From Diphasiastrum complanatum (taxonomy: Eukaryota > Streptophyta > Lycopodiopsida > Lycopodiales > Lycopodiaceae), in NCBI GenBank assembly GCA_029204225.1, contig CM055109.1:32091870-32155869 (forward strand): 64,000 nt of DNA, read 5' to 3'. Below are positions 1 to 64,000 of this stretch, in pieces (the stretch's first letter is position 1; every line of letters begins with the position of its first letter). The notes beneath the pieces were generated by a model. It saw nothing but the letters and a program-made list of their open reading frames with translations. It was not told where the DNA came from and ran no database searches. Position numbers and translations under genes: made by a program.

Positions 1-960
1 GCATGTCTGAGTGCTTCTCATGTGTCTTTTTCTCTTATCACTTGTATCTGCCATTGACGGTTTCATCTCTGGTTTCTTTGCAGATTCTAACTTCTGGAAG
101 GTCTGTATCCTCCATTTGCTTATGGGTGTTTCTGTGGTTCTTCTCTTAGTTGAAGTTCCAGTCTCAAGGAAAACCTTCGATCTACAGGATGCACAAACTT
201 CGATTATCAGTCTCAAGGGGATGGACTCATCATCAAAAAATTGGTAGTAGGAACAGATTTGGGTGGACAGTTTGGTAATGGTAAGGAAACATGATGAAGA
301 CTTGGTGGAAGGGTGAAGGAACTGATAGTTCTACAGTTGCAGTCTTAGACCTTTGCAATGTCGAGCTTGGACCACCACTTGCTGGGTGAGGAGCTAGTTT
401 TATTTTGCAGGTTCACGGTTGTCTTCATCTTTCTTTTTCTGCAACTCTTTCTTTTGATTCATTACTTTTGGATCTCTTTGGGCTTCATAAGAGGGGATGA
501 ATTTATATGTAAAGTGTAAGTTTCTATAGTTCTCATCTCGTCTCTTCAAAGAAATTACTCTGCAAAAAGATACTGAAGAAGATGATCAACTAGTGCAAGT
601 TTTATTACTCGACTGCCAAAAAGATTTGCAGATGGTGCAAGCATTACATAATGACTTGAATACATTGTAAATATTTATTCTAAACTCTTGCATGTGATGC
701 TGAGTTCTGAATTTTGAAAGATGTTTGAAGGCAATTATGTTTGTTCAAACACAACACAAATCAACTTATTTCAAATTTCAAAATCAAGAGTAAAGGTCAT
801 ATATTCAACAAATTGAAAAAATATCTTTATATTTGACCTTACGATATTTGAAAGAAGAATTATATATAACGCACAACTATTCGAAGCCACAAATGGATTC
901 TTTTCTAATGAATGAACAATTCTCGAACATAAGATTATTCATTCAATAAAACATTTTTTT
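1..960. other. AT-rich stretch, no gene recognised
   Basis: No protein family is recognisable. A short open frame at 11-247 begins with a hydrophobic stretch, but it does not start at ATG, spans a splice-acceptor-like TTTGCAG at about 86-92, and resembles nothing I know. It may be part of an exon. From about 700 the DNA becomes strongly AT-rich and stop-dense. Confidence 0.4.
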
Positions 961-970
961 AATCCTCAGA

Positions 971-1242
971 TTATCCAGCAACGATATGTCCAAACGGGAT
1001 ATCGGGAACTCCTTTATAGAAAGGATCCTGCAACCAAACATCATCTTGGGTATCCGGAGATATTAGCTTTGCCAGCCCCACCGACACAACCGGCTCCTCC
1101 GGCTAATTTGATGGAACCAGAACCTTACAGAGGTACTGAGCAATGAAGTTATGGTAATGAAAGTGGACCTTCATAACAGTATGCTATTTATGTTGTCGCA
1201 CAACAACAAGCATCTAGAAATTGGACCAAAGTGCTGCTTGGA
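971..1242 (+). pseudogene. Ty3/gypsy gag fragment (region before the zinc knuckle)
   Basis: This stretch is visibly homologous, base by base, to 19490-19765 inside the gypsy gag at 18.5-20.9 kb. Shared tracts include the QQR/QQM...GYRE coding segment, the proline- and alanine-rich ATPPTQPAPPANL-like part and the QQQAXRNWTK segment just before the zinc knuckle. It is broken by stop codons and ends abruptly at about 1243, where copia reverse-transcriptase sequence takes over. Gypsy coding sequence from further along the same kind of element resumes at 2647, so 971-3009 looks like one gypsy relic interrupted by foreign material. Confidence 0.65.
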
Positions 1243-1689
1243 TACTTTTTTGATGAGACCTTTGCACCCGTTGCAAAGATGGTGACAATAAGAACTCTTA
1301 TTTCTCTTGCTTGTTTCTTTAAGTGGAAGGTGTTCCAATTAGATGTATCCAATGCACTCACTACAACTACCAAAGCGGTGCTTTGGATCAAGAGGTTATT
1401 AATGGAGCTAAAGTGCATCAAGGAAGATGATCTACCAATGATCAAGTGTGATAACATCTCAGCCCAAGCTCTTGCCAATAATCCCATATTTCATGCAAGA
1501 AGCAAGCACATAGAAGTGGCACACCATTTTGTGAGAGAAAATCTTATTGGAGGAGAAATCTATTTGGAGCATGTCAACTCATCCTCTTGTATTGTCGATC
1601 TACTCACCAAGCCTTTGAGCAAAAGTGCTTTCATCAAGCATAGATCTAATCTTGTAGTTATATCAAGATCAATGCTTATATCTTCATAG
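1243..1689 (+). pseudogene. Ty1/copia pol fragment: RT start fused to RNase H end
   Basis: The frame reads DETFAPVAKM and FQLDVSNA, which are the start of the copia reverse-transcriptase domain. It then jumps directly to WIKRLLMEL, CDNISAQALANNP and HARSKHIEVAHHFVRE, which are the end of RNase H. The middle of RT, including the YVDD active site, and most of RNase H are deleted, yet the frame stays open to 1689. A purine-rich tract at about 1697-1707 and an LTR follow at once, so this is the 3' end of a copia element reduced by an internal deletion. It cannot be catalytically active. Confidence 0.85.
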
Positions 1690-1707
1690 ATAATTTCTTA
1701 GGAGGAG

Positions 1708-2443
1708 TGTGAAGAATTGAAAAAGATTTTTCATGTTAGATATAGGGGTCTTATGTTTTTTATATCAAGCATCTAGGTGTAGGATGTTGATAGGAACAAA
1801 TTTGGCATAGATGGCAAATTATGCATTTCCACTTGTAATGCCACTATTGAGCCAAAATAGAGTAAGAGGCTAAACTCATGCCAATTAGAGTGTATACAAG
1901 TGTAATGCTTTTGTTTGATTAATTCTAAGAGGTCCAATAGGATTTAGAGGTGGAACCATGTGAGGTCCAATAGGAATTTGAGGTTTGCTTGAATATAGTC
2001 CAATAGAATTAAGAGGTGCATGGATCAATGGTCCAATAGGATTAAGATGTGACAAAGTGTGGTCCAATCATAGTTAAGCATAGTGGTAGCTCGTGGATCT
2101 ACTAGTATCATTGTACTCCTCATTTTGGATCTAATTGATTTGGTGATTGTGTGAATTTTGAGTGTTATTGGATTTCTAGCTTTCTCTCTCTACCCGAGAG
2201 CTCATGATGGTTTTTCTCTCTCTACCTGAGGAGAGCAGCTTGTTTTTACTTAGAATAATTTTTGAATACTTTCCACACGTGTGAGTGAGAGTTGGAAGTG
2301 ATTGAATGCATGTAGTAGTGTGTTTTTGCCATAGAATCAAAGATAGATCTTGAATCTCAATCTAGTCTTGATCTTGGTGCATCTACACACCTTAGGAGAT
2401 CACAAGTACATGTTTTGGACAATCCACACATGTGAAATCAACA
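1708..2443 (+). repeat. Copia-type LTR, family A
   Basis: The LTR starts TGTGAAGAATTG directly after the polypurine tract GGAGGAG and ends about 2443 in TGAAATCAACA. It contains five repeats of a CCAATAGG-type box (about 1930-2065), CT-rich stretches, and a G-box palindrome CACACGTGTG near 2274-2284. Related copies occur at 9951-10509 (5' two-thirds) and 23534-23703 (3' end). No primer-binding site TGGTATCAGAG follows, so it is a 3' or solo LTR. Confidence 0.75.
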
Positions 2444-2480
2444 ATGCTGGACCTCCTCTGATTTCTCTTTATCAAAAGGG

Positions 2481-2646
2481 TTAGCCTCTTACTCTATTTT
2501 GGCTCAATAGTGGCATTACAAGTGGAAATGCATAATTTGCCATCTATGCCAAATTTGTTCCTATCAACATCCTACACCTAGATGCTTGATATAAAAAACA
2601 TAAGACCCCTATATCTAACATAGATAATCTATTTCGATTCTTCACA
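2481..2646 (-). repeat. Inverted copy of the LTR A head
   Basis: The 166 bases at 2481-2646 are the reverse complement of 1708-1873. They match throughout except for a handful of differences in the outermost 30 bases. Only 37 unrelated bases (2444-2480) separate this piece from the end of the full LTR. A transcript across 1708-2646 could fold into a long stem with a loop of about 600 bases. Confidence 0.8.
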
Positions 2647-3009
2647 AGCATGATATGCCAGAACATTTAAAACGCTATACATTGGATGATGTGGTTATCA
2701 TATTACCAAAAGCACATCTTGAACTGGAAGAAAAAGTGCGAAAATCGAAAGCTGTTTACGATGGCCCACTAGGACACAACCTATGAATCTTGCTGAGCTA
2801 GAAAAACCAGAAAAGATTGTACAAGTTGGATCACAACTTAATCCTGAACAGTTTCAAGCACTACGGAAATTGCTTATTAAGTATCAAGATTGTTTTGCAT
2901 GGACTTACAAAGATCTTAAAAGTATTCTGATGTCAGTTATTGAATACATTATACCTTTAATACCTGATGTAGTTCCAAAGATTACAAAGTTCTATCGTTC
3001 TGCATTGCT
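2647..3009 (+). pseudogene. Ty3/gypsy pol fragment upstream of RT
   Basis: The frame from 2783 reads LAELEKPEKIVQVGSQL, then QFQALRKLLIKYQDCFAWTYKDL. This is the stretch that precedes gypsy reverse transcriptase (usual form: KIGS-L, L-EY-DVFAWSY-DM). The segment continues to about VPKITKFYR and stops before any RT catalytic motif. An upstream piece at 2650-2780 reads HLKRYTLDDVVI in another frame. It probably belongs to the same relic as the gag fragment at 971-1242. Confidence 0.7.
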
Positions 3010-4850
3010 CTTTCCTTGCCCACATACTCGCTAATTAAATTTAGGGCCTTGTATTGAGGATTGAGCATGATAGCCAGCATATTGTGTGCTTTGTTGGGCA
3101 AAAATGAAATTGCAAATGAGAGGAATGCATGCAACACAAAAACTACCTCAGCTTGTATACGGGCACATAAAATCTCCAGCTCGGAATCAAAAACCCCTAG
3201 CTGCAAGGGGGGGTTCATTTCAGTTCTTTGGGCATAACCTCGTTGCATCTTCATACACATGGAAAGTGATGCAGCCAATGCATCAGAAAGCAGCCAATAC
3301 CCTCTAGATTGGTTCATAATGCATTGATGAACAACGAGTTTTAAAGTGTTGGTGATCGCCTTGGCTATAGCCCATGGTTGTGGGCTCGGGACACGAGATT
3401 GCAATGGTAGGCTTTGTCTCCCATAGCAAAGATTGATTGCATCTCTAAATTCCAATGTCTCTTCAAACAAAACTACCTTCGATGCAAATCGTGTGTTCAC
3501 GGGTGTCTCGAGTTTTCAAGGTCGCAGCCCTGCATCCTTGCATGCCTTTGCCCACTCTTGTCTACCTTTGCTAGATTTCTTGGTCCAAGTGATTGTCTTT
3601 TAAAGGGCAGCTTGTGCGTCCTTCAAAATTACCTCCTTCATGCCTACACAAACCTTTGCATCATTTGTCGCATATTGGCATGCCTTTGACATTGCATGAC
3701 CAAAACAGGTCCCCTCATATGGATGTAAAAGCTGCAAAGGCACACAAGATACGATGGAGGTGAGAGCAACGGTAAGTGTACCTAGGTTGGCACCTTCATC
3801 CTTCACATATGCCACAATTTTATCGGTGAAATTGAAGGAAGCTAGGAGCTCCTTCGCTTGCCTAGCCATATCTGCCCTTGTTGTGTCACGAACCTCAAAT
3901 AACCCAACCGTTATATGGCGAGGAACCCAAGAATCGTCTATAAAATTGATGACAAGAGTGAAAGTATCAAAGCCAACTCAAGACATCCACAAATCTAAGG
4001 AGGCTATTGCTGTCATACAATTAGCAAGGGAGGGGAGTACATATCGCTCCATTGTCTTTGACACCATGGAAGGGATGATGTCATCAACAAGCTGTTTGCA
4101 AGAAGGAAAAATTACTTTACCACATTGCCTCATCACCAATCGGTGAAGCTATCGGTTTTCTACACAACCCCTAATAATATAAAGGACTAGATCTTCAAGG
4201 AATTATTGTTGGGCTAAATCGTCTTTCTTGTAAGGATTTTTGCTACCAAAAAACTCTGTGATAGCAAAAGGCGTAGTTGTCTTTCTCTTCTTAGAATCAC
4301 TTCGACCCTCTATCTCTTCTGTTTCTATGGACTTCCTCACTATCTCATACCTATACAATGTTTTGGCATGCTCATTAGCCACATGTTTCCTCATAGTAGT
4401 TACTCCATTTGTCGGATTGTAGTTCACAATTCCCTTCCTAGATCGTGTGGTACTATGCGTACTACTCTGAGCCTGGTCTACAGAGTGACATATGAAACAT
4501 CACATAGTCTGAGGACATGTGACATCTACTTCAATGTTGGGCTCATTCAATACATAAAAGCCCCATGTTGTAGAGTTTTGTTATAGGGTGCCCAAAATTT
4601 TTTATTTTTCTGCAAGTGGACCAAATATCCTCTCCACAATGCCTCTTCCTCTTCGTTAACTCTCAAACTCTCTACAATTGATTGAGCTGGAGACACACAA
4701 GTTTCTACAGTCATACAAGTACCCTCTCCTTCGCCCATCATGCCCTCAGGATCCAAAGACAAGCACAAGTAGGCTTGAAACCAGATTATGAAATTAGAAG
4801 GCTCACTAAAGAAGCGTGACCGCCTTAACCGCACAGATCTGCATAGAAGC
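2990..4850 (-). pseudogene. hAT-family transposase, decayed
   Basis: Read on the minus strand, this is a BED-zinc-finger hAT transposase of the kind found throughout plants. About 4520-4350 encodes a zinc finger with CFIC followed by KHVANEH (C-x2-C ... H-x4-H). About 4130-3600 carries the catalytic-domain stretch FDTFTLVINFIDDSW, HITVGLFEV and IVAYVKDEGANL, then CFGHAMSKACQYA. At 3500-2990 come FRDAINLCYGRQ, QCIMNQSRGYWLLS and HNMLAIMLNPQYK, typical of the C-terminal dimerisation half. In-frame stops and frame changes (for example after DLWMS and near 3550) break it into four or five pieces, so it is inactive. I could not find terminal inverted repeats or an 8-bp target duplication. Its left end abuts gypsy sequence at about 2995. 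Confidence 0.8.
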
Positions 4851-4879
4851 AACCCTTATCTATTGCAACAGTTACAAAT

Positions 4880-6280
4880 AATCAAGGATCTAGTGTTTAT
4901 AACAAGTTCGCTACTAAAGGACTTGATCACTAGTCCACAAATAATTTTCTACATTCCATGTTACAAGCTACAACATAGAAAATAACTTCCCCATGATTTG
5001 CAGGGATACATAACTCCAAAAAACAACCAGTTGAAGCTGCAAATACCTTCTTTAGTGGTTGCTTGTAGTCAGTACGAAGGTGTAAATTGCCTTATATCAC
5101 TCAATCATAAAGACCGTGCATTTGCAAGTCAGTAAATTTAGATCTATGAAAAGAGCTTTCATTTAAATAGTTGGAGACTTTGGAGTTATAGTCAAGAGTT
5201 GAGAGTTGAGAGCAAGACCATTGCTTGAATCAATTGAAAATCAAATTACTGCAAGAACAAGTTGAAGGCACTAGACACAAACATGCAGAATGCAAACCTA
5301 TGAAAAGAGCATTCATTATCTTTTGCGACTGAGTCTGTTTTCTTCATTCTAAGTGCATCATTGTTAGATAACTCATGAAGCACTATATTATCTTTCTTGT
5401 GAAGCCTCAAACGAAGTCCGATGCTAGCAGTCACAGTCTATTTGAGAAAGTCTTAATCTATTTTTGAGAGAGAATCTGAACCAGCGCCTCTTTTTGTATC
5501 ACAAAAACTTGAAAGATCAATTTATGAAGTGTACTGACAAAAGGAAAAGTCTCTTTAGTAACTACATGCCCTTGTCAGTTTAACTGCAATGACTTTACAA
5601 ATTGTAGAAGTCAAACAAATAGAAATCAAAAGACCTATACTAACTGACCTCAGACCTGGATATTCCTAAATTCTTACGGCTCGGAGTAGCAAGTTAGAAT
5701 GTTAGAATGGGGTTTCAATATTCAGCAGCTTGCAGTTTGGCATAAATACTTTAAAAAAACAAAAACAGGTCACTGTTGGTCTGACATTGCATCTCTAGAA
5801 AGTTCTAATTAGGAGCACAAATGTTTGATGGAGGTTGTATAGATTTAGGAATTTGCTTCTGTGTCTTTCAAAGTGTGCCTTAATTTTTATCAAACCAAGA
5901 AGGCAAGTTCCAGAATTAATAAGACTAGTTAAATTGCTTGGCTTAATTTCTAGACAAGTCTTTGCAGTCTAAAGTCTAAATCAAAGCTTTTGATTTGACT
6001 TGATCAACCTATAGATCTTCAAAACTTTTTTTGTGGGTTGCCTTGTTTTCTTGCCAATTGCAACTAGAAATTGCTTTTAGTTCTACATTCTATGTAAAAG
6101 CTGCTGATTTGGCTTCAACAATTTGTAGATCAAGAAAAGCTTTCATGGGCCGTCTTATTTTTTTGTTGGATATGCAGATGCAAGCTTTGCAAGACCCACT
6201 TGGTTTTTGTGTGCTCTGTCTGGATTGATTGCATCAAGCATGGAAACCCCTTTCTGTCTTGTTTAAATTGTTTTTTGTTG
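4880..6280. other. Non-coding or intronic stretch upstream of the PLD exons
   Basis: No family is recognisable on either strand. A minus-strand frame at 5246-5434 has coding-like composition but no homology that I can name. The right edge ends in a pyrimidine tract plus TTGCAG at 6272-6283, so part of this stretch may be the intron in the 5' UTR of the PLD gene, a common feature of plant PLD alpha genes. Confidence 0.35.
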
Positions 6281-6285
6281 CAGAA

Positions 6286-7163
6286 ATGGCTCTGATTTTG
6301 CTCCATGGCACTCTCCATGTCACCATAGCTCAGGCAGCTAACTTGGTGAATGAGAGCAAAGTGATAGGAGCTGTCCCTAGGTGTTTCAAACAAGTCATTC
6401 ATTAGTTAAACTCTATAGTTGGGTTGTATTTTTTTTTGTCTGTGTTTCTTCATGTGTGAACTTGATTGTGAGACTTAAAGGACTGTGTATGTTTAGATTT
6501 ACAGTTGAAAAATTTAGCCTTCATACTTTGGCTGTAATGATCTCTTAATTTCTTCATTTGTCAGCTTGACTATAAAACGTAAATGACATAGCTTACTTGC
6601 ATTTATAGCAAAAGAATATAGATTACATGAAATGAAAGATCTTGCTAAGAGCTCACTCACACTTCACAACTCCCTCGTGAACATTTCTATTACCCACCCG
6701 TTGTTGCAAAATTGGTTCATTCCATCAATTATGATGCATTCGTAATCACAGTAGTACTATGGGCAAAAGGCAGTGCTTTTACTTCAAATTCTGTGTATTA
6801 TTTCAAATCAGATCTAAAATAATAGCATCCTAAATTTCTAATGTTCATCCCTTTAGTTTCCTTCTTCCATAAAATAAGTTGGGTAGATTTACTTGAAATG
6901 CCCAAAGATTGCTTTTTAGATAGTTATGGATTGTAAATTTTATCTGAAAAGAATGTACCTTTGGGCCCTGATTTGTTCAGTTGTTGCTATAGATGGTGGA
7001 AGGAGTTGAAGAAGCACTTGGGTTTGGAAGAGGTGCAAGCAGGCTATATGCTACCATTGACCTTGGGGGCACACACACCCATGACACACGCTTGATAACT
7101 CGTGAGCTAGTCAATCCTGTCCGGAGTGAAATCATCCACATCTACACACAGTTGCAAATGTAA
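6286..7163 (+). pseudogene. Phospholipase D alpha-type, N-terminal C2-domain exons, truncated
   Basis: Two exons encode the start of a plant phospholipase D, the enzyme that cleaves phosphatidylcholine to phosphatidic acid at membranes. Exon 1 (6286-6393, 36 codons from ATG) reads MALILLHGTLHVTI, the hallmark start of PLD alpha. Exon 2 (6993-7163) reads VEGVEEALGFGRGASRLYA then TIDLGGTHTHDTRLI and VNPVRSEIIHIY, the first half of the Ca2+-binding C2 domain. The inferred intron is 6394-6992, with GT at the donor and CTATAG at the acceptor; the frame is continuous across it. After HIY the frame diverges and hits a stop at 7161-7163, three bases before a gypsy LTR. The rest of C2 and both HKD catalytic motifs are absent from the window. 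Identification is by motif recognition; whether the remaining exons lie elsewhere is unknown. Confidence 0.75.
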
Positions 7164-7165
7164 CA

Positions 7166-8411
7166 TGTCATACTATACCAACAAGGTTAATATAGATTTT
7201 GTAGTAAATAACGTCGAACTTACACAGGACAGCGTTAGAAAGTTATGTATTTGGTACAATTTATGATTTATTTCGATTGAAGTGGCTTCGGGCATTATTT
7301 TGGCTGTCAACAGACATTAGAAAGTAACTAGTATTACTTGTGTTGGGGGTGTGTAGTGTTAATAATTCTATAACAGCAGTCTTGCCTCTATCAAATTGAA
7401 AGAAATGCGTTCTACAAGTGAGATGTTAAGGTGTTAACAGAGAGTGGAGAAATAAAGGTGTCAATTGAGAGTGGAAAAATGTTCGATGTATTTGTGGTTG
7501 TGCAGACAATTAATTAATCGTATTCGCGAACTGTTTGTTTCTAGACAAAAGTCCTCAACAACTTAAGTCCAAAGTTATGGCTAAAGAGCACGAATAGTTT
7601 TAGAGCACGTTAGAAACTTATGTCAGTTACAAGCAAGAACACAGATCAAAGACTCAATCCTTCAAACAGGGACTGACATCTCAGATGTATACATACAGTT
7701 TCATTCAATGATCGTGCTAGACTGTACTAAGTGTAAACGTTATTCGAGTGCCGAAAAGAAAGTATTTGCGACAGACAAATAAGAGGATTCTAAGACAATT
7801 ATTTAGAGCATATTTACGGATACAAAACAAACGACTGTAATGCGCTAGAGAGTCTGTCTGACCAGAGAGTAAATCATGTAATGCGTTAGAGATTGCTAGT
7901 AGACTCAGGATCACTCACACTCAATAGTGCAAAGAACAAAGATAAGGGAGAATAATTCTTAGCACTCTATTCACTTTTTCAATCTCTCACAATACGTAAA
8001 CTCTTCTCTCTCGATGGTTGAGACTGAAGCATATGATCAATATATGTTCTACGAGGCGAACAAACACACCTCTAAAACAACAGGTGCGTCGCTCCCGTGA
8101 AAAGGTCTAGTTAACAATTAGGTTGAATGTATGTTCAATTATACCATAAGAGGTATATTTAACTAAGAGTTAAAATTACTCTAGTTTAACATGTCAATTC
8201 ATATTTAGTCGTTTTGCGTAAATGACCTAGTAAAGGCTATTCAAGGTAGCGTTTTCCCTTTTAAAGGTCTCGTCCTTAAATACAAGGCAAGTACTTAGGA
8301 GATATATTCTCGAAAATTGACTTAGGCCTCTTCATGATTTATATTTATCCAGCTCATATCTTCATTTTTGAGTATATTATGCCATATTTAGGTTGATATT
8401 GTGGCATCACA
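7166..8411 (-). repeat. Ty3/gypsy LTR, family B (3' LTR on minus strand)
   Basis: The 1246-bp LTR reads TGTGATGCCAC... to ...AGTATGACA on the minus strand. It matches the + strand LTR at 39154-39818 along both arms, but has about 585 extra bases in the middle that the other copy has lost. Immediately to the right (8412-8424) the minus strand reads GAAGAAGGGGATA, a polypurine tract, so this is the 3' end of an element whose body lies to the right. It interrupts the PLD C2 exon. Confidence 0.8.
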
Positions 8412-9950
8412 TATCCCCTTCTTCAAATGTGAAACATCCTCGTGAACATATAATCTTTATTTTGAGAATCATTCGCAAAACATTCTCTTCTTCAGATTTT
8501 TGTTAAGGCAAAAAGATATCATATGATTTTTCCTTTAGATATTCCTTCGGCTTAGAGAATATGTGCCTTTGCTGTTTCTTTGAATTAAATAGGTTGATTT
8601 GATTTGATCTTTGAATTATTGATGAGAACTGGAATCAAACTTCAAAACATCTTCAAAACGTCAAAGATCTGGATTCAGCATCACATAGAAACATCAGCAC
8701 GACATAGGCAAAAATGAATATTCACGAAGGATTCAATTCTTCATGTAGTTTTTGGGCTAACTCCAAATTTTGTCGAGCCTCGTACAACATCAAGTATTCC
8801 TTTGATTTCATATAACGGCCAATTGGTAGGTTGCCAAATTCTTGAAGCTTAACAGGGAGCTGTTAACTTTTCATCCTCATTTGAATCACTACGAAGTGTG
8901 ATTTCTTTGCAATAGCGAGCTGAAAATCTTATAAAAAGAACTTTTAACATACAGATTCTTGAAAAAAAACAATGTCTTTGCTGCAAAAGTTCCAAACTGC
9001 CAAAATGAATATGTACAAAATTGCTTATAACAAAGTGACTTCCTTCGGTCTTGCAGATTGTGTCGAATCTCCGCAAAATAATCAGCAAGGTTTCACTCCC
9101 AATCCACATAAATAATGAAAAGTTCTGGATAGGCCATATTTACATTGATCAACAAACCTACATCATTTGATCAAAAGCGCCTAAATCTGCCACACCTTTT
9201 GGTTTGTACACTTGGAACTTCCGCTTCCAAAAGAATCGATCAGCAAATGCATTGAATCTTTCAGCACATACCTTCGACTGGTTTTGATGTGGTCGCTTTG
9301 CCTGAGTAGCTGCTGTTGCCAAATCCTGAGTTTGCAACTCAGCAGCTAACTTCTAGTCTTCTAGCTGTTGTTTGAGAATGGACAACTCCTCATTAAAGAA
9401 ACTTAGAGCCCGACGAGGGCCTTTGAAAAAGATGTTTTTTTATTTTTTTCTTATTTTCGTTGCCATGTGGACTAATTGAAACCTTAGCTTTGGGGTTCTA
9501 CGTAACGTAGAATTTTTCAAATATAAATAAAATAAAAGCTTTTTAAATATATTATTGTTTCGTTCGGTAGCATGTGGAAATGCTATTGGTTGATGAGGCA
9601 TGCCCTTCCAGCTCATCATTGCCCGAAGAGACCCAAAAATATTGAAAATGAATATGACAGATGGTTGAGATGATAAAATCGATGTACCATTAATGTATAT
9701 GCATTGTCAAACCATGGTTAACAGGGTTAACCAGAGTTGATTTGTGGCGCCAAATAGATTAGTGTTTCAAATTTTTGCCAATACTTTTTCTCAGATTAAT
9801 GGCTTTTTGTCTACGCAAATTTTCAGATTCATAGTTCATTGTTTCAGATTTTTGCATGCAAAGATCCTTAATCAACTATGTGCTTCTTGGTATTTTTTAT
9901 GATAGAAGTTTGTAAGTGAATCTCACATGTGTGGAGGATGTTCCCACGTG
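8412..9950 (-). other. 3' internal remnant of gypsy family B element
   Basis: Sequence to the right of the polypurine tract. A minus-strand open frame at about 9158-9437 encodes a glutamine- and alanine-rich, coiled-coil-like segment (EELSILKQQLE, ELQTQDLATAATQAK) followed by a basic tail (FWKRKFQVYKPKG). It has one in-frame stop. This could be an additional 3' ORF of the gypsy element. Otherwise no domain is visible, and 9430-9950 is AT-rich without recognisable coding. Confidence 0.4.
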
Positions 9951-10509
9951 TGGAGAATTGTAAAGTAAATCAAAATGTTTGATATAGGGGTCTCATAGAA
10001 TTTCATAGTCAAGCATTTAGGTGTAGGATGTTGACAGGGTCAAATTTGGCATAGATGGCAAATTATCCATTTCCACTTGTAATGCCAATATTGAGCCAAG
10101 ATAGAGCCAAACTTGTGCCAATTAGAGTGTAGACAAGTGTCATGCTTTTGTTTGATGAAGCTTAAGAGGTCCAATAGGATTTAGAGGTGGAATCTTGTGA
10201 GGTCCAATAGAAAATTGAGGTGTGCTTGAATATAGTCCAATAGAATTTAGAGGTGCATGGATCAATGGTCCAATAGGATTAAGAGGTGGCAAAGTGTGAT
10301 CCAATCATAGTTAAGCATAGTGGTAGCTCATGAATCTATTAGTATCATTGTACTCCTCCTTTTGGATCTAATTGATTTTGAGATTGAGTGGATTTTGAGT
10401 GTCATTGAATTTCTAGCTTTCTCTCTCTACCCGAGAGCTCTTGACGGGTTTTCTCTCTCTACCCGAGGAGAGCAGCTTGTTTTTACTTAGAATACTTTTG
10501 GAACACTTC
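9951..10509 (+). repeat. LTR A, 5' two-thirds
   Basis: This is homologous to 1708-2270, including the CCAATAGG box series (about 10170-10300), the TTCTAGCTTTCTCTCTC tract and the CCCGAGGAGAGCAGC segment. It lacks the last 170 bases of LTR A, and copia integrase sequence follows directly at 10510. The join looks like a deletion or recombination breakpoint rather than an LTR-internal junction, as no primer-binding site is present. Confidence 0.75.
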
Positions 10510-13186
10510 CCAAAAAGTTCAAGCCATTCTGTGATGAGATTGGGATCAAGAGAGACACCACAACAAAATGGAGTGGCTGAGAGGAAGAATAGAATCTTAT
10601 GTGAAGGTGCCAAATCCATGAGGTTAGGTGCAAATCTTCCTAAACCCTTCTGGGATTATGCTTTGCAATAGGTGGCCGAGTGGGATATTTAATGGAAAAA
10701 CCCCTTTTGAGATATTGTTTGGTAGAAGGCCGAGTGTCAAGTTTTTCAAAACTTTTGGATGCATTTCTATATCAACATCACTCTTGATGATAGGACAAAG
10801 GAGGATCCATCTTCAAGAAAAGGTATATTTGTTTGATATAGTGAGGTGAGCAAAGCTTACAAGGTTTATATTCCTTCAACTAAGAAAGTGGTCATTGTGA
10901 AAGATTTCAACTAGTTTTGCTATTTTGGTCATATTTGTATATTTGACAATTGAGGCCAATTTTCATATTAGACTTATATTTTGAGTTTTCAAAGTTATAT
11001 TAGTCTAAAAGAATTTGAATAAACACTTTTAGAAAGTGTGGCAAACTATAGAGCACGAGTTTTGGAGAGATTCAATTGAAGTAGTAGATACATTGAATCT
11101 AGTCACAAAAATAGTAGGGTTTTCATTATGGAGGGAAACCAAAGTTTGAATTCAGGTTTGGACCTGTTATAAAAGGATATAACTCATGGGAAGAGATGAC
11201 ATTATCTCTCTCTTATCTCATTCATGCTTATACATGGTTCTCTTGGTTTCTACTATCCATTGGTGCACTATACTCGTGATATCTTGCAGTTTTATGTGTA
11301 GAATGCTCATTAGATGCTATTGTCAGATCCACACGTGTGAAATATAGTGGCTTACTGTTTTTGTACGGAAAGCAACATTATTTTATGTTTTGATTGATGT
11401 TTGATCAAGATCTATATGAGTTTGCATCTCATTCATAGTGTAGATGTTGGTTTTTCTACATTGGCAAGATTGGTGATTTGTTTGTCTTTCTAACCAAAGA
11501 TCAAAGGGATATATTTGGATCTTAATGATTTGAAATTATTCACAGTCATAGGAAGAGATGTTAGTTTTTATGAAGGAAACATTCCAAAGGTTTCTTCAAG
11601 TGGTGATGTGGTTATTGGATCACACATTCTTGATGTTGATGACAATCTTGATGATACTTTGGATGTTGATGGTGAAGAGACTACTTCAAGTCAAAAGCCA
11701 AGGAGGACATCAAGGGAAAGACAAGAACATTCAAGGCTCACATATGACGAGAAAGGTAAGCAAGTTGAAGGTACTAACTTTGCTTTCCTAGCCTCTTTTA
11801 ATCAACCTACATGTGTAGATGAGGCAAGGCAAAAATAGGGGTGAATCCAAGCAATCGACCTGGAGTACCAAGCTCTTATGAAGAACAATACATGGAGGTT
11901 GGTGGAACTTTATATGGACAATAAGACTATTGGATACAAGTGGATCTTCAAGATGAAGACAAACCAAAATGGGTCATCATCTCTCTTGAAACTCTTTTTG
12001 GTTGGGATCTATGGCAAATGGACATCAATAATGCGTTCTTGAATGGTGATCTTGAGGAGGAAGTGTAAATGGAGCAACCCGAGGGCTACATTTCACATGG
12101 CAAGCCTAAACATGTTTGTTATCTACAAAAGAGTTTGTATGGTCTTAAGGAAGCACCAAGGAGTTGGTGTGCTAAGGTTAACACATTTCTACTCTCTCAA
12201 AACTTTATGACGAGTGAGTATGATCATTCACTTTACTATAAATATTTTGGAAATCATATTACTATTCTATTAATCTATGTGGATGATATCATTTTGAGTG
12301 GAGGCAACAATGAAGATATTGATGATATCAAGATTGCACTCAGAAAGGAGTTTGAGGTGCATCATCTTGGGAATATAAGTATTTAGATTTTCTCAATCTA
12401 CCTTCATTTTTCAAGATAAGTATGCTAATTCTATTCTAGAAATATTTCAGATGGTAGATGCTAAGTCTTGTGGTACACCTATGGAGTCAAATGTAAATAT
12501 AAGAGGTAATGAAAGATTCCTCGAGGACATTACTCTCTATAGGAAACTAGTTGGTTCAGTCAAAACCATCACAAGACCTGATCTTAGTTATTGTGTTGGT
12601 ATATTAAGCCAATTTATGCAAAATCCTTGTGTGGAGCATTGGAAGCTAGGCAAGAGAGTATTAATGTACATCTTGGGTTCTAGAGATTATGACATTCTTT
12701 ATGGAGAATTATCACTTGACTTGTTTGGATTTTCAGATTCGGACTTTGCTGGAGATCAAATAGATAGGAAATCCATTAGCTATCTCTTGGATGTCAAAGA
12801 AACAACCTACAATCTCATTGTCATTGAGTGCGGCCGAGTACAAAGCACTTACATCATGCACAAAGGAGATGTTATGGATCAAGATGATGGTGAAAGATCT
12901 TCACTTGGTGGTTTTTCAGAGAGTCCAATCATCTTTTGTGCCAACCTATCAGCCCAAATATTGTCAAGCAATCCTATCTTTTATGCAAGGAACAAGCATA
13001 TTGAGGTGGCATATCATTTTGTTAGGGAACAAGTCATGGCAAAGGAGGTGGAGGTTCAACATGTCTCATCAAGGGCAGTGTGTGGCTGATATCTTCTCCA
13101 AAGCACTTGGAAAGGACTTGTTAGAAAGCATAGAACATCACTTGGTGTACTTTCAAAGTCTATGTTAAAACTAGTTGAAGAGAGAG
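10510..13186 (+). pseudogene. Ty1/copia pol relic (integrase end, RT, RNase H)
   Basis: Pieces in several frames follow the copia order. At 10550-10890: integrase end with TPQQNGVAERKNR and DDRTKEDPSSRKGIF. At 11550-11838: the linker, homologous to the intact copia at 26-30 kb. At 11850-12390: RT with [27 protein letters not shown] and IYVDDIILSGG. At 12451-13160: the C-terminal RT/RNase H with RPDLSYCVG, GFSDSDFAGD, HIEVAYHFVREQ and ADIFSKALGKD. There are several stops, frameshifts and a roughly 100-base deletion in early RT near 11970. The gag, protease and first part of integrase are missing. A 649-bp solo LTR (10896-11544) interrupts the integrase C-terminal region. Its 3' LTR follows at 13187. 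Confidence 0.85.
10896..11544 (+). mobile_element. Solo LTR (copia type) with 5-bp target duplication
   Basis: The 649-bp sequence starts TGTGAAAGATTTC and ends AAATTATTCACA. It is flanked by GTCAT on both sides (10891-10895 and 11545-11549), and the surrounding copia coding sequence resumes exactly where it left off. It contains the G-box palindrome at about 11330-11341 and ends in a segment similar to the end of the LTR at 13187-13650, so it comes from a related copia family. This is the typical product of LTR-LTR recombination. Confidence 0.9.
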
Positions 13187-13650
13187 TGTGAGAAATTGTC
13201 TAGTTGAGATTTATCATGTCTAGTTCAATTGGCAATTTTGGCCAATGTGTATTTAAGACTTAAAGATAAGCTTTATTATGTCAATAAGGCCTAATAATAG
13301 CTGATTTACTATTTTTGGCAAGTTAGGCAAGTTGATGAGGTGTAGTGTATTGTTTGGAATAGATCTAGAACCTTTCAAATGTTGATAAGCTTGAGCAAGC
13401 TCACCCAAATAGGTCAAGGACTTGTTATATATAGTGTACAAGCATGGGAAGAGTTCATATCTCTCTCTCTCTCTCTCCTCTCATTCATGCTTATGGAAGT
13501 GATCTCTTTGGGTTTCTATATCCATTTTTGCATTGTCTTGTTGATATCTTGAATTCTTGTGCGTAGAATGTTATTTAAAGTTGTGTATTGGATCCACACG
13601 TGTGAAAGAAAAGGGACTAATTAGATCTTAATGATCTGATTTTCTTCACA
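13187..13650 (+). repeat. Copia 3' LTR
   Basis: This starts TGTGAGAAATTG directly after the tract GTTGAAGAGAGAG and ends TTTTCTTCACA. It contains a CT dinucleotide run at about 13466-13484 and the G-box palindrome at 13594-13606. It is the 3' LTR of the degraded copia just upstream. No matching 5' LTR remains; the 5' side has been replaced by LTR A. Confidence 0.8.
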
Positions 13651-15342
13651 TAAGGTTGTTAGTTACACCACGCCATTCCGACTTTAGTTGGTAATGTAAT
13701 TAATAATCTTATGAGGTCCCATACCTATAATTGGACTTTCGGAGCACTTACATGGTGTTTGACTACTATTATGCAAGAAAGGGAGATCAATTGCTTTTGA
13801 TAGAATTGAAGGGATCCTAGAGGAAATACTCTCTATCTTTTGGAGATTATATAATGTGGTGGAACTCGCCCTACTCCTCATTTCAAATCCCTGTTTTCAA
13901 GAGCCAGAATCCTCTTCTCACTTGCATTCAATCACCATGGCTTGGGGGTGAAGCAGTTAGGGATTTGACTATTTGTTTCCTGTTGGTTGGATGGTTTGGC
14001 TCCAAGAGTGTCCTTTTGGTTGCAAGCAACATGATCTAGGTAGATCTTCATGTGGCGATCCTTACAGTTATTTTCTATATGCATGTTTTGAATGATGTAT
14101 TGTGATGGTGAGTGTTAATTGTTATAGTTTGTCATTTGTGTAATGGTGCATGTCCATGTGTTTGTTATGTTCTATTTCCTATTAAAACGGACAATTAAAA
14201 GCATGTTTGGGTCAGTAGTTAGGAGCTAGTTTACACCCTAACACCTCCTACCGCTTGTTTTTCCCTAAAATGTAAAAAACGGCACTAAATTGACAAAGCG
14301 CTCCAATGCAAAACTTGATTGACAACCTTGCTCTTAGAATCATTCAATTAGACCTCCAATCCATTGTCTCCCCATGATTCAACACTCACTCTATCCTAGA
14401 GAAGTTATACTTGCAGGGTACACTCCAATACTTTTCTACCATTAATTTGGAGGAGATTAGCTTTCAAATGGCCCCAAACGGATAAAAGGTCAAAAAGTTA
14501 AAGGCATTCGTAGAAATTGAGCAATTTCTTTGTTTTGAAAAACTATGACCTTCAACCCACATTCACCTATTGGGTCTCTTTCCTTGTAAATTTTGATCAA
14601 GAAGTTGAAGTGCTATGTGCACTTTAGGCCCTTTCATATGACATTTACTTGGTTTTACTTTTAATCCCGCTATTCTTCCGAATCGGAAGGCCCACGCCCT
14701 CTTTTCACATTTACCATCGCTCTGATAAGGGATTAATTTGATGATTGTGCACCATCTTGTGTGACCAGCCCTACCCTTGGGCTCGCTAGAAACACTATGT
14801 TGTTGTACTCCTCCTCAATGTATTGCCCTCCATCTCCATGCTTTGCTTTGGAGTTTCAGCTATGGTTTTAAATAAATGTCTCTTGATTGCAACTACTCCT
14901 TACCTCCCATGGCCTTCTAGTTGTAGATTCAAACTGATAAAGTTCCCTAATATAGAGTTTTATGGAAATAGAAATAGTCTCCTACAAAAAATGATTGAGC
15001 TCTTTTTCTATATATATCCTTGTGCAAGGATTTTCCAAATTTTTTGGGTTTCTTACAGTCTTTCTCAAAGCCCTCCATACTAATGAGCTATGGTAAAACC
15101 AATCCACCAATCTAAGAGTAATTAATGGCAAATCCACTTGTAACAATCAAACCTCCAACTATAGATTCAAGTTCTACCTACAACATTCTATTAGGCTCCA
15201 AATGAGCTTCACTAATCTAATCACTAGCTAATGCATTGCTAGATGTAACACATTGTCTATCATTAGTTATTTCTCATATTCATGCTATGTAACCAATGAA
15301 TGCACAAATTGTAAAAAACACTAGTCCTCACCATTGATACCA
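13651..15342. other. Non-coding repeat-derived DNA with an LTR D scrap
   Basis: No gene is recognisable. About 13895-14050 resembles 42165-42316 (tract CTTGGGGGTGAAGC and the following TTGGTTGGRTGGTT segment), a 3' piece of LTR family D. If the LTR at 15343-15734 still has its own internal region, the left flank down from 15342 would be the leader of a minus-strand chromovirus, but I see no Gag there. Confidence 0.35.
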
Positions 15343-15734
15343 TGTTAAAAAATTGAAACCAATTCTAACTATTCTACATTCATTTATCCATTAGCATAAC
15401 AAAAGGGTATGCACAATTGGTAAGCGCTTACTGTCATTGTGAGGGTATATATAGAGAGTAGCACCCACCCCGTCTGCCCATGCACCGAATCCACATGTAA
15501 GCATCCTATCAACCCATGCCTAACTCCCATGCATGTCCACTGCATGAAGGTACCCCTGACCCATAATAGTAAAGACCCATGCATAGACACAGTGCATGTA
15601 CATCCTACTCCATACCAGGATGCAACACACATGCCTATACTGCATGCATGCATAGCCCATGGTCCTACTCAACTATTATTCAGATTAGGCATGGCCCCTA
15701 CGTCTAAGACAACCCCTAATGGTAGGCCGTAACA
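15343..15734 (-). repeat. Chromovirus LTR, minus strand
   Basis: Read on the minus strand it starts TGTTACGGCC right after a G-rich polypurine tract (15735-15750) and ends TTTTAACA at 15343. It is followed by TGGTATCAATGG, a tRNA-Met-type primer-binding site. It therefore has a 3'-LTR feature on one side and a 5'-LTR feature on the other. Short frames inside it are not genes. Confidence 0.65.
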
Positions 15735-15769
15735 TACCTCCCCCCTTATTTTAGTTCTGTCCTCAGAAC

Positions 15770-16560
15770 TCAAAGTCCGGGAAGCTCTTCTTTAGATTAT
15801 GTCCTAGTTTCCATGAATCCTCATCATCAGAATATCCTTTCCAACGAACCAAATGCTCAATAACATCCGATTTCACAATCGCTTGGATCTTGTATCAAGA
15901 ATCTTTTCAAGCTCTAAAGGAATGCTTTCAAATAAGTCCTCAAATGAATCTAGATTAGTACCCGAACCAATATGATCTCCCTCATGTAAACCCATCTTCA
16001 AACGACTTACATGAAACGGGATGAGCCTTGGTTCCCTCTGGTAGCTCTAATTGGTAAGCTAAAGGTCCAATCTTTTTTAAGATTTTATATGGTCCACTGT
16101 ACCTAGCAGACAATTTGTAATGTTTCCCAATGAGAATTACCTTAGAATCCTTTGGGATTCTAAGATCCACCCAATCCCAAACTTGAAATTCCCGAGGTGA
16201 TCTTTTTAGAGTAGCAAAATGTCTTACCCGATTCTGGGCACTTAGAACATTTTCACGTGCTAATTATAACATTTCTTGCATTTCACACAAGAAATCTGCT
16301 ACTTTTTGAACTTTAATCGACTCAGTTTCAACCGTTATCAGAGATCTAGGCTGAAATCCATACATAAGCTTAAACGGACTATACCTAGTAGCCAAATGCT
16401 TACTACTATTATAGGAAAACTCAATCAATGGAAAATATCTTTCCCACTATGATTGCCTAAGTGAAACATGTGCATGAAGCATTTGTTCCATCATCTAATT
16501 AGTCCCCTCCGTCTAACCATCGGATTCATCAGTCGAGCCCATGCTTAGAGACGTCTCAAG
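15770..16560 (-). pseudogene. Ty3/gypsy chromovirus integrase end and chromodomain
   Basis: On the minus strand, 16550-16380 encodes the end of the integrase core (EGTN, MMEQMLHAHVSLRQS, PLIEFSYNSS). At 16170-15982 come DLRIPKDSKV, YSGPYKILKKIG and AYQLELPEGTKAHPV, the classic GPY/F module. At 15880-15770 comes a chromodomain, HLVRWKGYSDDEDSWK. Chromodomains target chromoviruses to marked chromatin. One or more in-frame stops and a frame change near 15990 disable it. The integrase active site, RT and gag are missing. A polypurine tract and LTR follow at 15750-15343, in the expected order. Confidence 0.8.
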
Positions 16561-16589
16561 ATTTTCAAACATTGTCATCCAAAATCAAT

Positions 16590-17320
16590 TGTTGGAAGGT
16601 TTGCGGATCCCATGGCAACCCTAACCCTAGCTAATAAGTGAGAGCGATTTGGCACCCTGCGTGTGTAAGTCCAACCCGATGATCACATAGAGATTTGATT
16701 AATTAGAAAGTCAATAAAAGGACTTTATTCCTTTTTTGCGGAACTTTTAATGTCGTAGGGCCTAAATGTCAAGTTAGTGAATAAAGTTGGGTTTCCCTAC
16801 AATTTGGACGGTCCTCACTTTTTTTTAAATTTGAAAAATTAGGGAGGCAGAAATGGACCAATAGGATTCAGAGGCCAGGGTCTTCCTCTCTACCATAAAA
16901 AGAGACCAACTCGAGTTCCTACACATGTTCATTTCTTCAATTCGATAAAGCAGATTGGTTCTCTTGTGAAATGGATTGATGAATGTCCTTGCTCTCTATC
17001 ACTTTTCCTCCATCTCTCATGTTTTCTTTGGATTTATTAATTGTTGGATCTGATTGTTATTGGGATTGTATGTTATTATACTTTTCATGAGGGAGAAAGA
17101 GATAGAGAGAGAAAGAGTAAGCTATCTTGTTGTGGATCTAGTGTTAGTGGATGTAGTGTTAATGGTTGTTAGAGTTAGATGTGAATCTTCCATTCATGCT
17201 GAAATCTAAACTATATTATCGCTCTCATGGGAACGAATCTATGCGTGACAACTAACTTCATCTCTTTGATGCTAGATTGGTTAGGTCTTGGATTGAGGTT
17301 AGGCAAGGAAAGAAACCCAT
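16590..17320 (+). repeat. Ty3/gypsy LTR, family G (5' LTR)
   Basis: This starts TGTTGGAAGG and ends about CCCATTACA, just before a primer-binding site containing TTTGGCGCC. It is related to the solo LTR at 25122-32102 (shared CCTGCGTGTGTAAG and ACCAATAGGATT tracts, then a TATA-like ATAAAAAG). The left boundary is inferred from the TGTTGG match and is less sure than the right. Confidence 0.65.
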
Positions 17321-17322
17321 TA

Positions 17323-17345
17323 CAATTTTGGCGCCGTTGTCTGGG
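17323..17345 (+). other. Gypsy primer-binding site
   Basis: The sequence TTTGGCGCCGTTGTCTGGGA sits right after the LTR end. TGGCGCC-type sites are the common minus-strand priming signal of plant Tat/Athila-type gypsy elements. A close match occurs at 39829-39848. Confidence 0.75.
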
Positions 17346-18544
17346 AGCTACGCCAATTTTCAATTTGCAGCATGTTTGTTGGATGGTTAGCTTGCATTAG
17401 ACATCTTGTCGTTGCATGAATAGTGTTAGATCTGCATTTAGGGTTAGTTTGGGAGTGATTTTGCTTGATTTGAGTGGATTTGCTTGTTTGAAATCTAATT
17501 TGATTGTGGAACAGGAAAAGCTATTCAGATCACCAATCTTTAGATCCATTTGGATTTGAGATATCAGAAAAAACAACAAAAATCGATCAAATCTGTCAGA
17601 TTTTGGTCAAAAGGAGACAAAAAATCATCATCAAAGCTGATAACTTTTTGCCCTCTTTCAGGAAACCTTCGCCAAGTTGCAGAAAACTTTGGATTTGATC
17701 ACAGAACGTTCTATTCAAAGGGCGAACAATCCTACCTAGCAGATTTCCACAAACATAAAAAAAACCATTAAAAAACACCAAAAAATCACCAAAACCCTAA
17801 AAATACAGAAAAAAAACCTTCGTCTAATTCATTCTGCATAGGTGTGATGCAGATATATTTACTGCCAGGTCGGCGAAGAATAATATCAGAAATAGAAGGT
17901 TTTCTCAGAGGATTAGTTGTCATATTGCCATATTTTTGCCAAAAAAGTTTCTTTTTTGCAGAAATACCAGTATTACTATTGATTCTTCCCAAAAACCTTT
18001 GCCGAGTTTTCAAAACATTTTATTTTTGAGTTTGGCGAACATTCTTCCCATCCAGATCATAGAAAATCTTGATTTTTACCCTCGTCAAACTATATAAACT
18101 GTGTTTTTGTGTGCCAGAAACCTTCGTCGAGTTTACCCTAGCTTTATCTGTGTCTGATTTTGAATCTGAGAGTTCGGCGAAGATTATTTCCTTAATAATT
18201 GTCAAAAAAGTCTGATCAAAGAGTTTTTTTCTCAAAATAGCATTGCTGAACCTTCGTTGAGCCAATCTTCGCCTAGGGAACTTTTGCCAATACCATTTTT
18301 AGGATCTGATTTTCCAGATCAAGTCTCTGTCAGAATTTGGGTCAAATATGATACATTCTGATTTGGATTCTAAGAAATTTTTCATTTTTGAGAAGTATCG
18401 ATTGATTGAATTTCGAAATTTTTTTCACGATATAGAAATCTGATTCTTGAAAAGTGGAATAGATCTAGTAGATCTGATCTGAGATAGTTTTGATTGAAAA
18501 ATCTAGATCCAATTTCATTGTCTGCTTGATTTGAATCTGTGAAG
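17346..18544 (+). other. Gypsy 5' leader
   Basis: An untranslated leader of about 1.2 kb between primer-binding site and gag ATG. It contains several diverged repeats of a CCTTCGYCGAG-like motif (about 17660, 17820, 17998, 18120, 18250). All open frames here are short and unlike proteins. Confidence 0.45.
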
Positions 18545-20900
18545 ATGGCTTCCCCTGGAGGTGCTCCTCAGAAAGTCAATCCAATCATTGTTAGAAGAGC
18601 ACCCCATTTGGATCTACCAAAATATAATGGATTAACAGATACAGTTAATCTTGTAATTTCTTCAGATCTATGCTGAATCTTGTGAAGTCTATGGTGAAAT
18701 CTTTCCCCAAGATAAACTTAAACTTTTTCCTATGGCCTTAACAAACACAGGGCAAAATTGGCACTATAATCAAGATGAAACTGAACGTGCAGACTGAGAG
18801 ACTTTTAAAAGAGCCCTTATCACACGGTTCAAACCTCGGAAGGTTATGGAAGACCCTTTTCTACTTTAAAGTAAAATTAAAATGGGAAAGCAGGAAATGG
18901 TTCGAGATTACATTGAAAGGGTGAAACGCCTCAGATCTGAGTGTGAACCTGAGCTGATCAACGAAAATGCCATGATAATGTGGTTTTTGTCAAGTTCACC
19001 TAAATGGATCAGACGTGAGATGAAACACCATAATGAGTATGCACTCTTGCAAAATGCTATGGATGATGCGATTCGGGAGGATGATGAAGATTCAGACGAT
19101 GAGTCGAATATCAGTATGTTGCCTTATATAGCAAGGGCAGACCACTATGACATCCACCACTATTGCATCAACGAATGTCAATGCTACTACAGAAATGATG
19201 CTCAACAAGTTTGAGAGACTCGGGAAGAACCAGCAAAAACAGATGGAAAAGTTGCAGTCGCAATTTGATGAGAAGATCAAAGCATTGGAAGATTTTCATG
19301 GAAAAGCAAACAAGGAACCTGAGAAGTTTGCGAAGACTTTTCCTACCAGGAAAAATGTCTGGTGTTCTATTTGTACAGAAAATATGAGTGTCTACAATTG
19401 AAAGAATGAATGGAAATCAGTGTATGCCATTTGTATAATTTGCCTGATCATGAGACTGCTTTTTGCAACTTCAATCCTCCGATAATTCAGCAAATGGTAT
19501 GCCCAAATGGGATATCGAGAACCACAGTATGGAGGATATCCAACAGCTAGACCTCGACAATCTTCTCTTGGATACCCGAAACGTTTAGCCTTACTTGCCC
19601 CACCAAAGCACTCCGCTCCTCTTGCCAATTTCCAGAATTGTATAGAAGTGCCGAGCAATGGAACTATTGTAATGATCAAGAAGGTGGATCTTCAGAATAG
19701 TATGCTATCTATGCTACCACGCAACAACAAGCACCTAGAAATTGGACCAGAGCACCACTTGGATGCTTTGCATGTGGAGAAAATCACAGAGTTGCAGAAT
19801 GTCTAAATAAAGGAAAATTTGTACCATTTTGTCATGACTGTGGTTATGGGCATTGCTATAAAGACTGTCCAGCAAGACCGAAGCCACCATCATCTACAGC
19901 TCCTGTAAATTTGATAACAATCAAGCGAAGACCAGTAGCTCAGCATAAACCAAGTGTACCCTTGATGGTGGTCGCTAGAGCAGAGAAGCAAAATGAACCA
20001 GTAGCGGATCCAGTACCTACTGATTCTATACTGTTAACTGATGTCCCAACAACATCTAGAATCTATCCAAATCTTCATGCAAAAAAAAGAAGATATCAGA
20101 ATATGAGGCAATGGATTAAATATCTGCAAGAAGAAGAGGAGCTTGATGCTACTAAAGCAACAGCCGAAGTTCGTTCTTCACAATTGCAGCCACCAAGAAA
20201 TTCACGTATATATAGGAATGATTAGTTGCATCATCATGAAGAACCCTTCAAGATGACTGAACTGGAAGTGCCGCAAACAGAACTGCTCATGAATATTTTG
20301 TCTAGTAAGATCAATATTTCATTGGAAGAGTTTTTGAAGTTGGTGCCAAAAGCAAAAGAAGTCTTAGCGCAAAAATTAGCTCAAGCAGAACCAGAAGTCC
20401 ATCAAGAGCCACTTTTTTGTGCTAGATTTCAAGAATCTAATGAAGTACTTCTTATCAGAGCCGCTTGGGAAAGTGAACAAAAAAATATCACCCTACCGAT
20501 ACAGCATAGACAGTTTTCTAAGGAAGCAGCTGTGATAGATGGCGGTTCAGGAGTTAACCTGATTTCTACAAAGATATGTGAAAATTGGGGCTTTACAAAG
20601 ATCAAGCCTACGACTTTTGCCATTAAGCTAGCTGATCCAACGACAATTTGTCGGTGAGGAATGGTTGAAGATATACCTGTCAAAATTGTGAGAGTACAGT
20701 TCATCATTACTTTCGTACTAATGGACTCACCAGAAGCACCAAATGTCTATCGAGTCCTATTGGGACGTCCATGGTTACGAGTTGCACAAGTAATTCATAA
20801 CTGGGGTACTGGAAAAATCACTTTTGAAAATCGTGAACATGCAGTCAAAGTTGATCCTGCTGTGAAATTTCAGAGAAATAAAGACCAAGAATGGATCTAG
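18545..20900 (+). pseudogene. Ty3/gypsy gag and protease relic
   Basis: The ATG at 18545 starts MASPGGAPQKVNPI. The retrotransposon Gag domain follows, with TFKRALITRFKPR and the diagnostic QEMVRDYIERVKRLRSECEP, then two zinc knuckles at about 19765-19870 (CFACGENHRVAEC and CHDCGYGHCYKDC). At 20530-20900 lies an aspartic protease with VIDGGSGVNLIS and LLGRPWL. Stops at about 18673, 18796, 18869, 19399, 19804, 20223 and 20656 plus frame changes inactivate it. Coding stops at 20900, where a minus-strand LTR begins; RT and integrase are not present. The catalytic motif reads DGGS in place of the usual D-S/T-G. It belongs with the LTR at 16590 and is the intact-order reference for the gag scrap at 971-1242. 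Confidence 0.8.
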
Positions 20901-20910
20901 ATCTAATCCT

Positions 20911-21725
20911 CAAGAGGTGTTGGAAGCTAGATTACATGATCTACTAATCAACCAATGATTAGACCTAGAATTAGATCAATTTCCCATCAAAAATCTAGCA
21001 AGAACAACAAGCAAATGATTAAACTTGAGACGTACTGCCTTCACACGTGTGAAGAACAGTACCTATACGGAATTACAGCAGATAGTGAAGTACACAAGTG
21101 TTAGAAAGCAATAGAACCATAAAATCACAACACAAATATGAGAATACTCAAGATATGCCTCCAAAACCAAGATCTTGCCTCATTGATTTCTCAAAGTGGA
21201 TCCATCATGGATTAAATACAAAAATCATCATACTCTCTCTCTAAGCCACTTCCAGCACATGTGAGACAGGTCATAGTGCTTATCCATATCCACTTTGGCT
21301 AAGATTCCATTAATTTGCCACATTATCATTGGTGGCTAGTGTTGACCTTCTAGATTCCTACAAATTAGGAGATAGGTCCTACAATCTAGGAGATTTGACT
21401 TTTGACATGTATGAAAACTATATACAATGCATCTAAACTTTCTATATGATATTTCACTCGTGGGAGACCACTCCTACCCATGTGACATAGCATTTTCTAC
21501 CACTAGAATGGTGCCAAGTGTCATAATACTACTAAACTAGTTTTTGGCCAATTAAGCCACTGGTTTCCAAATTAAATAATATGTACAACCTTCATGATCT
21601 ATCTAAATGACTTAGGCATAGATTTCACACGTGGGAACAGGCTCCACACATGTCTAATGATGATAGGTACAAGTCATTATGGTATTTACAAGATTTAACC
21701 AAGTTAGCTTATGCCAATTTTAACA
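20911..21725 (-). repeat. LTR C (3' LTR, minus strand)
   Basis: On the minus strand it starts TGTTAAAATTGG at 21725, directly after the polypurine tract TTTTGAGGAGGAG (21726-21738). It contains two G-box-like sites (CCCACGTGTGAAA near 21630 and a perfect TTCACACGTGTGAA at 21040-21053). The left end is uncertain, between about 20905 and 20930. Its start resembles the copia LTRs at 54115 and 26047. Confidence 0.65.
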
Positions 21726-22050
21726 CTCCTCCTCAAAACTAACTTGATACATCTATGTACAACACTTAAGGCTGATCATTGCAGGTTCATAGGTGTGAAG
21801 ATCAAACAATGAGTTTGATGAAGATCCGAGATAACCATATCCATGATAGTGCCTCCTTGATGTTGACTTCTTTGATGAACTTGAGAGACCACTTGATCAC
21901 TTTTTCCATTGATTTGTTCCATCCTTGAAACATATGGTTGATCCAAAAGCTCCTCCTCCTTAAAAATAGCTGAAATTCCATGAGAAAATAAAGAGTCCTT
22001 CTTGACTCATCAACATTGGCAAGACTATGCATGCTATAATAACCAAGAGT

Positions 22051-23517
22051 TCACATCATATCTTCGTGCTTGATTTCCATTCTAATCTCAGATCTAATGA
22101 GGCCAAATACTTCATTGTGGATATAAGTGTCCTTAGAGGATGATTCACTAACTCTCATAAAGAGTTTACAATTTGCCTCAATACATGAAAAAAGACAAAT
22201 TTTCACACTATGAGTGAGCAAATCACTCTTGCTCTTGCAAGACTCAAGAGCATACATTTGATGAAATAACCATTTGCTTTCTAATTGATCTAAAATCAAT
22301 TTGAAATCATTAAGAACATCAACTATGTTCTCAAGAGAGACACCATACTCAACTAGTATTGCTTTACTCCAACTTTGAGTTGCAAAAGTCTCACCAAAGC
22401 AAATTGATTCACCAAATGACATAAGAGAAGCAAGCATAAGATGTATACCACTTGAAATGTGCTCCTCTTTCCCTTGAAATGTGAGCCATATGAGCTCAAC
22501 CATGTCTCTTGATATTCTTCTTGGAATCATAACTTGAGAAGGACTCTCCTCCTCAATCCTTGGCACACTTGAACCTTGAGATGACTCCTTAACTTCTTGG
22601 TGCTCCTCCTTGATGGAAATCCGAGACCTCCATGTCTCATAATGATCACAATAAACATGACCATACATTGTGCACTTTCTATGATCAACAATATTACTTA
22701 TGCTAGAACCATAAGTCCAAAAATCACCACAACTTGACATGATTTTTCTAATATTGAAATCAAGAAGTATTTCCATCTCAGTAAGGCTAACTACTTGCTT
22801 ATGGATATAAGTGTCCACTTTGGATGCTTCACTTATTCTCATAAGAAGTTTACAACTTGCCTTTAAAATTGAAAATTTACAACTTTCAACATTATGAATG
22901 AACACATCATTCATGATCTTATTGAAACCAAAAGAAAATACATCATGAAGACATTTCCATTTCCTTGTCTTTATACTCAATGTAAGTTTACAAGAAAAAC
23001 ATGCTTTGCTATCTATTAAGGCATCACACTCAACTAGTATTGCCTTAATCCACATTTGAGATACAAAAATCTCTTCAAAGCAAAATAGTTCTTTAAAAGA
23101 TGTCATGAGAGCATAAATGGAACTATTTTCATTTTGTGATTGCTCCTCCTTAATTTTGCTTGGTTTCTCTTGGATCATAAAAATAACTTTGAACTTATCC
23201 AAAGTTCCAAACAAAATGCTTTCCAAAAACATGAAATAAATCCAAGTGACATTCATGAAAGAAACATCTTTCTTTGCATCTTCAACCAAACAATACACTT
23301 CCAAATGAAAAACTTCTAGAGGTTTGAAATGTGTGGTGATGGACTTTTGAAGACAACTCTTGTAAGTCCTTGTGAGACTCCAAGCCTCATGCATCTTTCC
23401 ACAAAGGAAACACATTTCCTTGGATTTGTCCTTCTTGCCTTTGCATTTTGCACTTGAAGCTCCATCCTTCACCTCGGCCCCCTTGCTTTGGTTCTCCTTG
23501 GATGGATTGGTCTTCAT
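22051..23517 (-). CDS. 488-aa protein of unknown function in a non-autonomous LTR element; two internal repeats
   Basis: One open frame from ATG with no domain I can name. Residues 1-55 are lysine-rich with CFLCGKMHEAW, which looks like the linker plus a damaged zinc knuckle of a copia Gag. The remainder is rich in Ser, Ile, Phe and Cys and contains two diverged copies of a module of about 125-150 residues (about 133-255 and 356-482). Both copies carry SF...CF-E-F---W-KAILVE, then C-F------CKL-MR-SE-S---DTYIH--V. A shorter stretch at the end of the 55935-59009 protein matches this module (C-F, CK, SEAS, DT, VVS). Stop, polypurine tract and LTR C follow in the right order, so it is the cargo ORF of an LTR element that lacks pol. 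Its 5' part, including the Gag core and 5' LTR, is cut off at 23534 by an LTR A scrap. Expression and function are unknown. Confidence 0.6.
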   Translation of the reverse strand: MKTNPSKENQSKGAEVKDGASSAKCKGKKDKSKEMCFLCGKMHEAWSLTRTYKSCLQKSITTHFKPLEVFHLEVYCLVEDAKKDVSFMNVTWIYFMFLESILFGTLDKFKVIFMIQEKPSKIKEEQSQNENSSIYALMTSFKELFCFEEIFVSQMWIKAILVECDALIDSKACFSCKLTLSIKTRKWKCLHDVFSFGFNKIMNDVFIHNVESCKFSILKASCKLLMRISEASKVDTYIHKQVVSLTEMEILLDFNIRKIMSSCGDFWTYGSSISNIVDHRKCTMYGHVYCDHYETWRSRISIKEEHQEVKESSQGSSVPRIEEESPSQVMIPRRISRDMVELIWLTFQGKEEHISSGIHLMLASLMSFGESICFGETFATQSWSKAILVEYGVSLENIVDVLNDFKLILDQLESKWLFHQMYALESCKSKSDLLTHSVKICLFSCIEANCKLFMRVSESSSKDTYIHNEVFGLIRSEIRMEIKHEDMM

Positions 23518-23533
23518 TTTGTAGCATCTTGAG

Positions 23534-23703
23534 ACACGTGTGAGTGAGAGTTGGAAGTGATTGAATGCATGTAGTAGTGTGTTTTTGCCATAGAATCAAA
23601 GATAGATCTTGAATCTCAATCTAGTCTTGATCTTGGTGCATCTACACACCTTAGGAGATCACAAGTACATGTAGTGGACAATCCACACGTGTGAAATTCA
23701 ACA
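23534..23703 (+). repeat. LTR A, 3' end
   Basis: Nearly identical to 2275-2443 of LTR A (tracts GTGAGTGAGAGTTGG, ATTGAATGCATG and AATCCACACGTGTGAAAT). It lies in + orientation against the 5' end of the minus-strand 488-aa ORF, so it marks a recombination or insertion breakpoint. Confidence 0.8.
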
Positions 23704-23821
23704 CACACTACATATATAGAACAAAAATTAGTAGTATAATGATAGAAAGTTTATTTATGCTATGATGATACATTTGAATGAAAAAAGAAATACATGCATA
23801 TCAGAGATAAATTGAATATAC

Positions 23822-24449
23822 CTTGAGAGATTTAATGGTTATCTCTCTAATTGAAGTTGTCATTGTCGGTATTTTGTGAGCGACATCATGAAGTAGAGAA
23901 TCAAATTCTCCATGTGTATTTGCAGCTGAGTTTAATTTCACACGTAGAAAATTTGATACTCCCTCCTTATTTATCTTTACAAAAAGAATGTTCAGGCTCC
24001 AATGCCGACTGCAAGAACCAAAATACAAATATCAATAAATTCACATTTATGAAAAAAATTTGTTCTTATTAAAGCAATGAAGCATGCAACAATCCAGATT
24101 AAAGCAACAAAAACAAAAGAGCAATCCTTACTTATTTTCACATGGAATCAAATATAATTTCGCCATAGGACTGTACTTGATGAAATAGACAACCTTCTCA
24201 AAATTGGCTTCTTTCGCCTTTACCGTTCCCATGAAAAATGGACTAACTACAAAAACTGTACCATGGGAATCAAAACTAATACTATTATGCAAAAATGAAA
24301 CTCCGGCTTCTACTATTGCATCTGAAATTTCTAAGGTCTTATCTTTTAGCTCGGCAAAAAATTTGGGAGCTAATCTAAAGCTTCCTTCTACGTGTATTTG
24401 GAAGAAAAAAATCAAAAAAGTTGCCGAGAAGATCAATTTTGTTAGCTAG
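23822..24449 (-). CDS. Unknown spliced gene, at least two exons, 3' end lost
   Basis: The minus strand has two open exons joined by a textbook intron. The first exon (about 24449-24132) encodes a hydrophobic start (LIFSATFLIFFFQIHVEG, possibly a signal peptide) and then KFFAELKDKTLEISDAI, FDSHGTVFVVSPFFMG and YFIKYSPMAKLYLIP. A GTAAGG donor at 24131 and a TTCTTGCAG acceptor bound a 123-bp intron (24009-24131). The second exon (24008-23822) continues in frame with RHWSLNILFVKINKEG and ends at a possible CAAG/GTATAT donor. No ATG start is obvious, so an upstream exon may exist. The 3' part is missing because LTR A sequence begins at 23703. I do not recognise the family. Confidence 0.4.
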
Positions 24450-24556
24450 GTAGGCCTCGTATTGATTATATTGGTCAGAATAAAAAAAAACCTAGGCAAG
24501 AATAATGAGATAAGTGTTGCCCATTCAAAGTTTCATCAACATGGTGAAACTATATT

Positions 24557-24829
24557 ATGGCAATCAAGGCACTGTCTCATTTTCTTGGAGGACATAATTC
24601 CAATAAGGTGCATAAAATAATTTTTGTAAAGAAAACCATTGCAGTTAAAATTTTAGGATATGGACCAGTGAATTCCATATTCAGATCATCTCATTTTGCA
24701 GTGTATGCTGCTTACGTTGATCTGAGTAAGCATGAAAACTATGGGCTATTGGATCCATACGAAAGAAGAAATTTGTTGCATGATTCGAAGTTGCAACTTT
24801 CATTGGAAAAAATATCGGAAGCAAATTAG
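24557..24829 (+). CDS. Small hypothetical ORF (90 aa)
   Basis: It starts at an ATG and runs MAIKALSHFLGGHNSNKVH ... YVDLSKHENYGLLD ... SLEKISEAN. It has reasonable amino-acid composition but matches nothing I recognise and lies between two minus-strand coding segments. It could be a chance frame. Confidence 0.2.
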   Translation: MAIKALSHFLGGHNSNKVHKIIFVKKTIAVKILGYGPVNSIFRSSHFAVYAAYVDLSKHENYGLLDPYERRNLLHDSKLQLSLEKISEAN

Positions 24830-24889
24830 ATACTGCTGAATTGTACTTTGTAAATATTTTTATTTAATATACAAAATTTTATTGTGTGT

Positions 24890-25121
24890 CTATAGCCTAC
24901 TGGCTTGTATAAATTTGCATGCTTTTTGAATTTTTTTATAATCCGTCGATTTTGTATTATGACGAATTTGGATTCTTCTGTAAAACCATTGGAAAAGTTG
25001 CAGTATATAGCTGGTTTTTGTGCTAGTCCCGCCATGTTGTGTACTTTTATGAAATGTCGCTCTTGCTTGCCAATTAGATTTTTCCTTTCCTTGCGATGAC
25101 CATATGCTAAGACTTCCACTA
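24890..25121 (-). pseudogene. C-terminal part of the split unknown gene (continuation of 32103-34490)
   Basis: The minus-strand frame reads KSNWQARATFHKSTQHGG, then YILQLFQWFYRRIQIRHN, and stops at about 24890. It joins on to the minus-strand gene at 32-34.5 kb across the solo-LTR insertion: the 5-bp target duplication CACTA (25117-25121 and 32103-32107) marks the cut. I infer they were one gene before insertion. The exact exon joining at the insertion point cannot be settled by eye. Confidence 0.5.
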
Positions 25122-25394
25122 TGTTGGGGGTATTCCCAACAAAGTATAAATAAATAAAATCCTCCAATAAAATGTGTTGCGAGGGCATGGCATCCTGCGT
25201 GTATAAGCCCATGGCCCAATGAGCACGCAATTGAAGTTGTAAATAAAATAGACTTGACTTGGGCCTTGTAATTAAAATAAAACTAGAGGCCCAATGTCAT
25301 TTTTAAACTTAGAGATCACTTTTTAGAGTTGGGTCCAAATTGGGACTCACACGAATCTTGTGATTTCTAATGTAGTTTTTGTGGACCCTTGGAG
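25084..25394. repeat. 311-bp direct duplication, left copy (right copy 31252-31562)
   Basis: The 311 bases to the left of the intact copia are repeated, identical as far as I can read, to its right at 31252-31562. The block covers 38 bp of the host gene (CCTTTCCTTGCGATG...), the CACTA target site, and the first 273 bp of the gypsy solo LTR. Ordinary copia insertion duplicates 5 bp, so this needs another explanation, discussed in the findings. Confidence 0.9.
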
Positions 25395-26047
25395 TGTGAA
25401 AAACTCAGATCCAAAAGATGCTAAAGTTTCATAAAGATCTTGGCCATGGAAGTTATGCACATCTAGATTGAAAAAATGATAGAAATTGTGATGTTAAGCA
25501 TACTAAACATCAACTAAACATCAAAATCTGATCATAAGCTTCCACAAACAGAAACTTGCTGTCCCTGTCCGTACTTCAGAGCCTACAACCTGCATTTCAC
25601 ACGTGTGAAGCCATAGCAACAAAGAAATCACAATTCTAGTGGCTAGAATGCAAGATATGAACAAAAAAGTGAGAGAGAAGAAGATGGATCTTCAAAGAGC
25701 ATAACATTCATTCAATAGAATGAAAATGAGATGTGTACATACTCGTGGAGATGGCTATTTATAGCAGCCATAGTGCCTCTTGGCCACTTGTCTTATGATA
25801 GGCTAAAATTGGGGTCCAATAGGATTCACCCATATACCTAGAAATTTGGTCAAATAGGAATGCACCAAATTATGAGCCAATAGAAGAGCTCCACACTCGA
25901 CCTCCTCTAATTAATGTGACCTCAAAAGTAGTGTACACATACTTTGGGCCTCTACATACATGTATGAACCTATCTCTAACTTTTATTTGGCCATAGGCCT
26001 ACAAAATCTCAAGTTAGGAAAATACTACTAGTTGACAATTTTTCACA
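25395..26047 (-). repeat. 3' LTR of intact copia (653 bp)
   Basis: It begins TGTGAAAAATTGTC (minus strand, 26047) and ends CTGAGTTTTTCACA (25395). The G-box palindrome lies at 25596-25609. A probable TATA box, CTATAAATAG on the minus strand, is at 25755-25764, with CCAAT-type boxes about 60-140 bp upstream of it. Confidence 0.95.
25755..25764 (-). promoter_or_regulatory. TATA box in copia LTR
   Basis: CTATAAATAG on the minus strand lies within the LTR, downstream of CCTATTGGAC and CTATTGGCTC boxes and upstream of the G-box palindrome. The identical site in the 5' LTR is at about 30963-30972 and would drive the element's own transcript. Confidence 0.6.
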
Positions 26048-29000
26048 CTCCCTCTTCAACTAGTTTTAGCATAGATTTAGAAAGTACACCAAGACTTGTT
26101 CTATGCTTGAAAAATAAGTCCTTTCCCAATGCTTTGGTAAAGATATCAGCCACACATTCCTTTGATGGGACATGTTCAAGCTTGATCTCTTTTGCCAACA
26201 CTTGTTCTCTCACAAAATGGTAAGCCACCTCGATATGTTTGCTCCTTGCATGGAAAACCGGATTGCTTGCTAGACTTTGGGCTGAAAGGTTGTCACAAAA
26301 GATGATTGGACTCTCTGAAAAATCCAGCAAATGAAGCTCCATAATCATCCTCTTGATCCACACCATCTCCTTTGTGCATGATGTCAAAGCTTTGTACTCG
26401 GCCTCACTAGAAGAAAGTGATATAGTTGCTTGTTTCTTCGACATCCATGAGATAGCTCCATCACCTATGAAAATAGCATGTGCATTTATGGATTTTCTAT
26501 CCATAAGGTCTCCTGCAAAATCTGAATCTGAAAAACCAAATAAGTTAGGTGATGAGCCTCTATAAACAATGCCAAAATCTTTTGTTCCCGAGATGTATCT
26601 CAAGATCCTCTTTCCTAGTTTCCAATGTTCTATGCTAGGATCTTGCATGAATTGGCTTAATCTACCAACACAATAAGATAAATCAGGTCTTGTGATGGTT
26701 AGATATATAAGAGAACCTATTAGCTTCCTATAGAGAGTAATGTCCTCGAAGGATCTTTCATTACCTCTTATAGTTAGCTTTACATGTGATTCCATAGGTG
26801 TATCAATAGGATTTGCATCTACCATATGAAATCTATTGAGAATAGAAATAGCATACTTCTCTTGTGAAATAAAAGTGATTTGAGAAGTTCTAATTACTTC
26901 TATTCCTAAGATATAGCTCAAAAGACCAAGATCATGCACTTCAAATTCCTTTTTTAGTGCTTTCTTGATATCTTCTATATCTTCCTTGTTCCCTCCACTT
27001 AAAATAATGTCATCCACATAAATTAGAAGGATTGTAACATCATTAGCACTAATTCTAAAGTAAAGTGAATGATCATACTCACTCATAGTGAAGTTTTGAG
27101 AAAGTAGAAAAGAGTTAAGCCTAGCATACCAACTCCTTGGTGCTTGCTTAAGACCATACAAACTTTTTTGTAGAAAACACACATGATTAGGCTTGCTATG
27201 AGAAACATAGCTCTCGGGTTGCTCCATGTAGACTTCCTCTTCAAGATCACCATTCAAGAAAGCATTAGAAATGTCTAATTGCCAAAGATCCCATCCATAA
27301 AGAGTTGCAAGGGAAATGATTACTCTTATGCTCACCATCTTTGCCACGGGTGCAAAGGTTTCCTCATAGTCAATGCCATGCTCTTGAGCATAACCTTTAG
27401 CCACCAACCTTGCCTTCAACTTGTTGATAGATCCATCTTGATTTGTCTTTACCTTGAAGATCCATTTGCATCCAATTGCACTTTTGCCCTTTGGAAGCTC
27501 CACCAATCTCCATGTGTTGTTCTTCATAAGTGCTTCAAACTCAAGATCCATTGCTTGGATCCATTCCTCTTCTTGCCTTGCTTCATCTACACATGAAGGT
27601 ACATCAAAAGAAGTTAGGAAAGCATAGTTGGATCCATCCACCACTTGCTTACCTTTGCCATCATAAGTGAGCCTTGAGGGTTTCACTTTATGCCTTGGAG
27701 TTCTCCTTGGAATTTGACTTGAAGAGGCTTCTTCAACATCCACATCCAATGTGTCATCAACTCCATTGTCATCAAGCACATTAGTTGCAACAACACCATC
27801 ATCACTTGAAACAACTTTTGGAATGTTACCTTCATCAAAAATGACATCCCTACTTGTGAACACTTTCTTGATTGAAGGAACATAAATCCTATATGCTTTG
27901 CTTACTTCACTATAACCAACAAAAATGCCCTTTCTTGAAGATGGATCCTCCTTAGTTCTATCATCAAGAGTAATGTTGAAGTAGCAAATGCATCCAAAAG
28001 TTCTTAGAAACTTGACATTAGGCTTCGTACCAAACAAAGCTTCAAAAGGGGTTTTTCCTTCCAATACAACACTTGGCCATCTATTGCATAGGAAATTTGC
28101 ACACAACAAAGCATCACTCCAAAAAGGTTTAGGAAGATTAGCATTCAATCTCATTGCCTTTGCACTCTCACACAAGGTTCTATTCTTCCTCTCGGCCACT
28201 CCATTTTGTTGTGGTGTTCTTGGACATGTGTACTCCCTCTTGATCCCATGCTCATCGCAAAAGGCTTTGAATTTGTTAGAAATGTATTCTCCACCATTGT
28301 CGCTCCTCAAGCATTTGATTTTGGTTGTAAATTGAGTCTCAATAGCAACTTTGAACTTGACAAACACATCAAACACCTCATCCTTGCTCTTTAGTAGATA
28401 AACCCAACAAAATCTACTAAAATCATCAATGAAAGTTACATACATCTTAGCACCTCCATTGCTAATTGTAGTAACACCATGAATATCCGAATGCAAGAGA
28501 GAAAAAGGCATCTTAGATCTAGATATAGATCTAGTATATGGCAATCTATGTGATTTAGACAAAGCACATTCTTCACAAACATGATTCAAGCAAGTAAGAG
28601 ACTTGGGAAGTCCCCTTACTACCTCCTTTTTGGCTATTACCTCCAAGGCCTTGTAGTTGAGATGTCCCATCCTTTTATGCCATACCTCTTGAATTGACAT
28701 TTGTTCATTTGCCATGCATCCAACTTGGTTAGCAACAACACATGCATCAAGCTTGAACAATTTCCCTTGCCTTTTCCCTTTTGCAATGATACTACACCCC
28801 TTTTTGATCAAGCAAGCATCACCATCAAACTCAACTTTGAATCCTTTGTCAAGCATTTGGCTTACACTAAGTAAGTTCTTGGTAATGGATGGAATGAGCA
28901 AAACATCTTTCAATTCTATATTCCTATTTGTAGAAAGTGAAATAGGAATTGTGCCAATCCCCTTGATTGCACACTCACCATCATTTGCGGTATAGATTAC

Positions 29001-29993
29001 CTTCCTATCACCATCAAATGCCATTAAAGATGAAAAATACTCTTTATGATATGTCATATGAGAAGTGGCTCCACTATCAATCCACCAAGGATCAATGTCT
29101 CCATGATTAGCCAACAAGCAAGATGACATAACAAAAGCATCATTTGAAAGAAGCTCATCCCCACCCTCATCAATAGTTAGATTGGTTTGCTTTTCCCCTT
29201 GATCCCTCTTTTTCTTAAAACAATCACTAGCAAAATGCCCTTTGACTCCACAATAGAAACATTTTAGCTTAGATCTATCCTTCTTTTTGCCAAAAGTAGA
29301 GTGCTCACCTTGGTCTTGCCCTTTAGACCAATTGTTTTTACCTTTGCCCTTGAACTTGCCTTTAGAGAACATTGCCTCCTCTTCTCCTCCTTGAGATGTA
29401 GAAGATGCTCCCACTCTTGCTTGCAACCTGAATTCTTCAGCCAACAAGACCTCTTGCAAGTCTCCAACACTTGGTAAACATTTTTGGATAGCATAACTTT
29501 GAACAAGATTAGCATGATCATCCAACAAGCCATTGAGAATCACTTGAACAAGCTCCTCATTATTTATGCCATCATTAATGCATGCTAACTCATCATTCAA
29601 TGCTTTAACTCTCAAAACAAAAGCATGTCCATTCTCACTCTTCTTTTGCATACAAGAAAAGATTTGCCTTCTTAAAGTCAACACTCTAGAAGTAGACTTG
29701 GATTCATAAACCTTCTTCAAGGCTTCCCAAGCTTCACTAGATGATGTGCACTTACCAACCTCTTTGATAAGCTCATTTGTCACATTCATCTTGATCATGT
29801 GAAGGGCTTTCTTTGCCCTCTTGTCATACCTCAATTGTTCTTGAGGTGCCAAAGGTCTCTCCTCCACACCTACAACAATATCCATCAACTCATTCATCTC
29901 AAGCAAAGACTCCATCCTTACTTTCCAAGTAGAATAGTTGAGGGAGGTAAGCCTATCATTGCTTTCCAACATGTAGCCTCCATTTGTAGCCAT
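26043..29993 (-). CDS. Copia Gag-Pol polyprotein, 1316 aa, intact
   Basis: One frame from ATG carries every copia domain in order. Gag of the UBN2 type is at about 1-200 (YSTWKVRMESLL, STSRVLTLRRQIF). A zinc knuckle CFYCGVKGHFASDC lies at 245-258, and the protease DSGATSHM at 306-313. The GAG-pre-integrase HKRMGHLNYKAL is near 439-450. The integrase has D503 (HSDIHG), D565 (RSDNGGEY) and E601, spaced D-x61-D-x35-E. RT has QLDISNAFLNG at about 906-916 and YVDD at 992-995. RNase H has FSDSDFAGD, SSSEAEY and ADIFTKAL. The length is normal for single-ORF plant copia. The stop codon TGA overlaps the first bases of the 3' LTR, and the last codons are the polypurine tract itself. I see no disabling change, so it could supply enzymes in trans. 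Its Gag is very similar to the Gag-only proteins at 46 and 56 kb. Confidence 0.95.
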   Translation of the reverse strand: MATNGGYMLESNDRLTSLNYSTWKVRMESLLEMNELMDIVVGVEERPLAPQEQLRYDKRAKKALHMIKMNVTNELIKEVGKCTSSSEAWEALKKVYESKSTSRVLTLRRQIFSCMQKKSENGHAFVLRVKALNDELACINDGINNEELVQVILNGLLDDHANLVQSYAIQKCLPSVGDLQEVLLAEEFRLQARVGASSTSQGGEEEAMFSKGKFKGKGKNNWSKGQDQGEHSTFGKKKDRSKLKCFYCGVKGHFASDCFKKKRDQGEKQTNLTIDEGGDELLSNDAFVMSSCLLANHGDIDPWWIDSGATSHMTYHKEYFSSLMAFDGDRKVIYTANDGECAIKGIGTIPISLSTNRNIELKDVLLIPSITKNLLSVSQMLDKGFKVEFDGDACLIKKGCSIIAKGKRQGKLFKLDACVVANQVGCMANEQMSIQEVWHKRMGHLNYKALEVIAKKEVVRGLPKSLTCLNHVCEECALSKSHRLPYTRSISRSKMPFSLLHSDIHGVTTISNGGAKMYVTFIDDFSRFCWVYLLKSKDEVFDVFVKFKVAIETQFTTKIKCLRSDNGGEYISNKFKAFCDEHGIKREYTCPRTPQQNGVAERKNRTLCESAKAMRLNANLPKPFWSDALLCANFLCNRWPSVVLEGKTPFEALFGTKPNVKFLRTFGCICYFNITLDDRTKEDPSSRKGIFVGYSEVSKAYRIYVPSIKKVFTSRDVIFDEGNIPKVVSSDDGVVATNVLDDNGVDDTLDVDVEEASSSQIPRRTPRHKVKPSRLTYDGKGKQVVDGSNYAFLTSFDVPSCVDEARQEEEWIQAMDLEFEALMKNNTWRLVELPKGKSAIGCKWIFKVKTNQDGSINKLKARLVAKGYAQEHGIDYEETFAPVAKMVSIRVIISLATLYGWDLWQLDISNAFLNGDLEEEVYMEQPESYVSHSKPNHVCFLQKSLYGLKQAPRSWYARLNSFLLSQNFTMSEYDHSLYFRISANDVTILLIYVDDIILSGGNKEDIEDIKKALKKEFEVHDLGLLSYILGIEVIRTSQITFISQEKYAISILNRFHMVDANPIDTPMESHVKLTIRGNERSFEDITLYRKLIGSLIYLTITRPDLSYCVGRLSQFMQDPSIEHWKLGKRILRYISGTKDFGIVYRGSSPNLFGFSDSDFAGDLMDRKSINAHAIFIGDGAISWMSKKQATISLSSSEAEYKALTSCTKEMVWIKRMIMELHLLDFSESPIIFCDNLSAQSLASNPVFHARSKHIEVAYHFVREQVLAKEIKLEHVPSKECVADIFTKALGKDLFFKHRTSLGVLSKSMLKLVEEGV
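26048..26060 (-). other. Polypurine tract of intact copia
   Basis: The minus strand reads GTTGAAGAGGGAG directly before the LTR start TGTG. The same string precedes the 3' LTR at 59023 and a close form precedes the one at 13187. Confidence 0.85.
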
Positions 29994-30590
29994 GTTGCAA
30001 TGATTGATCTCTGATCTTTGACCTGTTCCAATGCACTAAGCACTCTCTTGAATCAACAAATGAAACACAAGAAGAAATCACAAAGATTTGGAACCTAAAA
30101 CCTTACTTTTTCTCTCTTTTCCTCACTTTTTCCTTAATTTTAGCCACTAGTTTTATGATTTCTTGATCAAACCAAGACCAAACCTCAATATACTTGCTTT
30201 TCCCTCACTCCTAAGATTGAAATACACTCTTGAATCATTCAGCAAACTGAAAATCAGAGGGTTACATCAATTTTGAAGTTTTTGACATGAAGAAGCAAGA
30301 AATTGAATCAAAAAACTATATGCTAGAATGGAAAACTAATAGGATCTTGTTGGATCTTGCATCTCCCTCTTTCCAAAACAATTTTTGTCTCCTTATTCTG
30401 ATAAGTACAGAGGGAATTCGCCCTACTTCAATTGAAATGCATACAAATGATGTTTTGATCACAAAGATCCAATTTCTACACATAAATCAACAAGATTTTT
30501 AGCTAGAAACTTGATTGGAATGCTACAAAAGCAAACTCGCCCACAAATCTCTTCTAAATCTGGCAAAACCTGCACATTTGGCCGCCTAAT

Positions 30591-30602
30591 GCTCTGATAC
30601 CA
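30591..30602 (-). other. Primer-binding site of intact copia (tRNA-Met type)
   Basis: TGGTATCAGAGC on the minus strand lies directly after the 5' LTR end. This is complementary to the 3' end of plant initiator tRNA-Met, the usual copia primer. Confidence 0.9.
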
Positions 30603-31251
30603 TGTGAAAAACTCAGATCCAAAAGATGCTAAAGTTTCATAAAGATCTTGGCCATGGAAGTTATGCACATCTAGATTGAAAAAATGATAGAAATTGTGAT
30701 GTTAAGCATACTAAACATCAACTAAACATCAAAATCTGATCATAAGCTTCCACAAACAGAAACTTGCTGTCCCTGTCCGTACTTCAGAGCCTACAACCTG
30801 CATTTCACACGTGTGAAGCCATAGCAACAAAGAAATCACAATTCTAGTGGCTAGAATGCAAGATATGAACAAAAAAGTGAGAGAGAAGAAGATGGATCTT
30901 CAAAGAGCATAACATTCATTCAATAGAATGAAAATGAGATGTGTACATACTCGTGGAGATGGCTATTTATAGCAGCCATAGTGCCTCTTGGCCACTTGTC
31001 TTATGATAGGCTAAAATTGGGGTCCAATAGGATTCACCCATATACCTAGAAATTTGGTCAAATAGGAATGCACCAAATTATGAGCCAATAGAAGAGCTCC
31101 ACACTCGACCTCCTCTAATTAATGTGACCTCAAAAGTAGTGTACACATACTTTGGGCCTCTACATACATGTATGAACCTATCTCTAACTTTTATTTGGCC
31201 ATAGGCCTACAAAATCTCAAGTTAGGAAAATACTACTAGTTGACAATTTTT
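30603..31251 (-). repeat. 5' LTR of intact copia (649 bp, terminal TGTG missing)
   Basis: Identical to 25395-26043. The outer end stops at the AATTTTT tract; the expected CACA (the first TGTG of the LTR on the minus strand) is replaced by CCTTTCC of the duplicated flank. The G-box palindrome is at 30804-30817. Confidence 0.95.
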
Positions 31252-31562
31252 CCTTTCCTTGCGATGACCATATGCTAAGACTTCCACTATGTTGGGGGTA
31301 TTCCCAACAAAGTATAAATAAATAAAATCCTCCAATAAAATGTGTTGCGAGGGCATGGCATCCTGCGTGTATAAGCCCATGGCCCAATGAGCACGCAATT
31401 GAAGTTGTAAATAAAATAGACTTGACTTGGGCCTTGTAATTAAAATAAAACTAGAGGCCCAATGTCATTTTTAAACTTAGAGATCACTTTTTAGAGTTGG
31501 GTCCAAATTGGGACTCACACGAATCTTGTGATTTCTAATGTAGTTTTTGTGGACCCTTGGAG
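31252..31562. repeat. 311-bp direct duplication, right copy
   Basis: Identical as read to 25084-25394. After it, the gypsy solo LTR continues uninterrupted (CAAGTTGGGTCC), so this right copy is the one in the original context on its right side, and the left copy in the original context on its left side. Confidence 0.9.
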
Positions 31563-32102
31563 CAAGTTGGGTCCAAGATGAATGGTTAGGATCACTGTGA
31601 ATATTAGCCAATAAGATTGAGGGACAAGGGCCTTCCCCATTTTATAAAAAGGCACCATTTGTACACTATTTCCATGCTTAATGAGAAGGAGGAAACTCTA
31701 CCATTTTTGGAAGAGAAGCATCCTCATTTGCTATTCACTACTTGCTATTGCTCTTGGTTGTGTTTTCTCTTGCTTTCTATTTCCATGTTTATTGTTTGCC
31801 AATAGTGAATGTTTTTCCATTAGCGAGCATAAGGAGCATTTGCGCTAACCTCCACCCTCACTCTCTTGCTCTCTCTTTCTCTTCTCTTCTCAATCTCTTC
31901 TTCTCCATTCCTTCCTTTCAACCAAACTATGATGAATGTTAGTGTAGAGGAGTAGAGTTAAAGATGAGTAGTATAGTGGTGAGTAGAGTTAAGGGAGAAA
32001 GTAGGAAATTAACTAAAAGTAACATCTATGCATAGTTAGGCACCTATCCAATGATCTAACCTTTGCGGAAGGGCAATACTACGAGAGAACTTCGACCCCA
32101 CA

Positions 32103-34490
32103 CACTATTTCTTGCAAAGAATGTCGAATGATGTTGTAATATGTGCTGCATGTCATGAAAACATAATCTAAATTAGTACCAAAAGTATCTAATTTAATTG
32201 CACATATTTTGTCTATCGTAGTGTAAAATCAAAATCTTATCATATAATGTGTTATATGATCAACACCCCATGCACTTTGAACTGCATCCACAAATTCATT
32301 GGTTGTTTTCTGTATCATTTGAACATCAGTATTTGAAAATTTATCTTTTCTCAAGTATTTTACCATGTTGTCTAACTTTTTCCAAACTTCTACTTTGTGT
32401 ATACGAGTAGAACCTTCTTCTTTGAAATCTTGAGTTGCTGCAGTAATTTCTTTCCAAACTGTGTATTGAAGCCTAGATTGTTTGCCAGAATAATTTTATA
32501 AAAATCTTCAAGCTTTAGATCCTCCAATGCTCAGCTTGCATGGAATATTTCCTGTTTTACCTGATAGCTTGTCATCTTTTTTTATTTTAACGTGGCCTTT
32601 ATGTAAGTCTACTTTGGACAACACATCCTCTAATCTGGAAATAACTTCTTTCGCAGAGGCCTCTGGCTCGGAATTCCATGCAAACAAGATGTGAAAATAT
32701 ATTATTTTTTCTATAATATGCACCTTCGCATGCAATATACAGATATGAACATTTTGTAGAGGAATCGGTAGTATAGGTTTCCAATTAGGATCTTCTCGAT
32801 CTCTTGATATTCCTGTACTCCTTGTCATGTCTTTTGTTGTTTTCATGCAGTACAAACAAGGGTGTTTAGAGATAGCGCCATGAGATACATTGAGCATAAA
32901 TTTTAATGTCTTCAGATCTCCTGCTAAATGCCATTCAATGTTGAAAGTGCCAATTCCAGGAATATTGAGTGGAACTCCCTCCATGTGAATTTTCAATGGT
33001 GGAAGGATATGATGTTCTACTAAATATCCATGAGAGAATGTTATGGTCTTCTTTCAGCACCTATAAGAGAATACAAAAACGTGAGTAGCCTCATAATATT
33101 AACACATAGAAGATTTTAGATATGAAATCTATATTCAAATGATTATCCCTATTTATTATGCGAAGGAACTGTTATACCTGAAATGCTGCCAACCACCAGA
33201 TATCATTTTTTGATTGAATACTGAAATTGAGGCCTTCTGAGTGTTCTGAATTTGAAACTGCTCCATTCATGATTGTGAGACTGACTCTTTCCATTTTTTT
33301 CCCTTTCATAATTTTAGACTCATCTAACTTGAGAACAACTATCGACTTGTTATTGACATTCTCATTTGTAATACCGTAAAAATTTATGATGAATGTTAAT
33401 AACTGATTAATGTCAATATATAAATTGTTGGAATTGTTATATGCTAGACTTTCTCGTTTTGAGCAATACACTTCATTGATATGAGATGGATTACCAACTA
33501 TTGTCTGCATACCATGGTTTAACATGTTTTTTTTTTTTTTAAAGATGAAATGGTCGTGGGATTGAAAACTTTTTAATATTTACCTGTGCAAACGCCTCCT
33601 TTATCATCTTAAACATTGTTGCATATGCTTCCTTACTGATGCTAGAAAAGTCACATGCCCTCTGAAGCAATGTAGTGTCTAATATTTTTCCAACTTCATC
33701 CATAATGCTTTCAGTAATTGAAGCCTTAATCTTTTTCATTTTGTTATTATTTGACATTGATTTCATAGATTTAGAAGTCAAGATAGAGCCTAGTGAGTTT
33801 CCAATTGAAATCTCATCGGCCAAATGGTCTTCAACAACCAATGCTGATCTGCATTGCAAACATAATGTTCATGAAAATGTTAGTAGAAATTAGGACACTC
33901 ATAGTATTCACAACAATATATAATAAGCAAATCAAAAGAAAGTTGAAATGAACAAATAACAAAATTAGTGATTATGAATGAATCAAAAAATTCAAGCAAT
34001 ATTCAATACCAGAGAAGCTATAACTTACTTGAATGCACGTATTCATCTTTTTCTATGACCTCATCTGGATGATAGATCACATATATCCTTGTTTACTAGT
34101 CTTTTCCTCTTGTTGCTTCGGACCTTTCTGTTGAGCACATCCATACCTTTAACAAGAGACAAATATGAGATACGCATGGATTGAAATGCAATTTTTATCT
34201 CATCATTACTAGTTGTATAATGATGCAAAGAAGATTTCAACCTTTGGATCTCCTCCTTGAGCATCTCATTTTCATCCAAACAAGTTTTTATCTTTGTAGA
34301 TTTTTCTTCGCACTCCTTTGATGTTTTCCTTGATTCCTCTTTCAAATAATGTATTCTTTGCATTGAATGTGCATTTCCATAGAGTATCAAATTCTCACAG
34401 TAACCCAAAAGACCACTTTTACCATGACACATATAGATTATTAATCGACTCACCGAATGAAAATCTGGATGTTGCAATGAACATGGATCA
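32103..34490 (-). pseudogene. Unknown spliced gene, possibly transposase-like; split by solo LTR
   Basis: Minus-strand exons are separated by short introns with good splice sites. The first (about 34490-34029) encodes a lysine- and glutamate-rich coiled coil (YLKEESRKTSKECEEKSTK) and ends at GTAAGT. The second is 33848-33584 (EVGKILDTTLLQRACDFSS, ending CAG/GTAAAT). The third is 33504-33178 (TIVGNPSHINEV, KSIVVLKLDESKIMKGK, FQ/GTATAA). The fourth, from 33060 down, has GIGTFNIEWHLAGDLKTLKF, then SKHPCLYCM and VHICILHAKVHIIEKIIYFH, with a frame change near its start. Coding-like sequence (RIHKVEVWKKLDNMVKYLRK, AWGVDHITHYMIRF) continues to about 32280. The tail lies at 25121-24890. The combination WHLAGDLK, PCLYCM and ARATFHKSTQHGG reminds me of multi-copy, transposon-like proteins of uncharacterised type, but that is a weak recollection. 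I cannot assign a function. Confidence 0.5.
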
Positions 34491-34966
34491 ATAGGATACC
34501 ATGTTCCTGATGACCATAAACTACATGTTTTAGCTTTTCCTCCCTGTATCGGACCATATCAGAAGTTGACAATTTGGGTTGCTTTGAATTTCTCGTCCTG
34601 AGCGGAGCATATTATGGTGACAGATCCACACGAAGATGATAAAGCTTTGTCATCAGTATAGTAGTATAGTAACAAACAACACAATGACAATAACAAAGCT
34701 GGAGATGGCGCTAACGACTCTGCTGGAGATAGAGATGGCGTAGGCTTTTTTCAGGACTGTCACTCCTAATACAAATTTTTGAGTGTTCCCAACTATTGGG
34801 AGGGAATATTTCAGCATTTTAAAAAATTACATTTTAACTATGGTTAAACACTAGTGCAGTTTGATGTGACTAAACTAAAGTGCATTCATTTACATGGAAA
34901 GCAGTGCGAGCAGATGCATAAAGAAGTTAGAAAATGATATTATAATTACTGTATAGTTATTTTTCT

Positions 34967-36300
34967 CTATCCTACAGGGCATTTCTTATAGGGCCCTCTT
35001 TGGGCCCATATTTTCTCTAATGGTTCGAGCTTGTCGATCTTCGCTACTGCTTCCAAATACTCTGGATGGTCAGTGACTCCCAAGCAGGTAGGCATAGCTT
35101 GAAGTTGTTGTGTCAGATCATCAATTTTCAGTAGGGCCTGTAAGTATTCATTGTGAAAGTCTGGCCCGCTGCAAGTTTGGGTGGCTTCAATAGACAACTC
35201 CTTCAACTCAGCCAACTCTTCTTCGACTAGCGCCTTCGCATCCTCGCACGGTTGCAGGAGTTTGACTCGAAAATTATCGAGCATCTGGCCTTGGAGCTGG
35301 TTCAGTTTCGAGAGGCCTATTGTGATAGAGCCTGTATTGCTACACAAGGCAAGCAAGTTTCTACCTTTATTCGTGTCGCTCGCTCCTCCTGCAAATGTTT
35401 CTAGGGAGCGACATTGTGTTTATTTGCATCCAACAATTGTTGTTTTAAAGAATCAATATTAGTCTGATAAGTTACAAACTTGGCCTCAATCGCCTTATTG
35501 ACTTTCTTCAAAGAATTAGCTTCGTTGATTGTAGTCTGAAGCTGTGTGTCGAGCAATCGATTTCATTCGATCATTTGGCTGTTATTTGATTCAAGTGAGT
35601 TGATCTTCTCGTAGGAACGGTTAGGATATTGGAGAGGTCAATTGGTCTTGGAGGCAACAGCCTTCCCATCAGCATGGTTTTCTCTTGATCGCTCAACACT
35701 CCAAAATGGTCGCATAATCGTGAAACATGCGCTCCTACTCCAGAATGTTTGGTGTTTAATCCACCTCAAAAAATCCTTATATGTGATGATTCTAAGGCAT
35801 ACAGGATTGCCGACTAGCGCGTCCAATGAATACCCAAAATTTTGCACTGAGATGGTTGCATCCACATCTGTCAAAAATATAACTTGATTCACGTATTTAC
35901 AAAACAACTTGAAGGTGGTATCCTTGATCATAGAGATTTTATACCCCTTCATGGGTACAAAATAGTTGCTCAGGAAGTGGATGGCCTCATCCACTGAATC
36001 TCTATTTGTAGAAACAAAATTACCATCTAATGGTAATCCCATAGCTATGCTAAACACTTCTTTTGAAATAGTGAAAAACTTGCTTCACACATATACTTTG
36101 AAATCCACCTCAGATACTACGTGGATGGAGTTCACGAACTCGGTATTGACTTCAGACAAAATGACTGAAGGGTCCACTTCCAAATTGTCCAACCTGCATT
36201 GATCCAAAAAGGACTGGATTGATGTCAAGCAGATTCCTGCGCGTGCTTTCCAGGTAAATGAAGAGCTCGATCCTGAAGCCATTGTATCGAACAATAGACG
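34967..36300 (-). pseudogene. Unknown protein with coiled coil, one in-frame stop plus frame changes
   Basis: On the minus strand the frame starts MASGSSSSFTWKARAG (about 36282). It runs through LDNLEVDPSVILSEVNTEF to a TGA at 36085-36087, then continues in the same frame with FSIAMGLPLDGNFVSTNRDS, DEAIHFLSNYFVPMKGYK and ALVGNP. Downstream frames are coiled-coil-like (TTINEANSLKKVNKAIEAK; AKALVEEELAELKELSIEAT; YLEAVAKIDKLEPLEKI) and end at 34967. The pattern, a folded N-terminal half and a long coiled coil, resembles extra ORFs carried by some plant retroelements, but I recognise no family. The piece at 9158-9437 may be of similar kind. Confidence 0.4.
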
Positions 36301-36540
36301 AAGGCTCCGCAGATTACAAAAGGTCGTAAGAGATCGCTTGATCACAAAGATTTTGAGCACAAGAAAGCATAAAAACTCAAGAAGAAAGTGGGAGAAGGAA
36401 AATAGAAAATGACTATTATATGCAATGGTGGTGTGGAGAGGATGATGACGTGTCATGGTGACATGACATCTGTCATTTTCATTATTAAGTGCGTGCATGG
36501 CTCAGAGTTTCAAAATATGATTTGAGAGATCAAAATTCAA

Positions 36541-37560
36541 GAATACCCATGTGTTAAGGCTTTAGGAACATATATCATCAAACATTAATATGTTTTATCA
36601 ATTGTGTATTTACAGAACTATGCCATATAGCTCAAATAGTGTTTGAGTTAGAGGCATTTCCTCAACTACCATGAATGATGAGATATGTGCTAAATGTCAT
36701 CACAACTCACCATCTTCTCATCCATTTACATCTGAGAAACTATGGAGCCAACTCGAGCAGTGTTCAAGTTAAACACATTCTTTTACCATTTCATGATAAG
36801 GTATGTGCTAAGTCACATGTCATTTCAATGAGGAACTGTTAATCAATAATGTGGAAGCTAACTTGGGCAGTGCTTGAGCTAGTTAGGCACATTTTCTTAC
36901 CTTTCCTTCAGGATGAGATATGTGGTAGAACAACTCTCATTTCCATGTGCACAATTCAAGAATACCCATGTGTTAAGGGTTTGGTAATATATATCATGAA
37001 ACAATAACATGTTTTATTAATTCTCATGTATGGCAGAACTATGCAGCTAACTCGAACAGTGCTCGAGTTAGAGGCATTTCCTCAATTATCATGAATGATG
37101 AGATATGTGCGAAATATCATCATAGCTCACCTTGTTCTCATCAATATACATTTGAGGAACTGTGGAGCCAACCTGAGCAGTGTTCGAGTTAGATACATTT
37201 TTTTACCATTTCATGATAAGGTATGTGCTAAGTCACATGTCATTTCAATTACGAACTGTTAAAAGCAATTGTTCAACAATAATGTGAAAGCTAACTCGAG
37301 GAGTGCTCGAGTTAGAGACATTTTCTTCCCTTTCCTTCAGGTGAGATATGTGCTAGAACACCTCTCATTCCATGTGCACAATTAAAAAATACCCATGTAT
37401 CAAGGATTTGGGAACATATATCATCAAAGCTTAATCTATTTTGGCAATCCTTATGGCTGGACAGAATTGTGCAGCTAACTCAATCAATGTTCGAGTTAGA
37501 GGCATTTTTTGGGCTGTCTTGAATGATGACAGATGTGCTGAATCTCAACAAAGAACAAAG
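36541..37560. repeat. Higher-order tandem repeat, ~423-bp unit of three ~100-140-bp monomers
   Basis: The phrase AATACCCATGTGTTAAGG recurs at about 36542, 36962 and (diverged) 37388, giving a unit of about 420-427 bp present 2.4 times. Inside each unit are three related monomers, each with an imperfect palindrome of the type AACTCGAGCAGTGTTCGAGTT. These lie at about 36640, 36742, 36850, 37033, 37170, 37292 and 37477; the one at 37292 is a perfect 8-bp inverted repeat around a 5-base spacer. No ORF of note. Confidence 0.8.
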
Positions 37561-37870
37561 AATTCAAGGTGCCAAGTGTACAAGATTTAGACAGTTAATA
37601 TGTAGTAACATAATTGTATCTGTCTAATTCGAGCAATGGTTTAATAGTCCTTGAGCACATGTCGCGACCATTTTTCCATGCCCTGATCCCTAAGCCTTTT
37701 GAACACATTTGACTTCTCTTAGAAAATGATTTTACTCCCTGTATTTGTAATAATTAAGATCAATACTGACTTGCATAGCTATAAAAAAATCCACTACAAC
37801 ATTCTTAGATACCTAGTGTATGTTTAAAACGGACTTGAAATTGTGGTCCATGAACAGTTGACTATTTAGC

Positions 37871-39153
<1,283 letters not shown>

Positions 39154-39818
39154 TGTGATACCCCAAAATTGTTAAATATTGAATATCACCCTAAATATGG
39201 CATGATATACTTGAAAATGAAGATATGAGCTGGATAAATATAAATCATGAAGAGGCCTAAGTCATTTTTCGAGAATATATCTCCTAAGTACTTGCCTTGT
39301 ATTTAAGGGCGAGACCTTTAAAAGGTAAAACATTGTCTTGAATAGCCTTTACTAGGTCATTTACACAAACTGTAACTCACATAAGTTTCTAACGTGCTCT
39401 AAAACTATTTGTGCTCTTTAACCATAACTTTGGACTTAAGTTGTTGAGGACTTCTGTCTAGAAATGAACAGTTTGCAAATATCATTAATTAATTGTCTAC
39501 ACAACCACGAATACATCGAACATTTCTCCACTCTCTGTTGACACCTTAATTAGCCGAAGTGTAGTACTGTTGTACTACTTTGATAACATCTCACATGTAG
39601 AAGGCATTTCATTCGATTTGATAGATGCAAGACTGTTGTTCTGAAATTATTAACACTACACACCCCCAACACAAGTAATACTGGTTACTTTCTAATGTCC
39701 AGAATAACGCCCGAAGCCACTAAATTGTACCAAATACATAACTTTCTAACGCCGTCCTCTGTGGGTTCAGCATTATTTACTACAAAATCTATATTAACCT
39801 TGTTGGTATAGTACGACA
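39154..39818 (+). repeat. Gypsy LTR family B, 5' LTR with internal deletion
   Basis: It starts TGTGATACCCC and ends GTACGACA. It matches the reverse complement of 7166-8411 at both ends but lacks about 585 bp of the middle (between ...GGTCATTTAC and CATAAGTTTCTAACG). The missing part includes the likely promoter region of the longer copy. A primer-binding site follows. Confidence 0.85.
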
Positions 39819-39828
39819 TATACCAATT

Positions 39829-39848
39829 TTTGGCGCCATTGCCAGGGA
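39829..39848 (+). other. Gypsy primer-binding site
   Basis: TTTGGCGCCATTGCCAGGGA follows the LTR after about ten bases, of the same type as at 17323-17345. Confidence 0.75.
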
Positions 39849-40485
39849 TAGCTTAGGAAAGCTATAAGAAAATTGACACATCCATCTCCATTTCTAGTGT
39901 ATGTCAGATAGAGAATCCTGATTAGAAAGATATCGTAAGCTTAGAGAGGAATTTTTACAAAGACAAAGTGAGAGTGCGAGTCGAAGAAATCTCGACGAGA
40001 TCACTGCCCAGTTACTTGAACTCCTGATTAGCTTCGATATGGAAGGTCCTACTGCACGTTTCACGTCTCGTAATTTGAGTCAATTGCTAATGCAAATAAC
40101 GAAGGAACTAACGTAGACAAACTGTGAATCTTTCCTGGTCTGCTAAGAAAACAGGCATGCATATGGTATAGTCAAGTTGAACCAGGCCATGTAGGAACCT
40201 GGTTACTATAGAAAGATGCGATTCTGAACCAGTTCAGAGAAATCAGTTATAAATCTAGAATTCTCAGACGTCTGAACAATGTTCAGAAGAAGACTAAAGA
40301 ATCCCTTCAAAAATATACACGAAAGGTTAAGAATCTCATATGAAAACTAACCAGTGTATATCTCGTTGATATGCAGATCGAATGGTTTTTGGCTAGTTTA
40401 CCACTAAAGATTGATCGATATTGCAGACAAGGGGACATGACCTCCTTAGCAGCAGTTATAGTTGTCCACTGCAAACTATTCAGTT
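39849..40485 (+). pseudogene. Gypsy leader and gag fragment
   Basis: After the primer-binding site, plus-strand pieces read LNNVQKKTKESLQKYTRKVK and VDMQIEWFLASLP. This matches the Gag segment QEMVRDYIERVK ... WFLSSSP of the element at 18.9 kb. Several stop codons are present. At about 40486 the sequence switches to copia gag. Confidence 0.6.
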
Positions 40486-40690
40486 TGGAAAATGAGGATG
40501 GAGTCCATCTTGATTCTTCAAGATGTGATGGACATAGTTCTTGGCCTTGAAGAAGAACCACAAGAGGTTCAAATGTTCATAAATTAGAGAGATAGGATGG
40601 CTCTCCACTGCATTAAGATGAATGTCTCTAATGAGATATTGAGGGAGATAGGTACTTGTACAACAGCCAAAGAAGCTTGGGCTATCTACC
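40486..40690 (+). pseudogene. Copia gag fragment
   Basis: The plus strand reads KMRMESILILQDVMDIVLGL and MALHCIKMNVSNEILREIG then CTTAKEAWAIYL, homologous to residues about 24-95 of the intact copia Gag. A stop (TAG at about 40586) and sharp borders on both sides show that it is a scrap. Confidence 0.75.
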
Positions 40691-40785
40691 TTGGAAGAGA
40701 ATTCCCATGGATCCAATCCAAAATTTTGACGAAAGGCAACCCTTCTCCATGTTCTCCAATCTTCGTAAGCCTTGATCTGATACCA

Positions 40786-41221
40786 CTATAAGGCAAGCTC
40801 TCTAAGATCCTGCTTAAAACACAATGGAAAACACACTATGGAGCAACCACCCAACCAAGTAGAAGCAACCAACTCTAGAAGCTTCATCCCCAAGCCAAGG
40901 AACAAGAAGCATGAATGTAGAGCGAAACCCTGGCAATGAATCCATAATCACAATTGAGGAGTAGGGCCAGTTTGGCCTCAATATATAGAGCCAAAAGCAT
41001 CATGGGCACATAGCCATGCATAGCCCTAAGCTCCCTATACATAGATTCACCTAGAATAGAGTCCTAAGCATGGACCACCTATTCATAGAATTGCTATTGA
41101 TAGCTCTACACATGCATTCACTGTCTCAAACCTTGTCTAAACTCCATTTAGTGTGTTCTGGGCCTCACAAGGATATTAGTTACTTTCAGGTCACATCTAG
41201 TATGACGTGGCATAACTAACA
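40786..41221 (-). repeat. LTR family D with primer-binding site (5' LTR, minus strand)
   Basis: On the minus strand it starts TGTTAGTTATGCC at 41221, contains a TATA-like CTATATATTGAGG, and ends GAGCTTGCCTTATAG. It is followed by TGGTATCAGATC (40785-40774), a tRNA-Met-type primer site. About 80 bp of leader remain before the unrelated + strand gag scrap begins. Its 3' third is repeated in inverted orientation at 42165-42316. Confidence 0.65.
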
Positions 41222-42164
41222 GCTTGATTTACTGGAGTACCGTGTATCCAAGACTAGGAGTATACTGAATCCTACTTACTAGTCATGGACATAACAACTA
41301 ATTCTTCGAGACCTCATTATGGGTTCTATCTAAAGCCATTCAGATTACCAATTCATACCATAACGAGTTGCATTGCACCTTGCAAATGCCCACGTCGCAA
41401 ACCTTCTAGAGAGCAGGAGACAGATCATTGCTGTTTACTGCCATCGCTGCTGCATGTGAGAGAGAAGCTTGCTCGTGAACCTTCTAGAGAGCTGGAGACA
41501 GATTGCTGCTACCATCGTTGCAGGAAGTCTGGTGGTTCAAGCCAGATTGTTGGACGTTCTGAAATGTTTTTTGGAAAGCAGATTTCGGTTTTAGCTTGGA
41601 GAGTAGGTTTTCTTGTCAGTCATTTGGAGAGTAGGTTTCGTCGTTTGCAAATAAGCAAGTTTTATTGCATAGCAGTATTTTTGTTTGACAGAAGGTTTTA
41701 TTTTTAGCTTAGAAAAAGAGGTTCCTTTAGTCAAACATTTGAATTGGTGATGGAATGACATACCAATCAATAATTGTGGATCTTGGAAATGCTAAAATTA
41801 TTTGAAATGTTGTTAGAACGTGTGCTATTTGTTGCAATGTGTTGTGTCATAAAGTTACTGATAGATGTAGTAACTTACTGTTAGAAACTCTTGAAATGTG
41901 CAAATGTAATCTTGAATGCTTTCGATTATGTACAATCATGAATATTTGAAATCTGTGATTTGTTTAATTAATCTGAAATCTTGCTAGAAAGTGCAATTTA
42001 AAATTTTGTCAAAAGAGTAATAATTTCAAGTAATGCTATTTTGAAGATTGAATAGTAGGTCAGATCTAGGCCTACGACTATTGAAGGGTTACGGTTAAAT
42101 ACACATGTATTTCAGTTGTTGGTCCAGTTTCTTGCCTCTATCTAAGTCTTTAAGTATGAGAGCA
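41222..42164. other. Non-coding spacer between inverted LTR D pieces
   Basis: A frame at 41285-41707 is open, but its composition is unlike a conserved protein. It contains a DNA-level duplication: the phrase CCTTCTAGAGAGC..GGAGACAG occurs at about 41402 and 41479. No domain is visible. Confidence 0.35.
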
Positions 42165-42316
42165 GTTCACTCTACATTCATGCATCTTGTTCCTTGTCTT
42201 GGGGGTGAAGCTTCTAGAGTTGATTGGTTGCTTCTACTTGGTTGGGTGGTTGCTCCATAGTGTGTTTTCCATTGCGTTTTGTCTTGTAAGCGATCTTAGG
42301 GAGCTTCCCTTATATC
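42165..42316 (+). repeat. LTR D 3' fragment, inverted relative to 40786-41221
   Basis: Matches the reverse complement of about 40795-40945 (tracts TCTACATTCATGC, TTGATTGGTTGCTTC and ATAGTGTGTTTTCCATTG). It runs into a broken primer-site-like ATCAG. Confidence 0.75.
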
Positions 42317-43410
42317 AGTAATTTCTGTTGGGCTTGCATCATCTCATTGGGTGCACTAGGAATTTTTTTGGTCGATATTTCTAGTTACTTTGGTAAAGAT
42401 TTGATAACTCTCTTGTCATCTCAACAAATTGTTTTTGTCCCACAAGGGATTGTAATGTGTTTTTATGGTATTTCAAGTTCGTTCCCTAGTTCCTACTTCA
42501 CAAAAATGGGCACCATAATCTCCTATAATGTGCCTATGAGAAAACACAAACAACGTTGTTGAAGGGCGCCCTTCACTAGCTGTAACCTTTGATGGGTGTT
42601 TGTTTTCCATGTTGTCCGAGGCGTTGTTGTCCTCCTGGAGTCTGATACTCCAAGCTCTCTTGATCAGCAAAGAGATACTTATAAGGCAAACATAGCCATA
42701 TAGTCTGAGGTTTCTCAACCTCGGAAGCCGAGTGTGCATCTCAAGCCACATACAACTTAATATTTTCCTCTGTAGACAAAAGTGCTCCTTGTGAAGGGCG
42801 TTGAAGGTCAAACAAGACCATAAGGTAGGTAAACGGCCAACATGGCCCGTTATCTAATACAAAGCTACAAAGCTAGTTTGCCTTTCAAAGAAAGGCAAAA
42901 ATTTCAAAAGCATGTCATTTGAATGGCAAACTTAAAAATTGCCATTCCATTTAAAATGTAACTTCAATTAATCAAATGTCATGCTAGTTTAATTTTTTAT
43001 TAAAACTTATTGTGATACATATCATATTATGTGTATAATTGGGGAAAGGTTTATACTTATTTTATTTCAAAGGTACCCTTACATTATACATGTCATGTGA
43101 AAGTTTAATAAAAATCCCATCCATGTGAAATAGGGGTGCACGCGATTTCCAACAATCATGCAATTGGCCCTCCTAGTCGCACAATTGATAGCTAAAGGTA
43201 ATTTGAAGCTTAGGGCACACGTGGCTAAAAAAAAATGCACCATCTAATTTTTCTCCACAACACCCTACTCGGGTTTGTTAGATCATTTTTATATGGTCAT
43301 CAAAGTAAGTGCACATTAGCATTCATGAATTATTTTCCTCTAGAAGACATAAAGAATATCTCTCGAGTTGGAGCAATTTTTTGTACTTTCTGTGTGTGCA
43401 CATATTTCAT
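42317..43410. other. No gene recognised
   Basis: AT-rich DNA with only short frames on both strands (for example 42473-42811 minus) that show no known motif. Confidence 0.4.
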
Positions 43411-43920
43411 CAAACTCAAGCATTGCTCAAGTAGGCTAGAAAAGATCATTTATGAAAAACTTTGTTTGTACTGGAATAGTATTCTAGTAGTTTGCACTGA
43501 TGGAATACTAGAATATGGCACTGCTCAACTGGGAGTATTTGTTCAAACTTGAGCACTTCTCCAGTAGGCTGACACTTGTGGTGGGAACAAGGGCTATTAA
43601 ACTTGATTTGTAGCTCTAATAGATCGTGATAAGATGTTAATAAGGTATGCATCTTTTCATATAATCACTACAAAAATGTTTTGTCTTGAGCATTGTTTGA
43701 GTTGTCTACATCTTTGCTCTATGGCTATTAAACCTGATTTTGTTGGCTAATGAAATTTTTTGACAATAATCTCTTTTGGAAGAACATTATCTCAAAGTTG
43801 ATGGGTGTTCAAGTAGGATGGCAAAAATCAATTGTAAAATCCTATGATGGTTTTTTGAAAATTCATTGGTAGCAAAGCTATTTGTTCAGACATGAGCACT
43901 TCTCGAGTAAGCTAGAAAAA
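43411..43920. repeat. Diverged tandem repeats with a TTGAGCA-type palindrome
   Basis: Related phrases occur at 43414 (ACTCAAGCATTGCTCAAGTA), 43546 (AACTTGAGCACTTCTCCAGT), 43684 (TCTTGAGCATTGTTTGAGTT), about 43805 (GTTCAAGTAGG) and 43890 (CATGAGCACTTCTCGAGTAA), often followed by a GGCTAGAAAA-like tract. The palindromic core resembles that of the satellite at 36.5-37.5 kb. Confidence 0.55.
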
Positions 43921-45780
43921 TTGAACCTGGCATAGCTTTAAGCCTTCATGTCAAGATTTTATTTTGTTAGTCAACTGCTTGGATGGTGTTTTAGCTAAAA
44001 AATCGGCATACAAACTTGCAAAAAACTCATACAACTATTGAAGATTCAGCACATAAAAACACCTAAGCTAAATTACAAATCTATCAACAAATTCACAGAT
44101 CTACCATTTAAAAGCTCAAAACAAAATGTAAGAAGGAACACCAGTATACTGTAAAAAATATCATGGTGTATTACGTCCTCCATTCCGACCCTGAAAGTAC
44201 CTCTGGGATTTGCTATAGAATTTGCGCCTCAAATGCTTTGATGGTGATTGGCCTAGAAACCAACAATGAAACATGCAAAACAAAAACCAATAGTGTAGTT
44301 TATTAAGTATATTACCACAACAAAATTATTGCAATAAACTAATTTTACAAAAGAACAACGAAGATCCATATGGAATCTTGTATATGCACAAAAAAACTGG
44401 ATATCCAGTTGATGAATAAGATTTGGCATCAGAATACCCCTCAGAATAGGTGCTGATTTAACAAACCCCATAGATTCTCATATTCCAATAGGCATTCCGA
44501 CCCTCTATAAGTCTGGATCTACAACAAAAAACTATGGATCTATAGTACCCTCATCATCCCTCACATGGATCTATAGCACGTTGATAAAAAATAAGCCATC
44601 GGAATAGCCTTCGGAATAACAAATCCTATAGATCCGCATATTCCGACGACCTTTCCGAGCCGTGTCTTACCATAAAAAACTTTTGTGGATCTGCCGACTC
44701 CTTTGACTCAAAAGAAACCTGCATTAAAAACTTGAAGAAATAAAACCAATCTGTAATCACATTGAGATGATGAGTATGATGTAAGAGAAAGAGATAGTGA
44801 GAAAAAAAGATAGAGAGAGAGATTACCTTACATCCAATAATAAAAAAGTCTCCATTGTCCACTTTCTCTTTTGTTCTTGAGCTCACCACATTTGATTTTG
44901 CAAGGAGTAAACAAAGAGGAAGAGCACAAGGAATAAGCAAAGTGCAAGAGGAGCAAGCTAAGTGCAAGAGGAGGAAGCAAAGAACAATAGCAAGAGAGGC
45001 AAGAGCAAGAGGAGCATTCAAATGTGAGGAGAATAAAGAGAGTGAGGAGGATAAAGAGGGTGAGGAAGGATCAACCGTACAAGGGAGACGACAAAGATGA
45101 CAGGTATGACCCTTGATACCATAACCCACTCCTCTTCCCTCTTCAAAAATGCCGCAACAATGGTCAGCCTTTTTGAAATTTGCAAGAATCCCTAAACCCT
45201 AAACCCTAAACCCCCTCAAATTAGTTGCAGTATTCCGAGGTCTGTTTTGAGGACCTGACTAATTTAGATTCAGTATTTTGTGGTCTGTTTCAAGATGAAT
45301 TTCAAGGCCTTCACTAAATGCTAAAATCAACTCAAGATTGTTGCATTCTAAAATCACACAATTATCAAAGATTGTTGGCCGTTATATTCCCAAGCCTTGT
45401 CAAAGAATATATAGTGCACTGAACGACACAATTTTTTATCTGCTAAATTGTAATCATCTGGTTGAATGATGTCATAAGTGTCCAAACATCGACGTATTTG
45501 GACTTCATCCTACTATTCTTGGGTGTCCAACTACCCAAAATTTTGAAATTTGTCTTTTTTTAAAAGTAGTGATTTTGGACAATAATAATTGGAATCCATT
45601 CACCTATGTCCCTATTTCCAATACTCAGAAAAATTAAACCGGCAATGTGTAGTAATATAACTGGCAAGAACTTTGATTGTAATAAGGTATGAGTGTAACA
45701 CTATTTTCCTATTGTGAGATATTATGCCATACTTTGCCAATGACACATGGTGACTAGATGATAACATCTGGCAATTGCAG
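43921..45780. other. Non-coding, with a short diverged duplication and a telomere-like tract
   Basis: At 44425-44545 and 44590-44690 a segment with GGAATA, CATATTCC and TTCCGA phrases is repeated in diverged form. At 45190-45213 the plant telomere-type motif CCCTAAA occurs three times in tandem. A minus-strand frame at 44626-45129 is open but low in complexity (its complement is a GA-rich run at 44890-45090), and I do not consider it a gene. Confidence 0.4.
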
Positions 45781-46089
45781 GTAGAATTTGAGATATTGAA
45801 TTTTTTGTGATTTTGTCAAAACCCTAATTTTAATTGGATCTCTAGTTTGTGAGGTTACTGAACTTCATTTGAGTGTGTTTCAATCTTAGAAAGTGGCAAG
45901 AATCATTAGATTGAGGATAGATCATAGGTTGATCACTATTCTATGTGTTGATTTTCTAGTTAGAAGTGCTAGAAGAGATTTGAGAGGTTCCATATCTTTG
46001 CGATTTCTTCTTGAGTTCATTTGTTGACATTCAAGAGAGTGCTTTGTGCATTGGAACGGGTTGAAAGGAGAAGATCAAGTCATTGCAAC

Positions 46090-46977
46090 ATGGCTACAAG
46101 TGGTGGATTCATGTTGGAAGGCAATGATAGGCTTACTTCAATCAACTATTCTACTTGGAAGGTGAGGATGGAGTCCTTATTGGAGTTGAATGAGTTGATG
46201 GAGATTGTTGCAGGTTTGAAGGAGAGACCAACAACTCAACAAGATCAAATGAGGTATGATAAGAGGGCCAAAAGGGCTCTACACATGATTAAGATGAATG
46301 TTAACAATGAACTTCTCAAGGAGATTGGTAAGAGCACATCATCTTTGGAGGCTTGGGAAGCTTTGAAGAAGCTTTATCAATCCAAGTCTACATCTAGAGT
46401 GTTGACTCTAAGAAGACAAATTTTTCAAAGTTTGCAAAAGAAGGAAGAGAGTACTCATGATTTTGTTTTGAGGGTTAAAGCATTCAATGCTGAGTTAGCA
46501 TGTATTGATGAAAGCATTAAGGAGGTAGAACTTGTTCAAGCTATACTTAATGTTCAAGTTATACTTAATGGCTTGTTGGATGATCATGCTAATATTGCTC
46601 AAAGTTTTGCTATTCAAAAGACTTTGCCAAGTATTGTGGATTTGCAAGAGATCTTGGTGAATGAGGAGTATAGTCTTCAATCAAGAAGAGGTGAATCTAC
46701 ATCGACATCTCATTCTGTAGAGGATGCTATGTTCATCAAAGGCAAGTTCAAGGGCAAAGGCAAAGGAAAGTGGTCTAAAGAGCAAGATCAAGGTGAGACT
46801 TCCTCTTTTGGCAAAAAGAAAGATATGTCTAAGTTGAAATGCTTTTATTGTGAAATCAAAGGGCATTTTGCTAATGAATGTTTGAAGAGAGTAGATCAAA
46901 TGGTTCTATCAAGAGACTTTGTGAGGGAGATAGTCACAAGTCAAGAAGAAGAGAAGTATGTGAAGAGTTCAAAGTAG
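46090..46977 (+). CDS. Copia-type Gag with zinc knuckle, from a Gag-only element (295 aa)
   Basis: The ATG at 46090 begins MATSGGFMLEGNDRLTS, with the same UBN2 Gag as the intact copia at 26-30 kb (YSTWKVRMESLLELNELM, STSRVLTLRRQIF). The zinc knuckle CFYCEIKGHFANEC lies near residue 261. An 18-bp tandem duplication at 46536-46571 inserts six extra residues (the VQAILN/VQVILN repeat). After the knuckle there is no protease: the frame jumps across a deletion into the accessory region found in the 55935-59009 protein (joined near 46885) and stops at 46977. The leader before the ATG resembles that of the intact copia. Probably a decayed non-autonomous element; no LTR pair was found. Confidence 0.8.
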   Translation: MATSGGFMLEGNDRLTSINYSTWKVRMESLLELNELMEIVAGLKERPTTQQDQMRYDKRAKRALHMIKMNVNNELLKEIGKSTSSLEAWEALKKLYQSKSTSRVLTLRRQIFQSLQKKEESTHDFVLRVKAFNAELACIDESIKEVELVQAILNVQVILNGLLDDHANIAQSFAIQKTLPSIVDLQEILVNEEYSLQSRRGESTSTSHSVEDAMFIKGKFKGKGKGKWSKEQDQGETSSFGKKKDMSKLKCFYCEIKGHFANECLKRVDQMVLSRDFVREIVTSQEEEKYVKSSK

Positions 46978-47513
46978 GATGTACTTTGAATGATGTCATT
47001 GTGAATGATAGTGAGGATGAATCATTATCATATGAGTCATTACCTAAAACATTGAGTAGAAGTTCCTGTTTGAAAAAAGAGAGTACTTCAATCATCCTTA
47101 TGTTGAAGGTACTAATCATTTTTTTCATGGCTTCTAATTATTTTTGAGGTTTCTACTTCTTATGATGCAATCATTAAGAGGGAGTCCTATGAAGGAAAGA
47201 GCAATGGAAGATCCAAGGCATGGACTCACAACTCTTCATCAACTCAAAAGATTCTATGATTGTGGATTGATCACTCATGATCAAGATGGCAAAAGGTTGG
47301 TTGGAGAAGACTACATGGAGCAAATCGAGGCAATTTCTTCAAGGCAAGGGAGATCTCATTGGTGAGCTTATTGAGGCTTGTTATGGACTCAAGAAGACTG
47401 GATTTATTAGGTTTGATACTCATCTTCACCTACTCTACTTCATGTTGGATGGAAAGTTTGGAATCTATCATTTGATTTATGATGGTGCCACCAATGACAT
47501 TGTTCTGACTAAC
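46978..47513 (+). pseudogene. Accessory region of the Gag-only element, decayed
   Basis: Homologous in several frames to about residues 470-650 of the 55935-59009 protein. Parallels include VGCTLNDVIVNDSEDESLSY, SLPKTLSRSSCLKKESTS, then FYDCG--THDQDGKRLV, EDYMEQ, GDLIGELIEACY and IRFDTHLHLLYFMLDGK. Frameshifts and stops break it, and homology ends abruptly near 47513. Relative to the 56-59 kb copy, about 570 bp between the zinc knuckle and this region are missing. Confidence 0.8.
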
Positions 47514-49460
47514 CTTTGTGCGCTTAATACTTCGCAGCTAAACCAAGAAACAGGAGCACCATTTAAGCATATTATCAAAAGAACGAAAAGGCAATATGAC
47601 TAATTTATTGTTAGCTAATGTCTCTATAGACAGGATGATTGAGTTAATTTCTTGATATAATTTTTGTTTTGTCAGTGTCTGATAAAATTAACCATAGTTT
47701 TGTATCAAGTCTAATTTGGACAGCTTTAACAAACTAGTAGCATTTGCAACTCTTTGTCACTTACAAGTGTACTACTAAGTATCTCATGTCCAAAAGCTTC
47801 CTCGAGTATTAGTTATCTAAAATGGGATTTGAGTTAGTCCTTTTTGTAAGGTTTGGGGGACGAGCAGTTTTTAACTTAAACGAATGGTTGTTTGACACAG
47901 CAGCAGCACGAATGAAAATAATAATTCAGGTATACCATTATAACTGTCCATAACACGGGCTCCCATTGAGTAGTTCTAAAAGCTGAGGTCTCGAGAAGCC
48001 GTTGGTTGGCATTGAACACCATGTGAAAGACACTTGTCATCTCAGAGCGGCGGAGGAATTCTGCCTCGCAACAAGTCATCATTTTTTCACGATAATCATA
48101 TTGCAGATACTACTACGGCATGTGGGACAATGCTGAACTTCGATACATCTACGAGATTTCAGGCCAAAGGCTAATGTACGAATTGGGTTGATTCATTTAC
48201 TTGTTGGTTCTCCAAAATGGTTAGTATCAGGAGGAGAAAACATCAAGCGTCGAACTTCTGCAAGTCCATAATTTTATGATTTCATCCTCGCATGCTCACA
48301 GAAGCTGGATCACATAAACACAAAAGTACTAGCGATTCATGGATTCAGTCCTAACGGTAGAGTAAGGACTGGGAGTGCGTGACTTCAGCCCCAACGATAA
48401 AGCAAGGACAGGGAATTCGATGCATCGGCCGATGAGGTATGCTTGCACAGCAGAAAAAGTCACAGTTGCATTCTCGTTCTTGGGTTTGAAAATATTTGGT
48501 TTGATGTTGCTATTTTTTATGAAGTGAGTGGAAACTAGATTGATTGTCTTTGCGTATGGATCAGTTAAAGAGACCATTATGTGGTGGATCGCCTTCACGT
48601 CACCCATGCTCGATACATTCATCCTTTATCTGTAGTTTACGCCATCGTCGGGAATATAGGCGTTCCGGTATCGATGCGCTTAATTAATACTTCGCAGCTA
48701 AACCGAGAAACTGTAGCACCATTTAAGCGTATTATCAAAAGAACGAAAAGGTAAATATGACTAATTTACGGTTAGCTAATGTATCTCTCCATAGACACGA
48801 TGATTGAGTTAGTTTCTAGATATAATTTATGTTTCGTCAGTGTCTGATAAAACTAACCATAGCTCGATGATTGATGCATACATCTATACTAGTCTTGGAG
48901 TACACGGTCTCAAAGAACGATATGATGTAATGCGAGCTATATAGCTTTCGTGTGTGTACCTGGCGACAGAGGCGACTCTTTGGATTTCAACCTGATAGGA
49001 GGCTTCATGGCACTTGCCGATGTATGCTACGTTTCTTAAGTGACGAATAATGTCCAATAATTCCATTACAGAGTTAGCGACCATGTTCATAGATACAGTG
49101 TTCAGCCTATTCCCCACTTCTGATGAAGAATACAGTGTACGTGTACACTTTTTGGAAGTCAAGTTGAATCTTCATCATGCGAACGTACAAAGTACATGAC
49201 ACTAGAAATTTCTCGTACAAGGTACGCACTCGAAGTATCGAAACCGCATTTTTTGACAGCGTCAGCCTGCCCTCCACCGTTGCGAGTCTTGTGACGTTGT
49301 GACAATGACTACTCACCGGCCTTGTACATGATTCCGAGTCCCGACATCTTAAAGAAACACTAACCCGGAAAGCCCTTCAAGGGAGCACGTTTAGCCCACC
49401 AGCCCATCAAATCATATGATGGGAGTCCACCATCCGAAGACACAAAAAGGAGGGGGAAAA
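47514..49460. other. Unassigned insert with higher GC and CpG, carrying direct repeats
   Basis: From 47514 the DNA changes character and is richer in G, C and CpG than its surroundings. A segment at 47519-47705 recurs in diverged direct orientation at 48672-48866 (shared ACTTCGCAGCTAAACC and TTATCAAAAGAACGAAAAGG). Minus-strand frames look coding-like: 49316-49107 (LTLSKNAVSILRVRTLYEKF), 49162-48884 (NRLNTVSMNMVANSVMELLD), 48622-48329 (MGDVKAIHHIMVSLTDPYAK). I recognise no family. It could be a host gene relic, a different transposon, or an inserted virus-derived sequence; the present evidence does not choose between these. Confidence 0.45.
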
Positions 49461-50289
49461 AACCTCCTTGGAGTTTTCTCCAATATCCTATGTTATTGGA
49501 GGATTGTCATTCTTCAAAAAAATTGCCTCAAATTCAATATTCTTCAGCTACTGAATTTTGATTATAGTTCATTCTAAGTAAGTAGCATGATGACAACATC
49601 CATAAATATCTTAATAATCAGTTATTGTGATTGAAATTATATCAAGAGATTCTTGGTATCTACCCCATCAAGGAATGTGAGCACGAATTGTCTTCTGATT
49701 TACTTAATAGTTTTTGGTTTATGTGTTACTTCTATCGAGTATCAATATGGGGCTCTTATGTGGTAAAGCTTGACAATCTCAAAATGAGTTTCTCAAACTA
49801 CCATGGCTAGATTAAAACCTTATTATGTGTTCTAAACCCCGAGGTTTATAATTTTGTGAATATTTTGCTATACTGGTTGTTCTATTCTGATACTTCGTAG
49901 ACTTTTATGAACACTTGCTCACTCACAAAGAAAACAAAATCAGTATGTTAGCAAAGATATCGGAATAACAATAAACATAATTTTGGCTAGTATGAGCTCT
50001 TTTGTATAGATGTTTAGAATGACGCCTTAGGCAACAATGATGATTATACAAGTAAATATTTTACTTTTTTTAGGCTATTATAATATGCATGCATTGAATG
50101 GTCATCTATGATGGACGTGAGATTCTATATATATGAATCAAAGGAATGATGTATATGTCTTAAGTGTTAGCATTTAATTGTGCTTGAGCACAACAACATA
50201 CATGGGTTATGAAGATTCAAGTGAGTATGTGGTGTCGGCCACTATGGGTTATGGTTGATTTGAGTAATAATAGTTAGCTTTATCACAAA
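49461..50289. other. No gene recognised
   Basis: AT-rich sequence without domains; the composition returns to that of the general background. Confidence 0.4.
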
Positions 50290-50585
50290 GTGTTTGTTAT
50301 TGTGATGAGATGCTCAAGCCTCAAGTGTCTTTGCAGTTGAGAATACAGTTTAAAACCGACCGAATCAATCACCATAGTACAACGTCAAGCGCAATAAGAC
50401 AAGACAGCAGAATTGCTCTCCCACAAAATGTATATTCACACTAATAAGCAAGTACAAGGATAAAGCTGCTTAAGAGCACTCAAAGGGCTCGTAAAAGAAA
50501 GACGGCCTGATAGTTCTAAAACTGAGCACACGTGGTGCTGTCGAAATTAGAAAGCACGGTATAAGTCGATCATTGCTATTTTAAC
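50290..50585 (-). repeat. Probable copia 3' LTR (minus strand), boundaries unsure
   Basis: Downstream (minus strand) of the copia RNase H stop comes CACTGAGGGAGAGAG, a polypurine tract, then GTTAAAATAGCAATG and a segment with CCACGTGTGCTCAG. The position and content suit a 3' LTR, but no second copy is present to fix its ends. Confidence 0.4.
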
Positions 50586-50593
50586 TCTCTCCC

Positions 50594-52690
50594 TCAGTGA
50601 TCAACGTCTCTCTTTATTTTAAAGTTTACTCTATTCATGGAACATACCTCCATTATAGTATCATAAATAAAGGCTTTTGACATAACCAGATCTAAGCCAA
50701 GTTTGGCTCTAAAAGTTTCAAACTTCTCTTTACTTAAAGCTTTCGTAAATATATCAGCAACTTGCAACAACGTAAAACACTGTGCAATACTTAAATCTTC
50801 AGATTGTAGCTTTTCACGCACAAAGTGATATTTTACCTCAATATGTTTTGTTCTCGCGTGAAAGACAAGATTCTTAGCCAATTGAATTCCACTCTGGCTG
50901 TCACAGAAAATAACAGTGGGATGCACTTGCTTCATGCCAATTTCACGTAACAACTTACGCAGCCAAATAGCTTCTTGAGTAGCAGAACTTAACACTTTAT
51001 ATTCAGCTTCTGTAGAAGAAAGAGAAATGGTGTCTTGCTTCTTGCTAGACCATGAAAAACAACCACTACCAAAATTGAAGGCATAATATGTTGTTGACTT
51101 TCTATCATCTACATTTCCTGCCCAATCAGCGTCAACATAACCTTGCAACTTAGGTAAAGCACTTTGTCTTTTGTAGAGTAGGCCAAGGTTAGGTGTACCT
51201 TTTACATACCTAAAAATCCTTTTCACAGCTTTCCAATGATCCATAGTGGGTGATGACATGAATTGGCTAATCAGACTTACAGCATAACAGATATCAGGAT
51301 GTGTAGCCGGAAGATATATCAAACTCCCAACTGGTTGACGAAATAAAGTAGCATCAACATGTGCACTATCATCAACACAAGATAATTTCTTACTAGCTTC
51401 GCAAGGGGTGATGGAAGGTTTACACTCTGTCATGCGAAATCTCTCTAATATCTCACGCACATGCTTGTTTTGACACAACCTGATATCACTGTCAGTTTGC
51501 CATACTTCGACACCCAAGCAATAGTGCATAAGATCTAAATCTGTCATCTCAAATTGCTTGCATAAATTGGCTTTGATAGAATGAATGAGATTCTCATCAT
51601 TGCCCGTGATAATAATATCATCAACATAAAGTACAATCAAGGCAATGCTATCTTCATTTATAAGAACATAAATATTTGGATTTGAATTTGTTCTTACAAA
51701 CTCATGAGAAAGAAAGTAATTGTCAATGCGTCCATGCCATGTGCGTGGCATTGCTTAAGGCCATAAAGTGCTTTGTGTAGCTTGCACACCTTATGTTCTT
51801 GTCTCTTTGCCATAAAGCCCTGTGGTTGGACCATGTAAACTTCTTCCTCTAAGTCACCATTCAAAATGCGGACTTCACATCCATTTGATGGATCTTCCAC
51901 CCGAAATGAGATGCTAAGGCAATGATAAGCGTAGCGTAGTCGACTTAGCCAGTGGAGCAAATGTCTCTTCATAGTCAATTCCTTTATTTTGCTCGTAGCC
52001 CTTCACTACTAGGCGTGCCTTATGCTTTGCTATCGTGCCATCCACATGAAACTTTGTTCTAAATACCCATTTGTTGTCAACGGGTTTCTTTCCAAGTAGT
52101 AGATCAAGTAACTCCCATGTATCATGCCTGTGGATGGACTCCATCTCCTCTTCCATTGCCCTTTGCCACTCTTTGTGATCTTTTGCCTCATCAAAGGTTG
52201 ATGGCTCTCGACACTTCAAAATGTCACTCATTAGGGCATAGTTCACATGATAGCAATTGGTAGACTTTCTTTGATCTTCTCACTTCTTCTTGTGTGCTAG
52301 ATCCTAGTTGATTTAGCTTTGTGTCCTTCATGATCTTTTCATACCATTTTGGTATCTTAGACTCAGGTGATACACTTCCTGGAGAGTATGTGTCCCGAGG
52401 AGTGTCCAAGTAATGTCTCTTACTTCCAACCGGTTTCTCCTTTGCTGCTCCTATTGGAAAGTACCTTTCCCTAGGCTCTTGGATATGTGGTGTCTTCTCA
52501 TAATCACCCTCTCGATCTTCGTCTTCATGTGCATCATCCTGTGGAGTGTCCTCTTCATTTTCTTCTTCCAAGACTGTGGGAAGTCTTTTGATGCTTTCAT
52601 CACTTAAATGGTCTTCACCTTCATACCTATGTGTCTCATCAAAGATCACATCTTTGCTTATGTGAATCTTGTTCATTACAGGATCAAAAC
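50594..52690 (-). pseudogene. Ty1/copia pol relic (RT and RNase H), minus strand
   Basis: On the minus strand, 52690-52224 encodes the integrase end (RCFDPVMNKIHISKDVIFDE) and an acidic linker. At 52246-51914 comes the RT start ([54 protein letters not shown]). At 51751-50594 comes the rest of RT and RNase H (LYVDDIIITGND, MHYCLGVEVWQ, HPDICYAVSLISQF, STEAEYKVLSSATQEA, HIEVKYHFVREK, VADIFTKALSKE). Frame changes near 52246 and 51,750-51,900 inactivate it. It is related to the copia at 60-63 kb (shared MHY--GVEVWQ) but distinct from the family at 26-30 kb. Confidence 0.85.
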
Positions 52691-52940
52691 ACCTATATGC
52701 GCTGAATAAACTATCTTCCTATTTGTCTATGCATGACTATGCCTGTCAATTATTAACAAAACAATGGTAAGAGAATCATGTTCAATCTTATAGTAACTTA
52801 TCTTAAGATCATTAGTACTACAGTGATTACGTAGCCAAACATTAAACATTGAATTATTAAACAAATAATCTGTCACGAAGAACTACAAAAACGCATACAT
52901 TCTAATATGAATTTGAACGCAATAAGAAGATAGTATTGAC

Positions 52941-53525
52941 TCAATATGAAAACAAAATAGCTGTAAATGATTCGGATTTGCCATTGATATGTTGTTCGTT
53001 GAAAGTAGATGAGCTTGGACCTTCAATGAGAATAGTTGACCGAGGAACCTTGAAGTTCAATATGTCGGACGAGTCAGACAAGTCGGCTACATTGGCTTTG
53101 CCTTTTCCCTTGAGGTTGATAAACTGATCTTCGATGAAGATGACATCCCGGCTAGCAAATATCTTCACCTCGATAGGATCGAACAACTTGTAAGCTTGAT
53201 CTGCAGTAGTGTAGTTGATGAAAATACACTTGATACTTTGGAAGTCGAGCTTCTTTTTGAGATCATGAGGAATCTGCGCATAAGCAATACATCCAAAAAC
53301 TTTTAAAGTTGATAAAAAAGGTTTGGTACATTGGCACTGATCACAGTTCAACACATAAGATCCTACGAAAGGTTTCAACTTTGGACAAAAGAAGTCTCTT
53401 CGTACCAAATTTAGTGTACAATGTATACCTGGATACCTAGCACAAGGTGCATCATGACATTCAAATAAAATTTTCTTTTTTAACGCATCCATTCCTGGTA
53501 CACACACTTTTCCCTTTCGGAACAA
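52941..53525 (-). pseudogene. Chimeric frame: gypsy integrase zinc finger joined to copia integrase end
   Basis: The 194-codon minus-strand frame starts with the gypsy H2C2 zinc-binding domain (FRKGKVCVPGMDALKKKILF, ECHDAPCARYPGIH, then VLNCDQCQCTKP). It then switches at about 53330 to a copia integrase C-terminus (LKVFGCIAYAQIPHDLKKKL, KCIFINYTTADQAYKLFDP, IFASRDVIFIEDQF). Two superfamilies have been fused by a rearrangement that happened to keep the frame. It is very unlikely to be functional: neither integrase catalytic core is present. The gypsy half continues the RNase H relic upstream at 53540-54114. Confidence 0.75.
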
Positions 53526-53539
53526 AATCTCATTCCGAT

Positions 53540-54114
53540 CTCATTCCGAATGGAATGGGAAAATCATCCACTACCTTCGTATCTTTCACAACCAACTGGT
53601 CACCTTGCAAATCAGTAACCGATTGAGAGCCATTTAAAATCGTTTGCCATTTAGGTCCGAAGTGAGGATCTTGTTCATAAAGACCTCAAAATGAAAGATA
53701 GAAATTAGTAGTGACCTAAGTGAACAAAAACTCATTCATCTCTCCAATCCGACTTAAGGCGTCTGCCACTTGATTTGACGATCATTTTATATATCTCAAA
53801 TCAAAGTTGAATTCTTGCATCAGTTCAGCCCATCAAGCCTTTTGCTTTCGGATTACAAAAATATTTTAATGGTTGGTGATCTGACTTACTATAGATTGAC
53901 TAACATAAATAGTGTCTCCACATCTTCAACGCATGCACAACCGCAAAAGTTCTTTTTCTTGGGTCGTATACCTAGTCTTTGCATCAGATAATTTCTTACT
54001 CTCAAAAGCAACTGGCCTCCCCTCTTTTTGAAGAACTGCACCAAACACATAATCACTAGCATCCACTGTAACCAAATAAGGATCCACTATGATCAACACT
54101 GGTGCTGAGACAAT
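53540..54114 (-). pseudogene. Gypsy RNase H relic (downstream half of split gypsy pol)
   Basis: The minus strand reads APVLIIVDPYLVTVDASDYV, GAVLQKEGRPVAFESKKLSD and TRYTTQEKELL, the gypsy RNase H start, then degraded sequence (QDPHFGPKWQTILNGSQS) leading into the H2C2 finger. The upstream (RT) half is at 59675-60010. The Gag-only element 54115-59669 separates them, with ACAAT duplicated at the break. Confidence 0.8.
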
Positions 54115-54192
54115 TGTGAAAATTGTCAACATTTCCTTGTCTAGTTTTAGGCCAAAATTGCTAAAAATGGCACATAGTTTAGGATCTGACTT

Positions 54193-54206
54193 TTCACACG
54201 TGTGAA
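54193..54206 (+). promoter_or_regulatory. Palindromic G-box in LTR
   Basis: TTCACACGTGTGAA is a perfect 14-bp palindrome with a CACGTG core, the binding site type of plant bHLH and bZIP factors. It lies about 180 bp upstream of the TATA-like box. The same or a nearly identical palindrome occurs in LTRs at 2274, 11330, 13594, 21040, 23683, 25596, 30804 and 59101. Confidence 0.6.
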
Positions 54207-54382
54207 ACAGGTCTAGATATTTTTAGTAAGTGTATTTTTTCAGTATGAAGAAGTGTCAAACTTCAAGACCTTCGAAATGAGTCCATTTTCATGTATTTTG
54301 GACATATATGCCAATTTTACCTATATAGGGCATATTTTAGGTAAGGAGGGTCTAGAGAGAGGAGAGAGAGTCATCTCTCTCA

Positions 54383-54392
54383 GCTATATATA
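54383..54392 (+). promoter_or_regulatory. TATA box of the Gag-only element
   Basis: CTATATATAG within the 5' LTR, directly after a short GA/CT hairpin. The same site in the 3' LTR is at about 59291-59300. It is the only strong TATA-like string at a sensible place in the LTR. Confidence 0.55.
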
Positions 54393-54761
54393 GCAGGTAG
54401 GCCGTGGAGAAACAGGTTGGAGCAGATCCATTGTATTCATTTGCTTAATGAGAGATTTTTCTATTGGGTTCTCCTTCCATTGTTGGCATTGTGTAGTGAT
54501 TGAGTTCAAGCTTTGTGTGTATGATCTTAGGTGCTTTCCAAAAGTGGTAGGCTGATGTATTATGGACTGTATAATGCTATTTTGGGCCGCACTTGATGTT
54601 TATGAAAGTTTCCATTTGTGATAAATGCTTTTTGATCAAGTTCTTTGCATTCTAGGTAGCATAGAATGTGTTGCCAATTCCTAGCTTATGTAGTTTGGAG
54701 TGCAAGCATTCAAGCCAATGATCTTGGAGTTTAGATCCACTTAGGATCTGTATTTTTCACA

Positions 54762-54773
54762 TGGTATCAGAGC
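54762..54773 (+). other. Primer-binding site (tRNA-Met type)
   Basis: TGGTATCAGAGC immediately after the 5' LTR, the same as in the intact copia at 30591-30602. Confidence 0.9.
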
Positions 54774-55934
54774 TGGTTGGCTTCTATTTACAGTAAGTAT
54801 TCCATTTTTGGTGATATTTGGATGTTTGATCAAGTTCTAGCATGATTTTGCATTGCTTTGTTGATCAAATCTTACTAACCTTTGTTTTGTGAGTTGAACT
54901 TGTGGATCAAAAGCATATTTCAGGTCTATTGAAGATCAGAGGCTGAAAAGAAACTATTTTGGATCAGATCATAACACCTAATCATTTGTGATTGTGAGGC
55001 TTGTGCATATTCAATACTAACAATGTTCTTTTCAATCCTATTGTTGACAATCTCCATTCTTGGATGAACACTCTCCTTAAGTGGATGAAACTTCTCCTTA
55101 AGTGGATGACAAATGCTCTTTTGAGTGAGTTGTAATTCTCCTAAAGGCTGAGCAAAGCTCCCATTTGGATGAAAGATCCCCTTCTTTGGGTGAACATATT
55201 GTAAGCTCCATTGTGAAGAGCATATTGTAAAGATTGTCATCAATTTTGGCATAATTTTTGGTGTACTTTGTTGAGCATGTAAGTAACTCTCCTTATGTAA
55301 TTTGATTGGAGCATTTGCTGGAAGGTGTTAACCATTATGCAAGTGTGTTTTCAGGTTCTTAACAGGTTGAGGAACATTCTCATGTGAAGTGATCTTAGAT
55401 CTACATCTAAACACCAAATTTTGACAAGATAGTGAAGCTAGTCTTGTGATTCACTAAGTGTGCTCATTCATTCACCTCTAAATCTTGTATTTATCACTTG
55501 CTGGAGTTTATAAACTTTTAGAAGTGTGGTTTACATGTGGTTTTACAGGTTGAATCAATATCTTAGTGTGGTGATCATATGTTGATCAAGTTTGTTCATT
55601 ACTAGGTAATTTTGGCATCCTAGTTTTGGGTATTTTCTAAGAATGCAAGTAACTCTTCACACCATAACTTGATTTGGTCACTTGCTGGAAAGTTTGAGAG
55701 CTTAAGCAAGAGTGTGTTCAGGTTGGTTTGAGTTTGTAATCCATTCTTAGTGTGTGCAAAGTGTTGCATGTGTTTCAATCTTCCTTTCTATGCTTGAAAG
55801 CCAAATAGTTTCAAGATAGAGGTCATTTAGGGTTCTAAATCTTTTAAGATCTTCTCCTTCTTCATTTATTGAGAGAAAGGAGAGTGCTAGGTGCATTAGA
55901 ACAGAGCCTAAGGACACAAGAAGATATTAGCATC
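54774..55934 (+). other. Leader of the Gag-only element, with tandem repeats
   Basis: Three diverged copies of a unit of about 184 bp are visible. The phrase TTGCTGGA recurs at 55315, 55498 and 55682, each followed within 40-50 bases by an AAGTGTG--TT-CAGGTT tract. At 55060-55120 the phrase CTCCTTAAGTGGATGA is repeated twice, with a third, weaker copy. The leader would hold the packaging and dimerisation signals. Confidence 0.65.
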
Positions 55935-58900
55935 ATGACATCCAATGGTGGAATCATGTTGGAAGCTAAAGAGAGGTTAAACTCTACAAACTATTCAACT
56001 TGGAAAGTGAGGATGGAGTCTTTACTAGAGTTGAATGAGCTAATGGATATAGTTGTGGGAATTGAAGAAAGACCTCTAATTCTTCAAGAGCAACTAAATT
56101 TTGATAGAAGGGCTAAAAGAGCCTTACATATCATAAAGATGAATGTTACCAATGAACTTCTTAAAGAAGTTGGTAAATGTACTTCTTCAAGTGAAGCATG
56201 GAATGCTTTGAAGAAGATCTATGAGTCCAAATCCACATCTAGGGTTCTCACCCTAAGAAGGCAAATCTTCCAAAGTTGTCAAAGAGAGGGAGAGAGTGCA
56301 CATTCATTTGTCTTGAAGGTTAAATCCTTGAATGATGATCTAGCATGCATAGATGAAAGCATAAAGGATGGGGAACTAGTTCAAGTCATGTTGAATGGTT
56401 TGCTTGATGAACATTCTAACCTTGTACAATGCTTTGCTATACAAAAGTCCTTGCCAAGTGTCAATGACTTGCAAGAGATCTTGGTGGCTGAAGAGCATAG
56501 GTTGCAAGCCAAAGGTGGTGGTGCATCAACACAAGGTGGAGATGAAGAAGCTCTTTTCACAAAGGGCAAGTTCAAAGGCAAGTGGTCCAAGCAAGGTAGT
56601 TTGGAGCATGGAAAGCATTCTTCTTCTTTGCAAAGTAGGAAGCAAGATAAGTCCAAGTTCAAATGTTTTTATTGTGGAGTGAAAGGACATTTTGCAAATG
56701 AATGCCATAAGAAACAAAATGCTAGATCTAGGTTGAGATCTAATGTACTTCTTGGAGATGATAATTGTTGTGCTAACTTGGCAAGCTTTGGTGAATCTAT
56801 GGTCAATTTTTTGGATCCATTGGATCTTGAAGATGGACTAGTGCTACCTACTAGTCAAATGGAGTCATGTGGAGCTAAATTAGCATCATGTTTGTACTCT
56901 TCTACTCATGGACTTCCAAGGCTTGTTGGTTCTTCAATGGTGCTAGATGGCAAGTGCAAAAATGGAAAAGGTAAGGAAGGAGCTAACTTCATCAATGGAG
57001 TTGATGAAGATTCTTCTTTGGAAGTGATTGTTGCTAATGACTTGTTTGTTCATATGGAAAAAGATGGAGATGCTAAGTGTCATTCTTTGCAAGAAGATGG
57101 TTGTTCTTCTAATTCTTTTCATATTGATGTATGTAATCATGTGGGAAAAGATGATGGTGCTTTGAGCATGCTTGAAGGAAATGGTTCTTTTACATCTTTT
57201 TGTGATAAAGTCATTTGTGCAACAAGTGGTGTCACATTTCTTCATAAAAAGAGTAGATCAAAGGTTTCTATCATGAGACTTGGTGAGGGAGATCACAAGT
57301 CAAAAGGAAGAGAAGTATGTGAAGTGTTCAAAGTAGGATGTACTTTGAATGATGTTTTTATGAACGATAGTGAGGAAGAATCATTATCATATGACTCATT
57401 ACCTAAATCATTGAGTAGAAGTTCATGTTTGAAAAGAGAGAGTACTTCAATCACTCTTATGTTGAAGGTACTAAGGATTCTTTTCTTGGCTTCTAATATT
57501 CAAGAGTCTTCTACTTCTTATGGTGCAACTATCAAGAGGGAGGTTTCTAACTTTTGTGGTGCTAGCATTAAGAGGGAGTCTTGTGAAGGAAAGGGCAATG
57601 GAAGAGTGGTTCTTGGGAAGATCCAAAGCATGGATCTAACATCTCTTCATCAACTCAAAGCATTCTATGATTGTGGTGGATTGTTCATTCATGGTCAAGA
57701 TGGCAAAAGGTTGGTTGAAGAAGACTACATGGAGCAACTCAAGTGGCAACTTCTTCAAGGCAAGGGAGATATCATTGGTGAGCTTATTGAGGTTTGTTAT
57801 GAACTCAAGAGGGCTGTTTTGATTAGGTTTGATACTCATCTTCACCTACTCTACTTCATGTTAAATGGAAATGTTGGAATCTATCTTTTGGTTTATGATG
57901 GTGGCATTGTTTTCACTAACTATAGTGAAGGGTCAAATTTGAGCATTGATGAGATCTTGTGGGATCTTAATCATGTGTTTGAGAGGGAGTATCTTCAGAG
58001 TTTCAGATCTGAAGATGTTCACATATGCAAGATCTTTGATGTCTTATTGGAAGATCAAGAGGTTGATCTTGGATTGCTTCATCAACACCAAGAGACAAGT
58101 GGCAATTCGAAGCTAGTGAAAAGCATCAAAGAAGAGACAAATGGTCAAGGCATTTTGAATCTGTTTTTACAGGTTCTTGAAGGTTCAAGTAAGGTCTTTG
58201 GAGCTGCAAGGAAGTGTCTTCTTACTCTACCTCACTTGCCTAATCTCATGTATGAACATTGTTATGTCAATGTGTTGAAATTGTCAAATTTCAATAAAAC
58301 TAGTTCCATAGTTTTGCATCCTTTGGATCTTGGAGATGGAATAGTTATCATTGCTGGTTTGTATGATCAAGTACATGAATTCATTCAGATCTTGAAAGGT
58401 ATTGAAGTGGTCAATATGTTTTCTTTTGAACAAAGTTCAAGATCTAGTATTCTAGTGTTGGCAAATTGGCAACTTGTTGACATTGTAGGATCAAGCGTTG
58501 TGTGCAAATCTTGTGGAGGTACTTCAAGTATTTCAAGTTCAGGTTTTGGTCATTCAAATGGAGTAGGGAACACATCTTTTTGGCATTCATTCACTCAAAG
58601 GCTTTCATGGATTGAAGATCTACAAAGGCAAGGTGGTGACGGAAGTTCATTCATGGAGATACATGTTGCATTCACTATATGTATAGTGAAATGTGGAGGA
58701 GGCATGCAAACACTTGTTGATCACTTTCATTTACAACTTGTTTGCTGCTATTTTACAGAGAAACCAGAGATGGATACATGGAGGAATTCATTAATTGAGA
58801 TTCTATGTTCTTTTACATGTACCATTTTTATGATTCTATGTAAAATTGATGTAAGAAATAGTGAAGCATCCTATATGGACACTATTATCTATATCAATTA

Positions 58901-59009
58901 TGTTGTGTCCTATTTTGTACATATTAGGATCCTTGAGAAGAGATCTATTCTGATGATGGAGATCATTCTTAAGTTGGAACAAAGTAGTGTTGTAAAACTA
59001 GCAAGTTAA
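55935..59009 (+). CDS. Gag fused to ~757-residue protein of unknown function (1024 aa)
   Basis: The start is at ATG 55935 (MTSNGGIMLEAKERLNSTN), matching the Gag start of the intact copia; the frame is open 66 bp further upstream without ATG. Residues 1-190 are UBN2 Gag (YSTWKVRMESLLELNELM). The zinc knuckle CFYCGVKGHFANEC is at 244-257. From about 268 to 1024 nothing matches protease, integrase or RT. This part is rich in Ser, Leu, Cys and His. It has a DEDSSLEVIVANDLFVHMEK stretch, a GCTLNDVFMNDSEEESLSYD acidic motif, hydrophobic runs (ITLMLKVLRILFLASN; CSFTCTIFMILCKIDV) and an IRFDTHLHLLYFMLNGNVGI core. The C-terminus (SEASYMDTIIYI) resembles repeats of the 22051-23517 protein. An uninterrupted frame this long in AT-rich DNA is unlikely without selection. 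Polypurine tract and LTR follow directly. The function is unknown; envelope-like, chaperone-like or host-derived roles are all open. Confidence 0.85.
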   Translation: MTSNGGIMLEAKERLNSTNYSTWKVRMESLLELNELMDIVVGIEERPLILQEQLNFDRRAKRALHIIKMNVTNELLKEVGKCTSSSEAWNALKKIYESKSTSRVLTLRRQIFQSCQREGESAHSFVLKVKSLNDDLACIDESIKDGELVQVMLNGLLDEHSNLVQCFAIQKSLPSVNDLQEILVAEEHRLQAKGGGASTQGGDEEALFTKGKFKGKWSKQGSLEHGKHSSSLQSRKQDKSKFKCFYCGVKGHFANECHKKQNARSRLRSNVLLGDDNCCANLASFGESMVNFLDPLDLEDGLVLPTSQMESCGAKLASCLYSSTHGLPRLVGSSMVLDGKCKNGKGKEGANFINGVDEDSSLEVIVANDLFVHMEKDGDAKCHSLQEDGCSSNSFHIDVCNHVGKDDGALSMLEGNGSFTSFCDKVICATSGVTFLHKKSRSKVSIMRLGEGDHKSKGREVCEVFKVGCTLNDVFMNDSEEESLSYDSLPKSLSRSSCLKRESTSITLMLKVLRILFLASNIQESSTSYGATIKREVSNFCGASIKRESCEGKGNGRVVLGKIQSMDLTSLHQLKAFYDCGGLFIHGQDGKRLVEEDYMEQLKWQLLQGKGDIIGELIEVCYELKRAVLIRFDTHLHLLYFMLNGNVGIYLLVYDGGIVFTNYSEGSNLSIDEILWDLNHVFEREYLQSFRSEDVHICKIFDVLLEDQEVDLGLLHQHQETSGNSKLVKSIKEETNGQGILNLFLQVLEGSSKVFGAARKCLLTLPHLPNLMYEHCYVNVLKLSNFNKTSSIVLHPLDLGDGIVIIAGLYDQVHEFIQILKGIEVVNMFSFEQSSRSSILVLANWQLVDIVGSSVVCKSCGGTSSISSSGFGHSNGVGNTSFWHSFTQRLSWIEDLQRQGGDGSSFMEIHVAFTICIVKCGGGMQTLVDHFHLQLVCCYFTEKPEMDTWRNSLIEILCSFTCTIFMILCKIDVRNSEASYMDTIIYINYVVSYFVHIRILEKRSILMMEIILKLEQSSVVKLAS

Positions 59010-59010
59010 G

Positions 59011-59022
59011 TTGAAGAGGGAG
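59011..59022 (+). other. Polypurine tract
   Basis: TTGAAGAGGGAG directly after the stop codon and directly before the 3' LTR. It is identical to the tract of the intact copia. Confidence 0.85.
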
Positions 59023-59669
59023 TGTGAAAATTGTCAACATTTCCTTGTCTAGTTTTAGGCCAAAATTGCTAAAAATGGCACATAGTTTAGGATCTGACTT
59101 TTCACACGTGTGAAACAGGTCTAGATATTTTTAGTAAGTGTATTTTTTCAGTATGAAGAAGTGTCAAACTTCAAGACCTTCGAAATGAGTCCATTTTCAT
59201 GTATTTTGGACATATATGCCAATTTTACCTATATAGGGCATATTTTAGGTAAGGAGGGTCTAGAGAGAGGAGAGAGAGTCATCTCTCTCAGCTATATATA
59301 GCAGGTAGGCCGTGGAGAAACAGGTTGGAGCAGATCCATTGTATTCATTTGCTTAATGAGAGATTTTTCTATTGGGTTCTCCTTCCATTGTTGGCATTGT
59401 GTAGTGATTGAGTTCAAGCTTTGTGTGTATGATCTTAGGTGCTTTCCAAAAGTGGTAGGCTGATGTATTATGGACTGTATAATGCTATTTTGGGCCGCAC
59501 TTGATGTTTATGGAAGTTTCCATTTGTGATAAATGCTTTTTGATCAAGTTCTTTGCATTCTAGGTAGCATAGAATGTGTTGCCAATTCCTAGCTTATGTA
59601 GTTTGGAGTGCAAGCATTCAAGCCAATGATCTTGGAGTTTAGATCCACTTAGGATCTGTATTTTTCACA
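59023..59669 (+). repeat. 3' LTR of the Gag-only element
   Basis: 647 bp, differing from the 5' LTR at one position that I can see (G at about 59521 where the 5' LTR has A). The G-box palindrome is at 59101-59114. Confidence 0.95.
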
Positions 59670-59674
59670 ACAAT

Positions 59675-60012
59675 TAGTTCCTTAAGTTTATTAAAACTTG
59701 CATCTAATGTCTCATTCCACATGAGAGGTGGACTCCCCTTTCGAGTAATTATCCCCTTCAACAAATCGTTGCGAGGTGCAGCAATCCTCGAATAATCCAT
59801 GATGAATCTATGGAAGAAAATAGTAAACCCCAAAAAAGATTTAAGTTCCCTTATTGTTTTAGGAATTAGCCAATCCAGAACCGTTTTAATCTTTCCGGTC
59901 AGTCATAATTCACTTCCAGGATATGACATGACCCAGATACAACAGTTCTTTCTTAAAGAACTCATACTTCAACTCTTTAGCATAAAGCTTCGCGACAACA
60001 TTAGCATCGCAA
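59675..60012 (-). pseudogene. Gypsy RT end (upstream half of split gypsy pol)
   Basis: The minus strand reads LYAKELKYEFFKKELLYLGH (RT C-terminal part), then the GFTIFFHRFIMDYSRIAAPR and LDASFNKLKELIV segment that leads into RNase H. It continues at 54114-53540 beyond the Gag-only element. Stops are present near 59890. Its right edge is replaced at about 60012 by a truncated + strand copia. The RT active site is lost. Confidence 0.8.
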
Positions 60013-63000
60013 CATTCCATTGATCATACACATTGGTATGTGTACTCAGGAGCAACAAGATACATGACTGGCAACAAATCATGGTTTAAAAATCTGGAGC
60101 TTACTGATGATGGAGAAAGAGTTGCGCAGGCGAACGACGACGAGTGCCAAATTCATGGAGTTGGTGAAGTGCCTATTCAATAACCTGATGGACATGTGAA
60201 GGTAATTGAAATGTGTTGTATGTTCCTGGCCTTCAGAAGAGTCTTTTATATGTTGGTACAATGACAGATCATAAGTTGAAGGTGGAGTTCAACGACAAGA
60301 AATGCCAGATCAAGGATGTGAAATAGGGTTTCAAGGTGATTGCTGATGGCTTTAGGCACAAAACTTGTGGTTTGTACAAGTTAAATGTTGTTGTTACGAA
60401 GTGCAATGTGTTAGCATCTACATCTATATCACAAAGTGATTTATGGCATAGACGTATGGGGCATTTGAACTTCAAGAGCTTGAGGCTGCTTTGTAAGCTC
60501 AAGATGCTAACAAGTCTACCCAGTTTGGATGACAAGGAAGAGTCCATTTGCAAGGAGTGCGTGCTAGGCAAGTTACACATGAAGAAGTTCAACAAGGAAG
60601 GAGCAACAAGAGCAAAACGAGTGCTTGAGTTGATACACTCTGACCTATGTGAGCCAATGAAGGTAATGTCTATTGGTAAAGCATTTTATTTGCTAACCTT
60701 CATTGATGATTACTCACAAAAGACCTGGATCTACACCGTTAAGTAGAAGTCTGCCACATTTGGATGCTTCAAAAGCTTCAAAGCATTGGCTGAAAATCAA
60801 TCAGGTGCTAAGATCAAGGTACTCAGGGCAGATCGTGGTGGTTAGTATCGTTCCACAAATTTTATTGATTTTTGCAAGGAGCATGCCATTAAACAGGAGT
60901 TTGCGCAGGTTGATACACCTCAACAAAATGGGGTAGCTGAACGAAAGAATCGTACCATTGTCGAAGCAGCTAGGGCAATGATGACACATACTGATTCTTT
61001 ATGGGAAGAAGCTGTCAAAACTGCTGTGTTCTTGCAAAATAGAAGCCCTACAGTTGTTGTACATAATCGCACACCCGAGGAGGCATTCACTATTAAGAAG
61101 CCTAAGATGGATGGGTTGTGAGTGTTTGGATGCCGAGTGTATGTTCACATACCTAAGAGCGAGAGAGCCAAAATGCAGGTAAAGGCCTTGAAGTGCATTT
61201 TTATAGGATATGATGAACAAACCAAGGGATATAGATGTTATGATCCAGAGGGGCTACATGTGCACATAAGCTGTGATGTCTTATTTGATGAAATCCATAG
61301 ATTTGGGGATGAAGAAAAGAATAATGATGAGCTATGCAAGCTTCTCAAAGAGGATGAAGTAGTTCTACCACCACAGGAAGATCATTATGATGATGATGAG
61401 GGACGTGGTACTCCTCCCACCATAGTGACGAGATGGAGAGTGAGAAACAAATCTATTGGATCGAAAAAGACTGAGGTAGCAGGTGATAAAAGGAAGGAGC
61501 AAGATGCACCATGGGATTCCTATTCACCTCGTAGCAGGATCACCTCAATGTAAGTTACCCAAATGGTATACTAAAATCATGAGTGACAAGGAAGGGAAAA
61601 TTGCCGAGCCTAACAAGGAGGGAGAGTTGTGGCATTACACAAGAGGGAGCAAGGAACCTGACAAGTTTAAGGTAAAGCTTGCACGTATGAGTGACACTAT
61701 TTCATCTACTGAACCCTCTTGCTTTGAGGAGGCCAAAAATTAGGACATATGGCAAAAAGCAATGCAGGAGGGGATTGATTCCATCAAACACCATGACACA
61801 TGGGAGATACTGGATCTTCCAAAGGGCAAAAGACCCATTGGCAACAAATGGGTATACAGGACAAAGTACAATGCCGATGGAACTATTGCAAAACACAAAG
61901 CAAGGTGCTATGCACAAAGTAAGGGCAGTGACTACGAAGAGACCTTCGCTCCTGTGGCCAAGTGGAATACACTTTGCACGGTAATTACTCTGGCTGCACT
62001 ATTTGGATGGAATCTACATCAGATGGACGTAAAGTCCACATTCCTGAATGGTAAGCTTGACGAAGAAATGTACATGGAGCAACCTAGTGGCTTTGTGATA
62101 CATGGCATGGAAGACAAAGTGTGCAAGCTGAAGAAAGCCTTGTATGGATTGAAAATTGATGAGCATCTCCTTTCTAGAGGTTTGATACGCACTTCTTCAT
62201 ATTTCAATCTTTACTACTTTGCTTGTGATTCAAGCATCACACTGATTGTGTTGTACGTAGACGACCTCATAATCACAAGAAATGATGATGATTTGATTGG
62301 TGCAATCAAGAAAGACTTATTCTTTAGTTTTGATATGACTGATCTTGGATTGATGCACTACTATTCGGGAGTGGAAGTATGGCAAGGTTGCAATAGCATC
62401 ACACTAACACAAACAAAGTACGTGAATGAGATTTTGAAGCATTTCAAAATGTGCGACAGCAAGCTAGTATCCACACCTGTGGAGGTTGATAAGAAACTAT
62501 CTAACCAGGATGAGAGTGCACTAGTTGATGCCACTTTATTTCGTCAATTAGTTGGTTCGCTGATTTATCTCACAACAACTTGTCCTGACATAAGTTATGT
62601 TGTAAGCGTTGTAAGTCAATTCATGGCTACTCCTAGAGATATTCATTGGAAAGCAACAAAGATAATTCTTCGTTATGTGAAGGGCACGTTAACCCATGGA
62701 TTGCTGTATGAGAGGCAGCATACTTTACTAGTTTTACAGGGCTTTGTTGATTCAGATTGGGCAGGCTGTGTTGATGACATGAGATCTACCACAGGTTATA
62801 TATTTCATGTTGGTAATGGTGTATTTTCTTGGTCAAGTAATAAACAAGACACAGTTGCTCTTTCTACTACAGAAGCAGAATACAAAGCACTATGTTCCGC
62901 TATGCAGGAAGCAGTTTGGCTAAGAAGAATATTAGAAGACATTGGAATTCCACAGAATAAACCTATTGTGATCAAATGTGACAGTCAGAGTGCTATACAG

Positions 63001-63204
63001 CTAGCTAAAAATCCTGTATTTCATGCACGCATGAAGCATATAGAAATTAAGTATCATGTCGTTAGAGAGAAGTTATTATCTAATGAAATAGACGTAGTGC
63101 ATTGTAAGACAGACAATCAGTTAGCCGATATATTCACTAAACCTTTAAGTACTGATAAGTTTGAGTTTTTTAGAAAAAAGCTCTTTGTAAGAAATATAAA
63201 CTAG
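60013..63204 (+). pseudogene. Ty1/copia pol relic (protease to RNase H)
   Basis: It starts inside protease with SGATRYMTGNKSWF; the catalytic Asp is replaced by Tyr. GAG-pre-integrase and integrase start follow at 60336-60746 (HRRMGHLNFKSL, IHSDLCEPM, FIDDYSQKTW). The integrase core at 60760-61110 is in changed frames (TPQQNGVAERKNR near 60920). The integrase C-terminus is at 61122-61553 (GCRVYVHIPKSERAKMQ). A long 480-codon frame at 61762-63204 carries RT and RNase H ([60 protein letters not shown]). A deletion removes the QAPR(A/S)W-KI stretch after KKALYGLK. Several stops (about 60745, 60843, 61119, 61741) disable it. Gag and 5' LTR are absent. It is the same broad group as the copia at 50.6-52.7 kb. 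Confidence 0.85.
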
Positions 63205-63218
63205 GGCTTAAGGGAGAG

Positions 63219-63532
63219 TGTTAGAATAAGTAAGCCCGAGTTTCTCTCATAGTTCATGACTTTCCATGTTTAGCAGTGATTTCGAGTTTTTTACTGCCTT
63301 TGTGATAGTATGCATGTGTGTCAGTTTGATAGTACACGTAGTGTAAGTTGGGACATGCGTCCCGTAACGGGGACCAAACTGCCATGCAGCAGTACCCCAC
63401 AAAAATTAGATTGTGTATATAATTCTTTCGATCTCTTTTGTAAATATAGTTCAGAAGTGTTCTCTTGGGTTGGTGTGTGATCTCTCTTTACTGTTTATCT
63501 GATTGATGTCAGATTGCTTGCAAATTAGCTAA
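63219..63532 (+). repeat. Copia 3' LTR, right end unsure
   Basis: After the polypurine tract GCTTAAGGGAGAG the sequence starts TGTTAGAATAAGTAAGCC, as plant copia LTRs commonly do, and contains a TATA-like TGTATATAATTC near 63413. About 310 bp later gypsy sequence of the minus strand begins. The exact end is not fixed. Confidence 0.6.
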
Positions 63533-63534
63533 CT

Positions 63535-63990
63535 ATACTGCCAGTAAGATCCTTGACACTAAGATCCTTGCGTGACAGGATGAATAGGACCAACATAATC
63601 CAGTCCCCATTTTTCAAACGGTGCTTGTGATAAAACCGGATGCAAGGATTCATAGTTCTGTCTAGTAGGCCGTCATGCTCACTGGCAAACATCACATGTC
63701 TGAATATAAGTTTTTGTGTCCATATGAAGCGTAGGCCACCAACATCCTGATTGCAAAAGTTTGTGAACAATAATATATGTAGAGAAGTGTCCTCCGCCCA
63801 TGCCATCATGTGAAAACATGATTAAATCTGGGATTTCATGCGGTAAAACAAATCTACATAGAATATCGTCTGATCCACGACGATATAATTGTCCTGCAAT
63901 CAATTGATAAGGTTGAGCCTTATGAATCAATTACCTTTTCTGTACTTTTGTCAAAGAGTCATTCAGTTGTCCTAGCATCAGGTACTCAGC
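63535..63990 (-). pseudogene. Ty3/gypsy integrase H2C2 finger and start of core
   Basis: The minus strand reads LIAGQLYRRGSDDILCRFVL, then DGMGGGHFSTYIIVHKLLQS and GCWWPTLHMDTKTYIQTCDV with CQ, the H-x-H/C-x2-C zinc-binding domain before gypsy integrase. It continues in another frame towards FEKWGLDYVGPI-like sequence at about 63590. In the minus-strand order it lies upstream of the RT relic at 60.0 kb, the reverse of a normal gypsy, so it is from a different element. It runs off the window. Confidence 0.75.
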
Positions 63991-64000
63991 AATATCCGCT

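What the first reader, a model, noticed from the sequence alone, without database searches (positions are those of the whole stretch)
54115..59669. Young Gag-only LTR element with a 757-residue unknown protein fused to Gag
The element has matching 647-bp LTRs (one visible difference), exact ACAAT target duplications, primer site and polypurine tract, so it moved recently. Its single 1024-codon frame keeps copia Gag and zinc knuckle but has, in place of protease-integrase-RT-RNase H, about 757 codons of unrecognised protein. Random AT-rich DNA would be expected to meet a stop within a few tens of codons, so the frame is probably maintained. Gag-only (TR-GAG) elements are known; a long conserved cargo fused to Gag is not something I know of. 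The tail may help packaging, chaperone the RNA, manipulate the host, or be captured host sequence.
Basis: partly seen in the sequence, partly recalled or inferred. Interest (0 to 1): 0.88.

Follow-up and report, generated by a model that had tools for sequence, protein, structure and literature searches.

The report
Gag-only retrotransposon with dead polymerase tail
A plant jumping gene that has lost its enzymes still keeps a very long reading frame open after its capsid gene; part of that stretch is worn-down polymerase sequence, and its frame seems to be kept while its protein is not, so being readable to the end may matter more than what is made.

Summary
The element at 54115-59669 has 647-bp LTRs (one difference), ACAAT target duplications, a PBS, a PPT and one 1024-codon frame: copia Gag plus zinc knuckle, then 757 codons without a Pfam hit. 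It belongs to a recent burst (35 of 35 scored genome matches full length).

The tail is not cargo. A profile of 12 tail copies matches the copia reverse-transcriptase palm (E 4.9e-6; 60 column shuffles all far lower), with YVDD lost, so it is at least partly dead pol in the original frame. Against an older, broken family with the same tail, fixed changes are spread evenly over codon positions (114/104/99) and N/S is neutral (1.01, CI 0.78-1.38). Yet no majority stop appears in 595 codons, and 13 of 15 fixed indels are multiples of three, against 13 of 72 private ones. Gag is clearly constrained. So the frame looks selected, not the protein.

Best reading: a helper-dependent Gag donor whose tail is a translated spacer that keeps the stop codon next to the 3' LTR, perhaps to escape RNA decay or silencing. 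That last step is inferred. Closest known case: wheat RLG_Quinta (Gag + DUF1).

The parts
54110..54114 (.). target-site duplication ACAAT, left
54115..54761 (+). 5' LTR, 647 bp, TG...CA
54762..54773 (+). primer binding site TGGTATCAGAGC (initiator-Met type, recalled); LTR end plus PBS 54741-54773 is 91% identical to the autonomous copia of the window
54774..55934 (+). leader between PBS and ORF
   Evidence: no coding signal; about 20% diverged in the second backbone over the 166 bases before the ATG that were covered
55935..56735 (+). Gag (aa 1-267) with CCHC zinc knuckle; under purifying selection
   Evidence: Pfam; codon-position differences 33/30/94 against L036 over 240 codons
56669..56669 (.). 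recombination breakpoint (to within about 100 bp): upstream about 20% diverged, downstream about 0.5%, between two families carrying the same tail
   Evidence: L036, binned; L037 and L038 were not binned but have nearly the same number of differences and the same first ones
56736..59006 (+). 757-codon open tail (aa 268-1024), frame kept, amino acids not visibly constrained
57711..57983 (+). degenerate reverse-transcriptase palm (aa 593-683): remains of VYMEQ, LYGLKQ and YVDDI, catalytic YVDD lost (YDGG)
59007..59009 (+). stop codon, 13 nt before the 3' LTR
59010..59022 (+). polypurine tract; stretch 59009-59038 (PPT plus LTR start) is 97% identical to the autonomous copia
59023..59669 (+). 3' LTR
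59670..59674 (.). target-site duplication ACAAT, right
45986..47513 (+). older broken relative: another Gag (64% aa identical) joined to tail aa 436-662 (aa 261-435 missing), frame broken
25395..31252 (-). autonomous copia of the same lineage (1316-aa Gag-Pol ORF 26043-29993), candidate type of helper; LTRs 650 bp identical

Best explanation
A non-autonomous Ty1/copia retrotransposon that supplies Gag and borrows enzymes from an autonomous copia with the same LTR ends, PBS and PPT. Its 757-codon tail is, at least around aa 593-683 and probably for more of its length, a catalytically dead remnant of copia pol that stayed in frame. Selection keeps the frame open but not the amino acids. I think the tail works as a translated spacer: ribosomes read on to a stop 13 nt before the 3' LTR, so the genomic RNA does not carry a 2.3-kb untranslated stretch behind Gag that would invite nonsense-mediated decay or siRNA-based silencing. 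Shown here: structure, burst, RT remnant, Gag constraint, neutral amino-acid change, kept frame, swap of Gag backbones. Inferred: helper use, translation of the tail, and the RNA-protection reason (about 0.35 on its own).
For: Profile match to copia RT E 4.9e-6, score 54.2 against a maximum of 27.9 in 60 column shuffles; each of 12 sequences (window + 11 old copies) beats all of its 200 shuffles against the RT stretch. Neutral amino-acid change: codon positions 114/104/99; N/S relative to the decay spectrum 1.013 (0.78-1.38); mean BLOSUM62 of replacements -0.31 fixed, -0.314 singleton; fixed versus singleton N/S, Fisher p 0.85. Frame kept: 0 majority stops in 595 codons, expected 4.5 to 17.8 depending on assumptions, P(0) from 0.01 to 1e-8; 13 of 15 fixed indels are multiples of three against 13 of 72 private, Fisher p 7e-7. 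Gag control 33/30/94. LTR ends, PBS and PPT shared with the autonomous element; elsewhere in LTR and leader only matches of 13-22 bases at E >= 0.01.
Against: An HMM of 114 copia RT-RH sequences does not recognise the single tail sequence (-2.1 bits; at least ten of 1000 shuffles score higher). Outside the RT block the pol homology is weak: aa 685-1024 z 1.5, 2.6 and -1.2 against three copia RT-RH stretches, aa 403-578 z 2.9, aa 267-402 z 0.1; whole-tail scores against five targets beat shuffles clearly for two (0 of 300), barely for one (3 of 300) and not for two (85 and 44 of 300). A neutral average N/S cannot exclude a mixture of positive and negative selection; aa 270-400 has pN/pS 0.67 on 62 codons, aa 400-700 1.46. 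The share of transitions differs between fixed (0.44) and singleton (0.54) changes. Seven fixed changes would make a stop on their own; other changes in those codons avoid it. Two of 15 fixed indels are not multiples of three (58372, 58550, badly aligned stretch). Only two tail families were compared. No transcript, ribosome or decay data exist here.
Confidence: 0.55

Rival explanations
1. The tail makes a fast-evolving functional protein (packaging aid, decoy Gag-Pol partner or host antagonist); N/S near 1 averages conserved and positively selected sites.
For: Frame kept and coding-like composition; aa 400-700 has pN/pS 1.46 and aa 270-400 0.67; the same tail was joined to two Gag backbones.
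Against: Replacements are as radical as those of dead copies and the overall N/S equals theirs; in five segments the replacement:silent counts are 28:9, 25:4, 28:4, 93:29 and 74:21, none much below the neutral 3.6. The AF2 single-sequence model of aa 436-1024 has pLDDT 31.8 and says nothing.
Confidence: 0.2
2. No selection on the tail at all: the source copies simply had not decayed, and the open frame is inheritance from pol.
For: N/S is neutral; stops occur in young copies (4 of 35 copies, one of the four in gag; 3 of 59).
Against: 317 fixed substitutions and 15 fixed indels separate two families without one majority stop and with 13 of 15 indels in frame; P(0 stops) on one branch alone 0.0001-0.01.
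Confidence: 0.12
3. Captured host gene fused to Gag, as in maize Bs1.
For: No Pfam, PDB or protein match in the tail; transduction is known for Bs1 (named in PMC7264820, part 1 of 3 seen).
Against: RT match; all 59 scored genome matches cover the whole tail at 99-100% with open frames mostly of 1035 or 1053 aa, as in the element. No host copy surfaced, but only 59 of 19,112 candidates were scored, so a diverged host gene could have been missed.
Confidence: 0.05
4. Constraint acts on the RNA (packaging signal or structure) rather than on reading.
For: aa 400-700 diverges less at silent sites too (pS 0.076, against 0.153 before it and 0.28-0.30 behind it).
Against: No Rfam match; for 8 sequences of that part the covariation term is unfavourable (+5.77) and 3 of 221 pairs show a two-sided change; would not explain indels in threes; recombination can explain rate differences.
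Confidence: 0.08

Closest known systems
RLG_Quinta / RLG_Cereba of wheat (PMC11302176, passages)
   Same: Non-autonomous LTR element with Gag plus a domain of unknown function (DUF1); LTR ends, PBS and PPT conserved with an autonomous partner; Gag variants exchanged by recombination.
   Different: Centromere-specific and of gypsy type (RLG; type recalled from the prefix); origin and selection of DUF1 not given in the passages seen; here copia, with part of the tail traced to dead RT and the frame kept.
TR-GAG elements (Chaparro et al. 2015, not held; PMC8704663 passages)
   Same: LTRs and one Gag-bearing ORF, no working pol; AT5TE33540 of this class transposed in Arabidopsis ddm1.
   Different: The ORF is Gag (562 aa in AT5TE33540); here 757 further codons, partly of pol descent.
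Pol-less Athila families (PMC2410132 passages)
   Same: Gag ORFs under purifying selection in enzyme-less families mobilised in trans; recombination between families.
   Different: No long unconstrained open tail in the passages seen; gypsy type is recalled.
Maize Bs1 (named in PMC7264820)
   Same: LTR element carrying sequence of other origin.
   Different: Transduced host genes; no sign of that here.

Membership tests
Ty1/copia LTR retrotransposon | LTRs with TG..CA, short target duplication, PBS, PPT | tested here: met
Ty1/copia LTR retrotransposon | copia-type Gag (Retrotran_gag_2) | tested here: met
   E 5.3e-22
Ty1/copia LTR retrotransposon | PR-INT-RT-RH order | not testable with these tools
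   no working pol; only an RT remnant
TR-GAG | Gag domain present, no pol domain recognised by Pfam | tested here: met
TR-GAG | single ORF that encodes Gag only | tested here: not met
   single ORF, but 757 of 1024 codons are not Gag; so it is filed beside, not in, TR-GAG. The definition was seen only in PMC8704663 passages
Quinta-like non-autonomous partner | LTR ends, PBS, PPT shared with an autonomous element | tested here: met
   91% over 33 and 97% over 31 bases
Quinta-like non-autonomous partner | Gag + unrecognised domain in one ORF | tested here: met
Quinta-like non-autonomous partner | Gag exchanged by recombination | tested here: met
RLG_Quinta itself | same lineage (gypsy) | tested here: not met
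   copia-type Gag
RLG_Quinta itself | centromere targeting | not tested
   no centromere map of this genome was available

The most novel reading that the evidence does not exclude
Selection acts on the openness of the reading frame and not on its protein: a dead pol is kept as a translated spacer that shields the RNA of a Gag-only element from decay or silencing, and the same module is passed between Gag backbones by template switching. The unrecognised tails of other Gag-plus-DUF elements could be the same thing.
Probability: 0.4. Interest if true: 0.8.

Novelty: new variant of a known kind. Interest (0 to 1): 0.58.

Why it matters
Here the frame and the protein come apart: the frame behaves as selected, the protein does not. 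If general, this gives such ORFs a testable job (RNA protection by translation) and warns that an intact 700-codon frame is not by itself evidence for a functional protein.

Tried and rejected
Pfam, PDB and protein searches of the tail: nothing. Gag search: none of 1737 candidates at 1e-10. HMM of copia RT-RH on the tail alone: negative. By-eye resemblance of aa about 320-335 to the protease DSGA region: not supported (z 0.07 for aa 267-402). AF2 of aa 436-1024 without alignment: pLDDT 31.8, not used, so no fold search was run. Rfam and RNAalifold covariation: nothing. Copy 45986-47513 against the element: codon positions 28/23/17, no purifying signal, but its frame is broken, so it was not used as proof. 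Second pol-like ORF 22051-23517: the genome search did not complete. Rows dropped: of 40 scored matches, 20 were fetched (L040-L059); 8 entered and 11 entered; L040 (deletion type), L041, L051, L053-L057 and L059 (left out as partial or less complete) were not used. Two edge runs (56635, 59022) were left out of the indel count of 17 (14 of 17 are multiples of three with them).

Full report
What is there. The element is as described: 647-bp LTRs at 54115-54761 and 59023-59669 with one difference, ACAAT on both sides, a PBS just inside the 5' LTR and a purine tract before the 3' LTR, and an ORF from ATG 55935 to stop 59009. Gag is recognised (Retrotran_gag_2 E 5.3e-22) with a sub-threshold zinc knuckle; the tail has no Pfam, PDB or protein match (one search was capped at 7999 candidates). 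The open tail is far from chance: 0 stops against 49.7 on average (minimum 30) in 300 dinucleotide shuffles, and codon statistics favour the frame over the five others in all four tail segments.

A recent burst. In the whole genome 35 of 35 scored DNA matches cover the query and are at least 99.5% identical over the element; 10,174 first-look candidates were not all scored, so this is a lower bound. Of the 35 (the window copy is one), 33 have exact 5-bp duplications, LTR pairs differ at 0-4 positions, none has an indel in the ORF and 31 have no stop (stops in L007, L008, L012, L018; that of L012 lies in gag). The protein search gives 59 of 59 scored matches over the whole tail at 99-100% identity, 56 without a stop. 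Within the burst single-copy changes look neutral in the tail (N 26, S 11, stop 3), as expected of dead insertions.

Two Gag backbones, one tail. Three fetched copies with a 1035-aa frame (L036-L038) differ from the window copy at 193-196 positions. In L036, which was binned, the difference is about 20% before 56669 and about 0.5% after. The break lies at the zinc knuckle. This is recombination by module, as reported for RLG_Quinta (PMC11302176, passages). A further broken relative at 45986-47513 has another Gag (64% aa identical) joined to tail aa 436-662.

Origin of the tail. tblastn and BLASTP of the tail give a weak but repeated match to copia RT: three separate pol frames of the window at aa 570-718 (E 0.019, 0.094, 1.0), E 0.001 against the autonomous element's protein, score 70 with 1 of 1000 shuffles reaching it. 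A profile of the tail from 12 copies against a profile of 114 copia RT-RH sequences gives probability 86%, E 4.9e-6 (for this one comparison), score 54.2, 84 columns at 35% identity; 60 column-shuffled tails score 19.1 on average, 27.9 at most. Each of the 12 sequences on its own exceeds all of its 200 shuffles. The aligned block runs through VYMEQ, LYGLKQ and YVDDI (motif names recalled); the catalytic YVDD reads YDGG. With BLOSUM45 a colinear alignment extends over aa 403-932 against pol 728-1248 (score 181, shuffles 101.6 +/- 14.7, 0 of 300), and a second copia RT also beats all 300 shuffles; a third is reached by 3 of 300, and two further targets are not distinguished (85 and 44 of 300). 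The parts outside the RT block are weak on their own: aa 685-1024 z 1.5, 2.6 and -1.2 against three targets, aa 403-578 z 2.9, aa 267-402 z 0.1. The RT HMM does not find the single tail sequence; at least ten of 1000 shuffles score higher. So pol descent is shown for aa 593-683 and only likely elsewhere.

Selection. A DNA search with the 45986-47513 copy found an older family (40 scored of 2264 candidates); 20 of the 40 were fetched and 11 used in the final counts. Eight members compared are 90-96% alike and broken by stops or frameshifts. Differences fixed (at least 85% of copies) between that family and the young element fall at codon positions 114/104/99 over 595 codons; N 242, S 68, and 7 that alone would give a stop but do not in their actual codons. 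Relative to the spectrum of private changes the N/S ratio is 1.013 (95% CI 0.78-1.38) and replacements are as radical as in dead copies; Fisher p 0.85. A first pass with 8 copies gave pN/pS 0.97 overall, 0.67 to 1.46 by segment. The transition share differs somewhat (0.44 fixed, 0.54 singleton). Gag behaves otherwise: 33/30/94 against L036, 54/36/122 against the autonomous element, 52/36/109 against the 45986 copy. Yet the frame is kept: no codon has a stop as its majority state. If all 317 changes were random, 17.8 stops would be expected from the decay spectrum or 9.1 from the observed stop share of singletons; if only the older family's half could show them, 8.8 or 4.5. Of 15 fixed indels inside the tail 13 are multiples of three, against 13 of 72 private indels (p 7e-7). 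The 11 old copies have 0-5 stops in this frame and 17-66 in the two others.

How it probably works. Gag is made (inferred) and constrained; enzymes are absent, so they must come in trans, and the window's own autonomous copia (25395-31252) shares the LTR end plus PBS (91%) and PPT plus LTR start (97%), with no further significant match in LTR or leader. Other members of that lineage may be the actual helper. The kept frame with free amino acids points to the act of translation. Its stop lies 13 nt before the 3' LTR. A stop after Gag would leave about 2.3 kb untranslated before the 3' LTR, a feature known to attract NMD in plants (recalled); translation-dependent silencing of the Arabidopsis copia EVD, where intense ribosome stalling coincides with the start of siRNA production on the short Gag RNA, shows that translation of Gag RNA can decide its fate (PMC8892269, abstract). 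The step from this to the tail is inference.

Known or new. Enzyme-less Gag elements (TR-GAG, Athila) and Gag plus unknown domain with shared cis-signals and Gag exchange (RLG_Quinta) are known. What I did not see in the listings of my literature searches (open-licence papers only, top rows only) is an unknown tail traced to dead RT with frame-only selection. I saw listings, abstracts, passages or parts, never a whole paper.

Noticed in passing
25078-25394 and 31246-31562: The autonomous copia 25395-31252 (identical 650-bp LTRs) is flanked by an exact 317-bp duplication where a 5-bp one is expected, and its right LTR seems to lack the last three bases; unusual integration, later duplication or assembly error.
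   Followed up: partly
22051-23517 (-): A 488-aa ORF without Pfam hit matches the linker/RT start of copia pol twice in tandem (BLASTP E 7e-7 and 4e-5): a second open, diverged pol-derived frame in the same window.
   Followed up: partly
L045, L046, L049, L050, L052, L058 against window 56778-56931: In these six old copies the segment matching aa about 281-332 lies near the 3' end of the tail instead of behind Gag: the tail has been rearranged.
   Followed up: no
45986-47513; G000:C18:33680120 and 33746286: The broken relative has two matches at 100% (rounded) about 1.5-1.6 Mb away on the same contig, probably segmental duplication.
   Followed up: no
57240-57920: This part of the tail diverges much less than 58000-59000 at silent and replacement sites alike; recombination or an RNA-level constraint.
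   Followed up: partly
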